Part shown: in pieces, positions 1-64,000 of the stretch
Position numbering within the stretch: the stretch's first letter is position 1
Layout of the letters: the number at the start of each line of letters is the position of its first letter
Assembly: GCA_014529675.2 (NCBI GenBank)
Contig: CP076040.1
Location: 4,739,501 to 4,803,500 of the forward strand
DNA length: 64,000 nt
Reading direction: 5' to 3'
Source: Opitutia bacterium ISCC 52
GTDB lineage: Bacteria > Verrucomicrobiota > Verrucomicrobiia > Opitutales > UBA2995
Notes under the pieces: generated by a model
Seen by the model: the letters and a program-made list of their open reading frames with translations, nothing else
The model's database searches: none
What the model was told of the DNA's origin: nothing
Position numbers and translations under genes: made by a program

Positions 1-90
1 CGAGGTGGTGCAGAGGACCATGGCTTCGAGAACAGAGCAGAATGCAGAGATCCCGATGGTTAGTAATACTGCTACAACTAAAGCTGTCAT
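1..90 (-). CDS. DUF21/CNNM-type membrane protein, N-terminal 30 codons only
   Basis: Only the first 30 codons are present; the gene runs off the left edge on the minus strand. The start is the ATG complementary to 88-90. The peptide begins MTALVVAVLLTIGISAFCSV and continues LEAMVLCTT. This is one hydrophobic helix leading into the S..LEA..L stretch that opens the DUF21 (CNNM) membrane domain of the HlyC/CorC family, which is linked to Mg2+/Co2+ transport or efflux. The frame stays open upstream to a TAG at 172-174 but has no other good start. I see no clear Shine-Dalgarno site. It is divergent from gcvT. The family call rests on a short peptide, so it is tentative. Confidence 0.55.
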   Translation of the reverse strand, partial: MTALVVAVLLTIGISAFCSVLEAMVLCTTS

Positions 91-462
91 GTCAGAGGAG
101 ACCCATTCTTCGAGCTTGTCGGAATTGAGTTGGGAACTCGCATTGGGGAATGCATTCTGTGTGGCTCGATCCTATTACCGAGGAGGCTTCCCGGGAAAGG
201 GTCGTCGGAATCAGATTCTATGTGAAGGGTCTTCGCTTCGGGAATGTCCATTTGTTTCATTTCCCGATTCTGGATGTGATCAGGCGAAGGATTGGCCAGT
301 TGTAGGCAAAAACTTTTCTCATTAGTTAAACCACAGTAGGGAAGTGATCGTGATTTTCAAGAGTAGCTTTGCGTCGGATGGTTGAGCTCGTACGAAATTT
401 ATTGAGCTCATGCCAACTTCGTCCTTTTGACTTTTGGTTTTGCTGCTTAAGGTGCGCCTTTT
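91..462. other. Intergenic region between the divergent DUF21 gene and gcvT
   Basis: This stretch of about 370 bases must hold the promoters of two divergent genes. I found no convincing coding frame, tRNA, terminator or strong hairpin. I looked for the tandem glycine riboswitch that often precedes gcvT and did not recognise its conserved core. The last 15 bases contain AAGG about 8-10 bases before the gcvT ATG, a plausible ribosome-binding site. Confidence 0.5.
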
Positions 463-1563
463 ATGACCGACGAAGCCTTACAAAAGACCTCCCTTCACGC
501 GTTCCATGTAGATCAAGGAGCTCGCATGGTTCCCTTCGGTGGCTGGGACATGCCCGTTCAATACAGTGGTATTCTTGCCGAGCACCTTGCGGTGCGCAAT
601 GAAGCGGGACTCTTTGATGTCAGTCACATGGGTGAAGCGACGGTCAACGGTCCTCAAGCTCGAGACTACCTGGATCACTTGGTCACGAACGATGTTAGCA
701 AGATGACTCCGGGACGTGTTCTCTATACACCCATGTGCTATGAGTCTGGCACGGTGGTTGATGATCTCCTCATCTATTGTAAGTCAGACACAGACTTCCT
801 ACTCTGCATCAACGCGGGAAATACAGAGAAGGACATCGCATGGATGTTGGAACAATCGGCACCTTTCGATTGTGAGGTGAAGAACGTTTCTGCCGACTTT
901 TGCCAGTTAGCTATCCAGGGTCCTAAGGCTGAAGCTGTTTTGCAGACGCTGGTTGAGACGGACCTCTCTGAAATCAAATACTACCATTTTGAAGAAGGGT
1001 CTATTTGTGGCGGGCCAGCTATTTTGAGCCGCACCGGTTACACCGGTGAAGCTGGATTCGAAGTCTATGCGGCGTGGGATCACGGTTCAGTTATTGCTCA
1101 AGCAATACTCGATGCAGGTGAGTCTATGGGGCTGGTGCCTGTCGGATTGGGTGCCAGGGATAGTCTAAGGTTAGAAGCTGGATTTCCTCTCTATGGTCAC
1201 GAGATCAGTGACACCGCCACTCCGTATGAAGGGGGAATTGGATGGACTGTAAAATTGAAGAAATCTTCTGACTTTATCGGTAAGGATGCACTGGCAAAAC
1301 AGAATGCTGATGGCATTCCCCGTCGTACCATTTTCTTTGTATTGAACGATCGGCGCATCGCTCGAGCTGGGGCCCAAGTATATGCTGGAGACGAATGGGT
1401 GGGTGAAGTTGTTTCAGGAACCAAATCGCCCGTTATCGATCAACCAATTGGTTCTGCCTTAATTAAATCCGATTTTGTCTCGTCAGAGAATTTGGAAGTC
1501 GATTTAAGAGGAACACGTTATGGCTTAACTGCTGTGAAAACTCCTATCCACAAAAACATCTAA
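463..1563 (+). CDS. gcvT: Aminomethyltransferase (glycine cleavage T-protein)
   Basis: T-protein of the glycine cleavage system. It takes the aminomethyl group from lipoylated GcvH, passes the one-carbon unit to tetrahydrofolate and releases ammonia. The 366-residue length is normal for the family. Visible family motifs are GGWDMPVQY (about 26-34), DVSHMGE (52-58), the VVDDLLIY stretch around residue 97 that carries the catalytic Asp region, SRTGYTGEAGFEVY (about 190) and GARDSLRLEAG (about 230). The ATG at 463 has an upstream AAGG. gcvH follows after 20 bases, so the two are co-transcribed. The P-protein gene (gcvP) lies about 43 kb away on the other strand, so the system is split between loci. 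The lipoamide dehydrogenase (L-protein) is not in the window. Confidence 0.96.
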   Translation: MTDEALQKTSLHAFHVDQGARMVPFGGWDMPVQYSGILAEHLAVRNEAGLFDVSHMGEATVNGPQARDYLDHLVTNDVSKMTPGRVLYTPMCYESGTVVDDLLIYCKSDTDFLLCINAGNTEKDIAWMLEQSAPFDCEVKNVSADFCQLAIQGPKAEAVLQTLVETDLSEIKYYHFEEGSICGGPAILSRTGYTGEAGFEVYAAWDHGSVIAQAILDAGESMGLVPVGLGARDSLRLEAGFPLYGHEISDTATPYEGGIGWTVKLKKSSDFIGKDALAKQNADGIPRRTIFFVLNDRRIARAGAQVYAGDEWVGEVVSGTKSPVIDQPIGSALIKSDFVSSENLEVDLRGTRYGLTAVKTPIHKNI

Positions 1564-1583
1564 AACATCCGCCTTCACACTCC

Positions 1584-1970
1584 ATGAGCAATATCCCTGC
1601 TGACCTGAAATACTCCAAAGATCATGAATGGGTAAAACTTCTCGACGATGACGCAATTCTAGTGGGCATCACCGACTATGCCCAAACCAGCCTGGGTGAT
1701 GTGACCTTTGTTGAACTTCCCGAGGAGGGAGACAGCTTTTCCAAAGGCGAAAGTTTCAGTGTAGTTGAGTCGGTAAAAGCCGCTTCTGACATTTACCTCC
1801 CCGTGGACGGCGAAGTGCTGGAAGTGAATTCTCCATTGGAGGACTCTCCTGAGCTGATCAACCAGGATCCATATGGTGATGGCTGGTTGGCAAAGTTCAA
1901 GGTGACCGATGCGTCGGGCCTGGCGGAGCTATTGAGTGCTGAAGATTACACTCCGCTGACGGCAGAGTAG
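1584..1970 (+). CDS. gcvH: Glycine cleavage system H protein (lipoyl carrier)
   Basis: Small lipoyl-domain protein that shuttles the aminomethyl intermediate between the P, T and L proteins in the cytoplasm. At 128 residues it has the normal size. HEWVK near residue 14 and GITDYAQTSLGDVTFVELP (28-46) are classic GcvH signatures. The lipoylated lysine is K65 in ESVKAAS. The C-terminal DPYGDGWLAK block is also typical. It lies 20 bases after gcvT in the same operon. The 298 bases that follow, up to yajC, hold no credible gene. Confidence 0.96.
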   Translation: MSNIPADLKYSKDHEWVKLLDDDAILVGITDYAQTSLGDVTFVELPEEGDSFSKGESFSVVESVKAASDIYLPVDGEVLEVNSPLEDSPELINQDPYGDGWLAKFKVTDASGLAELLSAEDYTPLTAE

Positions 1971-2268
1971 GGAAAGTGTTACTGGCCGAAGAGGGCTTGT
2001 TTGTCCCTGATTCCTTGGGTTGAGGATCTGCACAAGCTCCAGATAGGTCGGATAATTGAGGTTTTTGGCGATACCCAATCACCGCACATGTCTTCAATTG
2101 AGAAGCTACAGTTTCCCGAACGATCGAAACCATACCATTTTCAGGCCTTTTTTGCGCTCCAGGCGGTCAATTTTGGGTTTTGTAGGTGTTGTCAAATCAA
2201 CGGGTTAATGACTTGCCTTTCTAAAAACACTTTTCTTGAGTAGCCCGTTAAATTTTACGGAATCAATT

Positions 2269-2595
2269 ATGGATACAGCGCTTAACAATCTTTACTTCAC
2301 ACATTTTGCCCAGGCATCGGGTGGGCCAGGAATGGAAATGATTTTCATGTGGTTTCTCATTCTGGGGGCGATGTGGTTTTTCCTAGTAGCTCCTCAGAGG
2401 AAAAAACAGAAACAACATGCGAAATTGATCGAAGAACTGACGACTGGAGATGAGATCGTGACTGCTTCTGGCATCTACGGCACTATCACCAATGTGAAGG
2501 ATGATCGTTTTGTCGTGCGGATCGCTGAAAGCACCAAAGTTGAGATCCAAAAAAGTTTTATTCAGGGCAAAATCGACTCTGAAACTTCTAAGTAG
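2269..2595 (+). CDS. yajC: Preprotein translocase accessory subunit YajC
   Basis: Single-span inner-membrane protein that joins SecDF to the SecYEG translocon. I take the ATG at 2269 (108 residues) rather than the in-frame TTG at 2236, because the TTG would add 11 residues that are not seen in the family. After a short periplasmic N-terminus there is one hydrophobic helix (about 25-42) ending in APQRKKQKQH, the standard YajC junction. It is followed by the soluble TGDEIVTASGIYGTI motif. The order yajC-secDF is conserved in many bacteria and supports the call; secDF starts 31 bases downstream. Confidence 0.93.
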   Translation: MDTALNNLYFTHFAQASGGPGMEMIFMWFLILGAMWFFLVAPQRKKQKQHAKLIEELTTGDEIVTASGIYGTITNVKDDRFVVRIAESTKVEIQKSFIQGKIDSETSK

Positions 2596-2626
2596 CCCTA
2601 TTTAACCAAACTTTTTTTCGGTAACT

Positions 2627-5182
2627 ATGAATGGTAGTACCCTTTGGAAACTTGTTCTCTCCGCACTCGTAGTATTCGTTGCGGTTCTTTATCTTATTCC
2701 TTATGAAGACACGCCTTTTAAGGATTACATTCTTGAGGAATGTAACCAGGACCAGGCGTTCATCGATCTGGTGAATGAATCTGAAACAGCCTACGAGAAC
2801 GACGAGGCATACAGCATTTACGCAGGACTGAAAAATATCGGTCTGGAGCGGGACATCGATCTGTCGCAGTATTTCCCCAATTTGATTTTGGAGACCAGCT
2901 TGCGCAATACGGAACGTCGCAACCAGGTTCTGCTTGATGAATTGCTCAAGCGCTCTAAGGCAAGACTGCAACCGGGCCTTGATTTGAAAGGTGGGGTGGT
3001 ATTTGTCTACGAGCTGAGTATCGATCCCGAGGCTTCTCAATATCAGCAAGAGGGTGACATCTCGAAAGCGATTGATATCCTAAGCAAACGTATCAACTCC
3101 TTGGGAATGACTGAGCCTGTCATCCGTACGACAGGTAATAATCGCATCGAAATCCAGCTGCCGGGTGTATCTACCACTGAGAATCCTGAGATTACAGACT
3201 TCATCAGTAAGCCAGCTCGACTCGAGTTTCGCCAAGTTCATCGTTCTCAGACTCCCAGCGGTCCGAATGATCGGAATGCTCCCGTTGGTTACGAAGTGAA
3301 GGCCCTCGATCGAGAGGACAATGCGACGGGTGCCATTACAACGAGTTACCTCTATGTTAAACGAATTCCCGATATCAAAGGAGAGGCCATAGATTCGGCT
3401 CGTGCCGCGATTGCTGAATTCGGTGGTTTTGAAATTCTCATGGACTTTACGTCCGAAGGGGGAAATCAGTTTGAGCAACTTACTCGTGAAATTGCCAACG
3501 ATAACCAGCAGACAAACACCTTAGGCCTTTTAGCCATCACGCTTGATGGAGAGCTACTTACCGCACCGAGTGTACGAGCTGCCATTCCTGGAGGATCTGC
3601 ACGCATCACAGGTCAATTTACTCAACGTGAAGCAGAGCAGATTGCTAACGGATTGAATAATCCACTCGATGTGGAACTACGGATTGCAGAGATGTATGAG
3701 GTGGGGCCCACTATGGCCGAAGATTCTGTGAAGTCAGGTAAACAGGCTTTCATCATCGGTGCTGCCGTCGTGGTGCTCTTCATGTTGGTATACTACATGG
3801 TCGCAGGTATTGCGGCTCTGCTTTCTGTACTCTTTAACCTGATCATTGTTCTGGGAACTCTTTCGAGCCTGGGGGCGACCGTCACCCTGCCAGGGGTCGC
3901 GGCCTTGGTCCTCACCGTCGGTATGGCTGTGGATGCCAATATCCTGATTTACGAACGGATACGCGAGGAGCTTAGAGCCGGCAAGACGCTGAAAAACTCA
4001 TTGTTGGGTGGATTTGAAAAAGCCTTCTCCACCATTGTGGATGCCAACGTCACGACCTTGATTACGGCCTTCATCCTGATTCAGTTTGGAACCGGACCGG
4101 TAAAAGGATTTGGTGTTACTCTCGCTGTCGGTATCGGTGCAACCATGTTTGGCGCGCTGATCATCAGTCGCGTATTACTGGATCTGCTGATCAACACCGA
4201 GATCGTGAAGCGGATGCTCACTGTCTCCTTATTTAAAGAGAAGACAACGATCCCATTCCTTAATTACCGTAAGTATGCGTTTGTTAGTTCCTGGCTGATT
4301 GTAGCGATTGGAATCGGTATGGCTGTTTATAAGGGTAACGATATCTATGGTATCGACTTCACAGGAGGAGACGAGATCTCCATGCACTTTAAACAAGAGC
4401 TAACGGTCGCTGAGGTAAATACGGTAGCCGCCGAGTTGGATATCACTGAAGTAGGTGTAACTATCCAAACACCCCTGGGTGCCAATACGGACCCGGTCTT
4501 GAAAATCGCTACTGCATTTGATCAGGGTGATATCCTATGGAAGGCGCTTGAATCGAAATTTTCTGACCGTGGCCTGGATCTTTTGGGAACCAACCAAATC
4601 GGTCCCACCGTGGGTAAGGAGATTCAGTTCAATGCCTTCCTCTCCATTGGAATCGCACTCGTGTGTATCCTTTTATACGTAGGTCTCCGATTCGAAGTTG
4701 GTTTTGGCGTGGGCGCTGTGGTCGCTACGGTGCACGACTTGTTCATGACGATTGGTATTTTCGTACTGTTCGACAATCAGTTCTCAGCACCGATGGTCGC
4801 TGCTCTGCTGATGATCGTCGGTTACTCCTTGAATGATACGATTGTAGTATTTGACCGTATTCGTGAGGAGCTGGATCTGAATCCAGGCCTTAAACTGAAT
4901 CAGGTCGTAAATCTTGCGATCAATCGCACCTTGTCTCGAACGGTGCTTACGTCTTTGACCACCTTATTGGTGACGGTGTCTCTGTTGGTATTCGGAACAG
5001 GAGTTATCCGTGATTTTGCCTTCACTTTTGTGGTGGGTATCTTGACCGGAACTTTTTCATCTATCTTCATTGCAAGCCCCGTCTTCTATTGGTGGCACAA
5101 GGGTGACCGTCGTCACGTTGAATCTCATTTTGACGTCCTGCCCAAGTATGAGTGGGAGGCCGGTAGTAAGGAAAAGAGTTAA
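2627..5182 (+). CDS. secDF: Fused protein translocase SecDF
   Basis: Single-chain SecD-SecF of 851 residues, an inner-membrane RND-type protein that uses the proton-motive force to complete protein export. The SecD half has one N-terminal helix, LDLKGGVVFVYEL (about residue 118), a large periplasmic region, and the DANILIYERIREEL membrane motif. The SecF half begins near residue 535 with its own helix, then GIDFTGGDEIS and the matching NDTIVVFDRIREEL motif. Fused SecDF occurs in Bacteroidota, Verrucomicrobiota and Bacillus. It is in an operon with yajC before it and recJ only 5 bases after it. Confidence 0.96.
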   Translation: MNGSTLWKLVLSALVVFVAVLYLIPYEDTPFKDYILEECNQDQAFIDLVNESETAYENDEAYSIYAGLKNIGLERDIDLSQYFPNLILETSLRNTERRNQVLLDELLKRSKARLQPGLDLKGGVVFVYELSIDPEASQYQQEGDISKAIDILSKRINSLGMTEPVIRTTGNNRIEIQLPGVSTTENPEITDFISKPARLEFRQVHRSQTPSGPNDRNAPVGYEVKALDREDNATGAITTSYLYVKRIPDIKGEAIDSARAAIAEFGGFEILMDFTSEGGNQFEQLTREIANDNQQTNTLGLLAITLDGELLTAPSVRAAIPGGSARITGQFTQREAEQIANGLNNPLDVELRIAEMYEVGPTMAEDSVKSGKQAFIIGAAVVVLFMLVYYMVAGIAALLSVLFNLIIVLGTLSSLGATVTLPGVAALVLTVGMAVDANILIYERIREELRAGKTLKNSLLGGFEKAFSTIVDANVTTLITAFILIQFGTGPVKGFGVTLAVGIGATMFGALIISRVLLDLLINTEIVKRMLTVSLFKEKTTIPFLNYRKYAFVSSWLIVAIGIGMAVYKGNDIYGIDFTGGDEISMHFKQELTVAEVNTVAAELDITEVGVTIQTPLGANTDPVLKIATAFDQGDILWKALESKFSDRGLDLLGTNQIGPTVGKEIQFNAFLSIGIALVCILLYVGLRFEVGFGVGAVVATVHDLFMTIGIFVLFDNQFSAPMVAALLMIVGYSLNDTIVVFDRIREELDLNPGLKLNQVVNLAINRTLSRTVLTSLTTLLVTVSLLVFGTGVIRDFAFTFVVGILTGTFSSIFIASPVFYWWHKGDRRHVESHFDVLPKYEWEAGSKEKS

Positions 5183-5187
5183 GGAAA

Positions 5188-6900
5188 GTGGAGTGGCGAA
5201 ATGCATCCGTTCCAGAACGGAAGGTAGCCCATTTCGCTAAATCACTCGGTGTACCCAAGTTAATCGCCCAGCTTCTGGCGCGGTTGGATATCGAAGAGGC
5301 TGAGGACGCACATGCCTTTCTGCATCCACGACTAAAGCACTTGGATGATCCTTTTAGGCTGTCGCATTTAGAAGCGGCTGTGGATCGAGTGCGCAAAGCC
5401 ATGGCTGCCAACGAGCGGATCGTTATCGTTGGTGATTACGATGTCGACGGAGTGACTAGCACAGCATTGCTCGTACATTCACTTAATCGCTTTGGAGTAT
5501 TCCCCGAGTATACGGTTCCTCAACGACAGGAGGAAGGGTATGGGCTTTCCCGCGCCGTTATCGATCGAGCTTTGGGTGGTAAACCGGCTGGGTTGCTGAT
5601 CGCAGTGGATTGCGGCACGAATTCAATCGAAGAGGTTCGCCATGCTAAAGCCCAAGGAGCGGATGTGATCATTATCGACCATCATCGCAGCACCGCTGAA
5701 GAGCCTAATCCGGCTATTCTTGTAAACCCACATGTGAATGATGGTGCCGACGAGCCTTGGAAGAACTTATGTTCTGTCGGGCTGGTTTTTAAATTGGTTC
5801 ATGGTATAGTGAAATCCCTGCGCCAGGATGGAGATCCCACGGCATTTAAAATCCAACTCAAAGAATATCTCGACCTGGTGGCCATGGGAACCATCGCCGA
5901 TCTGGTTCCTCTCGTTGGAGAGAATCGGATACTGGCTAGCCGAGGACTAAAAGCGTTGGAGTCCACACGGCGAGAAGGACTGCATGCGTTGTTTCATGTT
6001 TCAGGAATGGAGATCGGGCGCACGATCATGTCTGCCGATATCTCCTTCAAGCTAGGCCCTCGTATCAACGCAAGTGGTCGATTGGCGAATGCCGAGATGA
6101 CGGTCAAAATGCTGCTCAGTCAAAATTTGCCCCAGTGTCTGGATATGGCCAAGCAACTGGACGGCATGAACAAGGAGCGCCAAGGGATTGAGAGAGCTAT
6201 CGTTGAGGAGGCAGATAAGTATATTGAAACTCACCTGCAAGGGGCGCATGGCTTTGTGCTTCATAATCCAAATTGGCATCCAGGTGTTGTGGGGATTGTT
6301 GCAGGTCGCATCTCACGTATCCACAGTGTTCCTACCATCGTGCTGGGAAAAGAAGGGGCGCTTGCGAAAGGATCAGGTAGAAGCGTTCCTGGAGTGAATC
6401 TTGTCGAGGTACTTGGTGAATGTTCAGAGCTCCTGGAAAGTTGGGGGGGGCACCCGATGGCGACTGGAGTCTCGCTACCCCTCGAAAACGTAGAGGCATT
6501 TCAAGCAGCGTTCGATGCTGGAGTTAAGCGTGCATTGGAAGGGGACTATTTTGAACCTGAAATTGAAATTGCCGCCTTCATTTCGCCCGATGATATATGC
6601 CGCGATTTTATGGATAACTTGTCCATGATGCACCCTTTTGGCGAAGGCAACCCCGAGCCCGTATTTGGTTTGCGAAGAGTTCAGCTTGCTCAATGTCCTG
6701 AACCATTTGGTACGGGGCATTACCGATTTTGTCTACGATCAAGCCAAGGATCATACCTATCCGGTGTGGCTTGGAAAAAGGCCGACAATCTCCCTCCCTC
6801 GGATCGACATCTGGACCTGGCTATCAAGGTAGGCTGGAATGTCTACAATGGTCGCCGCTCTCTGCAAATGGAGCTGCTCGATTGGAAACCTAATAGTTAG
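5188..6900 (+). CDS. recJ: Single-stranded-DNA-specific 5'-3' exonuclease RecJ
   Basis: Processive 5'-3' ssDNA exonuclease of the DHH family, acting in recombinational, mismatch and base-excision repair. The 570 residues match the usual length. Catalytic metal-binding motifs are VGDYDVDGVTST (82-92), AVDCG (139-143), IDHH (163-166) and GPRINASGRL (about 290). The DHHA1 part has HPGVVGIVAGRI (about 360) and GGHPMATG (about 420). The start is GTG at 5188, five bases after the secDF stop, with GGAAAAGAG inside the 3' end of secDF as a possible ribosome-binding site. The gene probably depends on translational coupling to secDF. It ends 15 bases from the convergent DUF4340 gene. Confidence 0.96.
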   Translation: MEWRNASVPERKVAHFAKSLGVPKLIAQLLARLDIEEAEDAHAFLHPRLKHLDDPFRLSHLEAAVDRVRKAMAANERIVIVGDYDVDGVTSTALLVHSLNRFGVFPEYTVPQRQEEGYGLSRAVIDRALGGKPAGLLIAVDCGTNSIEEVRHAKAQGADVIIIDHHRSTAEEPNPAILVNPHVNDGADEPWKNLCSVGLVFKLVHGIVKSLRQDGDPTAFKIQLKEYLDLVAMGTIADLVPLVGENRILASRGLKALESTRREGLHALFHVSGMEIGRTIMSADISFKLGPRINASGRLANAEMTVKMLLSQNLPQCLDMAKQLDGMNKERQGIERAIVEEADKYIETHLQGAHGFVLHNPNWHPGVVGIVAGRISRIHSVPTIVLGKEGALAKGSGRSVPGVNLVEVLGECSELLESWGGHPMATGVSLPLENVEAFQAAFDAGVKRALEGDYFEPEIEIAAFISPDDICRDFMDNLSMMHPFGEGNPEPVFGLRRVQLAQCPEPFGTGHYRFCLRSSQGSYLSGVAWKKADNLPPSDRHLDLAIKVGWNVYNGRRSLQMELLDWKPNS

Positions 6901-6915
6901 CAGAATTGAACTCGC

Positions 6916-8169
6916 TTAATTCTCTTCTGGTGACTTTGGAGTCGCTTCCTCCTCTTCACCTTCCTTCTTCGGAGGTATCACTTCAAAGATGACTGAGTTG
7001 CCATCGATGTGCTGTTTGATCTCGGGTTGATTCGGATCCTTTGCTTCAGCTTCCACGGCTGTTTCGATGGCCTCTTCAATGGATTGCGTATCAATGTTTC
7101 CAGGAGCTGGTGCTATCTGTGCGGCCTTGTCCGCTTCCGCTGTAACCTCCTCCGCTGGAAGATCAGCCACTTCGGAAATTTCCACAGGGATCCCTGTGAA
7201 TGTGTAGGACGAAGCCTGAAAAGCCAGTCGGCTCATCATGCCATTGATTGCATGATCTGCCTGGCTGCTGGAAAGATTGAGATAAGTGACTGAAGGTGGA
7301 GTACTGGCGGGTGCTTCTTCCCCTTCAGCAGGTTCTGGTGGGAGCGGTTGACTCATTTCTACCGTGATGGTTTCCCCGGAAAAGAGTGTGAACTTCAAAG
7401 AGCGGGTATTCATTTGAGCATCCTTCCAAGTTTGCGTTTCTTCTTCAACCGCTCGTTCAGCAACTTCTGTAAACCTCAGATTAGTAAAGCGTCCGATCAA
7501 TGAAGTGATCTCGGATTGCTTAGGAACCCTCACGTCTACCGGGAGGGTACTCACAAAGTCTTTATCCTTGTCGTCGCGACGCACGCCCCAGTCTCCATCT
7601 TCTAAAGAGAATTGAATACCTGCTACCTCGTCAGCTTGGAATTCATAGAGAGTTTTGGTGGCCCAATTGGAGGAGCTCGCATCGATATAAGGGCTCTCAG
7701 ATGAAAGATAGGCCGTCTTTTCATTACGAAAAACAAACGCTTTTCCATTGTTGATGGATTTTCCATAAGTGATTTCAAAAAGGCTGTCATCAGGTCCCGA
7801 CATTAGCTTGAGCGTTCCCTGGGTTAGATCCAGCCGTTCCAGTCGGTCTTCACGAGCGGTGATCTTTCTACTAATGTCTGATTCAACAAGATCGCGAATC
7901 AAAGTATTGAGCTTCGCAAAATCAGCGGGCAGATCGTAAAGCGTGCGGACCACCCAGTTGCCTGAGCCCTCGAGCTCGACTACCACTTGTTCCCCGCCTT
8001 TGGCGATTTCTACGCGGTTGACGTCTTTGAGAATATCCTGATCGAAGACTTTAGTCCCTATGAGTGGATCATCTTCAGGAGTAACGAGGGATGCATTACG
8101 AATATAATAACCCACCGATGTGGCAACTGCCAGACTGGCGGCAACGATAACTAATGTTCTTAGTTTCAT
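6916..8169 (-). CDS. DUF4340 domain protein of a Gld-type ABC operon
   Basis: Probable periplasmic or inner-membrane-anchored protein of unknown role. It is the last gene of a four-gene ABC operon. I choose the ATG at 8169 (MKLRTLVIVAASLAVATSVG): it follows the upstream stop by 13 bases and puts one hydrophobic anchor at the N-terminus. An earlier in-frame ATG at 8229 would lie inside the GldG-like gene. The body of 417 residues shows repeated GNWVV / GDWGVRR units and WATKTLYEF, typical of DUF4340 proteins. The C-terminal third is low-complexity, rich in Glu, Pro and Ala. DUF4340 proteins commonly accompany GldG-like ABC components; their substrate is unknown. Confidence 0.8.
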   Translation of the reverse strand: MKLRTLVIVAASLAVATSVGYYIRNASLVTPEDDPLIGTKVFDQDILKDVNRVEIAKGGEQVVVELEGSGNWVVRTLYDLPADFAKLNTLIRDLVESDISRKITAREDRLERLDLTQGTLKLMSGPDDSLFEITYGKSINNGKAFVFRNEKTAYLSSESPYIDASSSNWATKTLYEFQADEVAGIQFSLEDGDWGVRRDDKDKDFVSTLPVDVRVPKQSEITSLIGRFTNLRFTEVAERAVEEETQTWKDAQMNTRSLKFTLFSGETITVEMSQPLPPEPAEGEEAPASTPPSVTYLNLSSSQADHAINGMMSRLAFQASSYTFTGIPVEISEVADLPAEEVTAEADKAAQIAPAPGNIDTQSIEEAIETAVEAEAKDPNQPEIKQHIDGNSVIFEVIPPKKEGEEEEATPKSPEEN

Positions 8170-8182
8170 AGGTGAATCAAAT

Positions 8183-10051
8183 TTACTTTCGGTTATGACG
8201 ACGGATAAAGAAGAGGATGCCGGCGGCAAAGACGATGCCCGGAATCACAGTTAAATTGGCTAAGGCTAAATTGAATCCCAGGCTCTCTACTTTCTCGCGT
8301 AGTTTCTTTCGCACCTCTCTTCGCTCTGCACGCTTGGAAGCGGCGTTGCCTTGTAGCTCCTGAATTTCGGCGCGTAGCTCGGGCGTTAAAATCAAGGAAT
8401 TGCCTCCTCCCTGTTGGGTCTGCAGCTCTCGGATCCGATTCTCGAATACCTGGACCTCATTGTTGAGCTCATCGAGCTTTTGCTGGTACTCGACCTGTGC
8501 TTCTTGCTCAATTTCTTCAACCACCTTGAACGGGCGAATGGTATTTCCCCGAGGGCGGATGGAAATCAGGTCCTGACTTCCAGACATGAACTCAATGGTG
8601 TTGGTGAGCAGGTTGAGGTTGTCATTTAACGGTTGAAATAAGGAACCGAAAATCCGCTGAACTGAAAATTGCTCCTGCAACCAATCCGAATCGGCTATGA
8701 CAAAGAGGCTACTTGGAGCTACGGATTCTGTGAGGTGGTTTGAATTGGCTTCTGGTGCGGGTGCTGCCTCAGCACCTTCTGGCGTTGGTGGAGTAGGTTT
8801 TCCTTCGGGAAAGGCAGATTTAAGATTACCACGAACAAATCCTGCAATGGTTTCCCGACCTTCTGACGCGGTCATGTTTTGAGTGAGCTGAACCGGATTG
8901 CGAATCTGGTTGGCCAGCATGGCGAAAAGCTTTCCTGCCTGGTCAGAGGATTGAACAAGCGGGATGATTTCGAGATCAGCGCCTTCTGCTATTCCAAATG
9001 AACCGGGCTCAACCATGAGCAAGGAGTCCAGCTGGGAGAGGATAAACTCATTGGAGTTCAAGGCAGCTTCGTCTAGATTCAACCAGGTTGGCATTTGCAT
9101 GGGACCGGCTTGTGTACTGACTTGGGCCCCATTGTCAGCGTCGACCAGAATTTCCATGTCGTTGAAATCGATGCCGTAGGCTGTGAAAAGTTGTCGAAGG
9201 TTGCTGGTCACTCCTTGTGGAGGTTGCCCCATCATCATTTGCTGCTGGTTTTGCTGAGCCTTCATGAAGTAGCTGGATGGATCCAGCGCTATGAAGGTGG
9301 GCTTCCCTGCCAGGACATGTTGGTCGATGGCAAACAGCATTTGCTCATCCAGATTTTGTGGATGCACGACCATTAGCACATCCACGATCGAGGGCCAATC
9401 TGCTGGAGTATTAATCTGGGTGATCTCAAAATTCTGGCGTAGTTGTTGCACAAATACCCAGTCTTGTCCTCCAGGCGGCTGCCCGGGAAACATTTGAGGG
9501 GTTCCCACAACAGGTAGTCCTGAAATGATGCCGACTGTTGGTTTATCCCATTGCTGGACGGTGTATAGTGCTTTGGCGATGTCGTACTCGAGTGAGTTTT
9601 CTTTTTGGTAGGCGAAGAACGGTACGGTTTCCTGGTTATCCGCTTGGGTCAGAACTAAACCGAAAAAGAGATTCTGACCATTGCCCACTGGATTGGGAGT
9701 AATGCCAGCTGTGGTGGCTGCCTCCTCTTCTTCGGTATCGGGCTCAGGGTTTATGATGTTCAAGCGAATCATGCCATTGGATGCCGCCTCGAACTGCCGC
9801 AGCATTTCTTCCACTCGAGTCCCGTAATTCTTAAAGGATATTGGAAGTCCGTCTACCGAGCGACTGAAGTAGAAATCGAAATCGACCCGCTCTTCCAACT
9901 TTTCAACCAGCACCTGGCTCCCTTTGGAAAGGGTGAAAAGTTTGCCGTCAGTAAAGTCCAGCTTCCAGCTAAACAATCCAGCAAACATGTTGGTGAAAAT
10001 GAGGATGATTATGAGGAGGAATCCAGCGATAAACTTCTGTGATGTATTCAT
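8183..10051 (-). CDS. GldG-like ABC transporter auxiliary protein
   Basis: Membrane-anchored periplasmic component (ABC_transp_aux type) of an ABC-2 exporter-like complex. Residues 1-28 form a membrane anchor. LDFTDGKLFTLSKGSQVLVEKL (about 31-52) is the typical opening of GldG-like proteins. The middle region contains the GKPTFIALDP block and Gln/Pro/Met-rich inserts. A charged coiled coil covers about 520-600, and a second membrane helix with the tail FFIRRHNRK closes the protein, giving the TM-periplasmic-TM plan of the family. The 622-residue length is usual. It sits 17 bases after the permease gene and 13 before the DUF4340 gene. In Bacteroidota GldA/F/G are linked to gliding; here no other gliding genes are seen, so the role is open. 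Confidence 0.85.
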   Translation of the reverse strand: MNTSQKFIAGFLLIIILIFTNMFAGLFSWKLDFTDGKLFTLSKGSQVLVEKLEERVDFDFYFSRSVDGLPISFKNYGTRVEEMLRQFEAASNGMIRLNIINPEPDTEEEEAATTAGITPNPVGNGQNLFFGLVLTQADNQETVPFFAYQKENSLEYDIAKALYTVQQWDKPTVGIISGLPVVGTPQMFPGQPPGGQDWVFVQQLRQNFEITQINTPADWPSIVDVLMVVHPQNLDEQMLFAIDQHVLAGKPTFIALDPSSYFMKAQQNQQQMMMGQPPQGVTSNLRQLFTAYGIDFNDMEILVDADNGAQVSTQAGPMQMPTWLNLDEAALNSNEFILSQLDSLLMVEPGSFGIAEGADLEIIPLVQSSDQAGKLFAMLANQIRNPVQLTQNMTASEGRETIAGFVRGNLKSAFPEGKPTPPTPEGAEAAPAPEANSNHLTESVAPSSLFVIADSDWLQEQFSVQRIFGSLFQPLNDNLNLLTNTIEFMSGSQDLISIRPRGNTIRPFKVVEEIEQEAQVEYQQKLDELNNEVQVFENRIRELQTQQGGGNSLILTPELRAEIQELQGNAASKRAERREVRKKLREKVESLGFNLALANLTVIPGIVFAAGILFFIRRHNRK

Positions 10052-10068
10052 GTGTGTATCGCTTAGTA

Positions 10069-10788
10069 TTAACGTTCCAAGACCACGACGGTCATGAGTA
10101 GAGAGATGAAGGAAAGTGAAAGAAAGAAAACCAGGTCCTTGAAGACAATCAGTCCACGGGTGAAACCGTTGAAGTGAGTAGTGTAGCTGAAATTACTCAA
10201 TGCATCCACCCACGAGAGAGGTAGGAACGAAAGGAAGTTGGTGAAGACCGACCATCCTAGAAATACCAGGCAAAGGTTGATAACGACACTGATGACGAAG
10301 CTTATGACCTGGTTCTTTGTGAGAGCTGAAGTGAAGGAGCAGACCGCGAGAAAACTACCCGCCATGAGGAAGCAACCCAGATAACCTGTAAAGATAGGCC
10401 CCCAATCGGGATCTCCCAGATAGCCTACCGTGAACATCAGAGGGAAGGTCAGAAAAATGCCAACCGAAATAAATGCCCATCCTGCGAGGTATTTGCCAAT
10501 GACGCCCTCCTGGATGAGAACCGGGAGTGTAAAGAGAAGCTCCCAGGTGCCGGAGCGTTTTTCCTCTGCCCATAGGCGCATACCTACTGCTGAAATAAAG
10601 AAGGTGTAGATCCAGGGTTGCATGCTGAAGAAGACGTCGAGCGATGCCACGCGCGAATCGAAAAAGCGGCCCAGATAGAAGGTAAGCCCTGACGAGACGA
10701 ACAGGAAGACTATGAGAAATACATAAGCCACCGGAGATCGGAAGTAGCCGTAAAACTCGCGTTTGAAGACAGGTAGAATTTGTTTCAT
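10069..10788 (-). CDS. ABC-2 type permease, GldF-like
   Basis: Integral membrane subunit of 239 residues with about six hydrophobic segments. It opens with FKREFYGYFRSPVAYVFL, the standard GldF/NosY-type N-terminus in which a short cytoplasmic helix leads into TM1. RLWAEEKRSGTWELLFTLPV (about 71-90) is the conserved cytoplasmic coupling motif (EEKR.GT.ELL...P) that contacts the ATPase. It lies 35 bases after the ATPase gene and 17 before the GldG-like gene, in the order ATPase-permease-auxiliary-DUF4340. The substrate cannot be predicted from sequence. Confidence 0.9.
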   Translation of the reverse strand: MKQILPVFKREFYGYFRSPVAYVFLIVFLFVSSGLTFYLGRFFDSRVASLDVFFSMQPWIYTFFISAVGMRLWAEEKRSGTWELLFTLPVLIQEGVIGKYLAGWAFISVGIFLTFPLMFTVGYLGDPDWGPIFTGYLGCFLMAGSFLAVCSFTSALTKNQVISFVISVVINLCLVFLGWSVFTNFLSFLPLSWVDALSNFSYTTHFNGFTRGLIVFKDLVFFLSLSFISLLMTVVVLER

Positions 10789-10823
10789 ATCCAGCTCTAT
10801 GAACTAAAAAAGTTGTGGAGAAT

Positions 10824-11741
10824 CTATTTGGTTAGTTCCCAGAAGACTTCGTCCAGGCCAACCGGTGTTTTCTCAAAACGGGAGATGTTCCATTCCTTGT
10901 CCCGGCAGACTTTCAGCACAAGTGATTCGATGGACTGTTTGCTTTTGGGATAAATTTCAACGGCGCCTTCATTGATTTCCGCACTGGAAACTTCGGGCAG
11001 CTCTTTGAGGGTTTCACGAACGACTTCCAGATCGATATCTTCGACTTCCAACTTGAGCGCATTGTACTTTGGATTGCGCTTAAGAAGGGACTCAGGTGTC
11101 TCATCTGCTATGACTTCGCCTTTGGCAATAATGATTACACGTGAGCAAAGGGCGTGAACTTCTTCTAGAATGTGAGTGGATAGGATGATGGCCTTATCTT
11201 TGGCCATGGTCCGAATAATTTTGCGGACTTCCTTTTTCTGATTCGGGTCCAGTCCGTCTGTCGGCTCATCCAGAATGAGTACTGGGGGATCGTGAAGGAT
11301 GGCCTGAGCAAAACCGACGCGCTGCTTGAAACCCTTACTCAAGGTTTCAATGGATTGGTGCCTTACTTTGTTCAGGCGGCAGAGGTCGCAGGCATGGTCT
11401 ATTTTGTCTTCCCGAATAGTGGGGTCATCGTAGCCGCGAATTTCAGCAATAAATATAAGAAACTCCTCAACTGTCATTTCACCGTAGACCGGACCATTCT
11501 CAGGCATGTAGCCAATCCGTTCTTTGACTGCTACTGGGTGATCCTGCACATTGAGCCCATTAACAAGCACAATGCCTGAAGTCGGCCGGACAAAGCCGGT
11601 GATCATCTTCATCGTGGTGGACTTTCCAGCCCCGTTGGGACCTAGAAACCCGAGTATTTCACCTCGGTTGACGTCAAAATTGACGCCATTAACTGCGTTG
11701 ATGGATCCGTAACTTTTGTGAAGGGATTGAACTTCAATCAT
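10824..11741 (-). CDS. ABC transporter ATP-binding protein, GldA-like
   Basis: Cytoplasmic ATPase of the Gld-type ABC complex, 305 residues. The motifs are complete: Walker A GPNGAGKST (34-42), signature LSKGFKQRVG (about 137), Walker B VLILDEPTDGLD (about 156) and H-loop STHILEEV (about 192). A C-terminal domain of about 85 residues follows, as in GldA and other ABC-2 ATPases. First gene of the operon. The 95-base gap between it and the HAD gene upstream probably carries the promoter. It could equally be an ATPase for a drug or polymer exporter, but the GldG-like and DUF4340 partners argue for the Gld-type group. Confidence 0.93.
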   Translation of the reverse strand: MIEVQSLHKSYGSINAVNGVNFDVNRGEILGFLGPNGAGKSTTMKMITGFVRPTSGIVLVNGLNVQDHPVAVKERIGYMPENGPVYGEMTVEEFLIFIAEIRGYDDPTIREDKIDHACDLCRLNKVRHQSIETLSKGFKQRVGFAQAILHDPPVLILDEPTDGLDPNQKKEVRKIIRTMAKDKAIILSTHILEEVHALCSRVIIIAKGEVIADETPESLLKRNPKYNALKLEVEDIDLEVVRETLKELPEVSSAEINEGAVEIYPKSKQSIESLVLKVCRDKEWNISRFEKTPVGLDEVFWELTK

Positions 11742-11836
11742 AGTTGTCTAAGGGCTTCTCAAGGGTAGTTAAGAAATTAGGTTCTAGAAAAATTTTCCGC
11801 GAAGAAAAGCAAAAATTTTAGTTATCTGCGAAGGAA

Positions 11837-12871
11837 TTAATGACTCTTCTCGTTCTTTTCTTCAAACATGGTATCCTGTTCCAATTGTGGCTCAGGATGT
11901 GGGACTTCGTCTTTGTGAATGTGCCGTGGAGGCTTTCCTACTTTCTTAGTCAGAGCATGCTCGCGATCTTCGACGATTTGATCACATATGGCACATACGT
12001 GCATCTTCATCCACATGCCTGTATTACTGGTTTCTTCGAAATTGGTAGGACCATAGGCATGGATCCGGTTGTTCTGAAGCAGACGATCATTTTGGGCGAA
12101 TTCCTCCTGTGAACCTTGATCGTAGACGGCGAAGGCCTTGCCACCATTGTTTTTCACCACGGAAAAGACAGGGATGTCGCTTGGGCCATCAGCCACATAT
12201 ATCATATTACGGAATGGTACCCGCCGATCTGAGTGTTTAATGTTAGAATTGACGTTGATTTCGGGGTTTTTGTTACAGCCTTTGTTGATCTCAAATATGT
12301 AACGCGTTTTGATGGTGTTGTCGATGACCACACCGATTTGAGAAATATCGGGGTCGTGATGGAGGCTCAGGTCCTGTTGATCCAAGTAGTGCGGAAGGAA
12401 AGGCTCCTCGATAAACTCACAACCGTAAATGTTTTCCACAAAAGGAGCTATAATGCTTCCACGAATCATGGATGCGAGGCCTGTGCTGATTATGTAATGC
12501 TCTAAACGTATGTCGTGCTTCTTATACTCTTCCTTGAGGGTGACCAGGTTTTGCAGCGATTTGAAGAACTGAGGGAGGCCGGGGTTAAATACGAGCTCCT
12601 TCCCAAGCTCTTCCAGCACTTTATTGGTTAAGCCCTTAATAACACCACTTCGCACATAGGATAGCAGATGATTGAGATAAATGGTGTCGGGAGAAACGGT
12701 GAGCCCACGCTTTTTATAGGCGTTCGGAAGTTCATTAACCTCTTCCCAAAAGCGTTTTTCGTTAATGCCAAATTTTTTGAAGAGGGGCTGCTGCATGTAG
12801 CCGGGGATAAGGGTTTTGTCGAAATCCCAGATGCATGCGACAACGTTTTGAGTGTATAGGCTTGTTTCCAT
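11837..12871 (-). CDS. HAD-superfamily hydrolase with a Cys/His-rich C-terminal tail
   Basis: Cytosolic phosphatase-like protein of 344 residues. HAD motif I is WDFDKTL, with nucleophile D16 and acid D18. Motif II is likely HYIISTG (about 125-131), and motif IV lies in [13 protein letters not shown] (about 224-236). An insert between motifs I and II forms the cap. Unlike plain HAD enzymes, the last 60 residues read [10 protein letters not shown], then a basic stretch and [14 protein letters not shown]. The CxxC pair and the histidines could bind a metal. The substrate is unknown. It is a single gene on the minus strand, divergent from prfA, with 76 bases between them for both promoters. Confidence 0.8.
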
Positions 12872-12947
12872 TTAAAAGAGCACCCATTTATACGGGTTGC
12901 CTAACAAAACTCCACTTATTTAATCAGCACGAAAATAACCCGACTTC

Positions 12948-14039
12948 ATGGAAGGAATACCACATATCGAGCCATACATCGCCCGGCATAAAGAGCTGGA
13001 TGGCGAAATCTCGGATCCGGACTTCTTCCAGGATCAACGCCGAGCGGCTACCTTGTCCCGCGAACATCAGAAGTTAGGTATATTGATTGAGCAATATGAC
13101 GAGCTGGTTCGTCTGGATGGAGAAATTACCGATACCCGTGAATTAGTGAGTGGTGAGGATATCGATGAGGAGCTTAAGGAATTAGCCGAAGTTGAACTTC
13201 CTGAGTTGGAAGAGAAATTTCAAACACTGAAACAACAAATTCTAATTTCAATGATCCCACCGGATCCGACCGATTCTCGGAACACGATTGTGGAAATTCG
13301 AGCGGGTGCTGGTGGAGATGAAGCAAGTCTATTTGCCGGTGACTTGAGTCGCTTGTACCAGCGTTTTGCGGAATTAAACTCCTGGAAGATTGAACCGATG
13401 AGCAGCAGCCCCTCTGAAGTGGGCGGTTATAAGGAAAACATCTTTCTCGTAACCGGTGAGGAAGTTTATCGAAAGCTCCGCTATGAATCCGGCGTGCACC
13501 GCGTCCAACGCATCCCGGTCACTGAATCCGGAGGTCGTATCCATACGTCGACGGTTACAGTCGCTATGATGCCTGAAGCTGAGGACGTTGATCTGGATAT
13601 TGATCAGCAAGACCTGGAAATTACAACCATGCGTGCTTCTGGTGCGGGTGGTCAGCATGTGAATACAACCGATTCTGCTGTGCGAATTGTCCATGTGCCT
13701 ACCGGTGAAATGGTCTATTGTGCCGATGAACGCTCGCAGCTCAAAAATCGGGATAAGGCATTGAAAGTGCTCTATTCTCGTTTGCTGGAGAAGAAACAAC
13801 GTGAGGAGCAGGCTAAGTATGCCGCGCAGCGCAAAAGCCAAGTGGGCACGGGTGATCGTAGTGAACGGATCCGCACATACAATTTTCCGCAAGGCCGTAT
13901 AACGGATCACCGGATCGGTCTTACGCTCCATACTTTGCCGCAGGCCATGGAAGGCGAGCTTGAGCCAGTGGTAGATGCATTGCAACGAGCTGAGTATAAA
14001 GACAAATTGGATGCACTCCTTGAGGGTAACCTTAGTTGA
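12948..14039 (+). CDS. prfA: Peptide chain release factor 1
   Basis: Class I release factor that reads UAA and UAG stop codons and triggers peptidyl-tRNA hydrolysis. It has 363 residues, the normal length. The RF1-type recognition tripeptide is PVT (190-192) in RVQRIPVTESGGRIHTS. The catalytic GGQ is at 234-236 in SGAGGQHVNTTDSAVR. The IRAGAGGDEASLFAGDL block (117-133) and the C-terminal DHRIGLTL are also family signatures. prmC, whose product methylates this GGQ glutamine, follows after 22 bases; this pairing is conserved across bacteria and confirms both calls. Confidence 0.97.
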   Translation: MEGIPHIEPYIARHKELDGEISDPDFFQDQRRAATLSREHQKLGILIEQYDELVRLDGEITDTRELVSGEDIDEELKELAEVELPELEEKFQTLKQQILISMIPPDPTDSRNTIVEIRAGAGGDEASLFAGDLSRLYQRFAELNSWKIEPMSSSPSEVGGYKENIFLVTGEEVYRKLRYESGVHRVQRIPVTESGGRIHTSTVTVAMMPEAEDVDLDIDQQDLEITTMRASGAGGQHVNTTDSAVRIVHVPTGEMVYCADERSQLKNRDKALKVLYSRLLEKKQREEQAKYAAQRKSQVGTGDRSERIRTYNFPQGRITDHRIGLTLHTLPQAMEGELEPVVDALQRAEYKDKLDALLEGNLS

Positions 14040-14061
14040 TTTTCAAACAATTGGATTTTAA

Positions 14062-14904
14062 ATGATTACCCTGCTGGAAGTCCTGGAAAAGAGTACGGAT
14101 TTTCTTGAGCAGAAAGGTGTCCAAGATGCGCGGCTTAGCGCAGAGTGGATTATGGCTGAGTCACTCGGTCTTAAGCGATTAGACCTGTATCTTCAGTTTG
14201 AGCGACCCTTGAAAGAAGAGGAGCTCGGAGGCATTCGGGAAGGCATTCGCCGCAGGTCAAAACGGGAGCCTTTGCAGTATATTTTGGGGAATGTAGAATT
14301 TTATGGAGTTACCCTGAAAACGGATGCCAGAGCTTTAATACCGCGACCGGAAACAGAGTATTTAATAGAGCTCCTCCACACAAAGTATCTCAATCGAGAA
14401 CCCTCACGTATTCTTGACCTGGGTACTGGAACAGGAGCGATCGCAATTGCTATGCTGCACACCTTCCCAGATGCCGAGGCCGTCGCGGTTGATCGTTCAG
14501 AAGAGGCGCTGCGGCTCGCTTCGGAAAATGCGGAAGCGGTAGGAGTGTCTGATCGGCTGAGCTTGAGCCAGTCAGATTGGTTCGAAAATGTGACTGGAGA
14601 ATTTGAGGTGATCATTTCTAACCCACCTTATTTAACGGATGAAGAAATGCAGAGTGCAGAGCCGGAAGTTTCTCAGTATGAGCCAACTCAAGCACTCCAT
14701 GCCGGAAAAGATGGGCTGAACGACTTAAGCCAGATTGTTGACGAAAGCTTGGGCTACCTCGTTGATGGCGGTGTATTGGCCTTAGAGACCGGAATCGCTC
14801 AACACGATAACTTGATTACTCAAGCTAAGGGCCAAGGTTTTACTTCGATGGAATCGATTAAGGATTTGGCTCGGTTGCCGCGCTATTTGATCGGCCTGCG
14901 ATAG
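14062..14904 (+). CDS. prmC: Release factor glutamine N5-methyltransferase
   Basis: SAM-dependent enzyme that methylates the glutamine of the GGQ motif in release factors. N-terminal helical bundle at about 1-75. The SAM-binding ILDLGTGTGAIAI is at 117-129. The glutamine-binding NPPY is at 187-190. The 280-residue length is normal. It is co-transcribed with prfA. The last 47 bases overlap, tail to tail, the 3' end of the protease gene on the opposite strand, so there is no room for a separate terminator between the two convergent units. Confidence 0.96.
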   Translation: MITLLEVLEKSTDFLEQKGVQDARLSAEWIMAESLGLKRLDLYLQFERPLKEEELGGIREGIRRRSKREPLQYILGNVEFYGVTLKTDARALIPRPETEYLIELLHTKYLNREPSRILDLGTGTGAIAIAMLHTFPDAEAVAVDRSEEALRLASENAEAVGVSDRLSLSQSDWFENVTGEFEVIISNPPYLTDEEMQSAEPEVSQYEPTQALHAGKDGLNDLSQIVDESLGYLVDGGVLALETGIAQHDNLITQAKGQGFTSMESIKDLARLPRYLIGLR

Positions 14905-17140
14905 CGGGGTCGGTGAGCTTTCTGAATCCGGAAGGAGTGGTTTGCACACTGGCGGTATCCGCGATACTTGCGTCCTTTGTAATGATCCAGTCGGTCAATA
15001 TTCGAAGACTCTCCTGCAGATGAATGTCGAGTCTGGATTCATCATCATCTGCCACGTCTTCATTTTCAGCATTAGGATTGTCTGGGCTGGCTTCGACCTC
15101 GTTGTTGGTCATGAGGTCTTCCATGGGAGTTCCTTCTTCCACGACGTTTAAAGTAATTTCACGGCTTTCGAAGGTCAGCTTTTCCAATTCTTCCTGTCGG
15201 GCTTCCAGCTCATCCCTAAAAGCCTTATCTTCTTCCTTCTGTTGTTTTCTTTTTTCCAGATTCAACGAGTAGGATTTGATTTCCTGTTTCTCTTTAAAGA
15301 AATCGATGCTCTCGTTGAGGAATGAAAACTCCTCCAAAGAGCTTTGGCGGGCTTCACTTAAGGAGGTGAGATGTTGCTTCAAAGGTTCATCGATCGGATC
15401 AAATAACAATTTGCTGGCATTGCCTTTCTGGTTCCAATTGACGGCTTTAATTTCATCCCAAGGCATCGCGTGATCAAGATCTGCTTCTCCGATGGGTAAG
15501 AACTCATTGACGGAGGGCAGGGCAATATCCGAGATCACGCCTCTGTTCTGTGTGGATTGGCCGTTAGGCAGGTAAAACTTCTGAATGGTCAACTTGGCTG
15601 CGCCAGTGGGTTGATCGTTGAAGAAAGAAGGGGAGGCTAACCGGTCGATCTCGAACACGGCTTGAACAGTCCCTTTTCCGTGAGTGGATTTGTCGCCGAC
15701 AATTAATGCTCGGTCATAGTACTGAAGTGCACCCGCTACGATCTCTGATGCGGAAGCACTGTTTCGGTTAACCAAAACTATGAGCGGGCCTTTGTAAGAG
15801 ATTTTATCATTACGGTCCCAATCTCTTCTAATAAAACCTCGGTTGTTTCTAACCTGCACGACAGGGCCGGTCTTAATAAAAAGGCCCGTAAGATCAATCG
15901 CCTCTGTGAGAAGTCCACCGCCGTTGTAGCGCAGGTCAAGGATGAGTCCATGTATGCCCTCAGCTTGTAGTTTTTCAACCAGCTCCTCTACGTCTTTAGT
16001 TGTACTGGTAGGCGTATCATTTTCGTTGATACTCAAGTCCCCATAGAACGAGGGGAGTTGGATCACACCCACCGGAAGCGTGGTGTCGGGCATGAGTGGT
16101 ACTTCAACAAGGCTGGCACTCGCGCGGCTGGCTGTAATTTTTACTTCGTCACGAACAATGTCTATGACCTCCCTTACGGAAGGGTCTGCTGCATCGGAAG
16201 GAATCACCGTCAAATATACGGTGGTTGATTTTTCACCGCGGATCATCTTCACAATCTTGCGCAGCTTCATGTCGATAACGTCTACGGGCTCACCGCCTTC
16301 TTGGGCTACAAAGACAATCTTATCGCCGGCACGCATGCGTCCATCCAGTTCTGCAGGTCCACCGGGAATCAACTCGCGGATAGTGCAATAGCCTTCCTCC
16401 TGAACCAGTATGGCTCCAATGCCCACGAGGGACAGGCTCATGGATATGGAGAAATCTTCCAGAGTATCTGATGATAGGAAGGTGGAGTGAGGATCAAACA
16501 TTTGAGTCATCGTTGTGAGGAATATTTCCTGCACATCTGCCGCTTCGAGATCGTTCAGGTTTTTCTGAAGTCGTTCGTAACGTTTTGTAACTGTATCGAC
16601 TGCGTTTTCTGCTTCTTCGTCATTTAATAGATCGAAGAGAAGTTCGTATTTGAGTCGGTTTTCCCAAAGTTGGTCCGATGCTTCTATACCTTCAATCCAA
16701 GGAAATTCTTCGCGATCTACTACATACTCTGCGTCCGTGGTAAAATCGAATTCCAGTGGCAGTCGCTCCAACACCCAATCAATGCGGGCGAGGACTCTTT
16801 CTTCATAGCGTTGGTAAATATCATAAGCTGCATCGAGGTCCCCGCGTCTCAAACTTCTTTCAAGACGAGAGGCATGCTTTTCTATCATTTCATCCCGGTC
16901 ACTCTTGAGCAGAAATACGTGATTGTAGTCGAGATCTTCCATGAAGCCTTCCAAAAGTTCCTCTGCCTGGGATTGATTGATAAACTTTTGCGAGTAATGG
17001 AAATTCTCCATAAGAAAGACCACGGTCTGGGTCTCTTTTTTCATGGCCTGAGTGTATTCAAAATCACGGGCCTCTAAGAAAGAAGAACCTCCAATTAACA
17101 GGAGGATTCCAAGGGTAGAACGGGCAATGTGCTTTAGCAT
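14858..17140 (-). CDS. prc: Tail-specific (C-terminal processing) periplasmic protease
   Basis: Exported serine protease of the Tsp/CtpA family (S41A) that degrades or trims periplasmic and envelope proteins. Signal peptide at 1-24 (hydrophobic ARSTLGILLLIGGSSFLEA). An N-terminal helical domain (about 30-230) is followed by a PDZ domain (about 235-315) with GGPAELDGRMRAGDKIV. The catalytic core has LRYNGGGLL, then SASASEIVAGAL with the likely nucleophile S463, and THGKGTV with the general base K489. A Glu/Lys-rich C-terminal domain follows. The 760 residues fit the long Prc type rather than short CtpA. The 3' end overlaps prmC by 47 bases. The 221 bases upstream presumably hold its own promoter. 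Confidence 0.94.
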   Translation of the reverse strand: MLKHIARSTLGILLLIGGSSFLEARDFEYTQAMKKETQTVVFLMENFHYSQKFINQSQAEELLEGFMEDLDYNHVFLLKSDRDEMIEKHASRLERSLRRGDLDAAYDIYQRYEERVLARIDWVLERLPLEFDFTTDAEYVVDREEFPWIEGIEASDQLWENRLKYELLFDLLNDEEAENAVDTVTKRYERLQKNLNDLEAADVQEIFLTTMTQMFDPHSTFLSSDTLEDFSISMSLSLVGIGAILVQEEGYCTIRELIPGGPAELDGRMRAGDKIVFVAQEGGEPVDVIDMKLRKIVKMIRGEKSTTVYLTVIPSDAADPSVREVIDIVRDEVKITASRASASLVEVPLMPDTTLPVGVIQLPSFYGDLSINENDTPTSTTKDVEELVEKLQAEGIHGLILDLRYNGGGLLTEAIDLTGLFIKTGPVVQVRNNRGFIRRDWDRNDKISYKGPLIVLVNRNSASASEIVAGALQYYDRALIVGDKSTHGKGTVQAVFEIDRLASPSFFNDQPTGAAKLTIQKFYLPNGQSTQNRGVISDIALPSVNEFLPIGEADLDHAMPWDEIKAVNWNQKGNASKLLFDPIDEPLKQHLTSLSEARQSSLEEFSFLNESIDFFKEKQEIKSYSLNLEKRKQQKEEDKAFRDELEARQEELEKLTFESREITLNVVEEGTPMEDLMTNNEVEASPDNPNAENEDVADDDESRLDIHLQESLRILTDWIITKDASIADTASVQTTPSGFRKLTDPAIAGRSNSAATEPNP

Positions 17141-17361
17141 TATTTGTAATGTAGAGATTGAGGTGCGTGTCTGTCACTCATCAATTTTCCGAACCGATTG
17201 AATCTAGTTCCAAATATGTTTCTAATAGTGTTGGGGTATTAAGAATGGGAAGGCAAAGTTCCGATGTTATATTTACTTGGTATTCGCATCTGAGCTGCCC
17301 TTGTAAAGGACCCCTTTAGAGGCCATTTGTTTCGGCGGGCGAAGCGAAAAGGGGAAGTTAG

Positions 17362-18270
17362 TTACTTGTTCAAGAGCTCCTTTGCTTTGTCCAGTGTTTC
17401 GCGTTCCTTCTCTGTCAAGGAACCGAACCCTTCTTTATTTATTTTGTCCAGGATGCGGTCGACCTCTTTTTGAAGCTCGCCTCGATTAGTAAAGTTTATC
17501 CGGAAACGCCCGGACTGGGCCTTGCTCGTCTTTTTACTGGTAAACCATTTGGGCGGCTTAATGTCGGGTCCACTAAAGGAAAAGTCTTTGTTGAGAATAT
17601 ATTTTACGAATACCCACCCTCCGAGCATGCCACCCAAGTGAGCTGAGTGGGCGATTGGCAGGAATGGGCTGCCGAAGATTGCCAAGTCGTTGATGACAAA
17701 TCCTACGAGCTCGAAAATCAGGATTATCCTAAGGAGGTCTCTTGGCGTGGTATTAAACGGGATTACTAAAAAGAGGAGTACTCGGATGGGCTGATTAGGC
17801 AGGTGTTTGGCGAAAACCAGGAACAAGCCCATCACCCCCCCTGATGCACCTACCATGTTCGCGCCAGGGACTTTCCACGAAATAATGAGAAACCAGGCAA
17901 TTCCGCCCAAGAGTACCGCAAGTCCGTAGAGGGTAAAAAAACGAGTGTTTCCAAGCAGTTGAATAAGGACCCGCCCCAGCCAGAAAATCATCACCCCGTT
18001 GAACAATATATGAAGCAGGAAAAAGGCCCCATCGGTAGAATGAAGAAAGCTATAGGTTAGGAAGTTCCAAATGTAGCCATGTTCGACGCCATAAGAGGAC
18101 AAAGAAAATAGAGCGAGAAATGAATGATAGGCCTCTAGGCCTGCCAAATTTTTGACCAAAATTTGTACAATAAAAACACCTACGATACTTCCCAGCAGCC
18201 AGTAGAGTGGTTTTAGTGCGGAGGGCTGGTTTGGTTGCTCTCGCATGTATTGGCGGTCATAAAGGGACAT
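17362..18270 (-). CDS. Rhomboid-family intramembrane serine protease
   Basis: Polytopic protease that cleaves transmembrane helices. Six or so hydrophobic segments lie between residues 20 and 230. HILFNGVMIFWLGR (87-100) is the rhomboid TM2 signature. The catalytic Ser is S143 in GASGGVMGL, and the catalytic His is H211 in AHSAHLGGMLGG. A soluble basic tail of about 75 residues (FTSKKTSKAQSGRFRINF through ERETLDKAKELLNK) resembles the small cytosolic domain seen on many rhomboids of Bacteroidota and Verrucomicrobiota. It is a single-gene unit. The 221 bases downstream, before prc, contain a short inverted repeat TAAAGG-ACC-CCTTTA (17304-17318) but no clear terminator. Confidence 0.92.
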   Translation of the reverse strand: MSLYDRQYMREQPNQPSALKPLYWLLGSIVGVFIVQILVKNLAGLEAYHSFLALFSLSSYGVEHGYIWNFLTYSFLHSTDGAFFLLHILFNGVMIFWLGRVLIQLLGNTRFFTLYGLAVLLGGIAWFLIISWKVPGANMVGASGGVMGLFLVFAKHLPNQPIRVLLFLVIPFNTTPRDLLRIILIFELVGFVINDLAIFGSPFLPIAHSAHLGGMLGGWVFVKYILNKDFSFSGPDIKPPKWFTSKKTSKAQSGRFRINFTNRGELQKEVDRILDKINKEGFGSLTEKERETLDKAKELLNK

Positions 18271-18440
18271 CTATTTATTGAAAGTGGTGTATTTGAAGGA
18301 AGGATTCCCCATCCCTTGGGTAGAAAGAGCACCTTTCCCTTCTCCTCAAGAAAGTGCAACCCTTTCGACTATTTTTTGCATGGAATCCTGCCACACTTAA
18401 TCTTGACAGGGTAAATAGATTATTAAGTGTTTTCCCCATT

Positions 18441-18677
18441 ATGGCAGACATAGACGCAAAGTGGCCCGAAAACGCATCAGGTAAATTTTACGTGGATGAC
18501 CAGTGCATCGACTGCGACCTCTGTCGCGAGACAGCACCGGATTTCTTCACACGCGACGAAGATGGAGGTTACTCCTACGTCCACGCACAACCTTCGGAGC
18601 AAGAAGGAATCGATCAGTGTATGGAAGCCTTGGAAGGCTGTCCGGTTGAAGCCATTGGCGATGACGGCGACGAGTAA
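18441..18677 (+). CDS. Small single-cluster [4Fe-4S] ferredoxin
   Basis: Soluble electron carrier of 78 residues. I take the ATG at 18441; a longer GTG-initiated frame from 18354 would add 29 residues of no family character. Cluster ligands are CIDCDLC (CxxCxxC) and the remote Cys in EGCPVEAI, the pattern of monocluster ferredoxins of the Thermotoga/Bacillus type. The protein is strongly acidic (DDGDE tail), as usual for ferredoxins. A strong terminator follows at 18703, so it is a one-gene transcript. A TTGACA hexamer lies at 18403-18408, but I could not pair it with a good -10 box. Confidence 0.9.
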   Translation: MADIDAKWPENASGKFYVDDQCIDCDLCRETAPDFFTRDEDGGYSYVHAQPSEQEGIDQCMEALEGCPVEAIGDDGDE

Positions 18678-18702
18678 GTTACTCGATCTATAGAATTTTC
18701 TC

Positions 18703-18730
18703 AAAAGCCCTTTCGTTAGAGAGGGCTTTT
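18703..18730 (+). terminator. Rho-independent terminator of the ferredoxin gene
   Basis: AAAAGCCC (18703-18710) pairs with GGGCTTTT (18723-18730). The stem extends inward through TTTC/GAGA with a GTTA loop, and a T-run follows at 18727-18732. It begins 25 bases after the ferredoxin stop and insulates the purE remnant downstream. Confidence 0.85.
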
Positions 18731-18781
18731 TTCTTACCTAGCTTCATAGGGCTTTTAAATTTTATATCTCCATCAAACGCT

Positions 18782-19022
18782 CCCCAAGTTGGAATTGTAA
18801 TGAGCAGTATTTCAGATTGGCCCGTATTTGAATGCTCCGCCCAAGTGTTCGATGATCTGGGTGTTTCGTACGATAGAGAGTGTCATGAGTGCGCACCGAA
18901 CTCCGAAGGAGCTCGAGGGGTGGCTCAAAGAATGTGAAGAAGCTGGCGCGTAAGAAGCACTTTTCCAGTTCCGTAAGGATCAAGTGGCGAAGGCTCCAGC
19001 TTCTGAGTTCCCGGAAGACTGA
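18782..19022 (+). pseudogene. purE: Eroded purE (N5-carboxyaminoimidazole ribonucleotide mutase) remnant
   Basis: Three pieces match the PurE family in order. Piece one, from 18782: PQVGIVMSSISDWPVFECSA then QVFDDLGVSYD, like the PurE N-terminus V.IVMGS.SDWP....A...L...GV.YE, but with the conserved GSDSDW changed to SSISDW. Piece two is shifted into another frame: SVMSAHRTPKELEGWLKECE then EAGA (18874-18950), the SAHRTP helix of the family, ending in TAA at 18951. Piece three, in the same frame after that stop: EALFQFRKDQVAKA and on to TGA at 19020-19022, like the PurE C-terminal helix. The central 100 or so residues, with the AAHLPG and GN.G regions, are missing. No start codon is visible. 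This is a frameshifted and internally deleted gene, not a sequencing slip. Confidence 0.8.
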
Positions 19023-19050
19023 TTCGACTGCATTTCAAATTTAAAAAGAA

Positions 19051-19080
19051 AAAGGGCGGTCCCGTTAAGGACCGTCCTTT
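19051..19080. terminator. Bidirectional terminator between the purE remnant and the TonB receptor gene
   Basis: AAAGGGCGGTCC (19051-19062) pairs with GGACCGTCCTTT (19069-19080) around a CGTTAA loop, with one G-T pair. The minus-strand side is followed by a long T-rich run (complement of 19041-19054), so it mainly ends the receptor transcript. The plus side has TTTTGTTT and could have ended purE. Confidence 0.88.
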
Positions 19081-19101
19081 TGTTTAGAAATTAACTTTTT
19101 C

Positions 19102-21597
19102 TTAGAAGCGCTTGCGAACTGTGGCTTCCATACGGAATGGCATTCTTGTAACAAGAGAGCCGTTTCCATATCCAGAATTGTTTACGTCCCAGTTGTCTTC
19201 GTCTGTGACGTTAAAGAGAGCGAGCTTATACATCCAATCGTCCCTTTCGTAGAAGAGACTTACATCTATTTCATGTTGGAAAGGCAGGCGAGCTGTATTT
19301 GAAATCAACTCATAGTCGTCTCCACCATACAGATTTGGAATGGTGATTGGGTATCCAGCATAACCGGAGTTCATTTCACCGTATCCCATGAATCCGGCGT
19401 GAATACCAAACCCATTCTCCCACTTATATTGAACCAAGGCATTCACCAAGTGTTCTGGGACGCCAGGTGATTCTACGATCCCAGGAGCTCCTTGGAAAGT
19501 TGGAGATATATATAATCCTCCAGTTTCAGCCCAAGCACGGTCAATCGTGTAGGGGCTCGCATAGAACCCACCGGTTCTGGTCGCGTCGAGGTTGCTGTAA
19601 CCGAAGGTCATAAAGAAGTTTCGGTTTGGCTGGTAGTTGAACTCGATTTCAAATGCCTTGATGTAGACATCGTCGGTTGACATGTCCTGATTACGCTCGG
19701 TGAATTCGCGATCCACGTAGGCCATCCCCATGAAGAAGGTGTCATCCAGGAATGAGAACTTGGCTCCATATTCAAGAAGCTTGCTGTCTTGCCCTTCTCC
19801 GAAGCCGCCGACGTCGGGGCGTCCTCCGGTATCAGCTGGGTACGTTTCACTGTAGTTATAAGTGACGTATAGAGTGGTGTCTTCGTTCACTTTATAAACA
19901 GGGCTCACATTGTAGTTATCGAGATCTAGATTATCTGAGAGAAAGAATCCTCTCTCATCAGTTCCGTCACCATCGAAATCAAAAGTGCCGCGTTTGCCGA
20001 GCACTGGGTGAGCCACTTCAGCGTCAAGCATGTCTCGGGTGTATCCAACGAGCACGCTGAACTTTTCGTCAAATTTAATATCCGCTTGAACGTAAGGGCC
20101 AAAGTTGAACATTTCCGAGTCTCCACCGGTGGGAGAATTTGGGTTACCACCGATCCACCATCTGCTCAAAATACCATGAGGTTCTTTGCCTGGAACCCAG
20201 GCGCTTCCGTCATTAACAAATCCCTGGTCGGGAACACGACGAGTATTAGGATCACGAGTCATGTCCCAGAAGTTCACTGGCTCATTGAAGTAGTGATTCG
20301 CTGACCAAATGTCATCATAGCGGAAGCGGGCACCCATATTGAAGTCAATCCGACCTCCTTCTGCTACGTCCATGCCGAAGCGAACTTCTGTGCGGTTTTC
20401 AAACAAGGTGTTGTCCTTCAAATATTCAGAGTAGTGGTAAGAACTGAAGGTATCGCGGTCTTTATAACCGAACGAGCTTTTGTTCACTACAACCACGTCG
20501 TTGGCGAGTTCCCAGATTTGGTCGACTCCACCGAAGATCGAAACACCTCTAGAGTCATCTCCTGGTGCAGCAAGCTTCCAACGGCGATTAACTGGAATGG
20601 TGTTATTTGCTACTGGGACGATGGTAGAGAAACCAGCACCACCGAAGCGGCTGGCGTATTCAATGCCAGGGAGACCACCGCCGAACACATTATCTCCATT
20701 TCCTAGTAAGGAAACGTAATTGGCGTATTCTTCATCTGTTTGACGATTTGGGACATACCGACCGTTATCGACCAAATCCTGGGAAACACGATTGATACCC
20801 CAGTTTTCTGTGTAATCAGCAAAGAAGAATTCAATATTGGCTTCGATTCGGTAAGTGTCGTTTGGTCTATGTGTGAGAGCAAAATAGATCGCGTGGGTAT
20901 TTTGTTTCCAGAACTGCCAGTATCCATCCCAATCTTTACCTTCATAAGACATGCGCCAGGCAGTCTTGCCGTCATTAAAGGGTGCTCCGTAATCAACACT
21001 CCAGGTATACTGGTTGTAGTCACCAATGCTGAATTGCACCTCTCCGTGTGCGCCATCGAAATAAGGCTTCTTGGTAATTAAGTCAGCATAACCACCCAGG
21101 TAGTTTGTTGTTCCATAAACAACTCCAGCTGGACCTTTAACGATGTTAACCGACTCAACCGCATTAAAGTTAACTGGCAGACCATTACCATTTACTGATC
21201 CACCGCGACGCATGCCGTTAACGAACATATCTGCTTCTTGTCCGCGAAGATTGGGTGTGGTTGGAGCTCCGAAGTTACTCTTTGTGTAGGAACTAGAGGT
21301 CAACTTTGAGAAGTCGCGCACATCTTTAATGGCGATCGCATCGAGTTGCTCGCGTGAAATAATCGTAACATTCCGAGGCGTATCGAGAATGCTGCGATCG
21401 GTTCCATATACTGAATTGAACGGCCGCGAAGTCGGCATGATGTTCTCTTCAATAGGAATCTCGTTGATTGATAATTCTGCGAGATCGTAGGTATCTAAGT
21501 TTTCATCGTTGTTTTCTTGAGCGAAGATCGTCCCCAGGGGCACGATCATGCCAAGGAAGACGGCGAGGCATTTTTTCCAGTAGGATTCTATATTCAT
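19102..21597 (-). CDS. TonB-dependent outer-membrane receptor
   Basis: Outer-membrane beta-barrel transporter of 831 residues, energised by TonB. A signal peptide ends near FAQ (residue 27). The plug domain (about 55-190) shows TPRNVTIISREQLDAIAIKD, TPNLRGQEADMFVNGMRRGG and VESVNIVKGPAGVVYG, the standard plug motifs of siderophore-type receptors. The barrel follows, and the last residue is Phe (VRKRF), as required for Bam insertion. I see no typical TonB-box consensus, though DTYDLAELSI near residue 35 is in the right place. It is monocistronic: terminator just downstream, 190 bases of upstream space, and no transport partners next to it. The ligand cannot be told; ferric siderophore is the default guess for this plug type. 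Confidence 0.92.
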   Translation of the reverse strand: MNIESYWKKCLAVFLGMIVPLGTIFAQENNDENLDTYDLAELSINEIPIEENIMPTSRPFNSVYGTDRSILDTPRNVTIISREQLDAIAIKDVRDFSKLTSSSYTKSNFGAPTTPNLRGQEADMFVNGMRRGGSVNGNGLPVNFNAVESVNIVKGPAGVVYGTTNYLGGYADLITKKPYFDGAHGEVQFSIGDYNQYTWSVDYGAPFNDGKTAWRMSYEGKDWDGYWQFWKQNTHAIYFALTHRPNDTYRIEANIEFFFADYTENWGINRVSQDLVDNGRYVPNRQTDEEYANYVSLLGNGDNVFGGGLPGIEYASRFGGAGFSTIVPVANNTIPVNRRWKLAAPGDDSRGVSIFGGVDQIWELANDVVVVNKSSFGYKDRDTFSSYHYSEYLKDNTLFENRTEVRFGMDVAEGGRIDFNMGARFRYDDIWSANHYFNEPVNFWDMTRDPNTRRVPDQGFVNDGSAWVPGKEPHGILSRWWIGGNPNSPTGGDSEMFNFGPYVQADIKFDEKFSVLVGYTRDMLDAEVAHPVLGKRGTFDFDGDGTDERGFFLSDNLDLDNYNVSPVYKVNEDTTLYVTYNYSETYPADTGGRPDVGGFGEGQDSKLLEYGAKFSFLDDTFFMGMAYVDREFTERNQDMSTDDVYIKAFEIEFNYQPNRNFFMTFGYSNLDATRTGGFYASPYTIDRAWAETGGLYISPTFQGAPGIVESPGVPEHLVNALVQYKWENGFGIHAGFMGYGEMNSGYAGYPITIPNLYGGDDYELISNTARLPFQHEIDVSLFYERDDWMYKLALFNVTDEDNWDVNNSGYGNGSLVTRMPFRMEATVRKRF

Positions 21598-21787
21598 AAT
21601 ATGTGTGTATACTAGTTTCCAGTAGTTCTAATTGATTCGTATTTCCAAGCATTATGCGTGCCAGAGACGTTGGTTAATTGCAGATTTATTAAAAAATCTT
21701 TTTTGCAGCAACCACTCTCTTGAAAAACTAAATCGCGGGATGAGGAAAGAGTATTGCGATCTTGGCAAGATATTTAGGGGTTTTACT

Positions 21788-22474
21788 TCAACTTTTATGC
21801 GGCTCGTTCGTCATGTTATTCCCAATTTGAACTATATCCTGCATTTTTTGGGCTACTTTCTCCAAAGTCAGGTGAGTTGTGTCTATTTTAATGGCTCCTT
21901 CAGGGCAGGTGAGAGGCGCGGTTTTACGCTGTTTATCCAGCTGGTCGCGCTTTTGAATACTGTCAACTTGCCCCTCTAATGCCCTTCGACGTGCCCGCTC
22001 AGCTTCATCGGCAAACATGAAAAAGCGAAAATCTGCATCGGGAAAGATGATGGAACCAATGTCGCGGCCCTCCATTATCAGCCCGTCGAAGCCACTTTCC
22101 TTCGCGAGGTCGGCATAGCCGCGTTGGTGCCGAAGCAGAAATTGGCGAACCTCAGGGATTGCCGCAACAATTGAGACCGCATTATTGACTGCTTCTGAAC
22201 GAATTTCGTCTCCGAGCACCTTTGATTCTAGGGTGATTCGGGCCTCTCTCCCCTCTATTATAGCACCTATAGGTATAGTTTCGAGGTAGGCACTTACCGA
22301 AGCGTCATCTTCTGGCTGGATTCCAGCTTGCAAGACGGCCCACGTTAGCGAGCGGTAATGTGAGCCCGTATTTACATACAATAGCTTCAATCGCTCGCTC
22401 AGTATTTTGGAAGTGGACGACTTCCCGGAGGCTGCACCTCCGTCAACGGTGACTAGAATAAATGATTTTCCCAT
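21788..22474 (-). CDS. cmk: Cytidylate kinase
   Basis: Phosphorylates CMP and dCMP using ATP. The P-loop is GGAASGKSSTSK (12-23). LLYVNTGSHYRSLTWAVL (31-48) is the CMP-binding stretch (usual form D.G..YR), with Asp replaced by Asn before TG. LIMEGRDIGSIIFPDAD (about 134-150) and the RARRR lid follow. The 228 residues fit the family. Its ATG overlaps the aroA TAA by one base (TAATG), so the two are translationally coupled. rpsA, which often follows cmk, is absent here; the next gene is an unrelated TonB receptor. Confidence 0.93.
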   Translation of the reverse strand: MGKSFILVTVDGGAASGKSSTSKILSERLKLLYVNTGSHYRSLTWAVLQAGIQPEDDASVSAYLETIPIGAIIEGREARITLESKVLGDEIRSEAVNNAVSIVAAIPEVRQFLLRHQRGYADLAKESGFDGLIMEGRDIGSIIFPDADFRFFMFADEAERARRRALEGQVDSIQKRDQLDKQRKTAPLTCPEGAIKIDTTHLTLEKVAQKMQDIVQIGNNMTNEPHKS

Positions 22475-23811
22475 TATGCGTTTCTCAATTGTTCGAGTGT
22501 ATGAAAGAAATCAGGAAATGTTTTGGCGCAGCAACCTGGGTCGCGAATCGTGAGCCAGGGTGAGCCATCACCATAAAGATTGAAACAGCCAAGAATGCCA
22601 AAGCTCATGGCTACCCGATGGTCCTCATAGGTGAGCACTTCAGAGGGAACGATCAGGCTAGGCTGGATTTCGAGATGGTCCTTTCCGTCTTCAACCCACT
22701 GTCCGAGTTTGATTAGCTCGCTTGCCATGGCGGCTATCCGGTCACTTTCCTGATGCCGCGTGTGACCTATCCCATCTATGCGCGTGGGTCCTTTTAAGAG
22801 AGGCGCTATCGCTGCGAGGGTGAGGAAGGTGTCTGATATGGGCCAAAAATTGTCATGTATTCCACTCCCAGGCAAATTTTTGACAGACATTGAAGAGCTT
22901 GTTCCATCTGCCGTTTCCTCAATCGTTGCACCGAGATCTTTCAGCACTTCCGTGTAAGTATAGTCACCTTGCAGAGAGTTAGAGTGTAATCCTTTTACGG
23001 TGACAGTGCCTCCCACGACGAGTGGAAGGCTCAAGAAGTAGGAAGCAGCTGATGCATCAGGTTCGATAGCGACCGTCTCAGGAATGGAGTAGGGGATACC
23101 TGCTTTCACTTTTAATAATGCACGTCCGGCTCCTAGGTCTTCGACTTCTTGTTTCGGTTGTCCGAATCGATACATGAGCTCCTGAGTCAGTCGAACGAAA
23201 GGCTTCTTTTCTGCTCCCCCTGAAACTTCAATTGACATGTCTTCGTTAGCGAGGGGTGCCACCATGAGAAGAGCTGATAATAACTGGGTACTGGCTAAAG
23301 CTTCTAGTTGAACGTTGCCACCTTGCAGGCCGATAGGGGAAAGAGTGGCTGGGAAGAAGCTGTTATTGGATACGATCTGTGTGCCCTGTTTCTCGAGTGC
23401 GTCCAGCAACCCCTTCATAGGCCGTTTACGCATCTGCTCAGTGCCATCGAGTGTAAATTCGCCTCCCTTACGAGTAGCACAGAATGCGGTTAGAAATCTG
23501 GCTGCGGTTCCTGCAACTCCTACAAATAGAGATGCCTGCTCTGCTGGAATGACTCCCGTTGTACCTTCAACTCGGATACTCCGTGCGTCTTCATCTGCTT
23601 GCACCTCGAATCCCAGCTTTTTCAAACAGTCCACCATATGGTGCGAATCATCGCTAAATAAGGCTCCCGTCAAAGTAACCGGATGGTCAGCCATGCACGC
23701 TAGAATAAGCATACGATTGGTGATACTTTTTGAACCAGGCACTTCGACCGCGCCCGACACAGGTCGTGTGTACGGCTTAACGGCCAAAGGATCTGAATAC
23801 GCTTCTGGCAT
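22474..23811 (-). CDS. aroA: 3-phosphoshikimate 1-carboxyvinyltransferase (EPSP synthase)
   Basis: Sixth step of the shikimate pathway, joining shikimate-3-phosphate and PEP. It is a two-domain beta/alpha protein of 445 residues. VPGSKSITNRMLILA (23-37) is the phosphate-binding signature. GVAGTAARFLTAF (about 122) and DGTEQMRKRPM (about 143) follow. The second family signature is seen as YEDHRVAMSFGI near residue 400. It lies between tyrA (9 bases upstream) and cmk (1-base overlap). The order tyrA-aroA-cmk is common across bacteria and supports an aromatic amino-acid operon. Confidence 0.95.
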   Translation of the reverse strand: MPEAYSDPLAVKPYTRPVSGAVEVPGSKSITNRMLILACMADHPVTLTGALFSDDSHHMVDCLKKLGFEVQADEDARSIRVEGTTGVIPAEQASLFVGVAGTAARFLTAFCATRKGGEFTLDGTEQMRKRPMKGLLDALEKQGTQIVSNNSFFPATLSPIGLQGGNVQLEALASTQLLSALLMVAPLANEDMSIEVSGGAEKKPFVRLTQELMYRFGQPKQEVEDLGAGRALLKVKAGIPYSIPETVAIEPDASAASYFLSLPLVVGGTVTVKGLHSNSLQGDYTYTEVLKDLGATIEETADGTSSSMSVKNLPGSGIHDNFWPISDTFLTLAAIAPLLKGPTRIDGIGHTRHQESDRIAAMASELIKLGQWVEDGKDHLEIQPSLIVPSEVLTYEDHRVAMSFGILGCFNLYGDGSPWLTIRDPGCCAKTFPDFFHTLEQLRNA

Positions 23812-23820
23812 CTTCTTTAA

Positions 23821-24699
23821 TCAGCTAAGCCGGTCGCGGAATTGCTTCCCCTGTTCTAGAAGCGATACAATTTGGACCATATTGTTGTTTGTCAGAGCTG
23901 ATTGGATACGGTGGAGTTCCTCCTGGTAATCGGAAAGTGCTCGATTAATCTCTTCTCGGTTGGACTCAATAATCGCTTTCCATAGACTGGGGTCTCCTGC
24001 GGCGATCCGAGTAGTATCTCTAAAGCCGCTACCTGCCAATTGTTCCCAGTTCTTATGCTTATCACCCACAAAGTTGCACAGAGCTGCTGCGATCAGGTGC
24101 GGCAGATGGCTTATATGAGCAACGATCTCGTCATGCGCTTCAGGTGTTTCTACAAAGGTAACTGCTCCTAACGATTTCCAGAACTGGATCGTCCTGTGGA
24201 CAGGTGGGTCCCCTACTTTCTCAGTTGGAGTAACCACACAGGGTCGATTGACGAATAAATCGGCATCAGCGAAGTCCATTCCTGATTTCTCGGAACCTGC
24301 CATGGGGTGGGAACCTACAAAATGGGATGTTCTGTTTTCTAAAGCATTTGCCTGACGACAAATAAGACTTTTGGTGCTCCCGACATCGGTGACGATCGCA
24401 CCTTCAGAAAGCGCACCCTGTATGTCATTATAGAGAGGGACGATAAAATCAACCGGTGAGCATATTACTACCATGTCGGCTCCTGCTGCTGCTGCTTCCG
24501 GAGTCTCACACACTTGATCGCACCAAGATTGCCCAACTAGTTTGGCTCTCGAGTTTGCTCGGCGGGACCAAATATGGATGTGTTTAGCGGTACGGTTTTG
24601 ACGGCATGCCATAGCGACAGATGCTCCAAGCAACCCGGGCGCAAGAACGCACAGCTTTTCGAAAGGCTGGTAAGGCTCATTATCCGATTCAAAATCCAT
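23821..24699 (-). CDS. tyrA: Prephenate dehydrogenase (or arogenate dehydrogenase)
   Basis: NAD(P)-dependent enzyme of tyrosine synthesis, 292 residues. The Rossmann motif is APGLLGASVAMACRQ (about 19-33), with an Ala-Pro replacing the first part of the usual G.GLIG. VVICSPVDFI, TDVGSTKSLI and GSHPMAGSEKSG are TyrA signatures, the last carrying the catalytic His. HLIAAAL and SGFRDTTRIA mark the helical dimer domain. There is no ACT domain, so feedback control by that route is unlikely. First gene of the minus-strand tyrA-aroA-cmk operon; the 131 bases to the plus-strand gene upstream hold the promoter. Confidence 0.93.
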   Translation of the reverse strand: MDFESDNEPYQPFEKLCVLAPGLLGASVAMACRQNRTAKHIHIWSRRANSRAKLVGQSWCDQVCETPEAAAAGADMVVICSPVDFIVPLYNDIQGALSEGAIVTDVGSTKSLICRQANALENRTSHFVGSHPMAGSEKSGMDFADADLFVNRPCVVTPTEKVGDPPVHRTIQFWKSLGAVTFVETPEAHDEIVAHISHLPHLIAAALCNFVGDKHKNWEQLAGSGFRDTTRIAAGDPSLWKAIIESNREEINRALSDYQEELHRIQSALTNNNMVQIVSLLEQGKQFRDRLS

Positions 24700-24830
24700 A
24701 GATCCTATGAGTAGGATTAAAAAGGGGGATTAAGGTGGAAGGTCGTTTGCCTCGGATCAAATAAAAAAGAGGGAAATCGGGAAGCAAGGTTTTGCTTTTC
24801 CGCAATGGGATTATCAGGCAGAAACAGGGT

Positions 24831-25376
24831 ATGGCATTTGGCAATTCCAGGTATTCATCCTCGCCCCAGGGACTTGTTTGGTTGGCGAGTGTGGTATTTC
24901 TGATCGCAGGGTGTTTTTTAGTATTGCTGGTTTATGTATCGTTTTCAGGACCGGGTGAAATCTCCAGAGCGAAATCGTGGGAGGTGGATGAAGCCTTGGT
25001 TATAGAATGGATGACGAAAAGTGCTGAGGCTGAGGAGGCATTCAGGCGAGACTATGCCGTAACTCCCGATCATCCGCAGGTGTATGATAACCTGGAGTCA
25101 GCAATTGGGTATCAGCGAAAACTTAAAGCCTTGGATTTGGGGGATACTTTTGGGTCAGTAACTCGGTTAGCAATGCTTCTTCAGTTGTTTGAGGACACAA
25201 AAGGGAATACTCTCCATGCTATTATAAAAAGAAATGGGGACCAGGCTGCAGACCTAGTGGCTCGAGGAGATGCGATTTCCGCCATGCCTTTACTAGAAGA
25301 GTCTTTGGAGTATCAGCAATGGATAAACAACCAACCCATAAATATTGCTAGTCCAACACTGGGTAGAAATAAATAA
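24831..25376 (+). CDS. Hypothetical membrane-anchored protein, 3' end probably aberrant
   Basis: I do not recognise a family. From the ATG at 24831 it would have 181 residues; a TTG at 24792 gives 194. One hydrophobic helix at about 15-39 (LVWLASVVFLIAGCFLVLLV) anchors a soluble part rich in short helices, of TPR-like character near ARGDAISAMPLLEESLEYQQ. The last 15 or so codons (INIASPTLGRNK) read antisense through a well-conserved part of the convergent GT-C gene, so they are unlikely to be original. The true stop may have been lost when DNA between the two genes was deleted (junction near 25313-25325). Confidence 0.6.
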   Translation: MAFGNSRYSSSPQGLVWLASVVFLIAGCFLVLLVYVSFSGPGEISRAKSWEVDEALVIEWMTKSAEAEEAFRRDYAVTPDHPQVYDNLESAIGYQRKLKALDLGDTFGSVTRLAMLLQLFEDTKGNTLHAIIKRNGDQAADLVARGDAISAMPLLEESLEYQQWINNQPINIASPTLGRNK

Positions 25377-26401
25377 TAATCTGCTATGGGCCCATTGCGG
25401 AGCGGGATGACATTGGCCATGGGAAAGAGTGCCAAAGCAAACCAGGTAATGCCTAAAAACTGTTTGGGTGCCTTCTTATAATTCACCAGACTTAATACTC
25501 CAATACTTGCTACCAGTGCAGCGGCTGCGATTACCAATAGCTTATGATTATCGGGGTTGAACATGATCAGAATACCCTGTTGTCCGAATGGCCAAAGCCA
25601 GCGAATGGCATGGTAGAGATACATCCATCCAGAACAAAGGCTCACCCAGAAATCGGAGTCCGATGGGATGGTCGTAGCGATATCGAATGTTGCAACCCCG
25701 CCATGGATTTTTCGAAGCATTAGATAGAGTCCGAGCACCAATACTGAAAGGGCATAAAAGACCCAATTGCGTTTGTCCTTTAAGCGTTCCTGGTTGAGGA
25801 CGAACTCTTTGAGACCAAGAAGCACCGGAGCTGTGATGGATGCCTCATACGAAAAGCAAGCCATGGCAAACATCAGGAGAGCAGAAAACTTCCAAATGTA
25901 AGCTTTGTTCTGTGCGCCTGACTGATCGAGCGCGTAGCTCTTTTCATAGAAAAGAAAGTATAAGAAGAAGCCATAGCCTCCGATCAGGATGTTGGTGCTG
26001 CTAATCCAGCTGACGACCGTGGTGAGGGCTGGGGCACAGGCCCACAATGCAGTGCTGAACAGTTGCAGGTAAGGCTGGTCTTTCCAGAAAAGTCCAAAGA
26101 AACGGTAGACGATCGGAATGAGTCCGAGGAAGAGGACTACTGCGCTAAGTCGCCATGCTTGGTATTGGTCAGGCAATACGCTGCTCCAGGTGTAGAAAAT
26201 AAGGTTTTTTACCGGTCTAAAAAAGCCTAGGAAATCAACCGAAAAAGTGTCAGCAAATGAGGTAAAGGACGATACGTGGATGATCTGGTGATCATCGTCG
26301 AAGATCGTTTCGCCTCCGCTCTGGGTTCCGTACGCTATTCCGAGCAGCAATATCAATACACCCAGCAGTACATGCCGGGACAAAAGCACTTTGGTTGTCA
26401 T
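25313..26401 (-). CDS. GT-C type membrane glycosyltransferase-like protein, probably 3'-truncated
   Basis: Polytopic membrane protein of 362 residues with about nine hydrophobic segments. After TM1 the loop carries ETIFDDDHQI, the acidic loop where GT-C enzymes (PMT/TMTC type) place catalytic Asp residues. NVIPLRNGPIADYYLFLPSVG near the end is a conserved block of TMTC-like proteins. In those proteins this block is usually followed by more helices and a TPR region, but here the frame ends 20 residues later in LFIHC. It overlaps the convergent hypothetical gene by 64 bases. I infer a C-terminal loss. It probably transferred a sugar from a polyprenyl-phosphate donor. It is divergent from the HAD-UbiA gene, whose pathway could make such a donor. 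Confidence 0.65.
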   Translation of the reverse strand: MTTKVLLSRHVLLGVLILLLGIAYGTQSGGETIFDDDHQIIHVSSFTSFADTFSVDFLGFFRPVKNLIFYTWSSVLPDQYQAWRLSAVVLFLGLIPIVYRFFGLFWKDQPYLQLFSTALWACAPALTTVVSWISSTNILIGGYGFFLYFLFYEKSYALDQSGAQNKAYIWKFSALLMFAMACFSYEASITAPVLLGLKEFVLNQERLKDKRNWVFYALSVLVLGLYLMLRKIHGGVATFDIATTIPSDSDFWVSLCSGWMYLYHAIRWLWPFGQQGILIMFNPDNHKLLVIAAAALVASIGVLSLVNYKKAPKQFLGITWFALALFPMANVIPLRNGPIADYYLFLPSVGLAIFMGWLFIHC

Positions 26402-26536
26402 TTCAGGTATGAGATAGAAGTTGAGGACTTCATCTCCAAGAAAGCCCTAGCTTAGCAGGGATGATAGGTCTATTTTCTGAAATGGTGCGGATTTAACATA
26501 TCTTTCATAAGCATCAACCTTGGAGGCCGGTGATAA

Positions 26537-28057
26537 ATGAAAGTATCCAACACACAATCCGATCCATTCTCTATGGATACTTGCAATCCGAGGGATCGTT
26601 CTCAAGAAACGTGTCATCAATACATGAATCCTTCCCTGCCACTTTGTGTCGACTTGGACGGCACGCTTCTAGCCACCGATTGTTTGTGGGAAAGCTTCGT
26701 CCTGAGGCTTAAACAAAATCCGCTTATATTATTTCTTGTACTCTTTTGGTTATTGAAAGGGAAAGCGTTCTTGAAGAGTCGTTTAGCTTCTAAAGTGGAG
26801 CTGGATGTAGAGACCTTACCTGAGAATCCTCGTTTTCTTAACTGGTTGGCCTCCCAGGTAAATCTGGATCGAAAGATCTATTTGGTTTCTGCCAGTGATC
26901 AGGCTTTGGTCTCCTCCGTTGCAGATAAGTTTGGATTTTTTAATGAAGCCATAGGAAGCAGCGAAGGTGTAAATCTCAGGGGAAAGAACAAAGCCAAGTA
27001 TTTGGTCGATCGGTTTGGCGAAAAAGGCTTCGATTATGCAGGGAATGACTTTTCCGACCTCGCAATTTGGGCACATAGCCAGACTGCTATTCTTGTGCAC
27101 CCTTTGCCAAGATTGACGGCGAAGGTGCCAGAGCAGAATCGAGTCATTATCGAAGAAGATCGAGTCTCTGTTCCTAGAGCTTTTCTAAAGGCCATTCGAC
27201 CTCATCAATGGATGAAGAATCTGTTGATTTTTATCCCCTTGGTGACCGCTCATGTTTATTACGAAACGTCAGCCTGGATCTCTGCGCTTCTAGCTTTTGT
27301 CTCTTTTTCTTTCTGTGCCTCTGCCGTATATCTGATCAACGATTTAACCGATTTGGTTTCGGATCGCTTGCACAGCTCAAAGCGAAACCGTCCTTTTGCA
27401 TCGGGAGTTTTACCACTATACTACGGACTGATTGGGTCGCCATTTTTACTGATGTTCAGCCTGCTGATCATGATATTTGCCAATTATACATCGGGTCTTC
27501 CGGTGCTTGGTATCTACTTTTTGGCGACGTGTTTATATTCGTTTTGGCTCAAACAAGTGGCGGGTGTCGACATCATCTTTCTGGCGGGTTTGTATAGCCT
27601 GCGGCTGATCCAGGGTGGAGCGGTTATCGAAGTCGAGATTTCGGAATGGCTCCTCGCCTTTTCCCTGTTCTTTTTCCTCAGTCTCGCCCTGGCCAAACGG
27701 TTTTCCGAATTATTCAACATCAAAGAAGAAAATCGCGACAAAGCAATGAGGCGTGGATATCTCGCTTCGGATCTCAACCTCATGGCGATGCTAGGATCCA
27801 GCAGTGCTTATTTATCTGTACTGGTACTGGCACTGGCACTTTATGTAAGCAGCGAGCGGGTTTCGGGCTTATATCGACAACCGGAGTGGATCTGGTTAAT
27901 TTGTCCCATCATGTTGACCTGGGTTACGCGGCTTTGGCTGGTTACCTATAGAGGCAAAATGGATGAGGATCCTATCTCATTCGCAATCAAGGATCGATTC
28001 AGCTACGGAACGGTGCTCTTGATGGGGTTTGTGGCCTTCCTGGCTTCTCCCATTTAA
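26537..28057 (+). CDS. HAD phosphatase-UbiA prenyltransferase fusion (DPPR-synthase-like)
   Basis: Two domains in 506 residues. Residues 36-205 form a HAD phosphatase: VDLDGTLL (D39, D41), motif II VSAS (117-120), and GNDFSDL (169-175) as motif IV. From about 215 (FLKAIRPHQWMKNLLIF) comes a UbiA-type membrane enzyme with NDLTDLVSD (268-276), the N/D-D...D motif that binds Mg2+ and diphosphate, and about eight further helices. This arrangement matches UbiA proteins related to mycobacterial 5-phosphoribosyl-1-diphosphate: decaprenyl-phosphate phosphoribosyltransferase. The HAD part could remove the 5-phosphate of the product. GGAGG at 26522-26526 supports the ATG at 26537; a later ATG at 26624 sits just before the HAD domain. 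A DprE1/DprE2-like pair follows. Confidence 0.85.
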   Translation: MKVSNTQSDPFSMDTCNPRDRSQETCHQYMNPSLPLCVDLDGTLLATDCLWESFVLRLKQNPLILFLVLFWLLKGKAFLKSRLASKVELDVETLPENPRFLNWLASQVNLDRKIYLVSASDQALVSSVADKFGFFNEAIGSSEGVNLRGKNKAKYLVDRFGEKGFDYAGNDFSDLAIWAHSQTAILVHPLPRLTAKVPEQNRVIIEEDRVSVPRAFLKAIRPHQWMKNLLIFIPLVTAHVYYETSAWISALLAFVSFSFCASAVYLINDLTDLVSDRLHSSKRNRPFASGVLPLYYGLIGSPFLLMFSLLIMIFANYTSGLPVLGIYFLATCLYSFWLKQVAGVDIIFLAGLYSLRLIQGGAVIEVEISEWLLAFSLFFFLSLALAKRFSELFNIKEENRDKAMRRGYLASDLNLMAMLGSSSAYLSVLVLALALYVSSERVSGLYRQPEWIWLICPIMLTWVTRLWLVTYRGKMDEDPISFAIKDRFSYGTVLLMGFVAFLASPI

Positions 28058-28145
28058 AAATTCGTCAAGAAAAGGAAAAGGCTTCCTTATCTGCTTAACT
28101 TTGGAAAGAGGCGGCCTAGTGTTCGTACTTTCTCACCCTAGAATT

Positions 28146-29456
28146 ATGAACCGTTTCCAAAGCTGGGGTCGTTTCCCCAAAGCTGAACAGGATATATATG
28201 CCATGCGCTGGAAAGATGGTATGCTTCCTGATACTGGCGAAAAATCCGTACTCCCGTTCGGATTAGGACGGAGTTATGGCGATAGTTGCTTGAATAACGG
28301 GCAATCACTTGTCGAAACGTCCGGGTTGAACCGATTTATAGCCTTCGATGAAAAAGCAGGCACCCTTTGTTGTGAAGCCGGCGTATCACTGGATGAGATT
28401 CTAAAACTTATTGTTCCTAAAGGCTGGTTTCTTCCAACTACTCCAGGAACCAAATTCATTACCGTCGGCGGAGCCATTGCCAATGACATTCATGGGAAAA
28501 ACCATCATGTCGCCGGAACCTTCGGATGTCATGTAAAAGCATTTGAGCTATTGCGGTCTGATGGATCGCGAACGCGATGCACTCCAAGAACGAACTCCGA
28601 GCTATTTAAAGCAACGATTGGAGGTTTGGGGCTCACCGGTCTAATTACCTGGGCGGAGTTCCGGCTGAAGAAAATCAATAATGCCTGGATCGAAATGGAA
28701 TCGATCAAGTTTGAAGGCATTGGTGAGTTTATGAAGTTATCCAGGGAGTCAGACCAAGATTGGGAGTATACCGTTTCTTGGATCGACTGCGTTGCTCGCG
28801 GGAAAGCATTTGCCCGAGGAATATTTATGCGAGGCAATCATGCCCCAGCGATTGTCATGTCTCGAAAAGTGCATGCTGAACCTAAGCTCACCACTCCTTT
28901 CAATTGCCCAAATATGATGCTAAATTCTCTTAGTATCAAAGCTTTCAATACCGTCTATTATGGCAAGCAGCGCGCGAAGAAAGTAAGATCTCGGACTCAC
29001 TACGATCCCTTCTTCTATCCATTGGATGCCGTAAATGACTGGAATCGCATCTACGGTCGTCGAGGATTCTTTCAATACCAGTTTGTCGTCCCTTTTGAAG
29101 GAGGCTCTGAAACCATGGAGAAGATCCTGGAGAAAATTACTGTCTCCAAACAAGGATCATTCCTAGCGGTTATTAAAGCCTTTGGAGATAAAAAATCACC
29201 GGGTATGCTCTCTTTCCCGAAACCTGGGATAACACTGGCTCTTGATTTTCCAAATCGCGGGGAGTCGACTACTCAATTATTTAATGATTTAGACCAGATA
29301 GTAGATTCGGCGGGAGGCTCGGTGTATCCTGCAAAAGATGCTCGGATGAGTCCTGATTTCTTTCAGAAGGCGTATCCACAGTGGGAAGCATTTTCTAAAT
29401 TTATTGATCCCCAATTTTCCTCTTCTTTCTGGCGGCGTGTTACCGTTCAGGCCTAA
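28146..29456 (+). CDS. FAD-dependent oxidase, DprE1-like (decaprenylphosphoryl-ribose 2'-oxidase type)
   Basis: VAO-type flavoprotein of 436 residues from the ATG at 28146; the upstream in-frame extension to 28029 overlaps the UbiA gene and has no family character. FAD-binding motifs are GLGRSYGDSCLN (39-50) and GGAIANDIHGKNHHVAGTFG (108-127), which closely resemble DprE1. FFQYQFVVPF lies mid-protein and the C-terminus is basic. In the DPA route DprE1 oxidises the 2'-OH of polyprenyl-phosphoryl-ribose to a keto intermediate. A DprE2-like reductase follows after 5 bases, so the pair is co-translated, which strongly supports the assignment. Exact lipid and sugar are not proven. Confidence 0.88.
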   Translation: MNRFQSWGRFPKAEQDIYAMRWKDGMLPDTGEKSVLPFGLGRSYGDSCLNNGQSLVETSGLNRFIAFDEKAGTLCCEAGVSLDEILKLIVPKGWFLPTTPGTKFITVGGAIANDIHGKNHHVAGTFGCHVKAFELLRSDGSRTRCTPRTNSELFKATIGGLGLTGLITWAEFRLKKINNAWIEMESIKFEGIGEFMKLSRESDQDWEYTVSWIDCVARGKAFARGIFMRGNHAPAIVMSRKVHAEPKLTTPFNCPNMMLNSLSIKAFNTVYYGKQRAKKVRSRTHYDPFFYPLDAVNDWNRIYGRRGFFQYQFVVPFEGGSETMEKILEKITVSKQGSFLAVIKAFGDKKSPGMLSFPKPGITLALDFPNRGESTTQLFNDLDQIVDSAGGSVYPAKDARMSPDFFQKAYPQWEAFSKFIDPQFSSSFWRRVTVQA

Positions 29457-29461
29457 ACACT

Positions 29462-30199
29462 ATGAAAACGATCCTAATTGTGGGGGCTTATGCCTCAATC
29501 GCCGAAGAAACGGCGAAAGTATATGCCGCTCAAGGAAATCGTCTCATACTTTGGGGGCGTAGCGAAGATCGACTGAAGAGTGTTCAACAAAACTTAAAGG
29601 TATTGGGAGCGGACGATGTTCACTGGTTTGAAATCGATTTAAATCATTGTGCCGATCACGCTCCTCTGCTGGAGAAATCTATTCAGAAAGCCGGAAACAT
29701 CGACCTGGCATTGGTAGCCCATGGGACGTTACCCGATCAAAGCGCGATTGAGTCCGACTTCAGCGCTATTGAAGAAGTTATTTACACCAATTTTCTTACC
29801 TATGCATCCATACTGACGGTCTTGGCTAACTGCTTTGAAAATCAGAAGCGCGGAACCATAGCGGCCATTTCTTCCGTTGCAGCGGACAGAGGCCGAAAAA
29901 GTAATTACATCTATGGGGCTGCCAAGGCGGGTGCTTCAACTTTCATCGACGGACTTCGCGGCCGCATGGCCGTTTTCGGAGTCCATGTTGTAAACATCAA
30001 ACCGGGAACGGTGGATACGCCCATGACAGCTCACCTGGAGAAGGGGGCTTTATTTGCTCAACCCAAAGCAATAGCCACCGGTATTGTCTCAGCTATCTCA
30101 AAGAAGAAACACACCGTCTACCTCCCAGGATACTGGCGACTCATCATGTTTATCATCCGATCCATCCCTGAATTTATATTTAAGAAAACGAATTTCTAA
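29462..30199 (+). CDS. Short-chain dehydrogenase, DprE2-like (2'-keto reductase)
   Basis: Classical SDR of 245 residues. Nucleotide-binding GAYASIA (8-14) resembles the GA.S.IA form of DprE2 rather than the usual TGxxxGIG. The catalytic set is N110, Ser at 137/138 (AISSVAADRGR) and YGAAK with Y151 and K155. PGTVDTPM (about 181) and a hydrophobic basic tail (WRLIMFIIRSIPEFIFKK) suggest membrane contact, fitting a lipid-linked substrate. It starts 5 bases after the DprE1-like stop. Together they would epimerise polyprenyl-P-ribose to polyprenyl-P-arabinose. A general SDR role cannot be ruled out, but the context is specific. Confidence 0.85.
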   Translation: MKTILIVGAYASIAEETAKVYAAQGNRLILWGRSEDRLKSVQQNLKVLGADDVHWFEIDLNHCADHAPLLEKSIQKAGNIDLALVAHGTLPDQSAIESDFSAIEEVIYTNFLTYASILTVLANCFENQKRGTIAAISSVAADRGRKSNYIYGAAKAGASTFIDGLRGRMAVFGVHVVNIKPGTVDTPMTAHLEKGALFAQPKAIATGIVSAISKKKHTVYLPGYWRLIMFIIRSIPEFIFKKTNF

Positions 30200-30317
30200 A
30201 CGCTTCATTCGAGGAGAGCCCAAGTATAGCCCGCCAGGGTGTGCACTTTAATCTCCTTGTATGACATTAAGCTGCCTCGATATTCTCTCACCAACTCATC
30301 CTATCACATCCTATCTT

Positions 30318-31763
30318 ATGAGCTTCCAAGAACACTTTGACTGGGTGGCTGAAAATGACGCCGGCCCTCGCAAAGCTCAGCAATCCTACCATCAGCAAAT
30401 CCAAGGCTTACTGCGTTATCATATTCCAGAGGCCTCCAAAGTTCTCGAATGGGGAACAGGTCCCGGAGAACTGCTAGAAGCTTTAAATCCTTCTCGAGGC
30501 TTGGGTGTTGATCTAAGTCCTAAAATGGTGGAGCGGGCAAAGTCTGAGCGTTCAGGTTCCAATCTCGAATTCCGACAAGGTGATTTGATGAAAGAAAGCG
30601 TAGATGAGGAATTCGATGCCGTGGTGCTCGATTACCTACCTGGCCACCTCCAGGACATACACGCTGCCATATCCAACGTGAGGCAATCCTGCCACGCACG
30701 GACGCGCCTCTATGTATTGTCTTTGAATCATGGTTGGCAGCCCCTGCTAGCAATCGGGAAGTTGTTTGGAAAGGTCGTGAAGCAACCAGAGAGCAATTGG
30801 CTTAGCAAAACCGACCTTTGCAATATTTTGGAGCTCAATGGATTTGAAGTCCTCACTCGAACCACCGAGCAAATCTTTCCTTTTCAGATCCCTTTGGTGA
30901 GTGGTTTCTTCAATCGCTTTCTAGTCAGGCTCCCATTTTTCCGCCACTTTGGGATGTCCAACTTTATCGTGGCGCGGCCAATTGCGAAACCCCCTCTTGA
31001 TGGAGATATCTCCTGTTCGGTGGTAGTCCCGGCCCGCAATGAATCTGGTAATGTCCTGGGTGCGCTCGAACGGATCCCCGTTATGGGCAAACAGACGGAA
31101 ATCATATTTGTAGAAGGCCACAGTACCGACGACACTTGGGAAGTCATCCAAAGAGAAACGGAAGCCTATGAAGGGCCCCACAATATACAGATCCTTCAAC
31201 AACCTGGAAAGGGTAAGTGGGACGCTGTGTTTGCTGGATTTTCCGTGGCTAAGGGTGACATTCTCGTAATTCAGGATGCAGATTTAACCGCTCCCCCGGA
31301 AGACCTCCCTAAGTTTTTTGAAGCTGTCGAAGAAGGCCGTGCAGAATTCGCCAATGGCTGTCGACTCGTTTATCCCATGGAGTCAGAAGCAATGCGGTTC
31401 TTGAACCTGCTTGGGAACAAGTTCTTTGCTACCGCCTTAAGTTTTGTTTTGGGACATGACATTAAAGACAGCCTCTGTGGCACAAAAATGATGTTGCGAA
31501 GCGATTACGAGCGTCTGCTCAAAAGAATCGAGGTATTGGGTGACTTTGACCCCTTTGGGGATTTCAATTTGTTGTTCGGGAGTGCCATGTTAGACCTGAA
31601 GATTCGCGATGTGCTCGTACGTTACAAGGATCGTGCATATGGAGATACGAATATTTCTCGTTTCAGACATGGCTGGATTTTGTTGAAAATGACTTTCTTT
31701 GGATTAAGAAAAATTAAGTTCTTCCCTTCATTCTATCGAAAAGAGCCGAGAAATCTGAAGTAA
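30318..31763 (+). CDS. Methyltransferase-glycosyltransferase 2 fusion protein
   Basis: Two catalytic domains in 481 residues. The start is the ATG at 30318 (MSFQEHFDWVAENDAG); the longer frame from 30261 lacks family character. Residues 25-150 form a SAM methyltransferase with VLEWGTGPGELLEAL and VDLSPKMVERA. From about 230 a family-2 glycosyltransferase of the dolichyl-phosphate sugar synthase type follows: SVVVPARNESGNV, IIFVEGHSTDDTWE (with E in place of the usual D), GKGKWDAV, VIQDADLTAPPEDLPKF, and FANGCRLVYPM. Its normal product would be a polyprenyl-phosphate hexose, or a sugar directly modified. It is downstream of the DprE1/DprE2 pair (118-base gap) and upstream of a GT-C gene. Confidence 0.83.
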   Translation: MSFQEHFDWVAENDAGPRKAQQSYHQQIQGLLRYHIPEASKVLEWGTGPGELLEALNPSRGLGVDLSPKMVERAKSERSGSNLEFRQGDLMKESVDEEFDAVVLDYLPGHLQDIHAAISNVRQSCHARTRLYVLSLNHGWQPLLAIGKLFGKVVKQPESNWLSKTDLCNILELNGFEVLTRTTEQIFPFQIPLVSGFFNRFLVRLPFFRHFGMSNFIVARPIAKPPLDGDISCSVVVPARNESGNVLGALERIPVMGKQTEIIFVEGHSTDDTWEVIQRETEAYEGPHNIQILQQPGKGKWDAVFAGFSVAKGDILVIQDADLTAPPEDLPKFFEAVEEGRAEFANGCRLVYPMESEAMRFLNLLGNKFFATALSFVLGHDIKDSLCGTKMMLRSDYERLLKRIEVLGDFDPFGDFNLLFGSAMLDLKIRDVLVRYKDRAYGDTNISRFRHGWILLKMTFFGLRKIKFFPSFYRKEPRNLK

Positions 31764-31810
31764 AATTCACATCTGCCCTTCGTGGGGTCCTCCTCGTCAC
31801 TGCGGGATAT

Positions 31811-33691
31811 TTGTTTATTTACCAACTATGGTACAGTGCCCAGCCTATGGGTCTTGATCCAGTTCTGGACGGCAAGCAGAACATTCTGATTGCGGAAAAG
31901 ATGTATGAGGGAGAGTCCTTTGACCAACCCTTTCACCGAGCGCCTCTCTATCCGTATCTTATTTCTCTAGCACGGCATATTAATGTACTGGACTTGCCGG
32001 TTGCATTGGTTGCCCGTGGGATGAACAGCTTTTTTGTATTAGTGACTACCTTCTTCACCTGTCAACTAGCTTGGCTCGTTTGGAAGAGAAGGTATGCAGT
32101 TTGGTTTGCCGGTATAGCGGTTGGCTGTAATCCGGTCATATTATTTTTTGCAGGGGACCCGTTGGACATAACGATTGCGACATCCTGTTTTATGATTGCT
32201 TGTTGGTCTGCTTACCGAAGTTATCGGTCCAGAAGATTTCGGTGGGGACTATACCTGATAGGCAGCTTGGCTATCGGAGCTGGTATGGCGCTGCGCTCTC
32301 ATCTTATACTTATAGGTTTATTGTGGCCCGTAATTCACGGTCTTGTAGCCTTGCGAAACAAGAGTACGCGGAAACCTATTTACATCGGATTGGCTTTTGC
32401 GATCGGCATCATTGGTCCTGCCTCTTCCTTCATAGGTGTTGGATTGGGCAATAAAGTTGCTGCGGGGGAATTCCGCATGATGCCCTGGGGAGGTGCTTAC
32501 TTGTTATGGGCTGGAAACGGAGAGCTAAATAACGGTCGTTATTATGAGCAGACCGTGGATGTCGATTTTGAAGATGGAGAGTATCAGAATCCCAGCATTT
32601 TAGAATCCATTTACTACTACGTCGATGAAACGCGGGAGGAACCTCCGTATGACATTGATGCGATGAATGACTTTTTCATGAAGGAAGCCATTGATGAGAT
32701 ACTAGACGATCCAGTGCAATGGATTGGATTGATGTTTCGAAAGACTCACAGTCTGGTGCACAATTATGAGCAGTACGACAATAAGACCTACTCACTGCAA
32801 AAGTCCGATTCTCCCTTTCTGAGATTCAATCCGATCGGTTGGGGATTATTATTTCTAGCTGCTGCAACTGGAGCCTGTATTTTGTATTCAGACCGAAAGA
32901 GTACTTTCTGGGGACTATTGTTAATCTTTGGCCTCTACGCGATCATGGTTCTGTCCACATTTACAGCTAACCGATATCGTGTTCCGCTGATACCGATTCT
33001 AGCAATTCTGGCTGCGGGGCTTCCAAAAATATATTTTCGCTCCGATCGCGTTTCAAAGCGTCAGAAGGTCATTATGATTTATGTGGGCGGGGTTGTCGCC
33101 ACCATTACCTTCATCCCTTTTTTCGGCATAGCCGCTAAAGACACCTATCTGGGAGATTACGCATTGATGGCGAACGCCGCTCACCGCAGAGGTTTTGATG
33201 ATGACGCTGTCGACTGGTCACAACTTGCTCTGGAGATTGACCCCGCAAGAAGGGATATGAAGGAAATTGAGATCATTTCCCTCTTCAATACCTGGTATGG
33301 ATATGGGAAAAACTGGGTCATAACTGCTTGGGCTGAAGATTACCTCAGTGAAATTGAAGAATTTAATAAAGACACCGAAGAGATAACTTACATTCGGGGA
33401 GTGTATCTGTGGAAGCTTGGTCGAGCCGAAGAGGCTTGCCGATTCTGGAAACATGCAGCTGCCACTTTTGGAGATGCGGATTCGGCCTTTGCCTTGATTT
33501 GGAACTGTGAGCTGGGCGATCAAGAGCTGGATCAACTGCCTGAATCATCGCGACTGAGAGCTAAAGCGATTAAGAACAAAGAGATTGGTTTTAAGGAAAC
33601 CCCGGGCAGTGATCCTTACACGGCCGAGACGATTCGAGACCTATCCCGGTTTTACTTGTGCGCTTTTGAACCCTTTAAAGACGAAGAATAA
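31811..33691 (+). CDS. GT-C membrane glycosyltransferase (GT39-like) with C-terminal soluble domain
   Basis: Polytopic protein with about ten hydrophobic helices (residues 1-445) and a soluble C-terminal region (about 460-626) with helix pairs of TPR-like style (YIRGVYLWKLGRAEEACRFWKHA). QPMGLDPVLDGKQNILIAEKM after TM1, then FHRAPLYPYLISL, fit the acidic first loop of GT39/ArnT-like enzymes that use polyprenyl-phosphate sugars. The given start is TTG at 31811, which cuts TM1 in half. The same frame is open back to 31718 and encodes SALRGVLLVTAGYLF, a complete TM1, but has no ATG, GTG or TTG there (an ATT lies at 31730). The real start is therefore uncertain. Confidence 0.8.
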   Translation: MFIYQLWYSAQPMGLDPVLDGKQNILIAEKMYEGESFDQPFHRAPLYPYLISLARHINVLDLPVALVARGMNSFFVLVTTFFTCQLAWLVWKRRYAVWFAGIAVGCNPVILFFAGDPLDITIATSCFMIACWSAYRSYRSRRFRWGLYLIGSLAIGAGMALRSHLILIGLLWPVIHGLVALRNKSTRKPIYIGLAFAIGIIGPASSFIGVGLGNKVAAGEFRMMPWGGAYLLWAGNGELNNGRYYEQTVDVDFEDGEYQNPSILESIYYYVDETREEPPYDIDAMNDFFMKEAIDEILDDPVQWIGLMFRKTHSLVHNYEQYDNKTYSLQKSDSPFLRFNPIGWGLLFLAAATGACILYSDRKSTFWGLLLIFGLYAIMVLSTFTANRYRVPLIPILAILAAGLPKIYFRSDRVSKRQKVIMIYVGGVVATITFIPFFGIAAKDTYLGDYALMANAAHRRGFDDDAVDWSQLALEIDPARRDMKEIEIISLFNTWYGYGKNWVITAWAEDYLSEIEEFNKDTEEITYIRGVYLWKLGRAEEACRFWKHAAATFGDADSAFALIWNCELGDQELDQLPESSRLRAKAIKNKEIGFKETPGSDPYTAETIRDLSRFYLCAFEPFKDEE

Positions 33692-33746
33692 CTGCGGCTT
33701 GTTCTTGCGCCGGAGGAAGATGTCCCTCTAATCCAGGTTTCTCTTT

Positions 33747-34433
33747 ATGTCCGACGGATCTTCAGCAAAAAAAATTAAGCTTCTGCTCACGGCCACACTT
33801 TGCGGTGGCGGCATTGTTTTTTTGGCTTTGTATTTTACCGATCTAGAAATCGCGGATATCAAGAATTGGATTCAGTACTGGACGGATGAGATTCAAACTT
33901 GGCCAGCCATACTTTTCTTTTTGATGGTAGCTTTGTTACCTTTAATTGGTTTTCCCATTTCTCCATTGTTCATAATTGCAGGGATTCGATTCGGTGCAGC
34001 CTGGGCGATTCCGTTTTCACTGGCTGCATTAGCAGTCAATCTGGCGTTGGCACATTGGATTAGCACTAAACTTCTCCACTCCACTATTCAAAAAATCGCC
34101 ATAAAGTGGGATTACGACATTCCCAAGGTGGGACACGAGAATGCCAAAAAATGGGTCTTGGTAATTCGCCTCTGCGGAGCTCCTTTGGCGGTTCAAAACT
34201 ATATTCTTGGATTATCCTACGTTCCATTTTGGCCATATCTGTGGGTATCCTTGGCGGCACAGGCCCCGGTGGTGATTGGAATCATCATTTTTGGAGAATC
34301 TTTCCTGACCGGAAATGTGGGAAAAGCGCTTTTGGGCCTCGCAGTGCTTGTCATTGCCTTGGTAGCTGTTTCTTTTTTGAAGAAACGCTATGCCCAACCG
34401 AAATCAGGATCTGTTGATACCTCCGGCGGATGA
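33747..34433 (+). CDS. TVP38/TMEM64-family (VTT domain) membrane protein
   Basis: Inner-membrane protein of 228 residues with about six hydrophobic segments. LPLIGFPISPLFIIAGIRFGAAWAI (about 64-88) is the VTT signature (F/P.P.S.L...AG..FG). The second half carries LVIRLCGAPLAVQNYILGLSYVPFWPY, matching the R..P..P....N...G motif of DedA/TVP38 proteins, which act as lipid scramblases or flippases in the best-studied cases. Such a function would suit the polyprenyl-lipid genes upstream, but the gap of 55 bases and the 44-base overlap with xseA may simply reflect compact packing. The start ATG is preceded by a T/C-rich stretch with no SD. Confidence 0.85.
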   Translation: MSDGSSAKKIKLLLTATLCGGGIVFLALYFTDLEIADIKNWIQYWTDEIQTWPAILFFLMVALLPLIGFPISPLFIIAGIRFGAAWAIPFSLAALAVNLALAHWISTKLLHSTIQKIAIKWDYDIPKVGHENAKKWVLVIRLCGAPLAVQNYILGLSYVPFWPYLWVSLAAQAPVVIGIIIFGESFLTGNVGKALLGLAVLVIALVAVSFLKKRYAQPKSGSVDTSGG

Positions 34434-35742
34434 AATTGAGTCCGTTACTGAGTTTACCAAGAAGGTAAAGTACCTGCTCGAAACTGAAATCGGTGGTGCT
34501 TGGATACGGGGTGAGGTTTCAAACCTCAGGCGCCAAGCAAGTGGCCACGTTTACTTCTCGCTTAAAGATGAGGGGAGTCAGGTATCTTCTGTTTTATTTC
34601 GCAATGATGCTTACAAGCAAAGCGTTGATTTGGAGGATGGTATGCAAGTGGTCGTCTTTGGGCAAATCAGTGTCTACGAACCTCGGGGTAATTATCAACT
34701 GATCGTTCGCCTGGTAGTGCAAGATGGGTTGGGTAAGCTGCAACGTGAATTTGAACGATTGAAAGCGCAGCTCCTTGAAGAAGGACTTTTCGACGAAGAC
34801 ATAAAAAAGCCAATTCCGACTTTTCCAAGAGCGGTTGGAATCATCACTTCTCCAACAGGAGCCGCCGTTCAGGATTTTATTCGGATCCTAAAACGTCGGG
34901 AGTGGGTTGGACACATCCTCGTGCTACCGGCAAAAGTGCAGGGGGAAGGTTCGGCCGAGGAGATCGCCAGCATGATCGACTTTGCGCAAAAGCTCTCTGG
35001 TTTGGAACTCTTGGTGGTTGGGCGTGGAGGTGGAAGCTTGGAAGACCTGTGGGCGTTCAACGAGGAAGCCGTTGTTAGAGCTATTCATCGATCGGACCTG
35101 CCTGTCATTTCGGCTGTGGGTCATGAGATTGATTTTACACTATCAGACTTCGCATCCGATATGAGGGCTGAAACCCCTTCAGCGGCTGCAGAAGTGATAA
35201 GCAGTCACTATCTGGAATTAATCGATCGCTTTGATACGGCTGCCGACAATTTGGCCTATTGGACGAGCGATGGCCTGCAAACGAGAAAGGACTCGATCGA
35301 GCAGCTTCAACGTCGGCTGCAGTTACTGTCCCCGGTTAGCCGGATTGAGCAATCCCAGTTAAGGGTCGACGATCTTTCCAGTCGGCTTGCGTCAGTTTTG
35401 AGCTCCTCATTTTTGGAATATCGGAACCGATTATCGGAGGCCAAGCTGACCATCCAGACTGCCGATCCCAGTTCCAGGATCAAGCGATACCGACTGCAGG
35501 CTCAATCGGATGGGCATCGATTGCTCGCAGCTATGAGCTCGGAATTTATGGAAAAGAGAAGCCGCCTCTATCGGGCGGAATCGTTGCTGCGTTCTCTGAG
35601 TCCGGAATCTATTTTAAACCGGGGCTTTGCCATTATTCGCGACGATGTAGGTCGTCCAATTACGTCTAGGAAATCCATTCAATCCGGAGATAAAGTCACC
35701 GCAGAATTCAAAGACGGTGAAGCGAACTTGCTTGGGGAATAG
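34390..35742 (+). CDS. xseA: Exodeoxyribonuclease VII large subunit
   Basis: Catalytic subunit of ExoVII, which cuts single-stranded DNA to acid-soluble oligonucleotides from both ends. An N-terminal OB-fold (about 18-115) shows ETEIGGAWIRGEVSNLR and SGHVYFSLKDEGSQV. The nuclease core contains VGIITSPTGAAVQDFI, LVVGRGGGSLEDLWAFNEE and ISAVGHEIDFTLSDFASDMRAETPSAAAE, all hallmark motifs. A long coiled coil (about 280-400) follows, and the C-terminal LNRGFAIIRD block closes it. The 450 residues are normal. It overlaps the VTT gene by 44 bases in another frame. xseB does not follow; a terminator does (35798-35829). Confidence 0.96.
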   Translation: MPNRNQDLLIPPADEIESVTEFTKKVKYLLETEIGGAWIRGEVSNLRRQASGHVYFSLKDEGSQVSSVLFRNDAYKQSVDLEDGMQVVVFGQISVYEPRGNYQLIVRLVVQDGLGKLQREFERLKAQLLEEGLFDEDIKKPIPTFPRAVGIITSPTGAAVQDFIRILKRREWVGHILVLPAKVQGEGSAEEIASMIDFAQKLSGLELLVVGRGGGSLEDLWAFNEEAVVRAIHRSDLPVISAVGHEIDFTLSDFASDMRAETPSAAAEVISSHYLELIDRFDTAADNLAYWTSDGLQTRKDSIEQLQRRLQLLSPVSRIEQSQLRVDDLSSRLASVLSSSFLEYRNRLSEAKLTIQTADPSSRIKRYRLQAQSDGHRLLAAMSSEFMEKRSRLYRAESLLRSLSPESILNRGFAIIRDDVGRPITSRKSIQSGDKVTAEFKDGEANLLGE

Positions 35743-35797
35743 ATATTATTAAAGGCGTTGAAAAGGTAGGGTTACTGCATCCCGATTGTGCCGAAAA

Positions 35798-35829
35798 AAA
35801 GTCCCGCGAGTTGCACTCTGCGGGACTTT
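35798..35829. terminator. Bidirectional terminator between xseA and the oxidoreductase cluster
   Basis: AAAGTCCCGC (35798-35807) pairs perfectly with GCGGGACTTT (35820-35829) around a 12-base loop. A run of A (35794-35800) precedes it, giving a U-tract on the minus strand. It serves the convergent xseA and Gfo/Idh/MocA units. Confidence 0.9.
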
Positions 35830-35852
35830 GAAAGAATTGGTTTTAATGAGTC

Positions 35853-37013
35853 CTACAGTTTAGGAAACTTCGTCCACTTAGTCTTAGATTTGCTGGACTT
35901 CACAACGGACTCAATAAAGGCCATTCCGTAGATACCATCATCAATGGTTGGAAAGTCATAGGACTTCTTGGGCTTCTTTCCATTTACTTCATCCCAAATG
36001 GCTTCGGCTGCTCCCAGATACACATTCGCAAACGCTTCAATGAATCCTTCTGGGTGAGCAAAGGGAGTTCGTGAATTGTTTTGCGCGGCTTTTCCTAAGT
36101 AGTCGTTTCCGCGGCGAAGAATCTGACGCGGTTTATCTGCATACTTAATGATAAGCTCATTGGGATCTTCCTGATGCCACTCAAGAGATGATTTAGTACC
36201 GTAGGCGCGGATCGTGAGTGCGTTTTCGTCTCCATTGGAGATTTGAGAAGCATAAAGGATTCCCTTGGCACCTCCCTTGTAGCGGATGAGCACATTGCCA
36301 TCATCATCCAGTTCACGGCCAGGGATAAAGGCTGTGAGCTCAGCACAGAGTTCGTCAATTTCCAGGCCGGTGATGTAGTGGACCAAATTCTCTGCATGAG
36401 TTCCGATGTCTCCCATGCAATTGGATGCACCCGATACATTTGGGTCGGTTCGCCAAGAATTTATTTTGGTTGGGCCCTTTCGATCCACATCGCCAACCGC
36501 ATAACCCTGTGGGTATTCGACGACGACTTTGAGGATGCGGCCTAATTTACCCTTCTTAACAAACTCCTTGGCTTCCTTCACCATCGGATATCCGGTGTAG
36601 TTATGCGTGAGCGCAAATACCTTCCCGGTTTTCTCAACGACTTTCTTGAGTGCCTTGGCTTCCTTCAGATTAATACCGAGTGGCTTGTCGCAGATCACAT
36701 TGATCCCCGCATTCAGAAACGCTTTGGCAACAGGCACATGAAGGTTGTTGCGAACAACAATACTCACGAAGTCGATCCTTTGGTCAGCTGGTAGAGCTGC
36801 TTCCTTTTTCGCCATGTCCTCGTAGGAGGTATACACGCGCTTCGGATCGAGAAAGAAATCCTTGCCGGACAATTTTGAAGTTCTGGCTTTAGATGAGAAG
36901 CACCCTGCGACGAGTTCAATCTTACCATCCAGGTTTGCTGCCATGCGATGAACAGCACCGATGAAGGCTCCACGGCCTCCGCCAACCATTCCCATTCTTA
37001 ATTTTCTATTCAT
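35853..37013 (-). CDS. Gfo/Idh/MocA-family sugar oxidoreductase (1)
   Basis: NAD(P)-dependent dehydrogenase of 386 residues, third gene of a three-gene sugar unit. The N-terminal Rossmann fold has MGMVGGGRGAFIGAVH (7-22), GVNVICDKP in the form GINVICDKPLGINLKEA with the catalytic Lys of the E/DKP motif, and VRNNLHVPVAKAFL. The C-terminal alpha/beta domain contains GDIGTHAENLVHYITG with the conserved D...H. This family oxidises or epimerises sugars and cyclitols at one carbon. The likely partners are the paralogue and the TIM-barrel isomerase upstream. The substrate is unknown. Confidence 0.9.
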   Translation of the reverse strand: MNRKLRMGMVGGGRGAFIGAVHRMAANLDGKIELVAGCFSSKARTSKLSGKDFFLDPKRVYTSYEDMAKKEAALPADQRIDFVSIVVRNNLHVPVAKAFLNAGINVICDKPLGINLKEAKALKKVVEKTGKVFALTHNYTGYPMVKEAKEFVKKGKLGRILKVVVEYPQGYAVGDVDRKGPTKINSWRTDPNVSGASNCMGDIGTHAENLVHYITGLEIDELCAELTAFIPGRELDDDGNVLIRYKGGAKGILYASQISNGDENALTIRAYGTKSSLEWHQEDPNELIIKYADKPRQILRRGNDYLGKAAQNNSRTPFAHPEGFIEAFANVYLGAAEAIWDEVNGKKPKKSYDFPTIDDGIYGMAFIESVVKSSKSKTKWTKFPKL

Positions 37014-37062
37014 GCTTTAAGTAGGTATTCAGGGGTTTACTCCAAAGGTTGAAACTTTGAGG

Positions 37063-38142
37063 TTAGCACTCAACCGGCTTGCCGGTGTTTGCTGATTCGT
37101 AAAGAGCATCGATGACCTTCATCAAAGAGTGTGCCTGGTCCACGGTGTTGAGTGGCTCTTCCTTGCCTTCAATAGTAGCGACAAAGTTAGCAGCCGAACG
37201 GGAACGCCCCATGTCTTCACAGGCTTCCACAATCACTTCGCGATTTACAGAGTTTCCGCCTTCTTGCACGTAGAGCTCACAGCTATCGATGCAAGTTTCG
37301 TCGAGGCCGTCTGAACCGAAGAGGCGCTCGATCTTTCCACCGGCTCCAGTGCCTTGGAATACGACCGATACTTCCTCGCGTTTCACCATTTCTGCCCAGG
37401 AGACTTGCATGGACAAAACTTGACCGGTCTTGAAACTTACAAATCCGTGAGCGGCGCTTTCAACATCTGTGGTTCCATCGGCGTTGTCAGGAATGCCCCA
37501 GGGGCCTTTGAAGTTCTTGTCTGTGATGAAATCGTCGAATGTTGCTCCGAGAACGTATGCCGGTTCTGGGTAATCCATTAAGAACATGGCCAGGTCGACC
37601 ATGTGAAGTAGATCGATCAATGGGCCTCCACCAGCGAGTGCTTTTGTGGTAAACCATCCTCCTAAACCGGGAATGCCGGTGCGGCGAATCCACTTCGCTT
37701 GGGCCGAGTTGATTTTACCCACCGCGCCATCTGCGATGTACTGCTTCATGGCGTAGGATTCTGGGCGGGCCCGGTTGTTGAAGTTAAACATCACCGTTTT
37801 ACCTGCTTTCTCGGCAGCGGCTTTCATGTCCGCTACTTGATCTGCATTGATGGCTGGTGGCTTTTCGCAGAACGCGTGCTTTCCGGATTCCAACACCTGG
37901 ATCACCAGGGGTGCGTGAAACTTATTGGGTACAATTACGGAAATAGCATCCAGCTCCTCCATCGCCAAGATCGCTTCAACACTTCCTAGTGCTGTGGGGA
38001 TCCCGTATTTTTCAGCTGCTGCTTGTGCGGCTGGTTCATGCATGTCGGCAATAGCGACGACTTCTGCTCCCGCTTGGCGGAAACCGGCAATATGATATTG
38101 AGCCATACCTCCGGCTCCAATGACTCCTACTTTTGTGCTCAT
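37063..38142 (-). CDS. Gfo/Idh/MocA-family sugar oxidoreductase (2)
   Basis: Second oxidoreductase of the unit, 359 residues and clearly diverged from its neighbour. The Rossmann motif is VGVIGAGGMAQYHIAGF (5-21). HAFCEKPPAINADQV carries the catalytic Lys of the EKP motif. GGPLIDLLHMVDLAMFLM contains the D...H pair of the C-terminal domain. It lies 49 bases upstream of gene 1 and 32 bases downstream of the isomerase gene, all in one direction. Two such enzymes plus an isomerase suggest a 3-keto-sugar or inositol-type breakdown route. Confidence 0.9.
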   Translation of the reverse strand: MSTKVGVIGAGGMAQYHIAGFRQAGAEVVAIADMHEPAAQAAAEKYGIPTALGSVEAILAMEELDAISVIVPNKFHAPLVIQVLESGKHAFCEKPPAINADQVADMKAAAEKAGKTVMFNFNNRARPESYAMKQYIADGAVGKINSAQAKWIRRTGIPGLGGWFTTKALAGGGPLIDLLHMVDLAMFLMDYPEPAYVLGATFDDFITDKNFKGPWGIPDNADGTTDVESAAHGFVSFKTGQVLSMQVSWAEMVKREEVSVVFQGTGAGGKIERLFGSDGLDETCIDSCELYVQEGGNSVNREVIVEACEDMGRSRSAANFVATIEGKEEPLNTVDQAHSLMKVIDALYESANTGKPVEC

Positions 38143-38174
38143 ATTAAAATGCTCGTTTGTAATGGGTTCTAGAT

Positions 38175-39218
38175 CTATTGGTTCGACTTGTCGAAAGCCG
38201 CATCAAACGCCATTTCGTTGGGCTTGAAATCGACCGACTTTACGAAAGCGGCTGCTTCCTCTGCGCCATGGAATCGATCCATGCGACCGTCTTCCCATTC
38301 AACCGAAAGAGGTCCTGCGTAACCTATGTCGTTTAGTGCAACAATGATTTCTTCGAAATTGATGTCACCATGTCCGAGTGAACGGAAGTCCCAGAAACGG
38401 CGAGGATCAGTAAAGTCAGTGTGACCGCCAAACACGCCTACGCTTCCGTCACCATGACTCCACCAAACATCCTTCATGTGGGCGTGGTAAATTCTGTCCG
38501 GGAATTCTCGGATAAACTTCACGTAATCAACTCCCTGATAACCCAGGTGAGATGGATCGTAGTTAAATCCAAAACGTTTGTGTCCTTTAACTGCATCGAT
38601 GGCACGTGCTGCAGAGGCAATGTCGAAGGCAATTTCCGTTGGGTGAACTTCGAGTGCAAAGTTTACGTTCACAGCATCGAATGCATCCAGGATGGGTGTG
38701 AAGCGTTTCGCAAAGTCCTGGAAACCCTTTTCATACATTTCCTGTGTGGTTGGTGGAAATGCGTAGAGCATGTGCCAGATACTGGATCCTGTAAATCCAT
38801 TCACAACGGCCGGGAAGTCATCCTTCTTTTTGCGGCCTGGTTTCAGGTCCATAAATTTTCGGCAGGCTTTACCGGCTGCAATCATATCGCGAGCAGCACG
38901 TTTGCGAACACCCTCTGGTTTTCCGTCGCCCCAGACTTGTTCGGTGAGGATCGCCTGATGGCGTTCATCAACCAAATCACAAATGGCCTGACCCGTGAGG
39001 TGGTTGGATATTGCGTAGCAGGTAAGACCGTTGTCGGAGAGTAGCTCCCATTTCTCTTTCAGGTACTTTTTACTGCGGTTGGCTTGACGGATGTCGAAGT
39101 GATCTCCCCAGCAGGCGAGTTCGAGACCATCGTAACCCATCGCCTTCGCTTTGGGTGCTAGCTCTTCCAAGGGCAGGTCCGCCCATTGGCCAGTGAATAG
39201 GGTGCATGTTCTAGGCAT
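38175..39218 (-). CDS. Sugar phosphate isomerase/epimerase (xylose isomerase-like TIM barrel)
   Basis: First gene of the sugar unit. The start is the ATG at 39218 ([20 protein letters not shown], 347 residues); an in-frame start at 39263 adds 15 unrelated residues. [19 protein letters not shown] (about 24-42) is the strand-helix opening of AP_endonuc_2 barrels. [46 protein letters not shown] and [12 protein letters not shown] supply the Glu, His, Asp and Glu metal ligands expected at the barrel mouth. It probably interconverts keto- and aldo-forms of a sugar or cyclitol intermediate for the two dehydrogenases downstream. Confidence 0.88.
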
Positions 39219-39390
39219 AATTCTATAGGTAAAATTCTGAATTGAGTGGACAACTCCAAGCATCGCTCGGGCTGAGGTGAAAGGTTAAAAGTAAGCCGTT
39301 TTGCCCGCCGTGTTGGCAATTCAAAAAATCGAAGACTCCCTCAATAAACGAATTGTTGTCCGCAGCTAATTGAATGTATAACTTTGAGCT

Positions 39391-40056
39391 ATGAATAGAA
39401 AGCTCCGTATTCTGCCGCTTTGCCTGCTCGGCCTAATGGTCATCGGCTACGCAAGAGCTGAGACATTGAAGGACTGGGGCACTCTACAAGAAAGTAAAAT
39501 TGGTCTACCCGATTTAATTTCCCTGATCACTGGGCACGAAGTCTATGATTGGGATGAAGATCTAGCTCCGACCTTGATGGGAATTGGTGAATCCGTGGTC
39601 GCTGAAGTACGACGGAACCCGATCCAAACGGAGCGCATCAACGAAGTCGGGAATGCTGTTGAGCTCTATGTGTTGGCGGAACTCGAAAAAGCAGGGCTCG
39701 CTTCCGGGCGGCCTACGCCTCCATCGGGCCGTAAAAAAACTGCAGGCTACCCGGACATTTATGCACAATCGGGCGATGACTATTACTATATCGAGATTAA
39801 GACCTACTCACCGAAGACCGTGAAGAGCAGTCAGCGCACCTTTTATATTTCTCCATCTCAGGACTTTAAGGTCACCCATGACGCCTACCATCTGTTGCTC
39901 GCATTTTCGACCGAAGAGGTGGAGGATGGTCTGTATTCACTTACTGGATTCAAGCTACTCGGCCTCTACGGACTCGAGTGCAACTTGAAGTTGGAATTCA
40001 ATGCGAGCAACAAGAACCTCTACAGTAAAGAATCGGGCCTTGTGATTGAGGAATAG
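39391..40056 (+). CDS. Exported PD-(D/E)XK nuclease-fold protein, family not recognised
   Basis: I do not recognise a named family. Residues 1-23 form a clear signal peptide (basic start, LPLCLLGLMVIGYARA, cut before ET). The mature part contains the elements of a restriction-endonuclease-like fold in order: GNAVELYVLAELEKAG (helix with E91), then GYPDIYAQ with P121-D122, then YYYIEIKTY with E135 and K137. This is a complete PD-x12-ExK motif. RTFYISPSQDF and a beta-rich C-terminal part follow. The fold call is inference from motif order. It ends 3 bases before the Fpg-like gene, so the two are co-translated. An exported nuclease paired with a cytoplasmic DNA repair enzyme is unexpected. Confidence 0.65.
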   Translation: MNRKLRILPLCLLGLMVIGYARAETLKDWGTLQESKIGLPDLISLITGHEVYDWDEDLAPTLMGIGESVVAEVRRNPIQTERINEVGNAVELYVLAELEKAGLASGRPTPPSGRKKTAGYPDIYAQSGDDYYYIEIKTYSPKTVKSSQRTFYISPSQDFKVTHDAYHLLLAFSTEEVEDGLYSLTGFKLLGLYGLECNLKLEFNASNKNLYSKESGLVIEE

Positions 40057-40059
40057 TAA

Positions 40060-40854
40060 ATGCCGGAACTTGCCGAAGTAGATTACTTTCGAAAACAGTG
40101 GAACCCTGGCCTGGGGCAAAAGGTTGTTCAGGTCATTACGCATCCATGGACTCGCTTGTATCGTGGGGAGTCGCCGTTGGAGTTAGTTAAGGGATTGGCC
40201 GGTGCAAGCTTTGTATCATCCGAAACACACGGTAAGCAAATGCTATTCCGAACAGACAACCATGGGTGGCTAGGTATCCATTTGGGCATGACAGGAGAGC
40301 TGTTGTTCACTCATGAGACTCCTATTGATGATCGGTATGCGCATCTGGTGTTGCAAACGGAAGAGGGAGCTTTGGTCTTCAACGACCCCAGGCAATTTGG
40401 TCGAGTTAGGTTTGCATTGGGAATCGATCCACCCGATTGGTGGGCTGATTTGCCATCCCAGGTTCTAGACCATCAATTCACCTTTGCCTATTTTAGCGCT
40501 TTGCTCGAAAGGAGAAAGGGCAGTCAGCTAAAACCGCTGCTGCTCATGCAGGATCTTTTTCCAGGGATCGGAAATTGGATGGCGGACGAAATCCTTTGGC
40601 GTGCACGATTAGCCCCGAACCGTCGGGTCAAAAGTCTAAACGAAAGCGAGCGTCGCATCTTATTCAAGGGAGTTCGTTATGTGGCCAAACATTCGCTCCG
40701 GATCTTAGGCGATGATTGGGGAGATTTCCCCGACTCCTGGTTGTTTAATCATCGCTGGAAGGCTGGCGGCACCTGTCCCAAGAGTAAGCAGCCGCTAAGC
40801 CGCGATACGATTGGCGGTCGTACCACCTGCTGGTCACCCGCTCTTCAGCTGTAG
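40060..40854 (+). CDS. Fpg/Nei-family DNA glycosylase homologue with degenerate zinc finger
   Basis: Base-excision-repair-type protein of 264 residues. The catalytic N-terminus is MPELAEV with P2 and E3. K59 (THGKQMLF) matches the beta-hairpin lysine. HLGMTGEL, FNDPRQFGRV and FPGIGNWMADEILWRARL (about 167-184) are the H2TH signatures. In the C-terminal finger the family has CxxC...CxxC; here only C239 and C257 remain, with S242 and P260 in the partner places, while GGRTTCW keeps R254. The finger is thus unlikely to bind zinc, as in zinc-less Nei-like proteins. Damage specificity is unknown. It starts 3 bases after the exported PD-(D/E)XK gene. Its TAG stop is inside a REP-like element. Confidence 0.88.
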   Translation: MPELAEVDYFRKQWNPGLGQKVVQVITHPWTRLYRGESPLELVKGLAGASFVSSETHGKQMLFRTDNHGWLGIHLGMTGELLFTHETPIDDRYAHLVLQTEEGALVFNDPRQFGRVRFALGIDPPDWWADLPSQVLDHQFTFAYFSALLERRKGSQLKPLLLMQDLFPGIGNWMADEILWRARLAPNRRVKSLNESERRILFKGVRYVAKHSLRILGDDWGDFPDSWLFNHRWKAGGTCPKSKQPLSRDTIGGRTTCWSPALQL

Positions 40855-40908
40855 GAGAGGCTTTACGCCTCGATTGCTTTGAGGACGCCGGCATCGACCC
40901 AAACCTAC
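40851..40908. repeat. REP/BIME-like palindromic element between convergent genes
   Basis: The element is 58 bases long with ends GTAGG and CCTAC, so each strand starts with 5'-GTAG, the tetranucleotide that heads REP units. The left unit is GAGGC-TTTAC-GCCTC (40857-40871), a perfect 5-bp hairpin. The right unit, in the opposite orientation, contains GATGCCGGCGTC (minus strand), nearly self-complementary. Two inverted units make a BIME-like pair. The TAG inside each GTAG end is the stop codon of a flanking gene: the Fpg-like gene (40852-40854) on plus, and the NamZ gene (40905-40907) on minus. It may also act as a terminator. I see only this one copy in the window. Confidence 0.7.
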
Positions 40909-42176
40909 TTATACAACCAATACCGCCTGGTTGTTTCCCGATAGGCCAAAGCCTGCTTTTCCCAGAGGGCGACCCAACCCGCCACATTGACTCGAGAGCC
41001 TTCTGTTGAGATGGCCTTCCACCAAGCCGTTGAACCCACATGTTTGTTGAACAAGCGCTCGGTGGAGAAAGTGACATTCTGAAAAGGATTCGAACCATTA
41101 AACTCGGCGGTCAGTTTCATCATATAGAAGCTGAGTTCGGTCGGGCGCAGGCTATCAAACTCGGTGACGGTGGTATAGACACCCACTTCTCGTTGACCAT
41201 TGGATTTGATAAATTCCTTTTGCTGGAACCGTAGTCCGGGAATTCGCATCTGAGTAAGGCGCTGTTGAAGTCGTTGGGGGGAAACCCCTGGGAAGGTGAG
41301 CATCCTAAAAGGATACTTGGAACCGATCCCGTGACGGAAGCCTCCAACTTGAGCTCCGAGCCCCGTCATGGGGTAACCCAGCACCGCCGACAAGTCAGGG
41401 ATGTTTGGCGAAGTGGCTATCCATTTGAGCCCGGTGCTTGGCCATAGCATATTTCGTTTCCATCCCTGCATGGGAATCACCGTTAGTCGTCCTCGTTGAC
41501 GAACGGAATCGACTAAATCCAGCCAGCCAGGAGTGGCTTTGGCCATTCGTGCAATTTCGCCTATGGTTAGGCCATGGACATATGGAGTAGGGAAGGGGCC
41601 GACGTAGCTTTCCCACACTTTTTCGAGCATGGGTCCGTCCACCTTAATCCCGCCAAGTGGGTTGGGCCGATCGAGGACTATGACTTCTTTCCCATTTTCG
41701 AAACAAGCTTCCATAGTCAGTTTCATGCACGCAACATAGGTGTAGGAACGAACCCCTACATCCTGTAGGTCCACCACCATCACATCGATCCCCTGAAGCA
41801 TGGACGGAGCGGGCTTCCGGTATTCGCCATAAAGTGAGTAGACCGGGAGTCCCGTTCGGCGATGAATGCCATTCTTGATTTTCACCTCAGCCTCCGCGAC
41901 GCCATCGATTCCATGCTCGGGACCATAGAGCGAGCGTAGGTGAACTTGAGGAGCTTTGTGGAGCACATCGATGCTACTCACGCCATTCCGATTCACTCCT
42001 GCCTTGTGCGTCAACAGGCCCACCCGCTTTCCTTGTAGAATGGAAAACCGATTCTTCTCCAGGACATCGATTCCCATCAGGATCTTGGACGCCGCTCCTA
42101 CGGAACTGACGGTCATTGTCAGGCTGACAAGGAGTAGAAGAGATGAAAGTACTGAGAATCTAGGATGAGTGGGCAT
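40905..42176 (-). CDS. namZ: Exo-beta-N-acetylmuramidase NamZ-like (DUF1343)
   Basis: Exported peptidoglycan-recycling hydrolase that removes terminal MurNAc from muropeptide-free glycan ends. Signal peptide at 1-29 (SSLLLLVSLTMTVSSVGA). DUF1343 hallmarks follow in order: GKRVGLLTHKAGVNRNG, SLYGPEHGIDG, GLPVYSLYG, VVDLQDVGVRSYTYV, VLDRPNPLGG, and TPYVHGLTIGEIAR. The 423 residues match the family. The gene name is by family resemblance. Its stop codon lies in the GTAG end of the BIME-like repeat, and the convergent Fpg-like gene ends at the other side. It is 38 bases from the DUF2062 gene upstream, which may be in the same unit. Confidence 0.9.
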   Translation of the reverse strand: MPTHPRFSVLSSLLLLVSLTMTVSSVGAASKILMGIDVLEKNRFSILQGKRVGLLTHKAGVNRNGVSSIDVLHKAPQVHLRSLYGPEHGIDGVAEAEVKIKNGIHRRTGLPVYSLYGEYRKPAPSMLQGIDVMVVDLQDVGVRSYTYVACMKLTMEACFENGKEVIVLDRPNPLGGIKVDGPMLEKVWESYVGPFPTPYVHGLTIGEIARMAKATPGWLDLVDSVRQRGRLTVIPMQGWKRNMLWPSTGLKWIATSPNIPDLSAVLGYPMTGLGAQVGGFRHGIGSKYPFRMLTFPGVSPQRLQQRLTQMRIPGLRFQQKEFIKSNGQREVGVYTTVTEFDSLRPTELSFYMMKLTAEFNGSNPFQNVTFSTERLFNKHVGSTAWWKAISTEGSRVNVAGWVALWEKQALAYRETTRRYWLYK

Positions 42177-42214
42177 AGTTGGGATGGTAACCCCAGATAT
42201 GCAACAAAGGGCGC

Positions 42215-42769
42215 TTAGAGGGCAACCTCAGAAGTGCGAAAACCCCGTTTGATCCTGATCAGATAGAACCCATACATCACTAGGCCGAAAACCGTCCCCA
42301 GGACGACACCGCCTACCATGGTAGAATTGACACCGTGGACAAGGTTTTCAGCCCCCTTTTCAGCAAACCCGATTCCCTGTAGGATCCAGGATCCGACTTT
42401 GTAATTCGCCAAGTAAATGGGAACTAAGGTCAATGGGTTGGATACAAATTGAAGGCCTGCGATGACCGGAAGGTTTACCTTCAACAAAACGGCCAATGCG
42501 ACCACGGTTAGAAGTTGCACCCCAAAGATCGGAAGAAAGGCGATGACCGAACCCAGAAAAATGGCAGGAGCAACTCGGTTTTCCTTGAATGACCAGAGGT
42601 ACTTTCGTCTTTGCAAGTGTGCTCCAAACTGCTTCAACACAGGCATTTTCCCCAGGGAACGCTTACTCGGCATCCAGCGCAGCAACCAACGAAGACGTAG
42701 CAATTTTCGTATGCGAAGGCGTCTGTTTTCACGTGCCATCTGAACTGTTTCCCGAGGGGTGCCCATCAT
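42215..42769 (-). CDS. DUF2062 membrane protein
   Basis: Small inner-membrane protein of 184 residues. The first 60 are very basic (RRLRIRKLLRLRWLLRWM). A hydrophobic domain follows with SVIAFLPIFGVQLLTVVALAVLL and LQFVSNPLTLVPIYLANYKVG, the N-P-.T..P.Y signature of DUF2062. Function in the family is not settled. The start at 42769 has a second Met right after it (MMGTP). It lies upstream of the NamZ gene, with the glycerate kinase unit behind it. Confidence 0.85.
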   Translation of the reverse strand: MMGTPRETVQMARENRRLRIRKLLRLRWLLRWMPSKRSLGKMPVLKQFGAHLQRRKYLWSFKENRVAPAIFLGSVIAFLPIFGVQLLTVVALAVLLKVNLPVIAGLQFVSNPLTLVPIYLANYKVGSWILQGIGFAEKGAENLVHGVNSTMVGGVVLGTVFGLVMYGFYLIRIKRGFRTSEVAL

Positions 42770-42880
42770 CTGCCTCTAGAATGGAACTTCCCTTCCGCAT
42801 TACGCAAACGGCCCAGGTATTTTGACAATTCGTTATCAAAAAATTCAGCTTTTACCTGTGGATTTCCTATGAATGGAAAA

Positions 42881-42895
42881 TTCTCAGCTTGAGAA
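42881..42895 (-). terminator. Short hairpin terminator after the glycerate kinase gene
   Basis: On the minus strand TTCTCA-AGC-TGAGAA is followed by TTTTCC, two bases past the stop of the glycerate kinase gene. The stem is only 6 bp and AT-rich, so it is a weak candidate. Confidence 0.45.
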
Positions 42896-42896
42896 A

Positions 42897-44054
42897 TTAT
42901 GTCTCCAGATTTTTAACTGTGCGGGAAAGGTTTTTGGGTCCCATAATTAAGGCCTCCTCTAACGGAAGCTTTCGAGGAGAAATTTCAATCAGATCGATGG
43001 GATTGGAAAAGAAGCTTTTATCTACTTCAATACGGCCGGCCATGATGGTGACTCGTTTGCCTTCAGTAAGTGCAGTTTGGGCAAGTGTCCCTGGCCCTTT
43101 GCCTTGGAGAGAGCTTGCATCGAATTTGCCCTCGCCGGTAATAAGCCAGTCGCAGGCTGAGATTTTATCTGGTAGGTTGAGCCATTGGGCTACGAGGTCG
43201 AAACCTGGGAGAAGTTCCACTTCACAAGCTGTGCTGAGGCCGAAGGTGATGCCGCCGGCAGCTCCGCTACCGGGTACTTCGGTGAGGCTCCAGGGTTTGT
43301 CTAAGTAATCACAAAGGAGCCGGGCGATGCGTTGTCCTTCGGCTTCGATGCGAGAGTGATCCTCTTGCTTCAGCCCTTTTTGTGGCCCGAAGATGGCTGC
43401 TGCTCCATTAGGACCGAATACTGGGTTCTCCACGTCACAGGCGATTTTGAAGGGGGGCAGGTTTTTTGGCAGTGAGCCACCGAGATGATCGATTTTATGC
43501 CAGAGCTCGGGGCGAGCCGAGATCAGGCGTTCGCCATTGAGGTCATAGAATTCGAGTCCGAGAGATTCGAGGACTCCGAGCCCAAGGTCGTTGGTTGAAC
43601 TGCCTCCAACACCAAGGAGGATCGTTTCTGCGCCTGCCTCTACTGCTAGTTTGATGAGTTGACCGGTTCCGAAGGAGCTTGTTTTCCAACAATCTCGTTT
43701 ATCGATTGGCAACTCTTGTAGTCCAGTTGCTTGTGCCATTTCAATGATGGCGACTTTACTTTGGTCGTTGAGCTTCCAATCGGTTCGGGTCTCTTGGCTC
43801 AATTGTTCTCCTGCTACCCAACCCAAATTAGCTTCGATAGGGTTTAGGATCGAACCTGGTACGGTGTGATTTTCTAGTGCCCCCTTGAGTGAGTTAGTCA
43901 GGATTTCACAAAACCCTTCACCGCCATCTGCAAGGGCCACTGTATCAATGATCCAATTGGGATGTGTTTTCGACAGTGCAGATTCAACGATTTGCCCGGC
44001 CTCATGAGCTTCCATGGAGTCCTTAAATTTATCGAAGCAGATCAGGACGTTCAT
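42897..44054 (-). CDS. glxK: Glycerate kinase (GlxK/GarK type)
   Basis: Phosphorylates D-glycerate, feeding it into lower glycolysis. It has 385 residues. Family signatures are ICFDKFKDSMEAHEAG (usually APDSFKGSLSA), ALADGGEGFCEIL (41-53), SSFGTGQLIKLAVEAGAETILLGVGGSSTNDLGLGVLESLG and NPVFGPNGAAAIFGPQKG. PGSGAAGGITFGL and DWLITGEGKFDASSLQGKGP complete the set. It lies 21 bases after gcvP, so the two form an operon. That pairing links glycine breakdown (with serine hydroxymethyltransferase and serine-glyoxylate steps elsewhere) to glycerate entry. Confidence 0.93.
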   Translation of the reverse strand: MNVLICFDKFKDSMEAHEAGQIVESALSKTHPNWIIDTVALADGGEGFCEILTNSLKGALENHTVPGSILNPIEANLGWVAGEQLSQETRTDWKLNDQSKVAIIEMAQATGLQELPIDKRDCWKTSSFGTGQLIKLAVEAGAETILLGVGGSSTNDLGLGVLESLGLEFYDLNGERLISARPELWHKIDHLGGSLPKNLPPFKIACDVENPVFGPNGAAAIFGPQKGLKQEDHSRIEAEGQRIARLLCDYLDKPWSLTEVPGSGAAGGITFGLSTACEVELLPGFDLVAQWLNLPDKISACDWLITGEGKFDASSLQGKGPGTLAQTALTEGKRVTIMAGRIEVDKSFFSNPIDLIEISPRKLPLEEALIMGPKNLSRTVKNLET

Positions 44055-44075
44055 GGAGTAAGAGTCTAGTTGAGA

Positions 44076-47000
44076 TTAGGCGTGAGCGACGAGCTTTTGA
44101 TAAATCTCATCCACCGTGCTTGCTTGAAGTTCTTTGGCGGCGATACGGTTTTGTGGCGGCTCAGGGAGCTCTTGTAGTGATTCGTTGAGCTGGAGTTGTC
44201 GATTTGCAGTTACTTCATCGACTCGATTGATGGGCGTAAAGATGGGAACCTTGGCTAACAATTGAGGTGTCTCTCGAATGATTTTCCGAATAGCTAGCAC
44301 CGCTTCCGTGAAACGATCCAGCTCAGCTTTACTATAACTCTCTGTGGGCTCGAACATGAGACCGTATACTTCAGGGAAGGCCACCGTTGGCGCATGGAAA
44401 CCAAAGTCCAGGAAAAGTTTCCCAATGCGTGGTATGGCAACTGCTTTGGAAATGCCAGCTTCTTCCAACGCCTCGAAATCTGCGTCATCGAGGGTCAGGA
44501 TAAATTCATGCATGCGCGGAATATCTTGGGCGTCTTTTGGCAGGGCAGGGAAGTGCTCACCCAGAGTTTTGAATAAGTACTGGGACGACAACACCGCTAC
44601 GGCAGACATTTGCTTGATCCCAGTTCCACCCAACCGAAGCAGGTAAGTGAAGCATCGAATCTTGTGGGCAAAGTTACCCCAATGGCGATGGAATGAACCG
44701 ATCGATTTGGTTGCTTTAACTGGCAGGTATTGTTCGCTCTGTTTTTCAATTTGGAACCCAGGCAGGAAGTCTACGAGCTTGTCGCTAACGGCTACGATGG
44801 CATCTCCCGGGCCGCCTCCACCATGTGGAATGGTCCAGGTTTTGTGTAAGTTGTTGTGAACCGCGTCTACACCCAGAGCATTTAGGTCGACCCAACCGGC
44901 TATCGCATTCATGTTGGCGCCGTCCATATAAACAAGGCCGCCGGCTTCGTGAATGAGATCGGCCATCTCCTTGAATCTACTCTCAAAGATGCCGCCTGTG
45001 TTAGGATTGGTGACCATGATTCCAGCAACGTGCTTGCCTTGAGTCGCCAGAATCTCCTTCAAGCTTTCCATGTCGATTTGACCGGTGGGATCCGCTTCCA
45101 GATAAACGATACCGGTCTTCCGTCCATTGACGACTTTGTTCTGATAGCCAGCCGTAGTAGCCGTGGCAAAGTTGGTGCCGTGGGCACTGCGCGGAATAAT
45201 AACCGCATCGCGCTCCGAATCTCCTCGGTCTGTATGGTAAGCTTGAAACAGTTTGATGCCTACCAGCTCTCCTTGTGCCCCCGCAACGGGCTGCGTTGTA
45301 ACTCCGGCAAGCCCGGTGATTGCTTTGAACCATTCCTGTGTTTCGAAAAGCAGCCGCAGGTTGCCCTGGACATCTTCGGATGGTGCTTGCGGATGCGAGT
45401 CTGCGAATCCGGGTAGTCCTGCTGCCCAATCATTGATGTATGGGTTGTACTTCATCGTGCAAGACCCAAGAGGGTAGCAAGTATCGTCTGGGCTCACATT
45501 CAACTCACCTAGTTTGTCGTAATAAGCTTTTAACTCTTCGAGTGAAACCTTCGGCAGAGTGAGGTGGCTTGATCGTGTTTGATCGTGGGCAAGTTCTGGG
45601 GCTGAAATTGCTTCTGCGGATTCACCCGGAAATTGTTCTTCGAAGAACGTAACCAATTGTTCGATATCTTCTGTGGATTGCCGGTCATTGAAGGATAGTT
45701 TCAGGAGATGTTTTTCTTCTCCCACACGGTTGGAAACATCTACGCCGATATGTAGGTCTGACGCGATGCCTTTGGTAATCAATTCGGATACCGGTACCGG
45801 TATTTCCACTACGAACTCGTTGAAGAATGCTTGGTTTGAGAAGGGAAATGACAGGGCATTGATTCTGGTTAGCTTCTGGAAAGCTTGGACGGCATTGGAT
45901 CGTGCTTTGGAACAGGCTTGAGTCATTCCGGCGTCACCACGCTGAAGAACAGCGGCTCCAACGATCGTGGCAATATAGGCCTGGTTGGAGCAGATGTTTG
46001 AAGTAGCTTTCTCTTTTCTGATATGTTGCTCGCGTGTGGACAAGACCATCACTCGGCATTCCTGACCATTGATGTCGACCGCTTTCCCAACATAGCGTCC
46101 CGGTGATTGGCGAATATCGTTCTTGGCCGAGTCGTTTAATCGCACACCGAACAGACCTAACCCAGGTCCGCCGAAGTTTGCTCCCAGGCCGAGGTGTTGT
46201 CCTTCGCCAACAATCATGTCTACACCGTTGTCTCCAAAATCGACCGGTCGTTTCAGGCCTCCATAGGCGAGTAACATTGGATCTATGACTGCGATACTTT
46301 TAACACCGATTTCCCTGATGCAGTTTGTAAGCGTATCTACATCTTCGATAAGTCCATGGTGATTTACATGTGGGAAAATCACGCCGGCTAGCCGTGATCC
46401 TAGCTCTTCTGTTTTTTCAGAGATCACATTCGGTGAAGTGAGGCCCGTCTCACTATCGAGGGGTATCCACTCGATCTGAATGTCGGTATCTTGAATGAGC
46501 GTTTCTATGACTTCTCGATCTCCAGGATAAATACCATCTGAAATAATCACGGTATCGGATTTACGAGCCATGCGAAGAGCAGCGCAGGTAGCTTCAAATA
46601 TAGCAGTCGACCGGTCGTATAGAGATGAGTTTACGGCTTCGAACCCGGTCAGCTCTGTCATACAGCACTGGTAAATCCAGTGGGTTAGGAGTGTTCCTTG
46701 GCTTCTCTCAGGCTGGTAGGGAGTATATGAGGTGGTCAGGTTGCGGATGTTGCAAACGTAGGGAACGATATCCGGCACTTCAAATTGAGGTAGGCCATCA
46801 CCGAGGAAGGAGGTGCGAAGTTTATTCTCGCAAGACCAATCAAACAGGGTGTTTTGCAATTCCTCGTAGGATTGAGGTCCGGGAAGATCGAGAGGATTGG
46901 AGAATTTAACGTCGTCAGCAATATGGGAGAACAGATCTCCGACCGACTCAGCGCCGATGGTCCTAAGCATGGCCTCAAGATCTTCTGTAGAGGCTGAGAC

Positions 47001-47078
47001 GTAATATTCCTTCAGTTCTCTTGGTAGGGCTTCAGGGTTGTAGCCCAAGGAAGGGCGGGAATCGGATTGAGGTGCCAT
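44076..47078 (-). CDS. gcvP: Glycine dehydrogenase (decarboxylating), single-chain P-protein
   Basis: PLP-dependent enzyme that decarboxylates glycine and loads the aminomethyl group on GcvH. The start is the ATG at 47078 (1000 residues); an in-frame TTG at 47114 adds 12 unlikely residues. It joins a GcvPA-like half (about 1-490; SLYDRSTAIFEA, FPHVNHHGLIED, GGPGLGLFGVR) to a GcvPB-like half (about 510-1000). The second half carries YPLGSCTMKYNP and the PLP lysine K746 in NNLHKTWTIPHGGGGPG. Homologues can be single-chain or split; this is the PA-PB fused form. Its partners gcvT and gcvH are at the left end of the window on the other strand. Glycerate kinase follows in the same operon. Confidence 0.95.
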   Translation of the reverse strand: MAPQSDSRPSLGYNPEALPRELKEYYVSASTEDLEAMLRTIGAESVGDLFSHIADDVKFSNPLDLPGPQSYEELQNTLFDWSCENKLRTSFLGDGLPQFEVPDIVPYVCNIRNLTTSYTPYQPERSQGTLLTHWIYQCCMTELTGFEAVNSSLYDRSTAIFEATCAALRMARKSDTVIISDGIYPGDREVIETLIQDTDIQIEWIPLDSETGLTSPNVISEKTEELGSRLAGVIFPHVNHHGLIEDVDTLTNCIREIGVKSIAVIDPMLLAYGGLKRPVDFGDNGVDMIVGEGQHLGLGANFGGPGLGLFGVRLNDSAKNDIRQSPGRYVGKAVDINGQECRVMVLSTREQHIRKEKATSNICSNQAYIATIVGAAVLQRGDAGMTQACSKARSNAVQAFQKLTRINALSFPFSNQAFFNEFVVEIPVPVSELITKGIASDLHIGVDVSNRVGEEKHLLKLSFNDRQSTEDIEQLVTFFEEQFPGESAEAISAPELAHDQTRSSHLTLPKVSLEELKAYYDKLGELNVSPDDTCYPLGSCTMKYNPYINDWAAGLPGFADSHPQAPSEDVQGNLRLLFETQEWFKAITGLAGVTTQPVAGAQGELVGIKLFQAYHTDRGDSERDAVIIPRSAHGTNFATATTAGYQNKVVNGRKTGIVYLEADPTGQIDMESLKEILATQGKHVAGIMVTNPNTGGIFESRFKEMADLIHEAGGLVYMDGANMNAIAGWVDLNALGVDAVHNNLHKTWTIPHGGGGPGDAIVAVSDKLVDFLPGFQIEKQSEQYLPVKATKSIGSFHRHWGNFAHKIRCFTYLLRLGGTGIKQMSAVAVLSSQYLFKTLGEHFPALPKDAQDIPRMHEFILTLDDADFEALEEAGISKAVAIPRIGKLFLDFGFHAPTVAFPEVYGLMFEPTESYSKAELDRFTEAVLAIRKIIRETPQLLAKVPIFTPINRVDEVTANRQLQLNESLQELPEPPQNRIAAKELQASTVDEIYQKLVAHA

Positions 47079-47171
47079 TGTTGTGAAGGGAAAGAACCTT
47101 TGGTGAAAATGCAAAATAGAAATAACCTTGTTTAAGGTTAAGGTTGTGAATGATGTGGTTTTGTACCGCTT

Positions 47172-47825
47172 ATGACTAAAAAAGAACGCTCAGAGTACGT
47201 AGTCCAATACCTCGAGAATCTTTATCCTGAGACCCCAGTGCCTTTGGATCACAAGGATGCTTACACGTTGCTGGTAGCCGTCTTGCTCTCGGCCCAATGC
47301 ACGGACGTTCGCGTCAATCAAGTGACACCGGCCTTGTTCAAGTTGGCTGACAATCCCGTCGACATGGCGAAGAAGCGGGTGGAGACGATCAGGAATATCA
47401 TCAAGCCCTGTGGCTTATCGCCTCGAAAGTCCGCCGCTATCTCCGAGTTGTCCAAGATTCTTAATCGAGAACATGGAAGTGAGGTGCCTGCAGATATGGA
47501 GGCTCTTGAAGCATTACCAGGAGTCGGTCACAAAACGGCTTCCGTGGTGATGTCGCAGGCCTTTGGTGTCGCGGCTTTTCCCGTCGACACACACATCCAC
47601 CGGCTTGCCCAGAGGTGGAAACTTACTTCAGGCAAGAATGTGGTGCAGACAGAAAAGGATTTGAAGCGACTGTTTCCTAAGGAGCTTTGGAACAAGTTGC
47701 ATCTACAAATTATTTTTTATGGTCGCGAGTATTGTTCCGCGCGTGGTTGTGATGGGAGAGATTGCCCTCTCTGCAAAGAGCTATTCCCAAATCGTAAGTC
47801 CGCAGTGGTTGCTCAGAAGGCCTGA
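47172..47825 (+). CDS. nth: Endonuclease III-like DNA glycosylase/AP lyase
   Basis: Removes oxidised pyrimidines and nicks abasic sites. The helix-hairpin-helix is LEALPGVGHKTASVVMSQAF with catalytic K121. The catalytic Asp is D139 in PVDTHIHRLAQR. The 217 residues fit. The C-terminal iron-sulfur loop differs from the family: the four cysteines are C188, C193, C198 and C201, a spacing of x4-x4-x2 instead of x6-x2-x5. A cluster may still form, or it may be altered. It is a single gene, convergent with and 6 bases from the SNase-like gene. It is divergent from gcvP, with about 90 bases between. Confidence 0.93.
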   Translation: MTKKERSEYVVQYLENLYPETPVPLDHKDAYTLLVAVLLSAQCTDVRVNQVTPALFKLADNPVDMAKKRVETIRNIIKPCGLSPRKSAAISELSKILNREHGSEVPADMEALEALPGVGHKTASVVMSQAFGVAAFPVDTHIHRLAQRWKLTSGKNVVQTEKDLKRLFPKELWNKLHLQIIFYGREYCSARGCDGRDCPLCKELFPNRKSAVVAQKA

Positions 47826-47831
47826 CAGTTG

Positions 47832-48380
47832 TTAGTTGGGTGCTGTGTTACGAGCTACTGTTTCCCAGGGTGGAGTCGGTGTTTCAAGTGACCATAGGCC
47901 GCGCTTTTCTTCGATCGCTGATTCGTTGAGTTCCCTGTAATAAGGATTGTGATTTGAATCAGGTTCGTAAAACCAAGCCCATCCAGCTTTCATCAACTGT
48001 TCATTCACGCTGAGGTTGTCTTTCGTATAAACCTCACCAATTACGAGGCCTGCGTCATTCCGTCGAAATTCTAGAAGGCGTACGGGCTGGTCCTTGATAA
48101 GTTCTTGGACATGAGCCAATGCCTCACGACCACCTGGGAGATTTTGGGAAGGCGAGTCGATCGCATTGAGCTGAACCGTTACGGTCTCTCCTGAAAGCTT
48201 AACGACAAACTGGTCGGCTTCGATCCATTCCTCAACGGTCCCAAGCTCACCCGCTGTGTTTATCAATCGCTTGATGATGCCCTCTCCTCCGGACTTTACA
48301 CTTCGGAAATGAAGAAAGAACATGATGCCTAAGCAGCTGATAGCAAAACCGACGGCAAAAATGAGTACGCGTTCTTTCAT
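47832..48380 (-). CDS. Membrane-anchored SNase-like (thermonuclease-fold) protein lacking catalytic residues
   Basis: 182 residues with one N-terminal membrane helix (VLIFAVGFAISCLGIMFFLHF, 5-25). The rest fits a staphylococcal nuclease OB-fold: VTVQLNAIDSPSQN, then LLEFRRNDAGLVIGEVYTKD, then NLSVNEQLMKAGWAWFY and EKRGLWSL. In active enzymes the three catalytic places are Arg in VRL, Glu in DAPE and Arg in RYGR. Here they are Q70, S78 and L112. The protein is therefore probably a binding domain or structural protein, not a nuclease. Alignment is by eye. It is convergent with nth. Confidence 0.75.
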   Translation of the reverse strand: MKERVLIFAVGFAISCLGIMFFLHFRSVKSGGEGIIKRLINTAGELGTVEEWIEADQFVVKLSGETVTVQLNAIDSPSQNLPGGREALAHVQELIKDQPVRLLEFRRNDAGLVIGEVYTKDNLSVNEQLMKAGWAWFYEPDSNHNPYYRELNESAIEEKRGLWSLETPTPPWETVARNTAPN

Positions 48381-48472
48381 ATATTAATTTGGAATTCGAA
48401 GGGTGTGATTCATTTCAAGTGTTGTGTTTTCAGTAAAGGAACTTTTTTAATGAAAGAGATCTCCAACTAACT

Positions 48473-48700
48473 ATGGGCACCCCATTTATTCCTTCGTTAA
48501 AACAAATTTCGGAAGCTTCAAGCAAGTTGCCAATTCCTGATTTATGGCCAGATGACAGCTATGTGATACCCATTGCAAATAGTCATGTGACGCAGGACTT
48601 GAAATTTAGCAAACAAGCGTTCAAAAATTCAGAAAGTGAACTTTGCTACCACTGGGTCTACGAAGGAAAAGTGACCGTCGAGACCCAGACCGCTTCTTAA
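48473..48700 (+). CDS. Small hypothetical protein
   Basis: 75 residues with no family I recognise. It is soluble, with Pro- and aromatic-containing segments (IPDLWPDDSYVIPIANSHV) and a C-terminal beta-like stretch ELCYHWVYEGKVTVETQ. An AAAGAGA about 13 bases before the ATG could be a weak ribosome-binding site. It ends 7 bases before the lipoprotein gene, which supports it as a real first gene of a two-gene unit. Codon use looks ordinary. It is divergent from the SNase-like gene. Confidence 0.5.
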   Translation: MGTPFIPSLKQISEASSKLPIPDLWPDDSYVIPIANSHVTQDLKFSKQAFKNSESELCYHWVYEGKVTVETQTAS

Positions 48701-48707
48701 CAACTCC

Positions 48708-49187
48708 ATGACTCCAACGAAATTCTATTGTCTGCTTTATACCTTCGTAGTTCTGCTCTATTCCGGTTGCTCTTCTACGAGTTCGCAGCAGGTAGCCAAC
48801 GAGCCAGATCCAGCTCCTCTGATGGTTGCTGGTCCGGAATCTACACCAGAGGTAGTTCCTGAGCCGGAGCCAGAAGTTGAGGAAGTGGTTGCTCCCGAAC
48901 CAGCGTCCCCCGTTGTGGAAACTCCCGTCATAGTGGCTCCGCCCGAGCCAGAGGTTTCCGAGCCAGACACGATTACGATTCTAGGCTTCATAAAATACGT
49001 GGAGCTTGAAGGCGGATTTTTTGGAATTATGACCGAAGATGGAACCAAGTACTTTCCCGAGTATTTGGAGCAGGGCTTCAAACAAGATGGTCTTGGCGTC
49101 CGAGTTCAGGCGAAGCCACAGGAGCAAATCCTCGGAATTCAAATGTGGGGAAATCCGATTGAGATCATCAAAATCGAGGCGAATTAA
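48708..49187 (+). CDS. Lipoprotein with Pro/Glu-rich linker
   Basis: 159 residues. The signal peptide ends in the lipobox LYSGC (C21 acylated). It is followed by a Ser/Gln tether and a linker of about 50 residues rich in Pro, Glu and Val (EPEPEVEEVVAPEPA type). A small C-terminal beta domain (about 88-159) reads TITILGFIKYVELEGGFFGI then MTEDGTKYFPEYLEQGF. The extended linker suggests it reaches across the periplasm. The C-terminal domain resembles small OB-like domains described in other lipoproteins, but I cannot name it. A weak hairpin (AAGGG/CCCTT, 49192-49210) follows. Confidence 0.75.
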   Translation: MTPTKFYCLLYTFVVLLYSGCSSTSSQQVANEPDPAPLMVAGPESTPEVVPEPEPEVEEVVAPEPASPVVETPVIVAPPEPEVSEPDTITILGFIKYVELEGGFFGIMTEDGTKYFPEYLEQGFKQDGLGVRVQAKPQEQILGIQMWGNPIEIIKIEAN

Positions 49188-49218
49188 TTAAAAAGGGACA
49201 TAAAGGCCCTTGTTTGGC

Positions 49219-49234
49219 GAGGATAAATATCCTC
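49219..49234. repeat. Perfect 7-bp inverted repeat upstream of clpB
   Basis: GAGGATAAATATCCTC has two 7-bp arms around AA. It lies about 180 bases before the clpB ATG and 30 bases past the lipoprotein stop. It could be an operator for a stress regulator or part of a hairpin at the end of the lipoprotein transcript. It does not match CIRCE or the sigma-32 promoter consensus. The rest of 49188-49414 shows nothing else I can name. Confidence 0.4.
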
Positions 49235-49414
49235 CCAAAAGAAGGGTCATAGTGGCGCTATTGTGATGCCTATCCCGGATTCTGACTCAATGTTGGATCC
49301 ACTCATCGTGGAATATTAATCTCGTAAGGCGTTGTGGAATAATGGCTAGGGGCCTAATGGAAAAGGAATAAGCTCTTCAGCCTATTCGGTATGATTCATG
49401 CAATTTGAGTAGTT

Positions 49415-52018
49415 ATGAATACTCAAAAGTTTACCGAAATGTCCTTACGTGCCATTCAGGACGCTCAGCAATATGCCCTGCAAGCTGGGAATCCTGAAGT
49501 GGATGCGTATCATCTTTTAAAAGCCCTGGTCGAGCAGGAGCATGGAATTGTGCCTGAGCTGCTTAGCAAAATGAGTCTGTCTGCTTCGGCCCTTTCTTTG
49601 GCCCTGGATCGGGAGCTTGAGAAGCTTCCGAAAACATCTGGAAGTGTTGATACAAGTAAAGTTTATATGACCCAGGCCTTGAATCAGGTGTTTGCAGAAG
49701 CGGAAAAGGCGGCTGATCACTTAAAGGATGAGTTTGTCAGTGTAGAGCATTTGTTCCTTGGTTTGATTGAAGTGAATCAACCGGATGGCATGGCTTCTCT
49801 TTTCAGGAGCTTTGCGATTGAGAAAAAAGCCGTGCTCGAAGCATTGAGTGGAATTCGTGGAAGCCAGCGGGTAACGAATCCCAATCCTGAGAATACATAC
49901 AATGTCTTAGAAAAGTATGGAGTGGATCTAGTTGAACTTGCTCGCTCAAACAAAATTGACCCGGTTATTGGCCGCGATGAAGAGATAAGGAGAGTCATCC
50001 ACATTCTTTCAAGAAAGACCAAAAATAATCCAGTGCTCATTGGAGAACCCGGAGTAGGAAAGACTGCCATTGTGGAAGGCCTCGCTCAGCGGATCGTACG
50101 TGGTGATGTTCCAGAAGGTCTAAAGGATCGCACACTCTTTTCCTTGGATATGGGTGCTCTGATTGCTGGTGCCAAGTATCGTGGTGAATTCGAAGAACGC
50201 TTGAAGGCGGTACTAAAAGAAATCAAGGAAAGTGAAGGAAAGATCCTTCTATTCATTGATGAACTACACACGGTGGTTGGTGCGGGTAAAGTAGATGGTG
50301 CCATGGATGCAGGAAATTTGCTGAAGCCTATGCTCGCTCGCGGAGAGCTCCACTGTATTGGTGCGACGACCTTGGATGAGTACCGAAAGCACATCGAAAA
50401 GGATGCTGCATTGGAACGACGTTTTCAAACCGTTCAAGTGGATCAGCCGACTGTTGAAGAATCGATTTCGATTCTTCGTGGATTGAAAGAACGATTCGAG
50501 CTTCACCATGGTGTGAGGATTCAAGACAACGCTCTGGTCAATGCTGCAGTGTTGTCCCACCGGTATATTTCTGACCGATTTTTACCTGATAAAGCGATCG
50601 ATTTGATGGATGAGGCGTGTGCCACCATTCGAACTGATATCGATAGTTTGCCAGCAGAGCTTGATACCTTGCAGCGGAAAGTCATGCAGCTTGAGATCGA
50701 AGATGCTGCTCTTCGTCAGGAGAAGGACGATGCGAGTAAACGTAGGCTTGACGAGCTCGGGAAGGAGCTTGTGGATCTAAAGGAGCAGACTGAAACGCTA
50801 CGTCGGCAATGGGAGAAAGAAAAGGAAGAGCTGACTAAGGTCCAAAAGATCAGGGAAGAGCTTGAAGAAGCGAAGCAAGCAATGGAGCGTGCTGAGCGCT
50901 CCTACGAATTGAATGAAGTTGCGATCTTGAAACATGGAAAGATTCCTGAACTCGAGGAGGAGCTTGAGCGATTAGAGGCTGCCTCGGTTGATGAGGCCAA
51001 GTTGCTCAAGGAAGAAGTTTCCTCTGAGGAGATTGCGGACATAGTAGCCCGCTGGACGGGCATTCCGGTGACTCGGTTATTGGAAGGGGAGAAGGAAAAG
51101 CTCCTGCAATTGGATCGTGTATTGCATGAACGTGTGATTGGCCAAGATGAGGCTGTGACCGCAGTTGGTGAATCGATCTTGAGAGCTCGCTCAGGGATTA
51201 AAGATCCAAAACGTCCGATTGGCTCGTTCCTATTTCTAGGCCCCACAGGAGTTGGAAAGACGGAGCTCGCTAAAACACTCGCTGAATCTCTGTTTGACAG
51301 CGAAGACAACATCGTTCGCTTGGATATGTCCGAATACATGGTGAAGCACTCGGTCTCAAGAATGATTGGAGCACCTCCTGGTTATGTAGGCTTTGACGAT
51401 GGCGGACAATTGACCGAAGCGGTAAGGCGTAAGCCTTATTCAGTGGTATTGTTTGATGAGATAGAGAAAGCCCATCCGGATGTATTCAATGTGTTGCTAC
51501 AGATACTGGATGACGGAAGGATTACCGATTCGCATGGTCGAACCGTCGACTTTAAGAATACTATTATCATTATGACTTCAAATTTGGGGAGTCATCGATT
51601 GATGGATTCCATGGAAAGCGGTGAAATTTCTGAATCTGTTAGAGAATCCATTCTGGCCGATCTTCGAAAAGCATTTCGTCCCGAGTTTCTTAATCGGATC
51701 GATGACTCTCTTGTTTTCAAACCTTTGCAGCTTGAGGAAATTGAGAAGATTGTCGGATTGCTGCTGAAGGAGCTGATTGAGCGATTGAAAGCCCGTGAGA
51801 TTGAGCTTATTGTGCCGGCTTCAGTGATTGAGTGGATTGCCGAAAAAGGATTCGATCCTGTTTATGGAGCTCGACCTTTGAAGCGGTTTATTCAGAAGCA
51901 CCTTGAAACGGCAATTGCACGGCAGTTGATATCCGGAGAAATTTCTAAAGGCGTGGTGGTAGAAGTAGAATTGGCTGATGACGGATTGGCGGTGAGCACT
52001 CACAGCCAAGCTGCCTGA
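49415..52018 (+). CDS. clpB: ATP-dependent disaggregase ClpB
   Basis: Hexameric AAA+ chaperone that, with DnaK, pulls apart protein aggregates after heat stress. Its 867 residues are the full length. The N-domain with two repeats covers about 1-145. NBD1 has Walker A GEPGVGKT (210-217) and Walker B LLFIDELH. The middle coiled coil runs from about 405 to 530, which sets ClpB apart from ClpA/ClpC. NBD2 has GPTGVGKT (609-616), [11 protein letters not shown] and the arginine-rich sensor region [14 protein letters not shown]. It has no IGF loop, so it does not feed ClpP. It is a single gene whose stop is 2 bases from the convergent permease gene. Confidence 0.97.
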
Positions 52019-52020
52019 GG

Positions 52021-53715
52021 TCAGACTCTGAAAATGGTGCCCAGCTTCCTCCCTAGGATGAGGCTGGCACCCATTATGCAGACTGCCAGAAAGACCATAG
52101 CCCAAACTCCCAGAGCCGATGCTACAAAGCGACCATCCCCCAGGAGCTGGAAGAGTTCATAGATCGCTTTGGTAATGGGGTAAAAGGCCTGCTTTTGTGC
52201 GAGGATCAAGGAGTCGGAAACTTCGAGCATGGCGAACGAGAAACTCAAGAGCGCTCCAGCTAACAGGTTCGCCATAATCAGTGGTAGCGTGATCTTGATG
52301 ATCGATTTCGCTGGATGGCATCCCAGGTTTTGGGCTGCTTCCTCGTAGGTTTCACTGGACTGTTCGAAGCCAGCGACCGCACTGCGCACAATGTAGGGCA
52401 GACGTCTGATGCCATAGGCTATGATGAGTAGCAGAGTCGGGTTCTCGATTGGATTGAGGAAGGCGAAGAGTTTACCATCCTGACTCATTGCAAGATAGCC
52501 AAATGCAAGTACAAGACCCGGAACAGCAAGGGGGAGCATGGCAAGCGCATCCAAGATTCCTCTTCCGGGAATTTTTGTGCGAACGAGAACATATGCGATG
52601 CAGATCCCAAGTATGATGTCCAGGACGGTAGCAACGGATGCGTACTTTAAGCTGTTGGCTATGGACGATACAGTGAGGTCATGACCGAGGGCCAATTGAT
52701 AATTAGAAAGGGTCCATTCAGAGGGTAGGATGGTAGCATACCAATCAGGAGCGAAAGACAGAATAACAACTCCCAGGTGGGGTAATGTAGCCAGGCCGAT
52801 CACCAGTAGAAATGCCAACCAACAAAGTATCGTTCCTTGGATACCTAGACTGCGAGTACTACTGGCGTGTGTCGCCTTCGCCATCATGGCGTAGCTACTT
52901 CTTCCGAAGATTCCTTTTCCTACGGCGTAAATCAGAACCGAGCCCAAGAGCATCGCTGCAACCAAGGCATAGGGAAATGGGCTACCACCAATATCTTTTA
53001 TCCCATAATAAATCTGAACTGATGTGACGCGGGAGTAATCAAAGATGAGTGGGACCCCCAACTCAGTGAATGCCCAGATGAACACGATGGTTCCTCCAGC
53101 GAACAAACCTGGCCGAATGAGAGGTAATGTGATTTTCCTGAATTTTTCGAAACCAGTGCAGCCCAAATTTTCGGCCGCCTCTTCCATATTCGGGTCGATA
53201 TTTGCGAGTGCGGCAACGGCGTTAAGATATATTATGGGGTAGAGGTGGAGGGTGTTCAGGATGACGACTCCCCAGAATGGATTCATCCCTATCCAGTCAA
53301 TGGTATGGTTTTCTGAGAGGATTCCCAGTGATTGAAGGAATGAGTTGATGGCTCCGTATTGCCCAAAAATTTGTTTTACGCCAATTGCTCCTACAAAAGG
53401 GGGGAGAATGATCGGGATGAGCAAAAGGCTTTGAAGAATCCCTTTTCCCCGGAATTGATACCGGTCAGCGGCAAAGGCCAGGGGTACGGATATCAGAAAG
53501 GAAAATGAGGTTGTCAGAAATGCGATCAGGAATGCATTCCGAAAACCTTCCAGATAAATTGGATTAGCGAATACCTCAAAAAAGTATATCAGGGTGAAGC
53601 TGCCGTTTGCATTCCTGAATCCGCCTTTCAGGATTTGGAAGATCGGCCAGAGAAAAAAGGCGAGGAAGAAGGTAAGCGTAAGGCCAAAGATGAAGTAGGC
53701 AGTATTCCGAGACAT
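52021..53715 (-). CDS. Fused two-domain ABC permease (FbpB-like, iron/thiamine/phosphonate type), orphan
   Basis: Inner-membrane permease of 564 residues with about twelve helices. It is two BPD permease domains in one chain. Each has an EAA loop that contacts the ATPase: EEAAENLGCTGFEKFRKITLPLIRPG in the first half and the matching EEAAQNLGC...ITLPLI in the second. Fused permeases of this layout serve ferric-iron, thiamine, or 2-aminoethylphosphonate uptake. No ATPase or binding-protein gene is next to it, so partners must be elsewhere. The substrate is not predictable; iron is most common for this architecture. Confidence 0.88.
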   Translation of the reverse strand: MSRNTAYFIFGLTLTFFLAFFLWPIFQILKGGFRNANGSFTLIYFFEVFANPIYLEGFRNAFLIAFLTTSFSFLISVPLAFAADRYQFRGKGILQSLLLIPIILPPFVGAIGVKQIFGQYGAINSFLQSLGILSENHTIDWIGMNPFWGVVILNTLHLYPIIYLNAVAALANIDPNMEEAAENLGCTGFEKFRKITLPLIRPGLFAGGTIVFIWAFTELGVPLIFDYSRVTSVQIYYGIKDIGGSPFPYALVAAMLLGSVLIYAVGKGIFGRSSYAMMAKATHASSTRSLGIQGTILCWLAFLLVIGLATLPHLGVVILSFAPDWYATILPSEWTLSNYQLALGHDLTVSSIANSLKYASVATVLDIILGICIAYVLVRTKIPGRGILDALAMLPLAVPGLVLAFGYLAMSQDGKLFAFLNPIENPTLLLIIAYGIRRLPYIVRSAVAGFEQSSETYEEAAQNLGCHPAKSIIKITLPLIMANLLAGALLSFSFAMLEVSDSLILAQKQAFYPITKAIYELFQLLGDGRFVASALGVWAMVFLAVCIMGASLILGRKLGTIFRV

Positions 53716-53829
53716 CGGGCTCTTACCCTGACTATCGGGTGATTCAGGTCAAAATGGAAATGGGGAAATCACGGTTTTCACAGTATGACTGGAAAACCAT
53801 AGCACATCTGCCCTGATGGCTGTTTGCTA

Positions 53830-54192
53830 TTAAGCTAGAAGTTCCTGAATCTTTAGATTCAAAGATTCGACTTCAAATGGCTTTGCGAGGAAAACAGTAT
53901 TCGTTTTGAGATGATCCTCTAGAATAACCATGTCTTCCGTGTAGCCTGAAATAATCAGAATCTTGATGTCCGGACAAAGATTGTAGACTTCGGATGCGAG
54001 TTCCAATCCTCCGATACCTGGTAGGACCAAGTCTGTAACTAAAACATTGAAAGAAGATCCCTCTTTTTTAGCGATTTCGAGCCCTTCCTCCCCGCTGGCA
54101 GCTTCAACAACTTCATAATTGAGGTTGCTTAACATGGTGGCGTATAGCTCCCGGCTTGCGGATAGGTCTTCGACTAAAAGTATCTTTGCCAT
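53830..54192 (-). CDS. Single-domain response regulator (receiver only)
   Basis: CheY-like protein of 120 residues. The acidic pocket is VED (7-9), the phosphoacceptor is D54 in VTDLVLPGIGG, the conserved Ser is in IISGYT, and the Lys is in LAKPF. There is no output domain. It lies 158 bases downstream of the second NarL-type regulator on the same strand. It may act as a phosphate sink or phosphorelay partner for the kinase at 55987-57000. Its sequence (LPG, SGYTEDMV) is closer to receivers fused to hybrid kinases than to the two NarL-type receivers nearby. Confidence 0.9.
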   Translation of the reverse strand: MAKILLVEDLSASRELYATMLSNLNYEVVEAASGEEGLEIAKKEGSSFNVLVTDLVLPGIGGLELASEVYNLCPDIKILIISGYTEDMVILEDHLKTNTVFLAKPFEVESLNLKIQELLA

Positions 54193-54350
54193 TTGTAAAT
54201 TAGACGAGTGCTAATAGTGACCGTGCATTGATTCAGGTGTAAATACCTAAATCGGCAATATTTACAGAAATATCAAGATATTCTTGAAGGAGGGCTAGGT
54301 GACCAAAATGACTTGATCGTTCGGGATTGTGCACCCGAGCAGTTTTTACC

Positions 54351-55028
54351 TTAAAGTATAGCCGCTTCTCCGCTTGTAGTCCGTATGGCAAATCGAATAA
54401 GCTCAATAGAGTTCTTCAAATTGAGTTTCTTCTTAATCCGGTAGCGGTGTGCTTCCACGGTTTTAATGCTCAGAGTCAGTTTTTTGGCGATCGCTCTATT
54501 ATTGAGTCCTTGGCCGATGCACTTAAAGACGAGAATCTCCTTATTGCTGAGAATGCTTTCAGCTTCGTTCAGCCAGGGGGAAGGCCCGTGCCCAATTTGT
54601 TTCAACATTTGGCGGCGGATAGATTCACTTAAGTAAATCTTACCACTCAAAATTTTCTCAATTCCACTGATGATGACCTCGCAAGGCTCAGATTTAGTAA
54701 TGAAGCCGTTGGCCCCTGCACGCAGGCATTGTTCTGCGTAGTAGAGCTCCTCGTGCATCGAAAGGCACAAGATGGGGACATTATATTCAGATTCTTTGAC
54801 CTGTTTTATCAGGGTTAAGCCATCCTGATATTGAAGTGAGATATCAATGACAACAAGGTCTGGGCCCATCGTGCCAAGGAGGTCAAAAGCCTCATCTTTG
54901 GTGTTCACCACACCGGACACGTTGAAACCTTCTTCCTTTTCAATCATTAATTGAAGACCGTACACCAGTATCGGATGGTCTTCTACAATTAGTATTTTTT
55001 TTGGACCTTCGTTATTCACGTAACACAC
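54351..55028 (-). CDS. NarL/FixJ-type response regulator (2)
   Basis: 225 residues with a receiver (about 11-128; VED 15-17, D62 in VIDISLQYQDG, Lys in ITKSEP) followed by a LuxR-type helix-turn-helix (about 158-215; LSNKEILVFKCIGQGLNNRA, KTVEAHRYRIKKKLNLKN). The start is GTG at 55028 or the in-frame GTG at 55019. It is a paralogue of the regulator at 55304-55960; both have the GAN/GAR...ITKS/VMKQ layout. The 275-base gap between them holds no gene and may carry a separate promoter, perhaps autoregulated. Confidence 0.92.
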   Translation of the reverse strand: MCYVNNEGPKKILIVEDHPILVYGLQLMIEKEEGFNVSGVVNTKDEAFDLLGTMGPDLVVIDISLQYQDGLTLIKQVKESEYNVPILCLSMHEELYYAEQCLRAGANGFITKSEPCEVIISGIEKILSGKIYLSESIRRQMLKQIGHGPSPWLNEAESILSNKEILVFKCIGQGLNNRAIAKKLTLSIKTVEAHRYRIKKKLNLKNSIELIRFAIRTTSGEAAIL

Positions 55029-55303
55029 AAGCGGAGAACGGAGACCTTAAGTGGGCTCATGTTCAAAATGGATGGATTCGGAGTAAGTTGAGTGAGTAGG
55101 ACTTCTCTCAACTTGCATCTACTGTATAATATTTCCTACCCACCTTACAATCAGGCTCATCCCCGTTCAGGTTTTGATGGAAAGTCCCCAAGCTCTCTAG
55201 GGGTAAACCCTGACACAGCGTGTGTGTATTGATTCGCTAAGAATATTTAAGGAAAACTGGAAGGATTTCTGTATCAAATAACTTGAGCCAATATCTACCC
55301 TCT
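55029..55303. promoter_or_regulatory. Gene-free spacer between the two response-regulator genes
   Basis: 275 bases without a usable frame. Placement suggests a regulatory region for the downstream regulator (minus strand). I see a short inverted match CCCC...GGGG around 55188-55204 (CCCCAAGCTCTCTAGGGG, 4-5 bp arms), but no clear -35/-10 pair. The function is inferred from position only. Confidence 0.3.
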
Positions 55304-55960
55304 TTAATGCATTTTGCTGTTTTCGTGCTCAACCCATTGAACGGAGAACTGCACTAACTCGGTAGCGTTTTTCAAGTGCAGCTTTTCCTTAATATGTGCG
55401 CGGTGAGATTCAATGGTTTTCACTGAGACGTTAAGCGAACTTGCAATTTCTCGAGTGGAAAGGCCATTTCCGATGGACTGAACGACTTCCAGTTCACGGT
55501 CACTCAATCTATCGACTGGAGATTGGCTGCTTGATGCTGTTCCGTTAACTATTTGGTGCAGCAGCTGGTCCGATACTTTCTGGCTTACGTAGATATCACC
55601 TTCCATGATTCTGCGAATTGCAGCTTTGATCTTATCAGCATCCTCTTGCTTCATCACATAAGCTCGAGCACCAGCACGAAGGGCACGTTGTGCGTAAACA
55701 ACTTCATCGTGCATGGAGAAAACTAGCACCCTCAGGTGAGGATACAGTGCTTTGATATTCTTAATAAGCTCTAGTCCATTATTACCGCGTAGAGAAATAT
55801 CAGCAATAACCAGGTCGGGGCCTGTTTGTGGTAAGCCTTTGAGGGCTGAAGGAACGTCTTCGGCCTCTCCGCAAATTTGCATATCATCCTCTTGCCCCAA
55901 TATTTGGGACAACCCTTTGCGGATTAATGGGTGATCATCGACAAGAAAAATGTTAATCAT
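55304..55960 (-). CDS. NarL/FixJ-type response regulator (1)
   Basis: 218 residues. The receiver (about 1-120) has VDDH (7-10), D54 in IADISLRGNNG, and Lys in VMKQED. The LuxR-type HTH domain (about 150-210) shows LSDRELEVVQSIGNGLSTRE then IASSLNVSVKTIESH, with the recognition helix in KTIESHRAHIKEKL. It lies 26 bases downstream of the kinase gene, so the kinase and this regulator form the primary pair. Confidence 0.93.
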   Translation of the reverse strand: MINIFLVDDHPLIRKGLSQILGQEDDMQICGEAEDVPSALKGLPQTGPDLVIADISLRGNNGLELIKNIKALYPHLRVLVFSMHDEVVYAQRALRAGARAYVMKQEDADKIKAAIRRIMEGDIYVSQKVSDQLLHQIVNGTASSSQSPVDRLSDRELEVVQSIGNGLSTREIASSLNVSVKTIESHRAHIKEKLHLKNATELVQFSVQWVEHENSKMH

Positions 55961-55986
55961 ACGACCTTTGGATTGTTTGGGCTCCG

Positions 55987-57000
55987 TTATGGTTGAGTAG
56001 GGCGGATTCTGAATTTACAGTGAACCGAGGCGCCTCCCTGTTTGTTGTTTCCGATGTCAATGACAGCATTGATCATTCGTGCTCTGCTTCTGAGATTATG
56101 TAAGCCCATGCCATCTGTACTAAGAGGGTCAGATTTAAAGCCCGCTCCATTGTCGAGGATTGTCAAAATACCAAAGTCGCCTTCCTTTTGTAAAGTAATA
56201 CTTATGGTGTCTGCGTTTCCGTGACGGATGGAGTTGTTGATGGACTCCTGGGTTATCCTAAATAGGTGAGTGGCAATATCCTGATCCTCAATAGTGAGAT
56301 CAGAGCTCATTTGAAACTGGCAATTGACTGAGTATAGGGTCTGGGATTGCTGGATGAGTTCTATGAGGCATTCCTGGAACGTTTTTCTTTCCAAACTTAC
56401 AGGATTTAGGCCATGGGATAGGCACCGAGTTTTTTCAATACTGAGTTGGAGCTGCTTTTTGATCTCATTGGTAGCTTCCACAAGCACTTCAGTCTCTTTG
56501 CCCGTCTTAATCTGGTACACCAGATTGTTTGTGAAAAACAGCATTCCAGCCAATTGTTGGCAAAGATCATCGTGTAATTCGCGTCCTAGCTTCCGTTTCT
56601 CACGCTCTGAAATGTGGAGAGCTTTGTGCTCCAGCTCTTTCTGTTCCTTAATAGCAAAGATCAAACCTTCGTATTCTGGAGATTCTGGGGCTTTTCTATG
56701 CCCGATCTCCCTTAGCCAAATATAGGAGTCGTTTGAATCAGCCCAGCGGTAATCAACTTGATAGATATTCTTCCCCTGATTGGCGAGAATGGTCTCTTTA
56801 GTATCTTCAAGATCATTTGGGTGAATGGATTTAAACCAGTCATCCTGTTTGCTAATAGATCCAGTCTTTTTACCTAGTACTTCTGCGGCCCATGGGGATA
56901 GTGAAGTGATCGACTTACGATGGTTACTTGCCTGCCAATAAGCCATACCTCCCTTTTTAAGGAGGTGATCTAATTCCAAGGGAATTTCCTGGATGGGCAT
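55987..57000 (-). CDS. Soluble PAS-containing NarX/DesK-type sensor histidine kinase
   Basis: 337 residues with no membrane helix, so it senses a cytosolic signal. A PAS_3-like domain (about 15-120) shows WFKSIHPNDLEDTKETI and VDYRWADSNDSYIWLREIGH. The HisKA_3 dimerisation helix has the phosphoacceptor H143 in GRELHDDLCQQLAG. The ATPase part has ITQESINNSIRHG (N box), LTILDNGAGF (G1) and GMGLHNLRSRARMI (G2). The first gene of the cassette that also encodes two NarL-type regulators and a lone receiver. Its signal is unknown; the PAS lacks visible haem or flavin markers. Confidence 0.92.
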   Translation of the reverse strand: MPIQEIPLELDHLLKKGGMAYWQASNHRKSITSLSPWAAEVLGKKTGSISKQDDWFKSIHPNDLEDTKETILANQGKNIYQVDYRWADSNDSYIWLREIGHRKAPESPEYEGLIFAIKEQKELEHKALHISEREKRKLGRELHDDLCQQLAGMLFFTNNLVYQIKTGKETEVLVEATNEIKKQLQLSIEKTRCLSHGLNPVSLERKTFQECLIELIQQSQTLYSVNCQFQMSSDLTIEDQDIATHLFRITQESINNSIRHGNADTISITLQKEGDFGILTILDNGAGFKSDPLSTDGMGLHNLRSRARMINAVIDIGNNKQGGASVHCKFRIRPTQP

Positions 57001-57106
57001 GGCTTAGTTCGTAAAATGACTTATGTGTAGGGTTTTTCCGTGAAGAAAGGGAAAGAATCCGAATATAAATTGCAGCAAAAATCCCGAATGTCCATATGGA
57101 AATTCC

Positions 57107-58291
57107 CTATAGAATTGGAGGGGAATCTCGCATTTTTAGTGCTGCCCCTCCCAATTTCAGAAAAGCATCCTTGGTGATCTGGGCATTTCTTTCCCAAGAG
57201 TTATCTTTTCGATAACCTTCCCAATCGGGCTGAAGTCTTTGCTTTTTAAATTCGCTCATACCCGCGACTAACGATTCTGCATCATCTGGGTTTACCCAGA
57301 TTCCAAGGGAGTATTCTTTTACCAGGTCTTCCAAGGGACTAGGGCCTGAGCTTGCTATACATGGCTTGTCAAATGCAGCCGCCAGGTTGAGTACGCCACT
57401 CGCTGAGCGGAATCCCTTGCTGTAGGTAAGGAGAATTCCATCCGCGGCGCAGAAGTAGTCATTTACCTCTTCGTCAGGAATGTAATCTGTGTAAAAGCTT
57501 ATCTGATCTTCAACATTATGTTCCTTGGCCAGGAGTTTGTAATCTTCTGGCTGTTTCTGAGTTTCATTCAGACTCTGACCGGCTACCACAAGATGAATCT
57601 CCGGGTGTACGGCTAAACTTTTAATTGCGAGATCGAGATTCTTGTTATCTCGGATATGCCCAAAAGAGAGAAGGAGCATGCGATCTTCAGGTAGCTTTAA
57701 TTTTGCGCAGGCGTCTTCTCTACTTAGTGGTCGAGCATCCACTGGGTAGGGTCCATGGGGAACTACGTATTGGGGTAGGGCGGTCGGCACATTCGCCGAA
57801 GGATCTTTCAGGATTTGATGAATAAATATAAGGTCTACGAAGTCATAAGCTTTCTCGACCGAGTAATTGTGCCACCAAGATGGCCCCAGTGCAGTATCTC
57901 TGATGGGATCGTGTAGTACGGTGCCGAATACGATGCCGCTCTTTTTTACTCGTTTGAGTGAACCAATCCAGAAGGGTGAAAAATACTCGAGGTACGAACC
58001 GAAAAGGACGTGTTGACAGGAATTGTTTTCCAAGAAGTTAACGAGGCTTTTTATATCTGAGGTGATCTCTCTAAAGAACCCAAACAGTCGAGCCAATTTA
58101 GAAGCGCCCGTTCTTTTTGCTTTTGCGGAAAGAACCTTGATGGCGTTTTAACGCCGATCGTCGTAGTCGGGGAAATTAGGAGGGCACAAAAAATCTACTT
58201 CACAACCGGCATCGACCAAAGCATTGGCCTGAAAATGCGCGTATTGCGCAAGTCCACCAAATGCTGAGTTGTTGAAATAGAGAATTTTCAT
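57107..58291 (-). pseudogene. GT4-type glycosyltransferase gene interrupted by an in-frame TAA
   Basis: The frame starts at ATG 58291 with MKILYFNNSAFGGLAQYAHF, the standard GT4 N-terminus with the GG loop. It runs 47 codons to DYDDRR and stops at TAA (58148-58150). The same frame continues without a shift, NAIKVLSAKAKRTGASKLAR, into a 329-residue segment (from the TTG at 58096) that holds the rest of the enzyme. LLSFGHIRDNKNLDLAIKSL, LVVAGQSLNET and SGVLNLAAAFDKPCIASS are GT-B C-terminal motifs. Without readthrough no full enzyme is made; a fragment starting at 58096 would lack the acceptor-side N-terminus. It may be a recent nonsense mutation or a sequence error. It is last in a minus-strand surface-sugar cluster. 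Confidence 0.8.
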
Positions 58292-58330
58292 GCTAATGAT
58301 TAAAGCCTTATAAGCCCTTCAATAGGTAGG

Positions 58331-59398
58331 TCAGGGTTTAGAGATTTCCAGCCAGTCAGGGTTCTCTCTGGCATGAGCCAAAATCTCTTCCAATATATCG
58401 TTGATTGGAGTGTTTGGTTGCCAATCCCAAGTTGAGCGCGCTTTCCGATTATCAAGGACCATCCATGGGATATCAAAGGGCCGCATGGCGGGCTCAGCTC
58501 CTACTTCGTGGTCGTCGCATTTTTCTGTACACCAATCCGACAATTGTGCCAGAGACATGCTGTTTTCAACGCCCCCACTAAAATTGCAGATTTGATCGCT
58601 TGTGCTAGCATCTGCTGAAAACTGCTTGAAGAGAAGAGGCACAAGATCTTTGGGATGGAGGCAATCCCGGACTTGGTCGCCTTTTCCTCCAAAGCCAATA
58701 TACTTGATGGGTTGTTTTCTCAGGTAAGCGTTTATCCAGAACGAAAAGATCCCTTGGTCTGGGCGACCAAATTGTCCCTTGCCTGCAAGAACTCCGCAGC
58801 GGTTTACCCAGACTGGAAAATCGAAGGTACTGCCGTATTCTAGCGCCAAGACTTCGGAAGCAACCTTTGAAGCTCCATATAGAGAAACTGGAGCTAAAGT
58901 ACTATATGTTTCTCCAACTCCATAAGTGGAAATTCCTTCTGGAAACTTTTGGTCATCAATGGGCCGGAATGCGTTGTCCACAGACTCAACTTCAATGGAG
59001 CTGATTCCTGGAATAGAGTAAACTCGACTGGTACTAAGTAGGACGAATCCTGCTTTGCAGCTCTTGCAATACTCCAGTAGCTGGACCGTTCCACCCAGGT
59101 TATGCTCAATCAGTTGAAGGCTGCTGGTTTTACCATCTACTCCAGCCAGAACACTGGGGTTAGCCGCAGCATCAATTACCCAATCCACTTTGGGGAGTGT
59201 TTCAAGATCGCTTCGGTTGCGTATGTCTCCATGAAATACCGTAACGCCCATAGCTTTTAGCTCTAGGCGATTATTTTCGCTGCCCGGTCGTATGAAATTG
59301 TCGAGACCGTAAATCGAAATGTCCGGCTTATGAGCCAGCAACTCTTTCGCAATAGTGCTTCCGACAAATCCGGCAATACCTGTGATCAGGATTTTCAT
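58331..59398 (-). CDS. NAD-dependent sugar epimerase/dehydratase (CDP-paratose epimerase-like)
   Basis: Extended SDR of 355 residues. The NAD-binding site is TGIAGFVGS (G7, G10, G13). [25 protein letters not shown] is the usual second-strand region. LLSTSRVYS and YGASK carry the catalytic Ser/Thr and Y174/K178. [19 protein letters not shown] fits the nucleotide-sugar end and resembles CDP-tyvelose (CDP-paratose 2-) epimerases. Its ATG overlaps the upstream epimerase stop by 4 bases. It is part of a polysaccharide or LPS sugar cluster. The exact sugar is not known. Confidence 0.88.
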
Positions 59399-60450
59399 TG
59401 AGCTTCACGAGCCTTCCAGGCATCTACAATTTGTCCGATAGTTTCTTCGAGGGAGATGGTAATATCCCAATTTGGATAGTGCTCCCTCATCTTACTTAAA
59501 TCGCTGTAGTAACAAATATGGTCACCAATCCGATTGTCATCCAAATAGGTGTACTCCTGCTTTTTCCCGGAGAAGGTGGCAGCAATATCGAAGGCCTCGA
59601 GGATGGAACATGAGTTGTTCTTTCCACCTCCAATGTTGTAGACTTCTCCGCAGCGAGGATCTTTGAAAAATTCATACATGAATCGAACGACATCCTCCGA
59701 ATGGATATTGTCTCGCACTTGCTTTCCTTTGTACCCGAAAATCTTATACTCTCTGCCTTCGAGATTGCATTTAACGAGGTACGATAAAAATCCATGCAAT
59801 TCTACGCCTGTATGATTGGGGCCGGTAAGACATCCACCTCTTAGGCAGCAAGAGGGCATATCGAAATATCGACCGTACTCTTGGACCATAATGTCAGCCG
59901 CTACTTTTGATGCGCCAAACAAAGAATGTTTACATTGATCAATGGAAAAGGTTTCAGGAATTCCTTCAGCATAGCTTTCGTCATCATAATCCCACCGTGT
60001 GTCGAGCTCCTTGAGTTTGATGTTATTGGGAGCATCTCCATAGACTTTATTGGTAGACATATGGATAAATGGAACGTCTGTATTTACTCTTCGATTTGCC
60101 TCCAGCAAATTGAGAGTTCCCACTGCGTTCGTATCAAAGTCATCAAAGGGAATAGCTGCTGCTCTATCGTGACTCGGTTGTGCGGCAGTATGGATAACAA
60201 CGTCCGGACGGACATCATCGACCAATTTAAGTATTCCATCTCTGTCACGAATATCGACCTCGTGGTGTTTGAAATTCGTCAGATCAGTAGTCAGTCGTTC
60301 TTGATTCCAACGAGTGTCGCCCTGAGGTCCAAAAAAGACTGCACGTTGGTTGTTGTCCACGCCATGAACTTCAAATCCTTGTCTATGGAAGAATGTACAT
60401 ACTTCTGAGCCAATAAGGCCCGAAGAACCAGTTACTAGTAGCTTTTGCAT
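59395..60450 (-). CDS. NAD-dependent sugar epimerase with Phe at the YxxxK tyrosine
   Basis: Extended SDR of 351 residues, with closer likeness to CDP-paratose 2-epimerase than its neighbour. Motifs are TGSSGLIGS (7-15), [30 protein letters not shown] (132-142), [20 protein letters not shown] and [17 protein letters not shown]. The active-site motif reads FGASK: F178 takes the place of the catalytic Tyr, while K182 is kept. Some epimerases of this group may use another residue. It overlaps the next gene by 4 bases (ATGA), so the two are coupled. It is 24 bases from the broken GT2 gene upstream. Confidence 0.87.
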
Positions 60451-60474
60451 ATGGTCGCTAATTGATAGGATGAA

Positions 60475-61368
60475 TTAGATCTCGTTTGAGATGATATCTG
60501 TAAAGCCGAGTTCTAAGATGAGTTGCCGGTAGTATTCGCTAAGTTGTCGAGGGTAAAATAGTCTATTATATCTAGAGCCGTAGATGCGGTGTTTTAACCC
60601 ATTTTTGTATTGGTGCACTTTCTTTATAGCTCTGACTCTCCAAGGCTTAGGAAAGCTTTGTTTGAGAGACATCATATGGTCTAGAGAATCCAATAGATCG
60701 GGATGCTCCTTTATGGTGTAAAAAGTATCAGCCGTTTTAAAAACGAGACGGTTTCTTAGATGTTTGAACTTGGGTGGCACGTGGCGTTGTAGGTGAGCGA
60801 TCAGGGAGTTAAAGAACTCGGCTTCCGCTTTGCTCTTTTTAATGGAATCTGCGCCCGTAGCCGAGAGTTTGTCCGTTGAGTTGTTACGGTAAATGACTAT
60901 GGGTGCATCTTCAAAGGCCATTACCGCGTTATTTAAAACGATTCGCGCTAAATAGTCTATATCCTCCAAATAACTTACATCTGTTTTAAAAGGGCCTATT
61001 TTGTCCAAAAATTCACGTTTAAACAGATATGTTTGGAGTACTGTCGACCAGCCTTCCAACAATGCCGGGATCATAGCGGAGGAAGGGATCTCTTGAGATT
61101 GGAGAACCAGACCGTCCAATGTGATTGTGGATTCCTGGATTTGGAACTTTCCCCAAGGAGAGTAAACGGCGTCCGCTTTGTTGCGATGGAGGCATTCCAT
61201 CTGGCTTGATATCTTGTTTTTGGACGCCAAATCGTCATTATCCATGAACTGAATGTACTTACCTTTTGCGAGCTTGAGTCCATTGTTTCTAGCCGCCCCA
61301 GGGCCTTGGTTTTTTTGGGAAACGACCTTAATCGCATCTCCAAATTTGTTTAGCCGAGTTGCCTGTTT
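60475..61368 (-). pseudogene. GT2 glycosyltransferase gene lacking its 5' end
   Basis: The open frame begins just after a TAA (61369-61371). It first encodes KQATRLNKFGDAIKVVSQ then NQGPGAARNNGLKLAKGKYI and FMDNDDLASKN. These are the conserved central GT2 motifs (G...ARN.G...A.G.YI...D.DD). The N-terminal 45-55 residues, with the VSVIIP nucleotide-binding strand and DDGS motif, are absent, and no good start precedes the ATG at 61245 inside QFMDNDD. I searched the other minus-strand frames up to 61560 and found no displaced N-terminus. The remaining 297 codons include LEGWSTVLQTYLFKREFLDKIG and a basic C-terminal tail. The gene looks truncated by deletion. Confidence 0.78.
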
Positions 61369-61560
61369 TTAAGCATGAGATTAGATAGTTAAATTGACCA
61401 GCCCATTTAGAGCTGTTCCGGTCTTATGTTATAAAATTTAGCAGAATATGTATCCAAATACAATCGGGTCTGTCCGCAATTGTTCCCTGAAGGAATTCAG
61501 CAATTTTGCGTCAGGGGAACCACTATGCAAGGGTAATTGAAAATTGAATGAGAGGTATAC

Positions 61561-63651
61561 CTACAGCAAACTCTTTCTGAGCTTTTCTGTCTGGTCTATG
61601 AAATACTCTTGAATCGAGAATTCGCTTTTTTCCGTAGTGGCTTCAATGGAGACATAATCGCCAGTTGATTCTAACTTTTTGGCGTACTTGGTGTCTTTTA
61701 AATAGAGATTCAATAACTCATCTATCAAACGGGCTTTCAGCGAAGGATTACTCACTGGAAATACGCATTCAATTCTACGAAAGAAATTGCGTGGCATCCA
61801 ATCCGCGCTGCCAGTGAATACCAGAGGCGGCTTATCTCCGTTTTCAAAATAATATACCCGGCTATGTTCCAGGTATCTGCCCAGTATGCTGATCACGCGG
61901 ATATTTTCGCTTAATTCCTCTACGCCTGGAACGAGTCCACAAATCCCGCGAATAATTAGAATGATTTCAACGCCAGCGATGGATGCGGTGTACAAATTGT
62001 CGATGGTTTCCTGATCAATCAAACTGTTCACTTTTGCTATGATTTTAGCCGGCTTTCCATCGCGTGCATTTTGCGCTTCTCGGCTTATCAGTTTATTCAT
62101 CTCTTTGTGGAGATTGAATGGGGCGACCTTTAGAATTTGGAAATTGGGGGATCGTGCAAAGCCTGTCAGAGTGTTGAACAGATCTGCGACCTCCTTGGTC
62201 ATTTCTTCATGGGAGGTCATTAAGCTAAGATCTGTATAGAGCTTCGCAGTTTTAGGATTATAGTTTCCTGTCCCGAGGTGGCAGTAGCGTTTTAATCCAT
62301 CCGGCTCACGCCTAACTACCAGGCAACATTTGCAATGTGTTTTTAAATGCGTAAGGCCATAAACTACATGGACATCTGCCTCCTCCAGCTCTCTTGCCCA
62401 TTGAATATTGTTTGCTTCGTCAAATCGTGCCTTTAGCTCGACGAGGGCCGTAACTTGTTTTCCATTCAGTGAAGCTTCCTTCAGCGCTTTGATGATCGGA
62501 CTATCTCCGCTTGTCCGATACAAGGTTTGCTTGATTGCAAATACTTGAGGGTCGCGAGCCGCTTGTTCGATAAATTCCACCACTGGTGTAAATGAATCAT
62601 ATGGGTGGTGCAAGAGGACGTCCTCCTTGGAGAGGATTTTGAAGATCGAGTCCGGTTTGTTCAGCGGCGGTCGCACATAGGGGATGAAATTCTTAAATTT
62701 CAAGTCAGGTCGCGGGACCATATCCTCAAAGTCGCGGAGACGCATCATGTTGAGTGGTCCGTTGATCCTATAGACGTGCTCTTCTTTGAGGTTAATTTGT
62801 TTGAGTAACTCTTCGAGAAGCTCGTCTTCAATTCGATGCTCAACTTCCAATCGGACTGCCGCGTTCTTTCTTAGATTCCAAAGCTCTTCTTCAATTTTTG
62901 TTACCAGGTTCTCTACTTCTTCTTCGTCGAAATACAGATCGCTGTTGCGAGAAATCCGGAAGGCGTAAACCGCACGTACTTTGTATCCTGGAAAGAGTGT
63001 GTGGGCGAAAATCTTAAGGATGTCGCTCAGGAATATGTATTTTAGGTTGTTACCCGACTCAATCTGAACGACGCGGCTTAAAATACGCGGCACCGGGATA
63101 ATCGCCATGTGGATTGAATCCGGATTACTGCCTTTGCCATGAACCCAGACAATGAGATTGAGAGTTTTATTTCCGATTTGGGGAAAGGGATGAGTAGGAT
63201 CAATCGCCAGCGGAGTGAGGACTGGATACACTTCGCTGTCAAAATACTGCCTGACCCACTCCATATCCTTTTTCGACAAGGTATCTGGAGTGCGAAATAA
63301 GATCCCTTCCTCTTTCATTGCAGAGATTAGATGCTTATGCCAGCAACGGTATTGATCATCGACCAGCTTGCGGACAAGTTCTTGGACTCTTGTCAGTTGT
63401 TGGCGTGGGCTGAGACCATCCGCACTCAGTTCGCTTACATGCGAATCGGCCTGCTGCATAAGGCCCGCAACCCGAATTTCAAAAAACTCATCTAGATTGC
63501 TACTGACGAATGAGAGAAACTTTACCCTCTCCAGGATAGGGTATTTTTCACTCATCGCCTGTTCTAAGACTCGGCGATTAAATGCCAGCCAGCTTATCTC
63601 GCGATTAAAGTAGGGGACCCGTTTTTTGACTGGCTTGGTTTCTTCACTCAT
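61561..63651 (-). CDS. ppk1: Polyphosphate kinase 1
   Basis: Makes inorganic polyphosphate from ATP through a phosphohistidine. The length of 696 residues is normal. It opens with YFNREISWLAFNRRVLEQA and LSFVSSNLDEFFEIRVAGL, the PPK N-domain signatures. The active-site part has LHHPYDSFTPVVEFI, LVELKARFDEANNIQWA, H439 in LKTHCKC and H458 in RYCHLGTGNYN. The C-terminal domain carries a second phospholipase-D-like motif, SRVYYFENGD. It is a single gene. The 180 bases downstream, before the truncated GT2, hold no gene. The 139 bases to htpG hold nothing clear either. Confidence 0.96.
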   Translation of the reverse strand: MSEETKPVKKRVPYFNREISWLAFNRRVLEQAMSEKYPILERVKFLSFVSSNLDEFFEIRVAGLMQQADSHVSELSADGLSPRQQLTRVQELVRKLVDDQYRCWHKHLISAMKEEGILFRTPDTLSKKDMEWVRQYFDSEVYPVLTPLAIDPTHPFPQIGNKTLNLIVWVHGKGSNPDSIHMAIIPVPRILSRVVQIESGNNLKYIFLSDILKIFAHTLFPGYKVRAVYAFRISRNSDLYFDEEEVENLVTKIEEELWNLRKNAAVRLEVEHRIEDELLEELLKQINLKEEHVYRINGPLNMMRLRDFEDMVPRPDLKFKNFIPYVRPPLNKPDSIFKILSKEDVLLHHPYDSFTPVVEFIEQAARDPQVFAIKQTLYRTSGDSPIIKALKEASLNGKQVTALVELKARFDEANNIQWARELEEADVHVVYGLTHLKTHCKCCLVVRREPDGLKRYCHLGTGNYNPKTAKLYTDLSLMTSHEEMTKEVADLFNTLTGFARSPNFQILKVAPFNLHKEMNKLISREAQNARDGKPAKIIAKVNSLIDQETIDNLYTASIAGVEIILIIRGICGLVPGVEELSENIRVISILGRYLEHSRVYYFENGDKPPLVFTGSADWMPRNFFRRIECVFPVSNPSLKARLIDELLNLYLKDTKYAKKLESTGDYVSIEATTEKSEFSIQEYFIDQTEKLRKSLL

Positions 63652-63790
63652 GCAAACCCAATACTATGTGGTATTTTCTATGCAGAATAAAGCTCTATTG
63701 GAGTTGAATGTTCGTTGAAGGGTATAAAGCCGGAAATAGTGCTCTTTATTTCACCTCACATGAATTAGAATAAATCCCAGAAGGATGTGC

Positions 63791-64000
63791 TTAGTCTTCT
63801 TTGGATTTGCCGGCTAGCTTCTCCATCAACTCGTAAACTCGGCCCAACATCTTCTTCGGATCTTCCAGAATACCTGCTTCGACGAGGGTATTATCAAAGA
63901 TTTGGTCAGCGATATTCTTGGCCAAGTCCGGATTGCTATGTCGTAAAGAAGCTAGGTTCTTAATCAACCCATGTCTTGGATTAATGTGTAGAACCACTTT
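63791..64000 (-). CDS. htpG: Chaperone HtpG (Hsp90), C-terminal end only
   Basis: The frame continues off the right edge. The 69 visible C-terminal codons (KVVLHINPRHGLIKNLASL through KLAGKSKED) match the HtpG C-terminal domain: L.INP.HPLI..L, then ..AD.IFD.ALL.EG..L.DP..F..R. A charged tail closes it. There is no start in the window; an internal ATG-like position at 63997 should not be read as a start. Family assignment rests on the short C-terminal block. Confidence 0.78.
   Translation of the reverse strand, partial: KVVLHINPRHGLIKNLASLRHSNPDLAKNIADQIFDNTLVEAGILEDPKKMLGRVYELMEKLAGKSKED

Follow-up and report, generated by a model that had tools for sequence, protein, structure and literature searches.

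Results

Organization of the locus

The window analysed in this study is a stretch of 64,000 nucleotides from Opitutia bacterium ISCC 52, and all positions given here refer to it. At positions 26537-30199 of the forward strand it contains three genes, coding for a PRP(HAD)-UbiA fusion, a DprE1-like FAD oxidase (E1) and a DprE2-like SDR reductase (E2), which an earlier note made from the sequence had placed correctly in both position and strand. This cassette is preceded by a truncated gene and a gene for a GT-C-like membrane protein, and followed by genes for a methyltransferase-GT2 fusion (MT-GT2), a GT-C glycosyltransferase and a VTT-domain membrane protein. The gene xseA (34390..35742, forward strand; exonuclease VII large subunit, TIGR00237, 462 bits) forms the right border and lies outside the pathway.

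The probable donor cassette

The first gene (26537..28057, forward strand) encodes a protein that matches Pfam UbiA and the NCBIfam model PRK08238 (UbiA family prenyltransferase) with 586 bits, the cut-off being 351, over residues 29-504. Its UbiA domain occupies residues ~211-504 and contains an R..E loop and the ND..D...D motif reported in the earlier note, here in the form NDLTDLVSD. The N-terminal part, covered by the PRK08238 match, is a fused HAD phosphatase domain with the DxDGT nucleophile motif, read as DLDGT in the translation; the earlier note made no mention of this motif. A PDB sequence search (E<=0.01) returned only the DPPR synthase of M. tuberculosis (8j8j/8j8k, best E 4.9e-27), with which the NDxxDxxxD and KRFSEL segments align. 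In the congeners G002 and G004 the corresponding ORF begins only at the position that matches residue 30, and the true start may therefore lie near 26624.

The reading frame of the oxidase (28146..29456, forward strand) is open from a TTG at 28029, a doubtful start; the G002 and G004 genes begin at the equivalent of 28146, which is the probable one. The GRSYGD and DIHGKNHH motifs announced for this flavoprotein are both present and, together with YPAKD, align to DprE1, whose solved structures were matched with an E of 2e-73. Against the DprE1 model NF053785 the protein scored 385.7 bits, the next FAD family reaching 41 bits. Because this is under the 500-bit equivalog cut-off, which none of the 88 sampled genomes passed, we call it DprE1-like, a putative polyprenyl-P-ribose 2'-oxidase. 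The tree agrees with the FAD-site and active-site motifs, as it places the oxidase in a 17-row group with M. smegmatis DprE1 supported at 100/100, although this group includes one outgroup row with a very long branch (out_G008). Twelve verrucomicrobial rows are grouped at 94/99, a support that falls short of the star threshold set by the tree tool, and three other FAD oxidases lie outside this group. One further outgroup row (out_G046) was left out as too short, and the positions of M. smegmatis and G014 are unsure because long branches meet there.

The reductase (29462..30199, forward strand) has YIYGAAK, which fits the YxxxK motif claimed for it. It belongs to the PRK07102 family (285.8 bits, cut-off 267), reaches 182.2 bits with the DprE2 model NF053786, under the 250-bit equivalog cut-off, and its PDB sequence match is mycobacterial DprE2 (21gq_C, E 3.1e-30). 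The comparison with the DPPR synthase, DprE1 and DprE2 families that the earlier note had proposed thus yielded homologues of all three, with the DprE1 and DprE2 models under cut-off.

Congeners and members of other families show the same succession of UbiA, oxidase and SDR, the conservation that the same note had named as a check. Of the 88 sampled genomes, 11 have a strong DprE1, and 8 of these, the window genome counted, have the three genes in this order; this recurrence is more than chance. Three homologues in a conserved order make a polyprenyl-P-pentose donor, as first claimed, the best inference, with arabinofuranose the most likely sugar. The arabinofuranose reading draws on profiles, solved-structure matches, active-site residues, the oxidase tree and the kept order.

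That the product is some other polyprenyl-P-pentose, with ribose or a further epimer as its sugar, is decidedly improbable. Such a product would suit the sub-cut-off scores of both models and the Citrobacter youngae O1 and O2 systems, in which ribose or xylose is added from the same precursor (PMC11127046). Moreover, in 18 of the 22 phylum-sample genomes with a full-length PRP-UbiA, neither oxidase nor reductase lies within the fetched stretch, and arabinose can therefore not be deduced from the fusion by itself. Here, however, both C2-epimerase partners are adjacent, with mycobacterial DprE1 and DprE2 as best matches, and DprE1/E2 homologues have been reported with Araf (PMC11127046). With good confidence, the cassette would be a donor-synthesis module for polyprenyl-phospho-arabinofuranose. 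A literature search for Verrucomicrobia together with DprE1 found no paper.

Presence and loss within the genus

The cassette is intact in four of six congeners, the window genome included, and lost in two (G001 and G003); the loss was established at the locus and, in the case of DprE1, genome-wide. At the site, G001 keeps a 217-aa remnant of the reductase, with no UbiA or oxidase. In G003 the reductase is reduced to its final 37 residues, and a broken remnant of the gene that begins at 24792 in the window is also left. Both retain MT-GT2, the VTT gene and xseA, and neither has a strong DprE1. The five congeners compared with the window genome (G001-G005) are draft assemblies, and a stop or frameshift seen in them might be an error.

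Between the window and G005, dN/dS is 0.086 for UbiA, 0.051 for the oxidase, 0.069 for the reductase and 0.072 for MT-GT2; selection was measured against G005 only, because dS was saturated for most genes against G002 and G004. These values bear on the idea that this strain carries the cassette only as a relic without function, to which the truncated or decaying genes that flank it and its loss in two congeners might point. With three ORFs open in four congeners, cassette dN/dS values of 0.05-0.09 and catalytic residues kept, such a relic is very improbable.

The methyltransferase-GT2 fusion

Pfam confirmed both domains of the fusion described in the earlier note: MT-GT2 (30261..31763, forward strand) combines an N-terminal SAM methyltransferase (Methyltransf_23) with a DPM1/AglJ-like GT2 domain (PF00535), and the G004 sequence points to a start near 30318. 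The GT2 domain is closest to polyprenyl-P-sugar synthases of the DPM1/GtrB-like kind and matched the dolichol-P-mannose synthase 5mlz (E 4e-20), which we take to be the P. furiosus enzyme. MT-GT2 likely makes a polyprenyl-P-hexose.

The earlier note had taken a link between the cassette and such a fusion to be apparently unreported. For the fusion itself, literature searches gave nothing relevant among the titles and abstract starts listed, or no paper, which is weak evidence that it is undescribed; the family is widespread in many phyla. Its proposed link with the cassette proved weak. Across the 80 best named MT-GT2 loci, which span 3.1-22.1 kb and so differ in their flanks, and across 20 unnamed ones, a six-frame tblastn search (E<=1e-5) found no UbiA, oxidase or reductase, and MT-GT2 was rejected as a cassette partner. 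The ORF-based count agreed for the 80 named loci; ORF-based absence is weak at some high-GC loci (e.g. L078, L079 and L090), because antisense ORFs cover them, and for the cassette genes the six-frame search repeats the ORF-based one. Furthermore, MT-GT2 is kept in all six congeners, with or without the cassette, and so outlives it in two.

In related Opitutae, a gene for a pilin and two for large membrane proteins often precede MT-GT2, a run that suggests pilin glycosylation.

Candidate acceptor-side enzymes and other neighbours

The earlier note had assigned use of the donor to two GT-C proteins. The first is encoded at 31718..33691 on the forward strand, with a TTG at 31811 as its first start. 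Positions 31811-33691 gave no Pfam or NCBIfam match, and a PDB profile search with its alignment returned mostly TPR proteins, matching the TPR-like C-terminal part, and no glycosyltransferase. The AF2 model (pLDDT 87.6) resembles ArnT (Z 21.6, rmsd 5.1, 350 aligned) and Pmt4 (Z 21.1, rmsd 3.8, 352 aligned), and an aspartate in the loop after helix 1 (Asp51, numbered from 31718) is invariant in 18 sequences, so that predicted fold and residue together place the protein in the GT-C superfamily. The arabinosyltransferases AftB and EmbB gave Z of 17.6 and 16.8, and both Foldseek and VIA rank AftB, EmbB, EmbC, AftD and AftA under ArnT and Pmt4; their presence among the fold matches decides nothing on the sugar.

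In the junction alignment the frame is open from 31718, the ancestral position has no start codon, and the TTG at 31811 falls inside the first membrane helix; the window copy is probably truncated or decaying. The G005 copy has internal stops and only that of G002 looks intact, the gene being start-less, broken, a remnant or missing in five of the six congeners.

The second protein (25313..26401, reverse strand), a candidate arabinosyltransferase, matched no Pfam or NCBIfam family. In alignment it is without ~200 C-terminal residues of its relatives, which are 569-596 aa long. The family is rare (5 of 88 genomes, the window's included); two of six congeners have the gene, and at the locus of the one other than the window genome it is frameshifted.

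That either or both of these proteins are the arabinosyltransferases of the cassette is unlikely. The gene at 31811 does come after the cassette in three genomes (the window's, G002 and G005), dN/dS is 0.073 over the portion aligned to its G005 counterpart, and the predicted fold of its product is also like AftB and EmbB, while a homologue of the 25313 protein (26-27%) adjoins a full UbiA-E1-GtrA-E2 cassette in G343. On the other side, 18 of the 21 genomes (of 88) with 31811 homologues are without a strong DprE1, and among 18 such loci outside the genus the gene stands directly beside a GT2 in five and UbiA, oxidase or reductase occurs in none; ArnT and Pmt4 are the higher fold matches, and the lost start and the G005 stops weaken the assignment further. 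The 25313 protein is weakened in the same role by its rarity, shortening and frameshift. The claim that these proteins use the donor was accordingly not upheld. No intact dedicated GT-C was recognised in the block, and a gene of GT87 type that precedes UbiA in G005 was rejected as the shared transferase, the window genome being without a match (E<=1e-5) and 3 of 18 genomes positive.

The match of the truncated gene (24792..25376, forward strand) to a 559-aa protein encoded beside the cassette site in G001 is confined to the first ~170 residues of that protein. The VTT-domain membrane protein (33747..34433, forward strand; PF09335, 40.5 bits) is encoded before xseA in congeners and also in G020. 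DedA-family proteins have, in the published descriptions consulted, a reported role in returning polyprenyl phosphate to the inner face, and the VTT protein possibly does the same. Regarding flippases, the whole genome gave no PF04138 match for a GtrA/SMR-type protein (E<=0.01), and no MATE-type protein was among the Pfam matches of the block.

Discussion

In this study we focus on a three-gene cassette and its neighbours in a verrucomicrobial genome, for which the evidence consists of sequence homology, the domains and catalytic motifs of the proteins, the conserved gene order, signs of purifying selection in the comparison with G005, and cassette loss in two of six congeners. In the route that we propose, the UbiA part would perform a putative polyprenyl-phosphate 5-phosphoribosyltransferase step, the fused HAD domain would take off the 5-phosphate, and the DprE1-like oxidase and DprE2-like reductase would invert carbon 2, presumably giving polyprenyl-phospho-arabinofuranose. 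This product would then be flipped and consumed outside the membrane by a GT-C enzyme, and the lipid-bound arabinose very probably serves cell-surface decoration. The adjoining MT-GT2, GT-C and VTT genes form a separable unit, which most likely makes and uses a polyprenyl-P-hexose. Weakly linked to its neighbours, with intact copies in four congeners and a deletion in the other two, the donor cassette counts as an accessory module.

The nature of the acceptor was considered in the light of Pseudomonas, where TfpW is described, in the part of the report consulted, as placing D-arabinofuranose onto pilin (PMC11841053). A corresponding arabinosylation of type IV pilin by this donor is a rather remote prospect. 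Pilin- or pseudopilin-like genes share the fetched stretch with cassette-type genes in G054, G213, G323 and G052 (judged by eye, and set against no background rate), a pilin lies near MT-GT2 in Opitutae, and elsewhere in the genome two pilin-like genes are followed by a PMT_2-type membrane protein. Yet none of the 13 N-methyl matches of the genome falls inside the window, and the MT-GT2 loci with pilins contain no cassette gene. More speculatively, and with little probability, the Opitutae MT-GT2 might supply a methylated polyprenyl-P-hexose to adjacent GT-Cs for transfer to the neighbouring type IV pilin in an undescribed operon; in the window's genus, where the arabinose cassette shares the locus, two donors might have contributed to a single surface glycan before parts of the system disappeared. 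A literature search for Verrucomicrobi* and pilin glycosylation found no paper.

The arabinose-donor pathway is most familiar as a target of tuberculosis drugs, and our work adds one more group of bacteria to its range. Within one genus, the cassette in four genomes, its scars in two and the variable GT-C genes alongside are what one would expect if the surface sugar is changeable, and a tempting link between neighbouring sugar genes is corrected as weak.

Comparison with known systems

The window cassette shares UbiA, oxidase and reductase homologues with the mycobacterial DPA pathway (Rv3806c, Rv3807c, DprE1, DprE2), and therefore the same reaction logic, whereas its phosphatase is a fused HAD domain and the mycobacterial one is a separate protein. 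At the position aligned with the benzothiazinone-target cysteine of mycobacterial DprE1, presumably Cys387, the window oxidase has alanine. The GT2 domain of MT-GT2 is like DPM1/ArnC-type enzymes (5mlz), but the window protein has the fused N-terminal SAM methyltransferase in addition.

The pathway type is already known, from mycobacterial DPA and from the PRP-UbiA 'three-component' systems (PMC11127046). Pentofuranose systems with the same fusion were described in 2024; in C. youngae, farnesyl-P-ribofuranose was demonstrated as the product of the fusion ORF15, and homologues of DprE1/E2 occur in candidate Araf systems (PMC11127046). The C. youngae O1/O2 systems (ORF12-15; PMC11127046) likewise join an N-terminal HAD (PRP) domain to a UbiA phosphoribosyltransferase, but the window block has no recognised MATE gene and has the extra MT-GT2. 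As far as the published descriptions consulted go, Azorhizobium noeC, noeH and noeO were proposed, by similarity to mycobacterial proteins, to act in D-arabinose precursor synthesis (PMC2443382), and the target is Nod factor in the Azorhizobium noeCHOP pathway and pilin in the Pseudomonas TfpW pathway. Alphaproteobacterial cassettes (Paracoccus pAK3 and an Azospirillum thermophilum plasmid) also carry the UbiA fusion, FAD oxidase and SDR in one gene run, with a GtrA gene inside it, unlike the window genome with its lack of a GtrA match.

Results

Enzymes of the cassette

In the window's genome, a single contig of 4.8 Mb, the described run begins with the minus-strand genes aroA and tyrA, followed by a truncated ORF on the plus strand (24792-25376), a membrane protein gene on the minus strand (25313-26401) and then, all on the plus strand and in this order, the genes for UbiA (26537-28057), a DprE1-like oxidase (E1, 28146-29456), a DprE2-like SDR (E2, 29462-30199), a methyltransferase-GT2 fusion (MT-GT2, 30261-31763), a GT-C protein (31811-33691), the VTT membrane protein (33747-34433) and xseA. 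Two oxidoreductase-like genes and one isomerase-like gene, which we name so from the look of their sequence, adjoin xseA (35853-39263); they are kept in congeners, and part of the set lies beside xseA in other families too.

The three genes first read as UbiA, flavoprotein and SDR were confirmed in order, profiles and motifs. UbiA matches the NCBIfam profile PRK08238 with 586 bits (cut-off 351) over residues 29-504, so the match takes in an N-terminal HAD part absent from the earlier note, and its only PDB sequence matches at E<=0.01 are structures of the M. tuberculosis decaprenyl-phosphate phosphoribosyltransferase. Against the DprE1 model the oxidase reaches 386 bits, short of the 500-bit cut-off but well ahead of the 41 bits of the second-best FAD family; it matches DprE1 structures at 2e-73 in the PDB sequence search and shares GRSYGD, DIHGKNHH and the YxAKD motif with DprE1 in the alignment. 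At the column of the benzothiazinone-target cysteine, which we take to be Cys387 of DprE1, it carries an alanine, which predicts insensitivity to covalent inhibition. The reductase passes the PRK07102 cut-off and matches mycobacterial DprE2 at 3e-30.

In an IQ-TREE phylogeny of 20 rows, the oxidase falls in a 17-row group (100/100) of verrucomicrobial, alphaproteobacterial and mycobacterial proteins, with three other FAD oxidases outside; a fourth outgroup sequence, out_G008, is nested in the group on a very long branch, and the mycobacterial row and G014 also have long branches. The window and 11 other verrucomicrobial sequences form one group (94/99, slightly below the tool's star threshold). 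Judged by these sequence matches to the DPPR synthase, DprE1 and DprE2 families, and by the conserved gene order, the polyprenyl-P-pentose donor pathway proposed in the earlier note for 26537-30199 is well supported and likely.

Distribution of the cassette

Eleven of 88 genomes, that of the window among them, gave a strong DprE1-like match (E<=1e-90), and UbiA-E1-E2 stand in order in 8 of these 11 (window, G002, G004, G005, G024, G042, G011, G054). G037 (locus L041) and G052 (L043) have a shorter UbiA near E1, E2 not being found in the fetched stretch, and in G014 E1 was the sole cassette gene recognised in the stretch. L041 and L043 share an alternative layout of shorter UbiA, small membrane protein (possibly akin to the divergent PAP2 family) and DprE1-like oxidase.

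PRK08238 finds matches (E<=1e-40) in 97 of 288 genomes sampled across the phylum, and 22 genomes, the window's counted, hold an unbroken HAD+UbiA (PRP-UbiA) match; one more, in G094, is interrupted by stops. Since E1 and E2 lie near PRP-UbiA in only 4 of the 22 fetched stretches (window, G054, G213, G343), many PRP-UbiA genes stand without a neighbouring oxidase. The fusions of 13 phylum genomes (L230-L242), where neither E1 nor E2 was found in the fetched stretch, are possibly ribose donors. L243 (G343) carries a fuller cassette with flippase, UbiA-E1-GtrA-E2, plus two membrane proteins. In L045 (G054) and L244 (G213) a DPM-like GT2, 25.9% and 27.5% identical to the window's GT2 domain respectively, lies immediately upstream of UbiA-E1-E2; here, too, the two types of donor share a locus.

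Presence and probable loss within the genus

Six genomes of the genus were compared (G000-G005), four of which hold the cassette. Between the window and G005, dN/dS is 0.086 for UbiA, 0.051 for E1, 0.069 for E2 and 0.072 for MT-GT2; in the comparisons with G002 and G004 almost every gene has a saturated dS, and pN is 0.11-0.24 for these four. At the cassette site G001 retains 217 E2 residues (65% identity) ahead of MT-GT2, UbiA and E1 not being found there, and G003 retains only the final 37 residues of E2 (70%, stop included), a broken remnant of ORF 24792 and a stretch weakly similar to the beginning of the GT-C (E 7e-7, with 28% identity over 82 residues). Because these E2 remnants occur in genomes where no strong DprE1 was found, the cassette was probably once present in both and has since been lost. 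MT-GT2 and xseA, with VTT between them, are kept in all six. For an accessory arabinose-donor cassette, the genus makes a clean case for comparison.

The candidate transferases

The AlphaFold model of the 31811 product (18 sequences, pLDDT 87.6) has a GT-C fold, with ArnT (Z 21.6, rmsd 5.1, 350 aligned) and Pmt4 (Z 21.1, rmsd 3.8, 352 aligned) tied ahead of AftB (Z 17.6, rmsd 4.7, 355 aligned) and EmbB (Z 16.8, rmsd 4.5, 330 aligned). Its proposed role as user of the donor is not supported: of the 21 genomes (among 88) with a homologue, only the window's, G002 and G005 also have a strong DprE1, and UbiA, E1 and E2 are absent from all 18 loci of this type outside the genus, in 5 of which a GT2 directly adjoins the homologue.

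In G002 and G005 the GT-C opens with a start codon that overlaps the stop of MT-GT2; in the window MT-GT2 is four codons longer and the aligned codon is not a start, so the first start is TTG at 31811, midway through helix 1. Two stops interrupt the G005 gene, one within helix 1 and one around residue 558, and neither G004 nor G001 gave a match. Against decay speak a dN/dS of 0.073 with G005 over the aligned open part, and the errors that draft assemblies may contain, which could account for stops of the G005 type. From the sequences, the gene is nevertheless probably losing its function in this genus, or already without it.

The other GT-C-like gene put forward as user, at 25313, is represented in 5 of the 88 genomes, that of the window among them; its protein ends at residue 362, that is, shortened relative to the 569-596 aa of the relatives compared outside the genus. 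Within the genus it occurs besides only in G004, where the copy at this locus is frameshifted and a further copy lies on a different contig. This weakens the proposal, but 25313 stays a candidate transferase because a distant relative adjoins a full cassette in G343 (UbiA, E1, GtrA, E2 and a 537-aa membrane protein without Pfam match). ORF 24792 corresponds to just the N-terminal part of a 559-aa protein that G001 encodes in full and whose C-terminus resembles a formylglycine-generating-enzyme domain.

MT-GT2 and the pilin lead

MT-GT2 was found in 35 of the 288 phylum genomes, and its relatives across the genome collection number at least 560. Among the matches listed, record titles name Bacteroidetes, Nitrospirae, Deltaproteobacteria, Omnitrophota and others, and the closest named are metagenome bins of Verrucomicrobia and of Puniceicoccaceae (70% identity). 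The proposed link with the cassette was not borne out, as a six-frame search (E<=1e-5) of the best 80 of these loci and 20 unnamed ones found no UbiA, E1 or E2. G020, of another family, has MT-GT2, GT-C, VTT and xseA as neighbours without the cassette, so the unit can exist apart from the arabinose genes. Judged by its GT2 domain, which matches dolichol-P-mannose synthase at 4e-20, the product is most likely a polyprenyl-P-hexose, whose sugar may be the substrate of the methyltransferase domain.

Of the best 80 named MT-GT2 loci, the 18 with an identity of 52% or higher were all tabulated for pilins. In ten (L144, L147-L151, L153, L154, L156, L163; some being the same places as L076, L083 and L084) a type IV pilin-like gene, recognised by motif, lies 4.1-5.5 kb upstream in the same direction; among the remaining eight, the upstream sequence is shorter than 4 kb in two. 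Two large ORFs, which by eye look like GT-C membrane proteins, lie in between in 8 of the 10, and G086 holds a 31811-type GT-C, two more large ORFs and a pilin-like gene together. This suggests that the MT-GT2/GT-C unit glycosylates pilin, possibly as an operon in Opitutae. The window's genome has 13 N-methyl (pilin) matches, none inside the window; outside it, at G000:C1 4594800-4597715 (L224:8801-11716), two pilin-like genes precede a PMT_2/DUF2142 membrane protein. Pilin- or pseudopilin-like genes (by eye) also share the fetched stretch with cassette-type genes in L045 (G054), L244 (G213), L245 (G323) and L043 (G052), a raw tally.

Discussion

The earlier note described the surface target and the MT-GT2 link as apparently undescribed. 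This novelty is reduced, because MT-GT2 is widespread and related systems appear in Kelly et al. 2024 (PMC11127046); what remains is the accessory-cassette case and the pilin lead. UbiA homologues occur in 83 plasmid-collection records (at least 80% of the query covered in 80), and both plasmid loci inspected hold UbiA, GtrA, FAD oxidase and SDR, one with an acyltransferase between the latter two. In Kelly et al. 2024, the PRP-UbiA fusion ORF15 converts PRPP and farnesyl phosphate to farnesyl-P-ribofuranose, whose sugar is then transferred by a GT-C; candidate Araf systems have DprE1/E2 homologues, and further bacteria carry candidate systems whose glycans are unknown (PMC11127046). The window's cassette follows the same donor logic and, together with its plasmid relatives, thus represents a pathway already known in kind.
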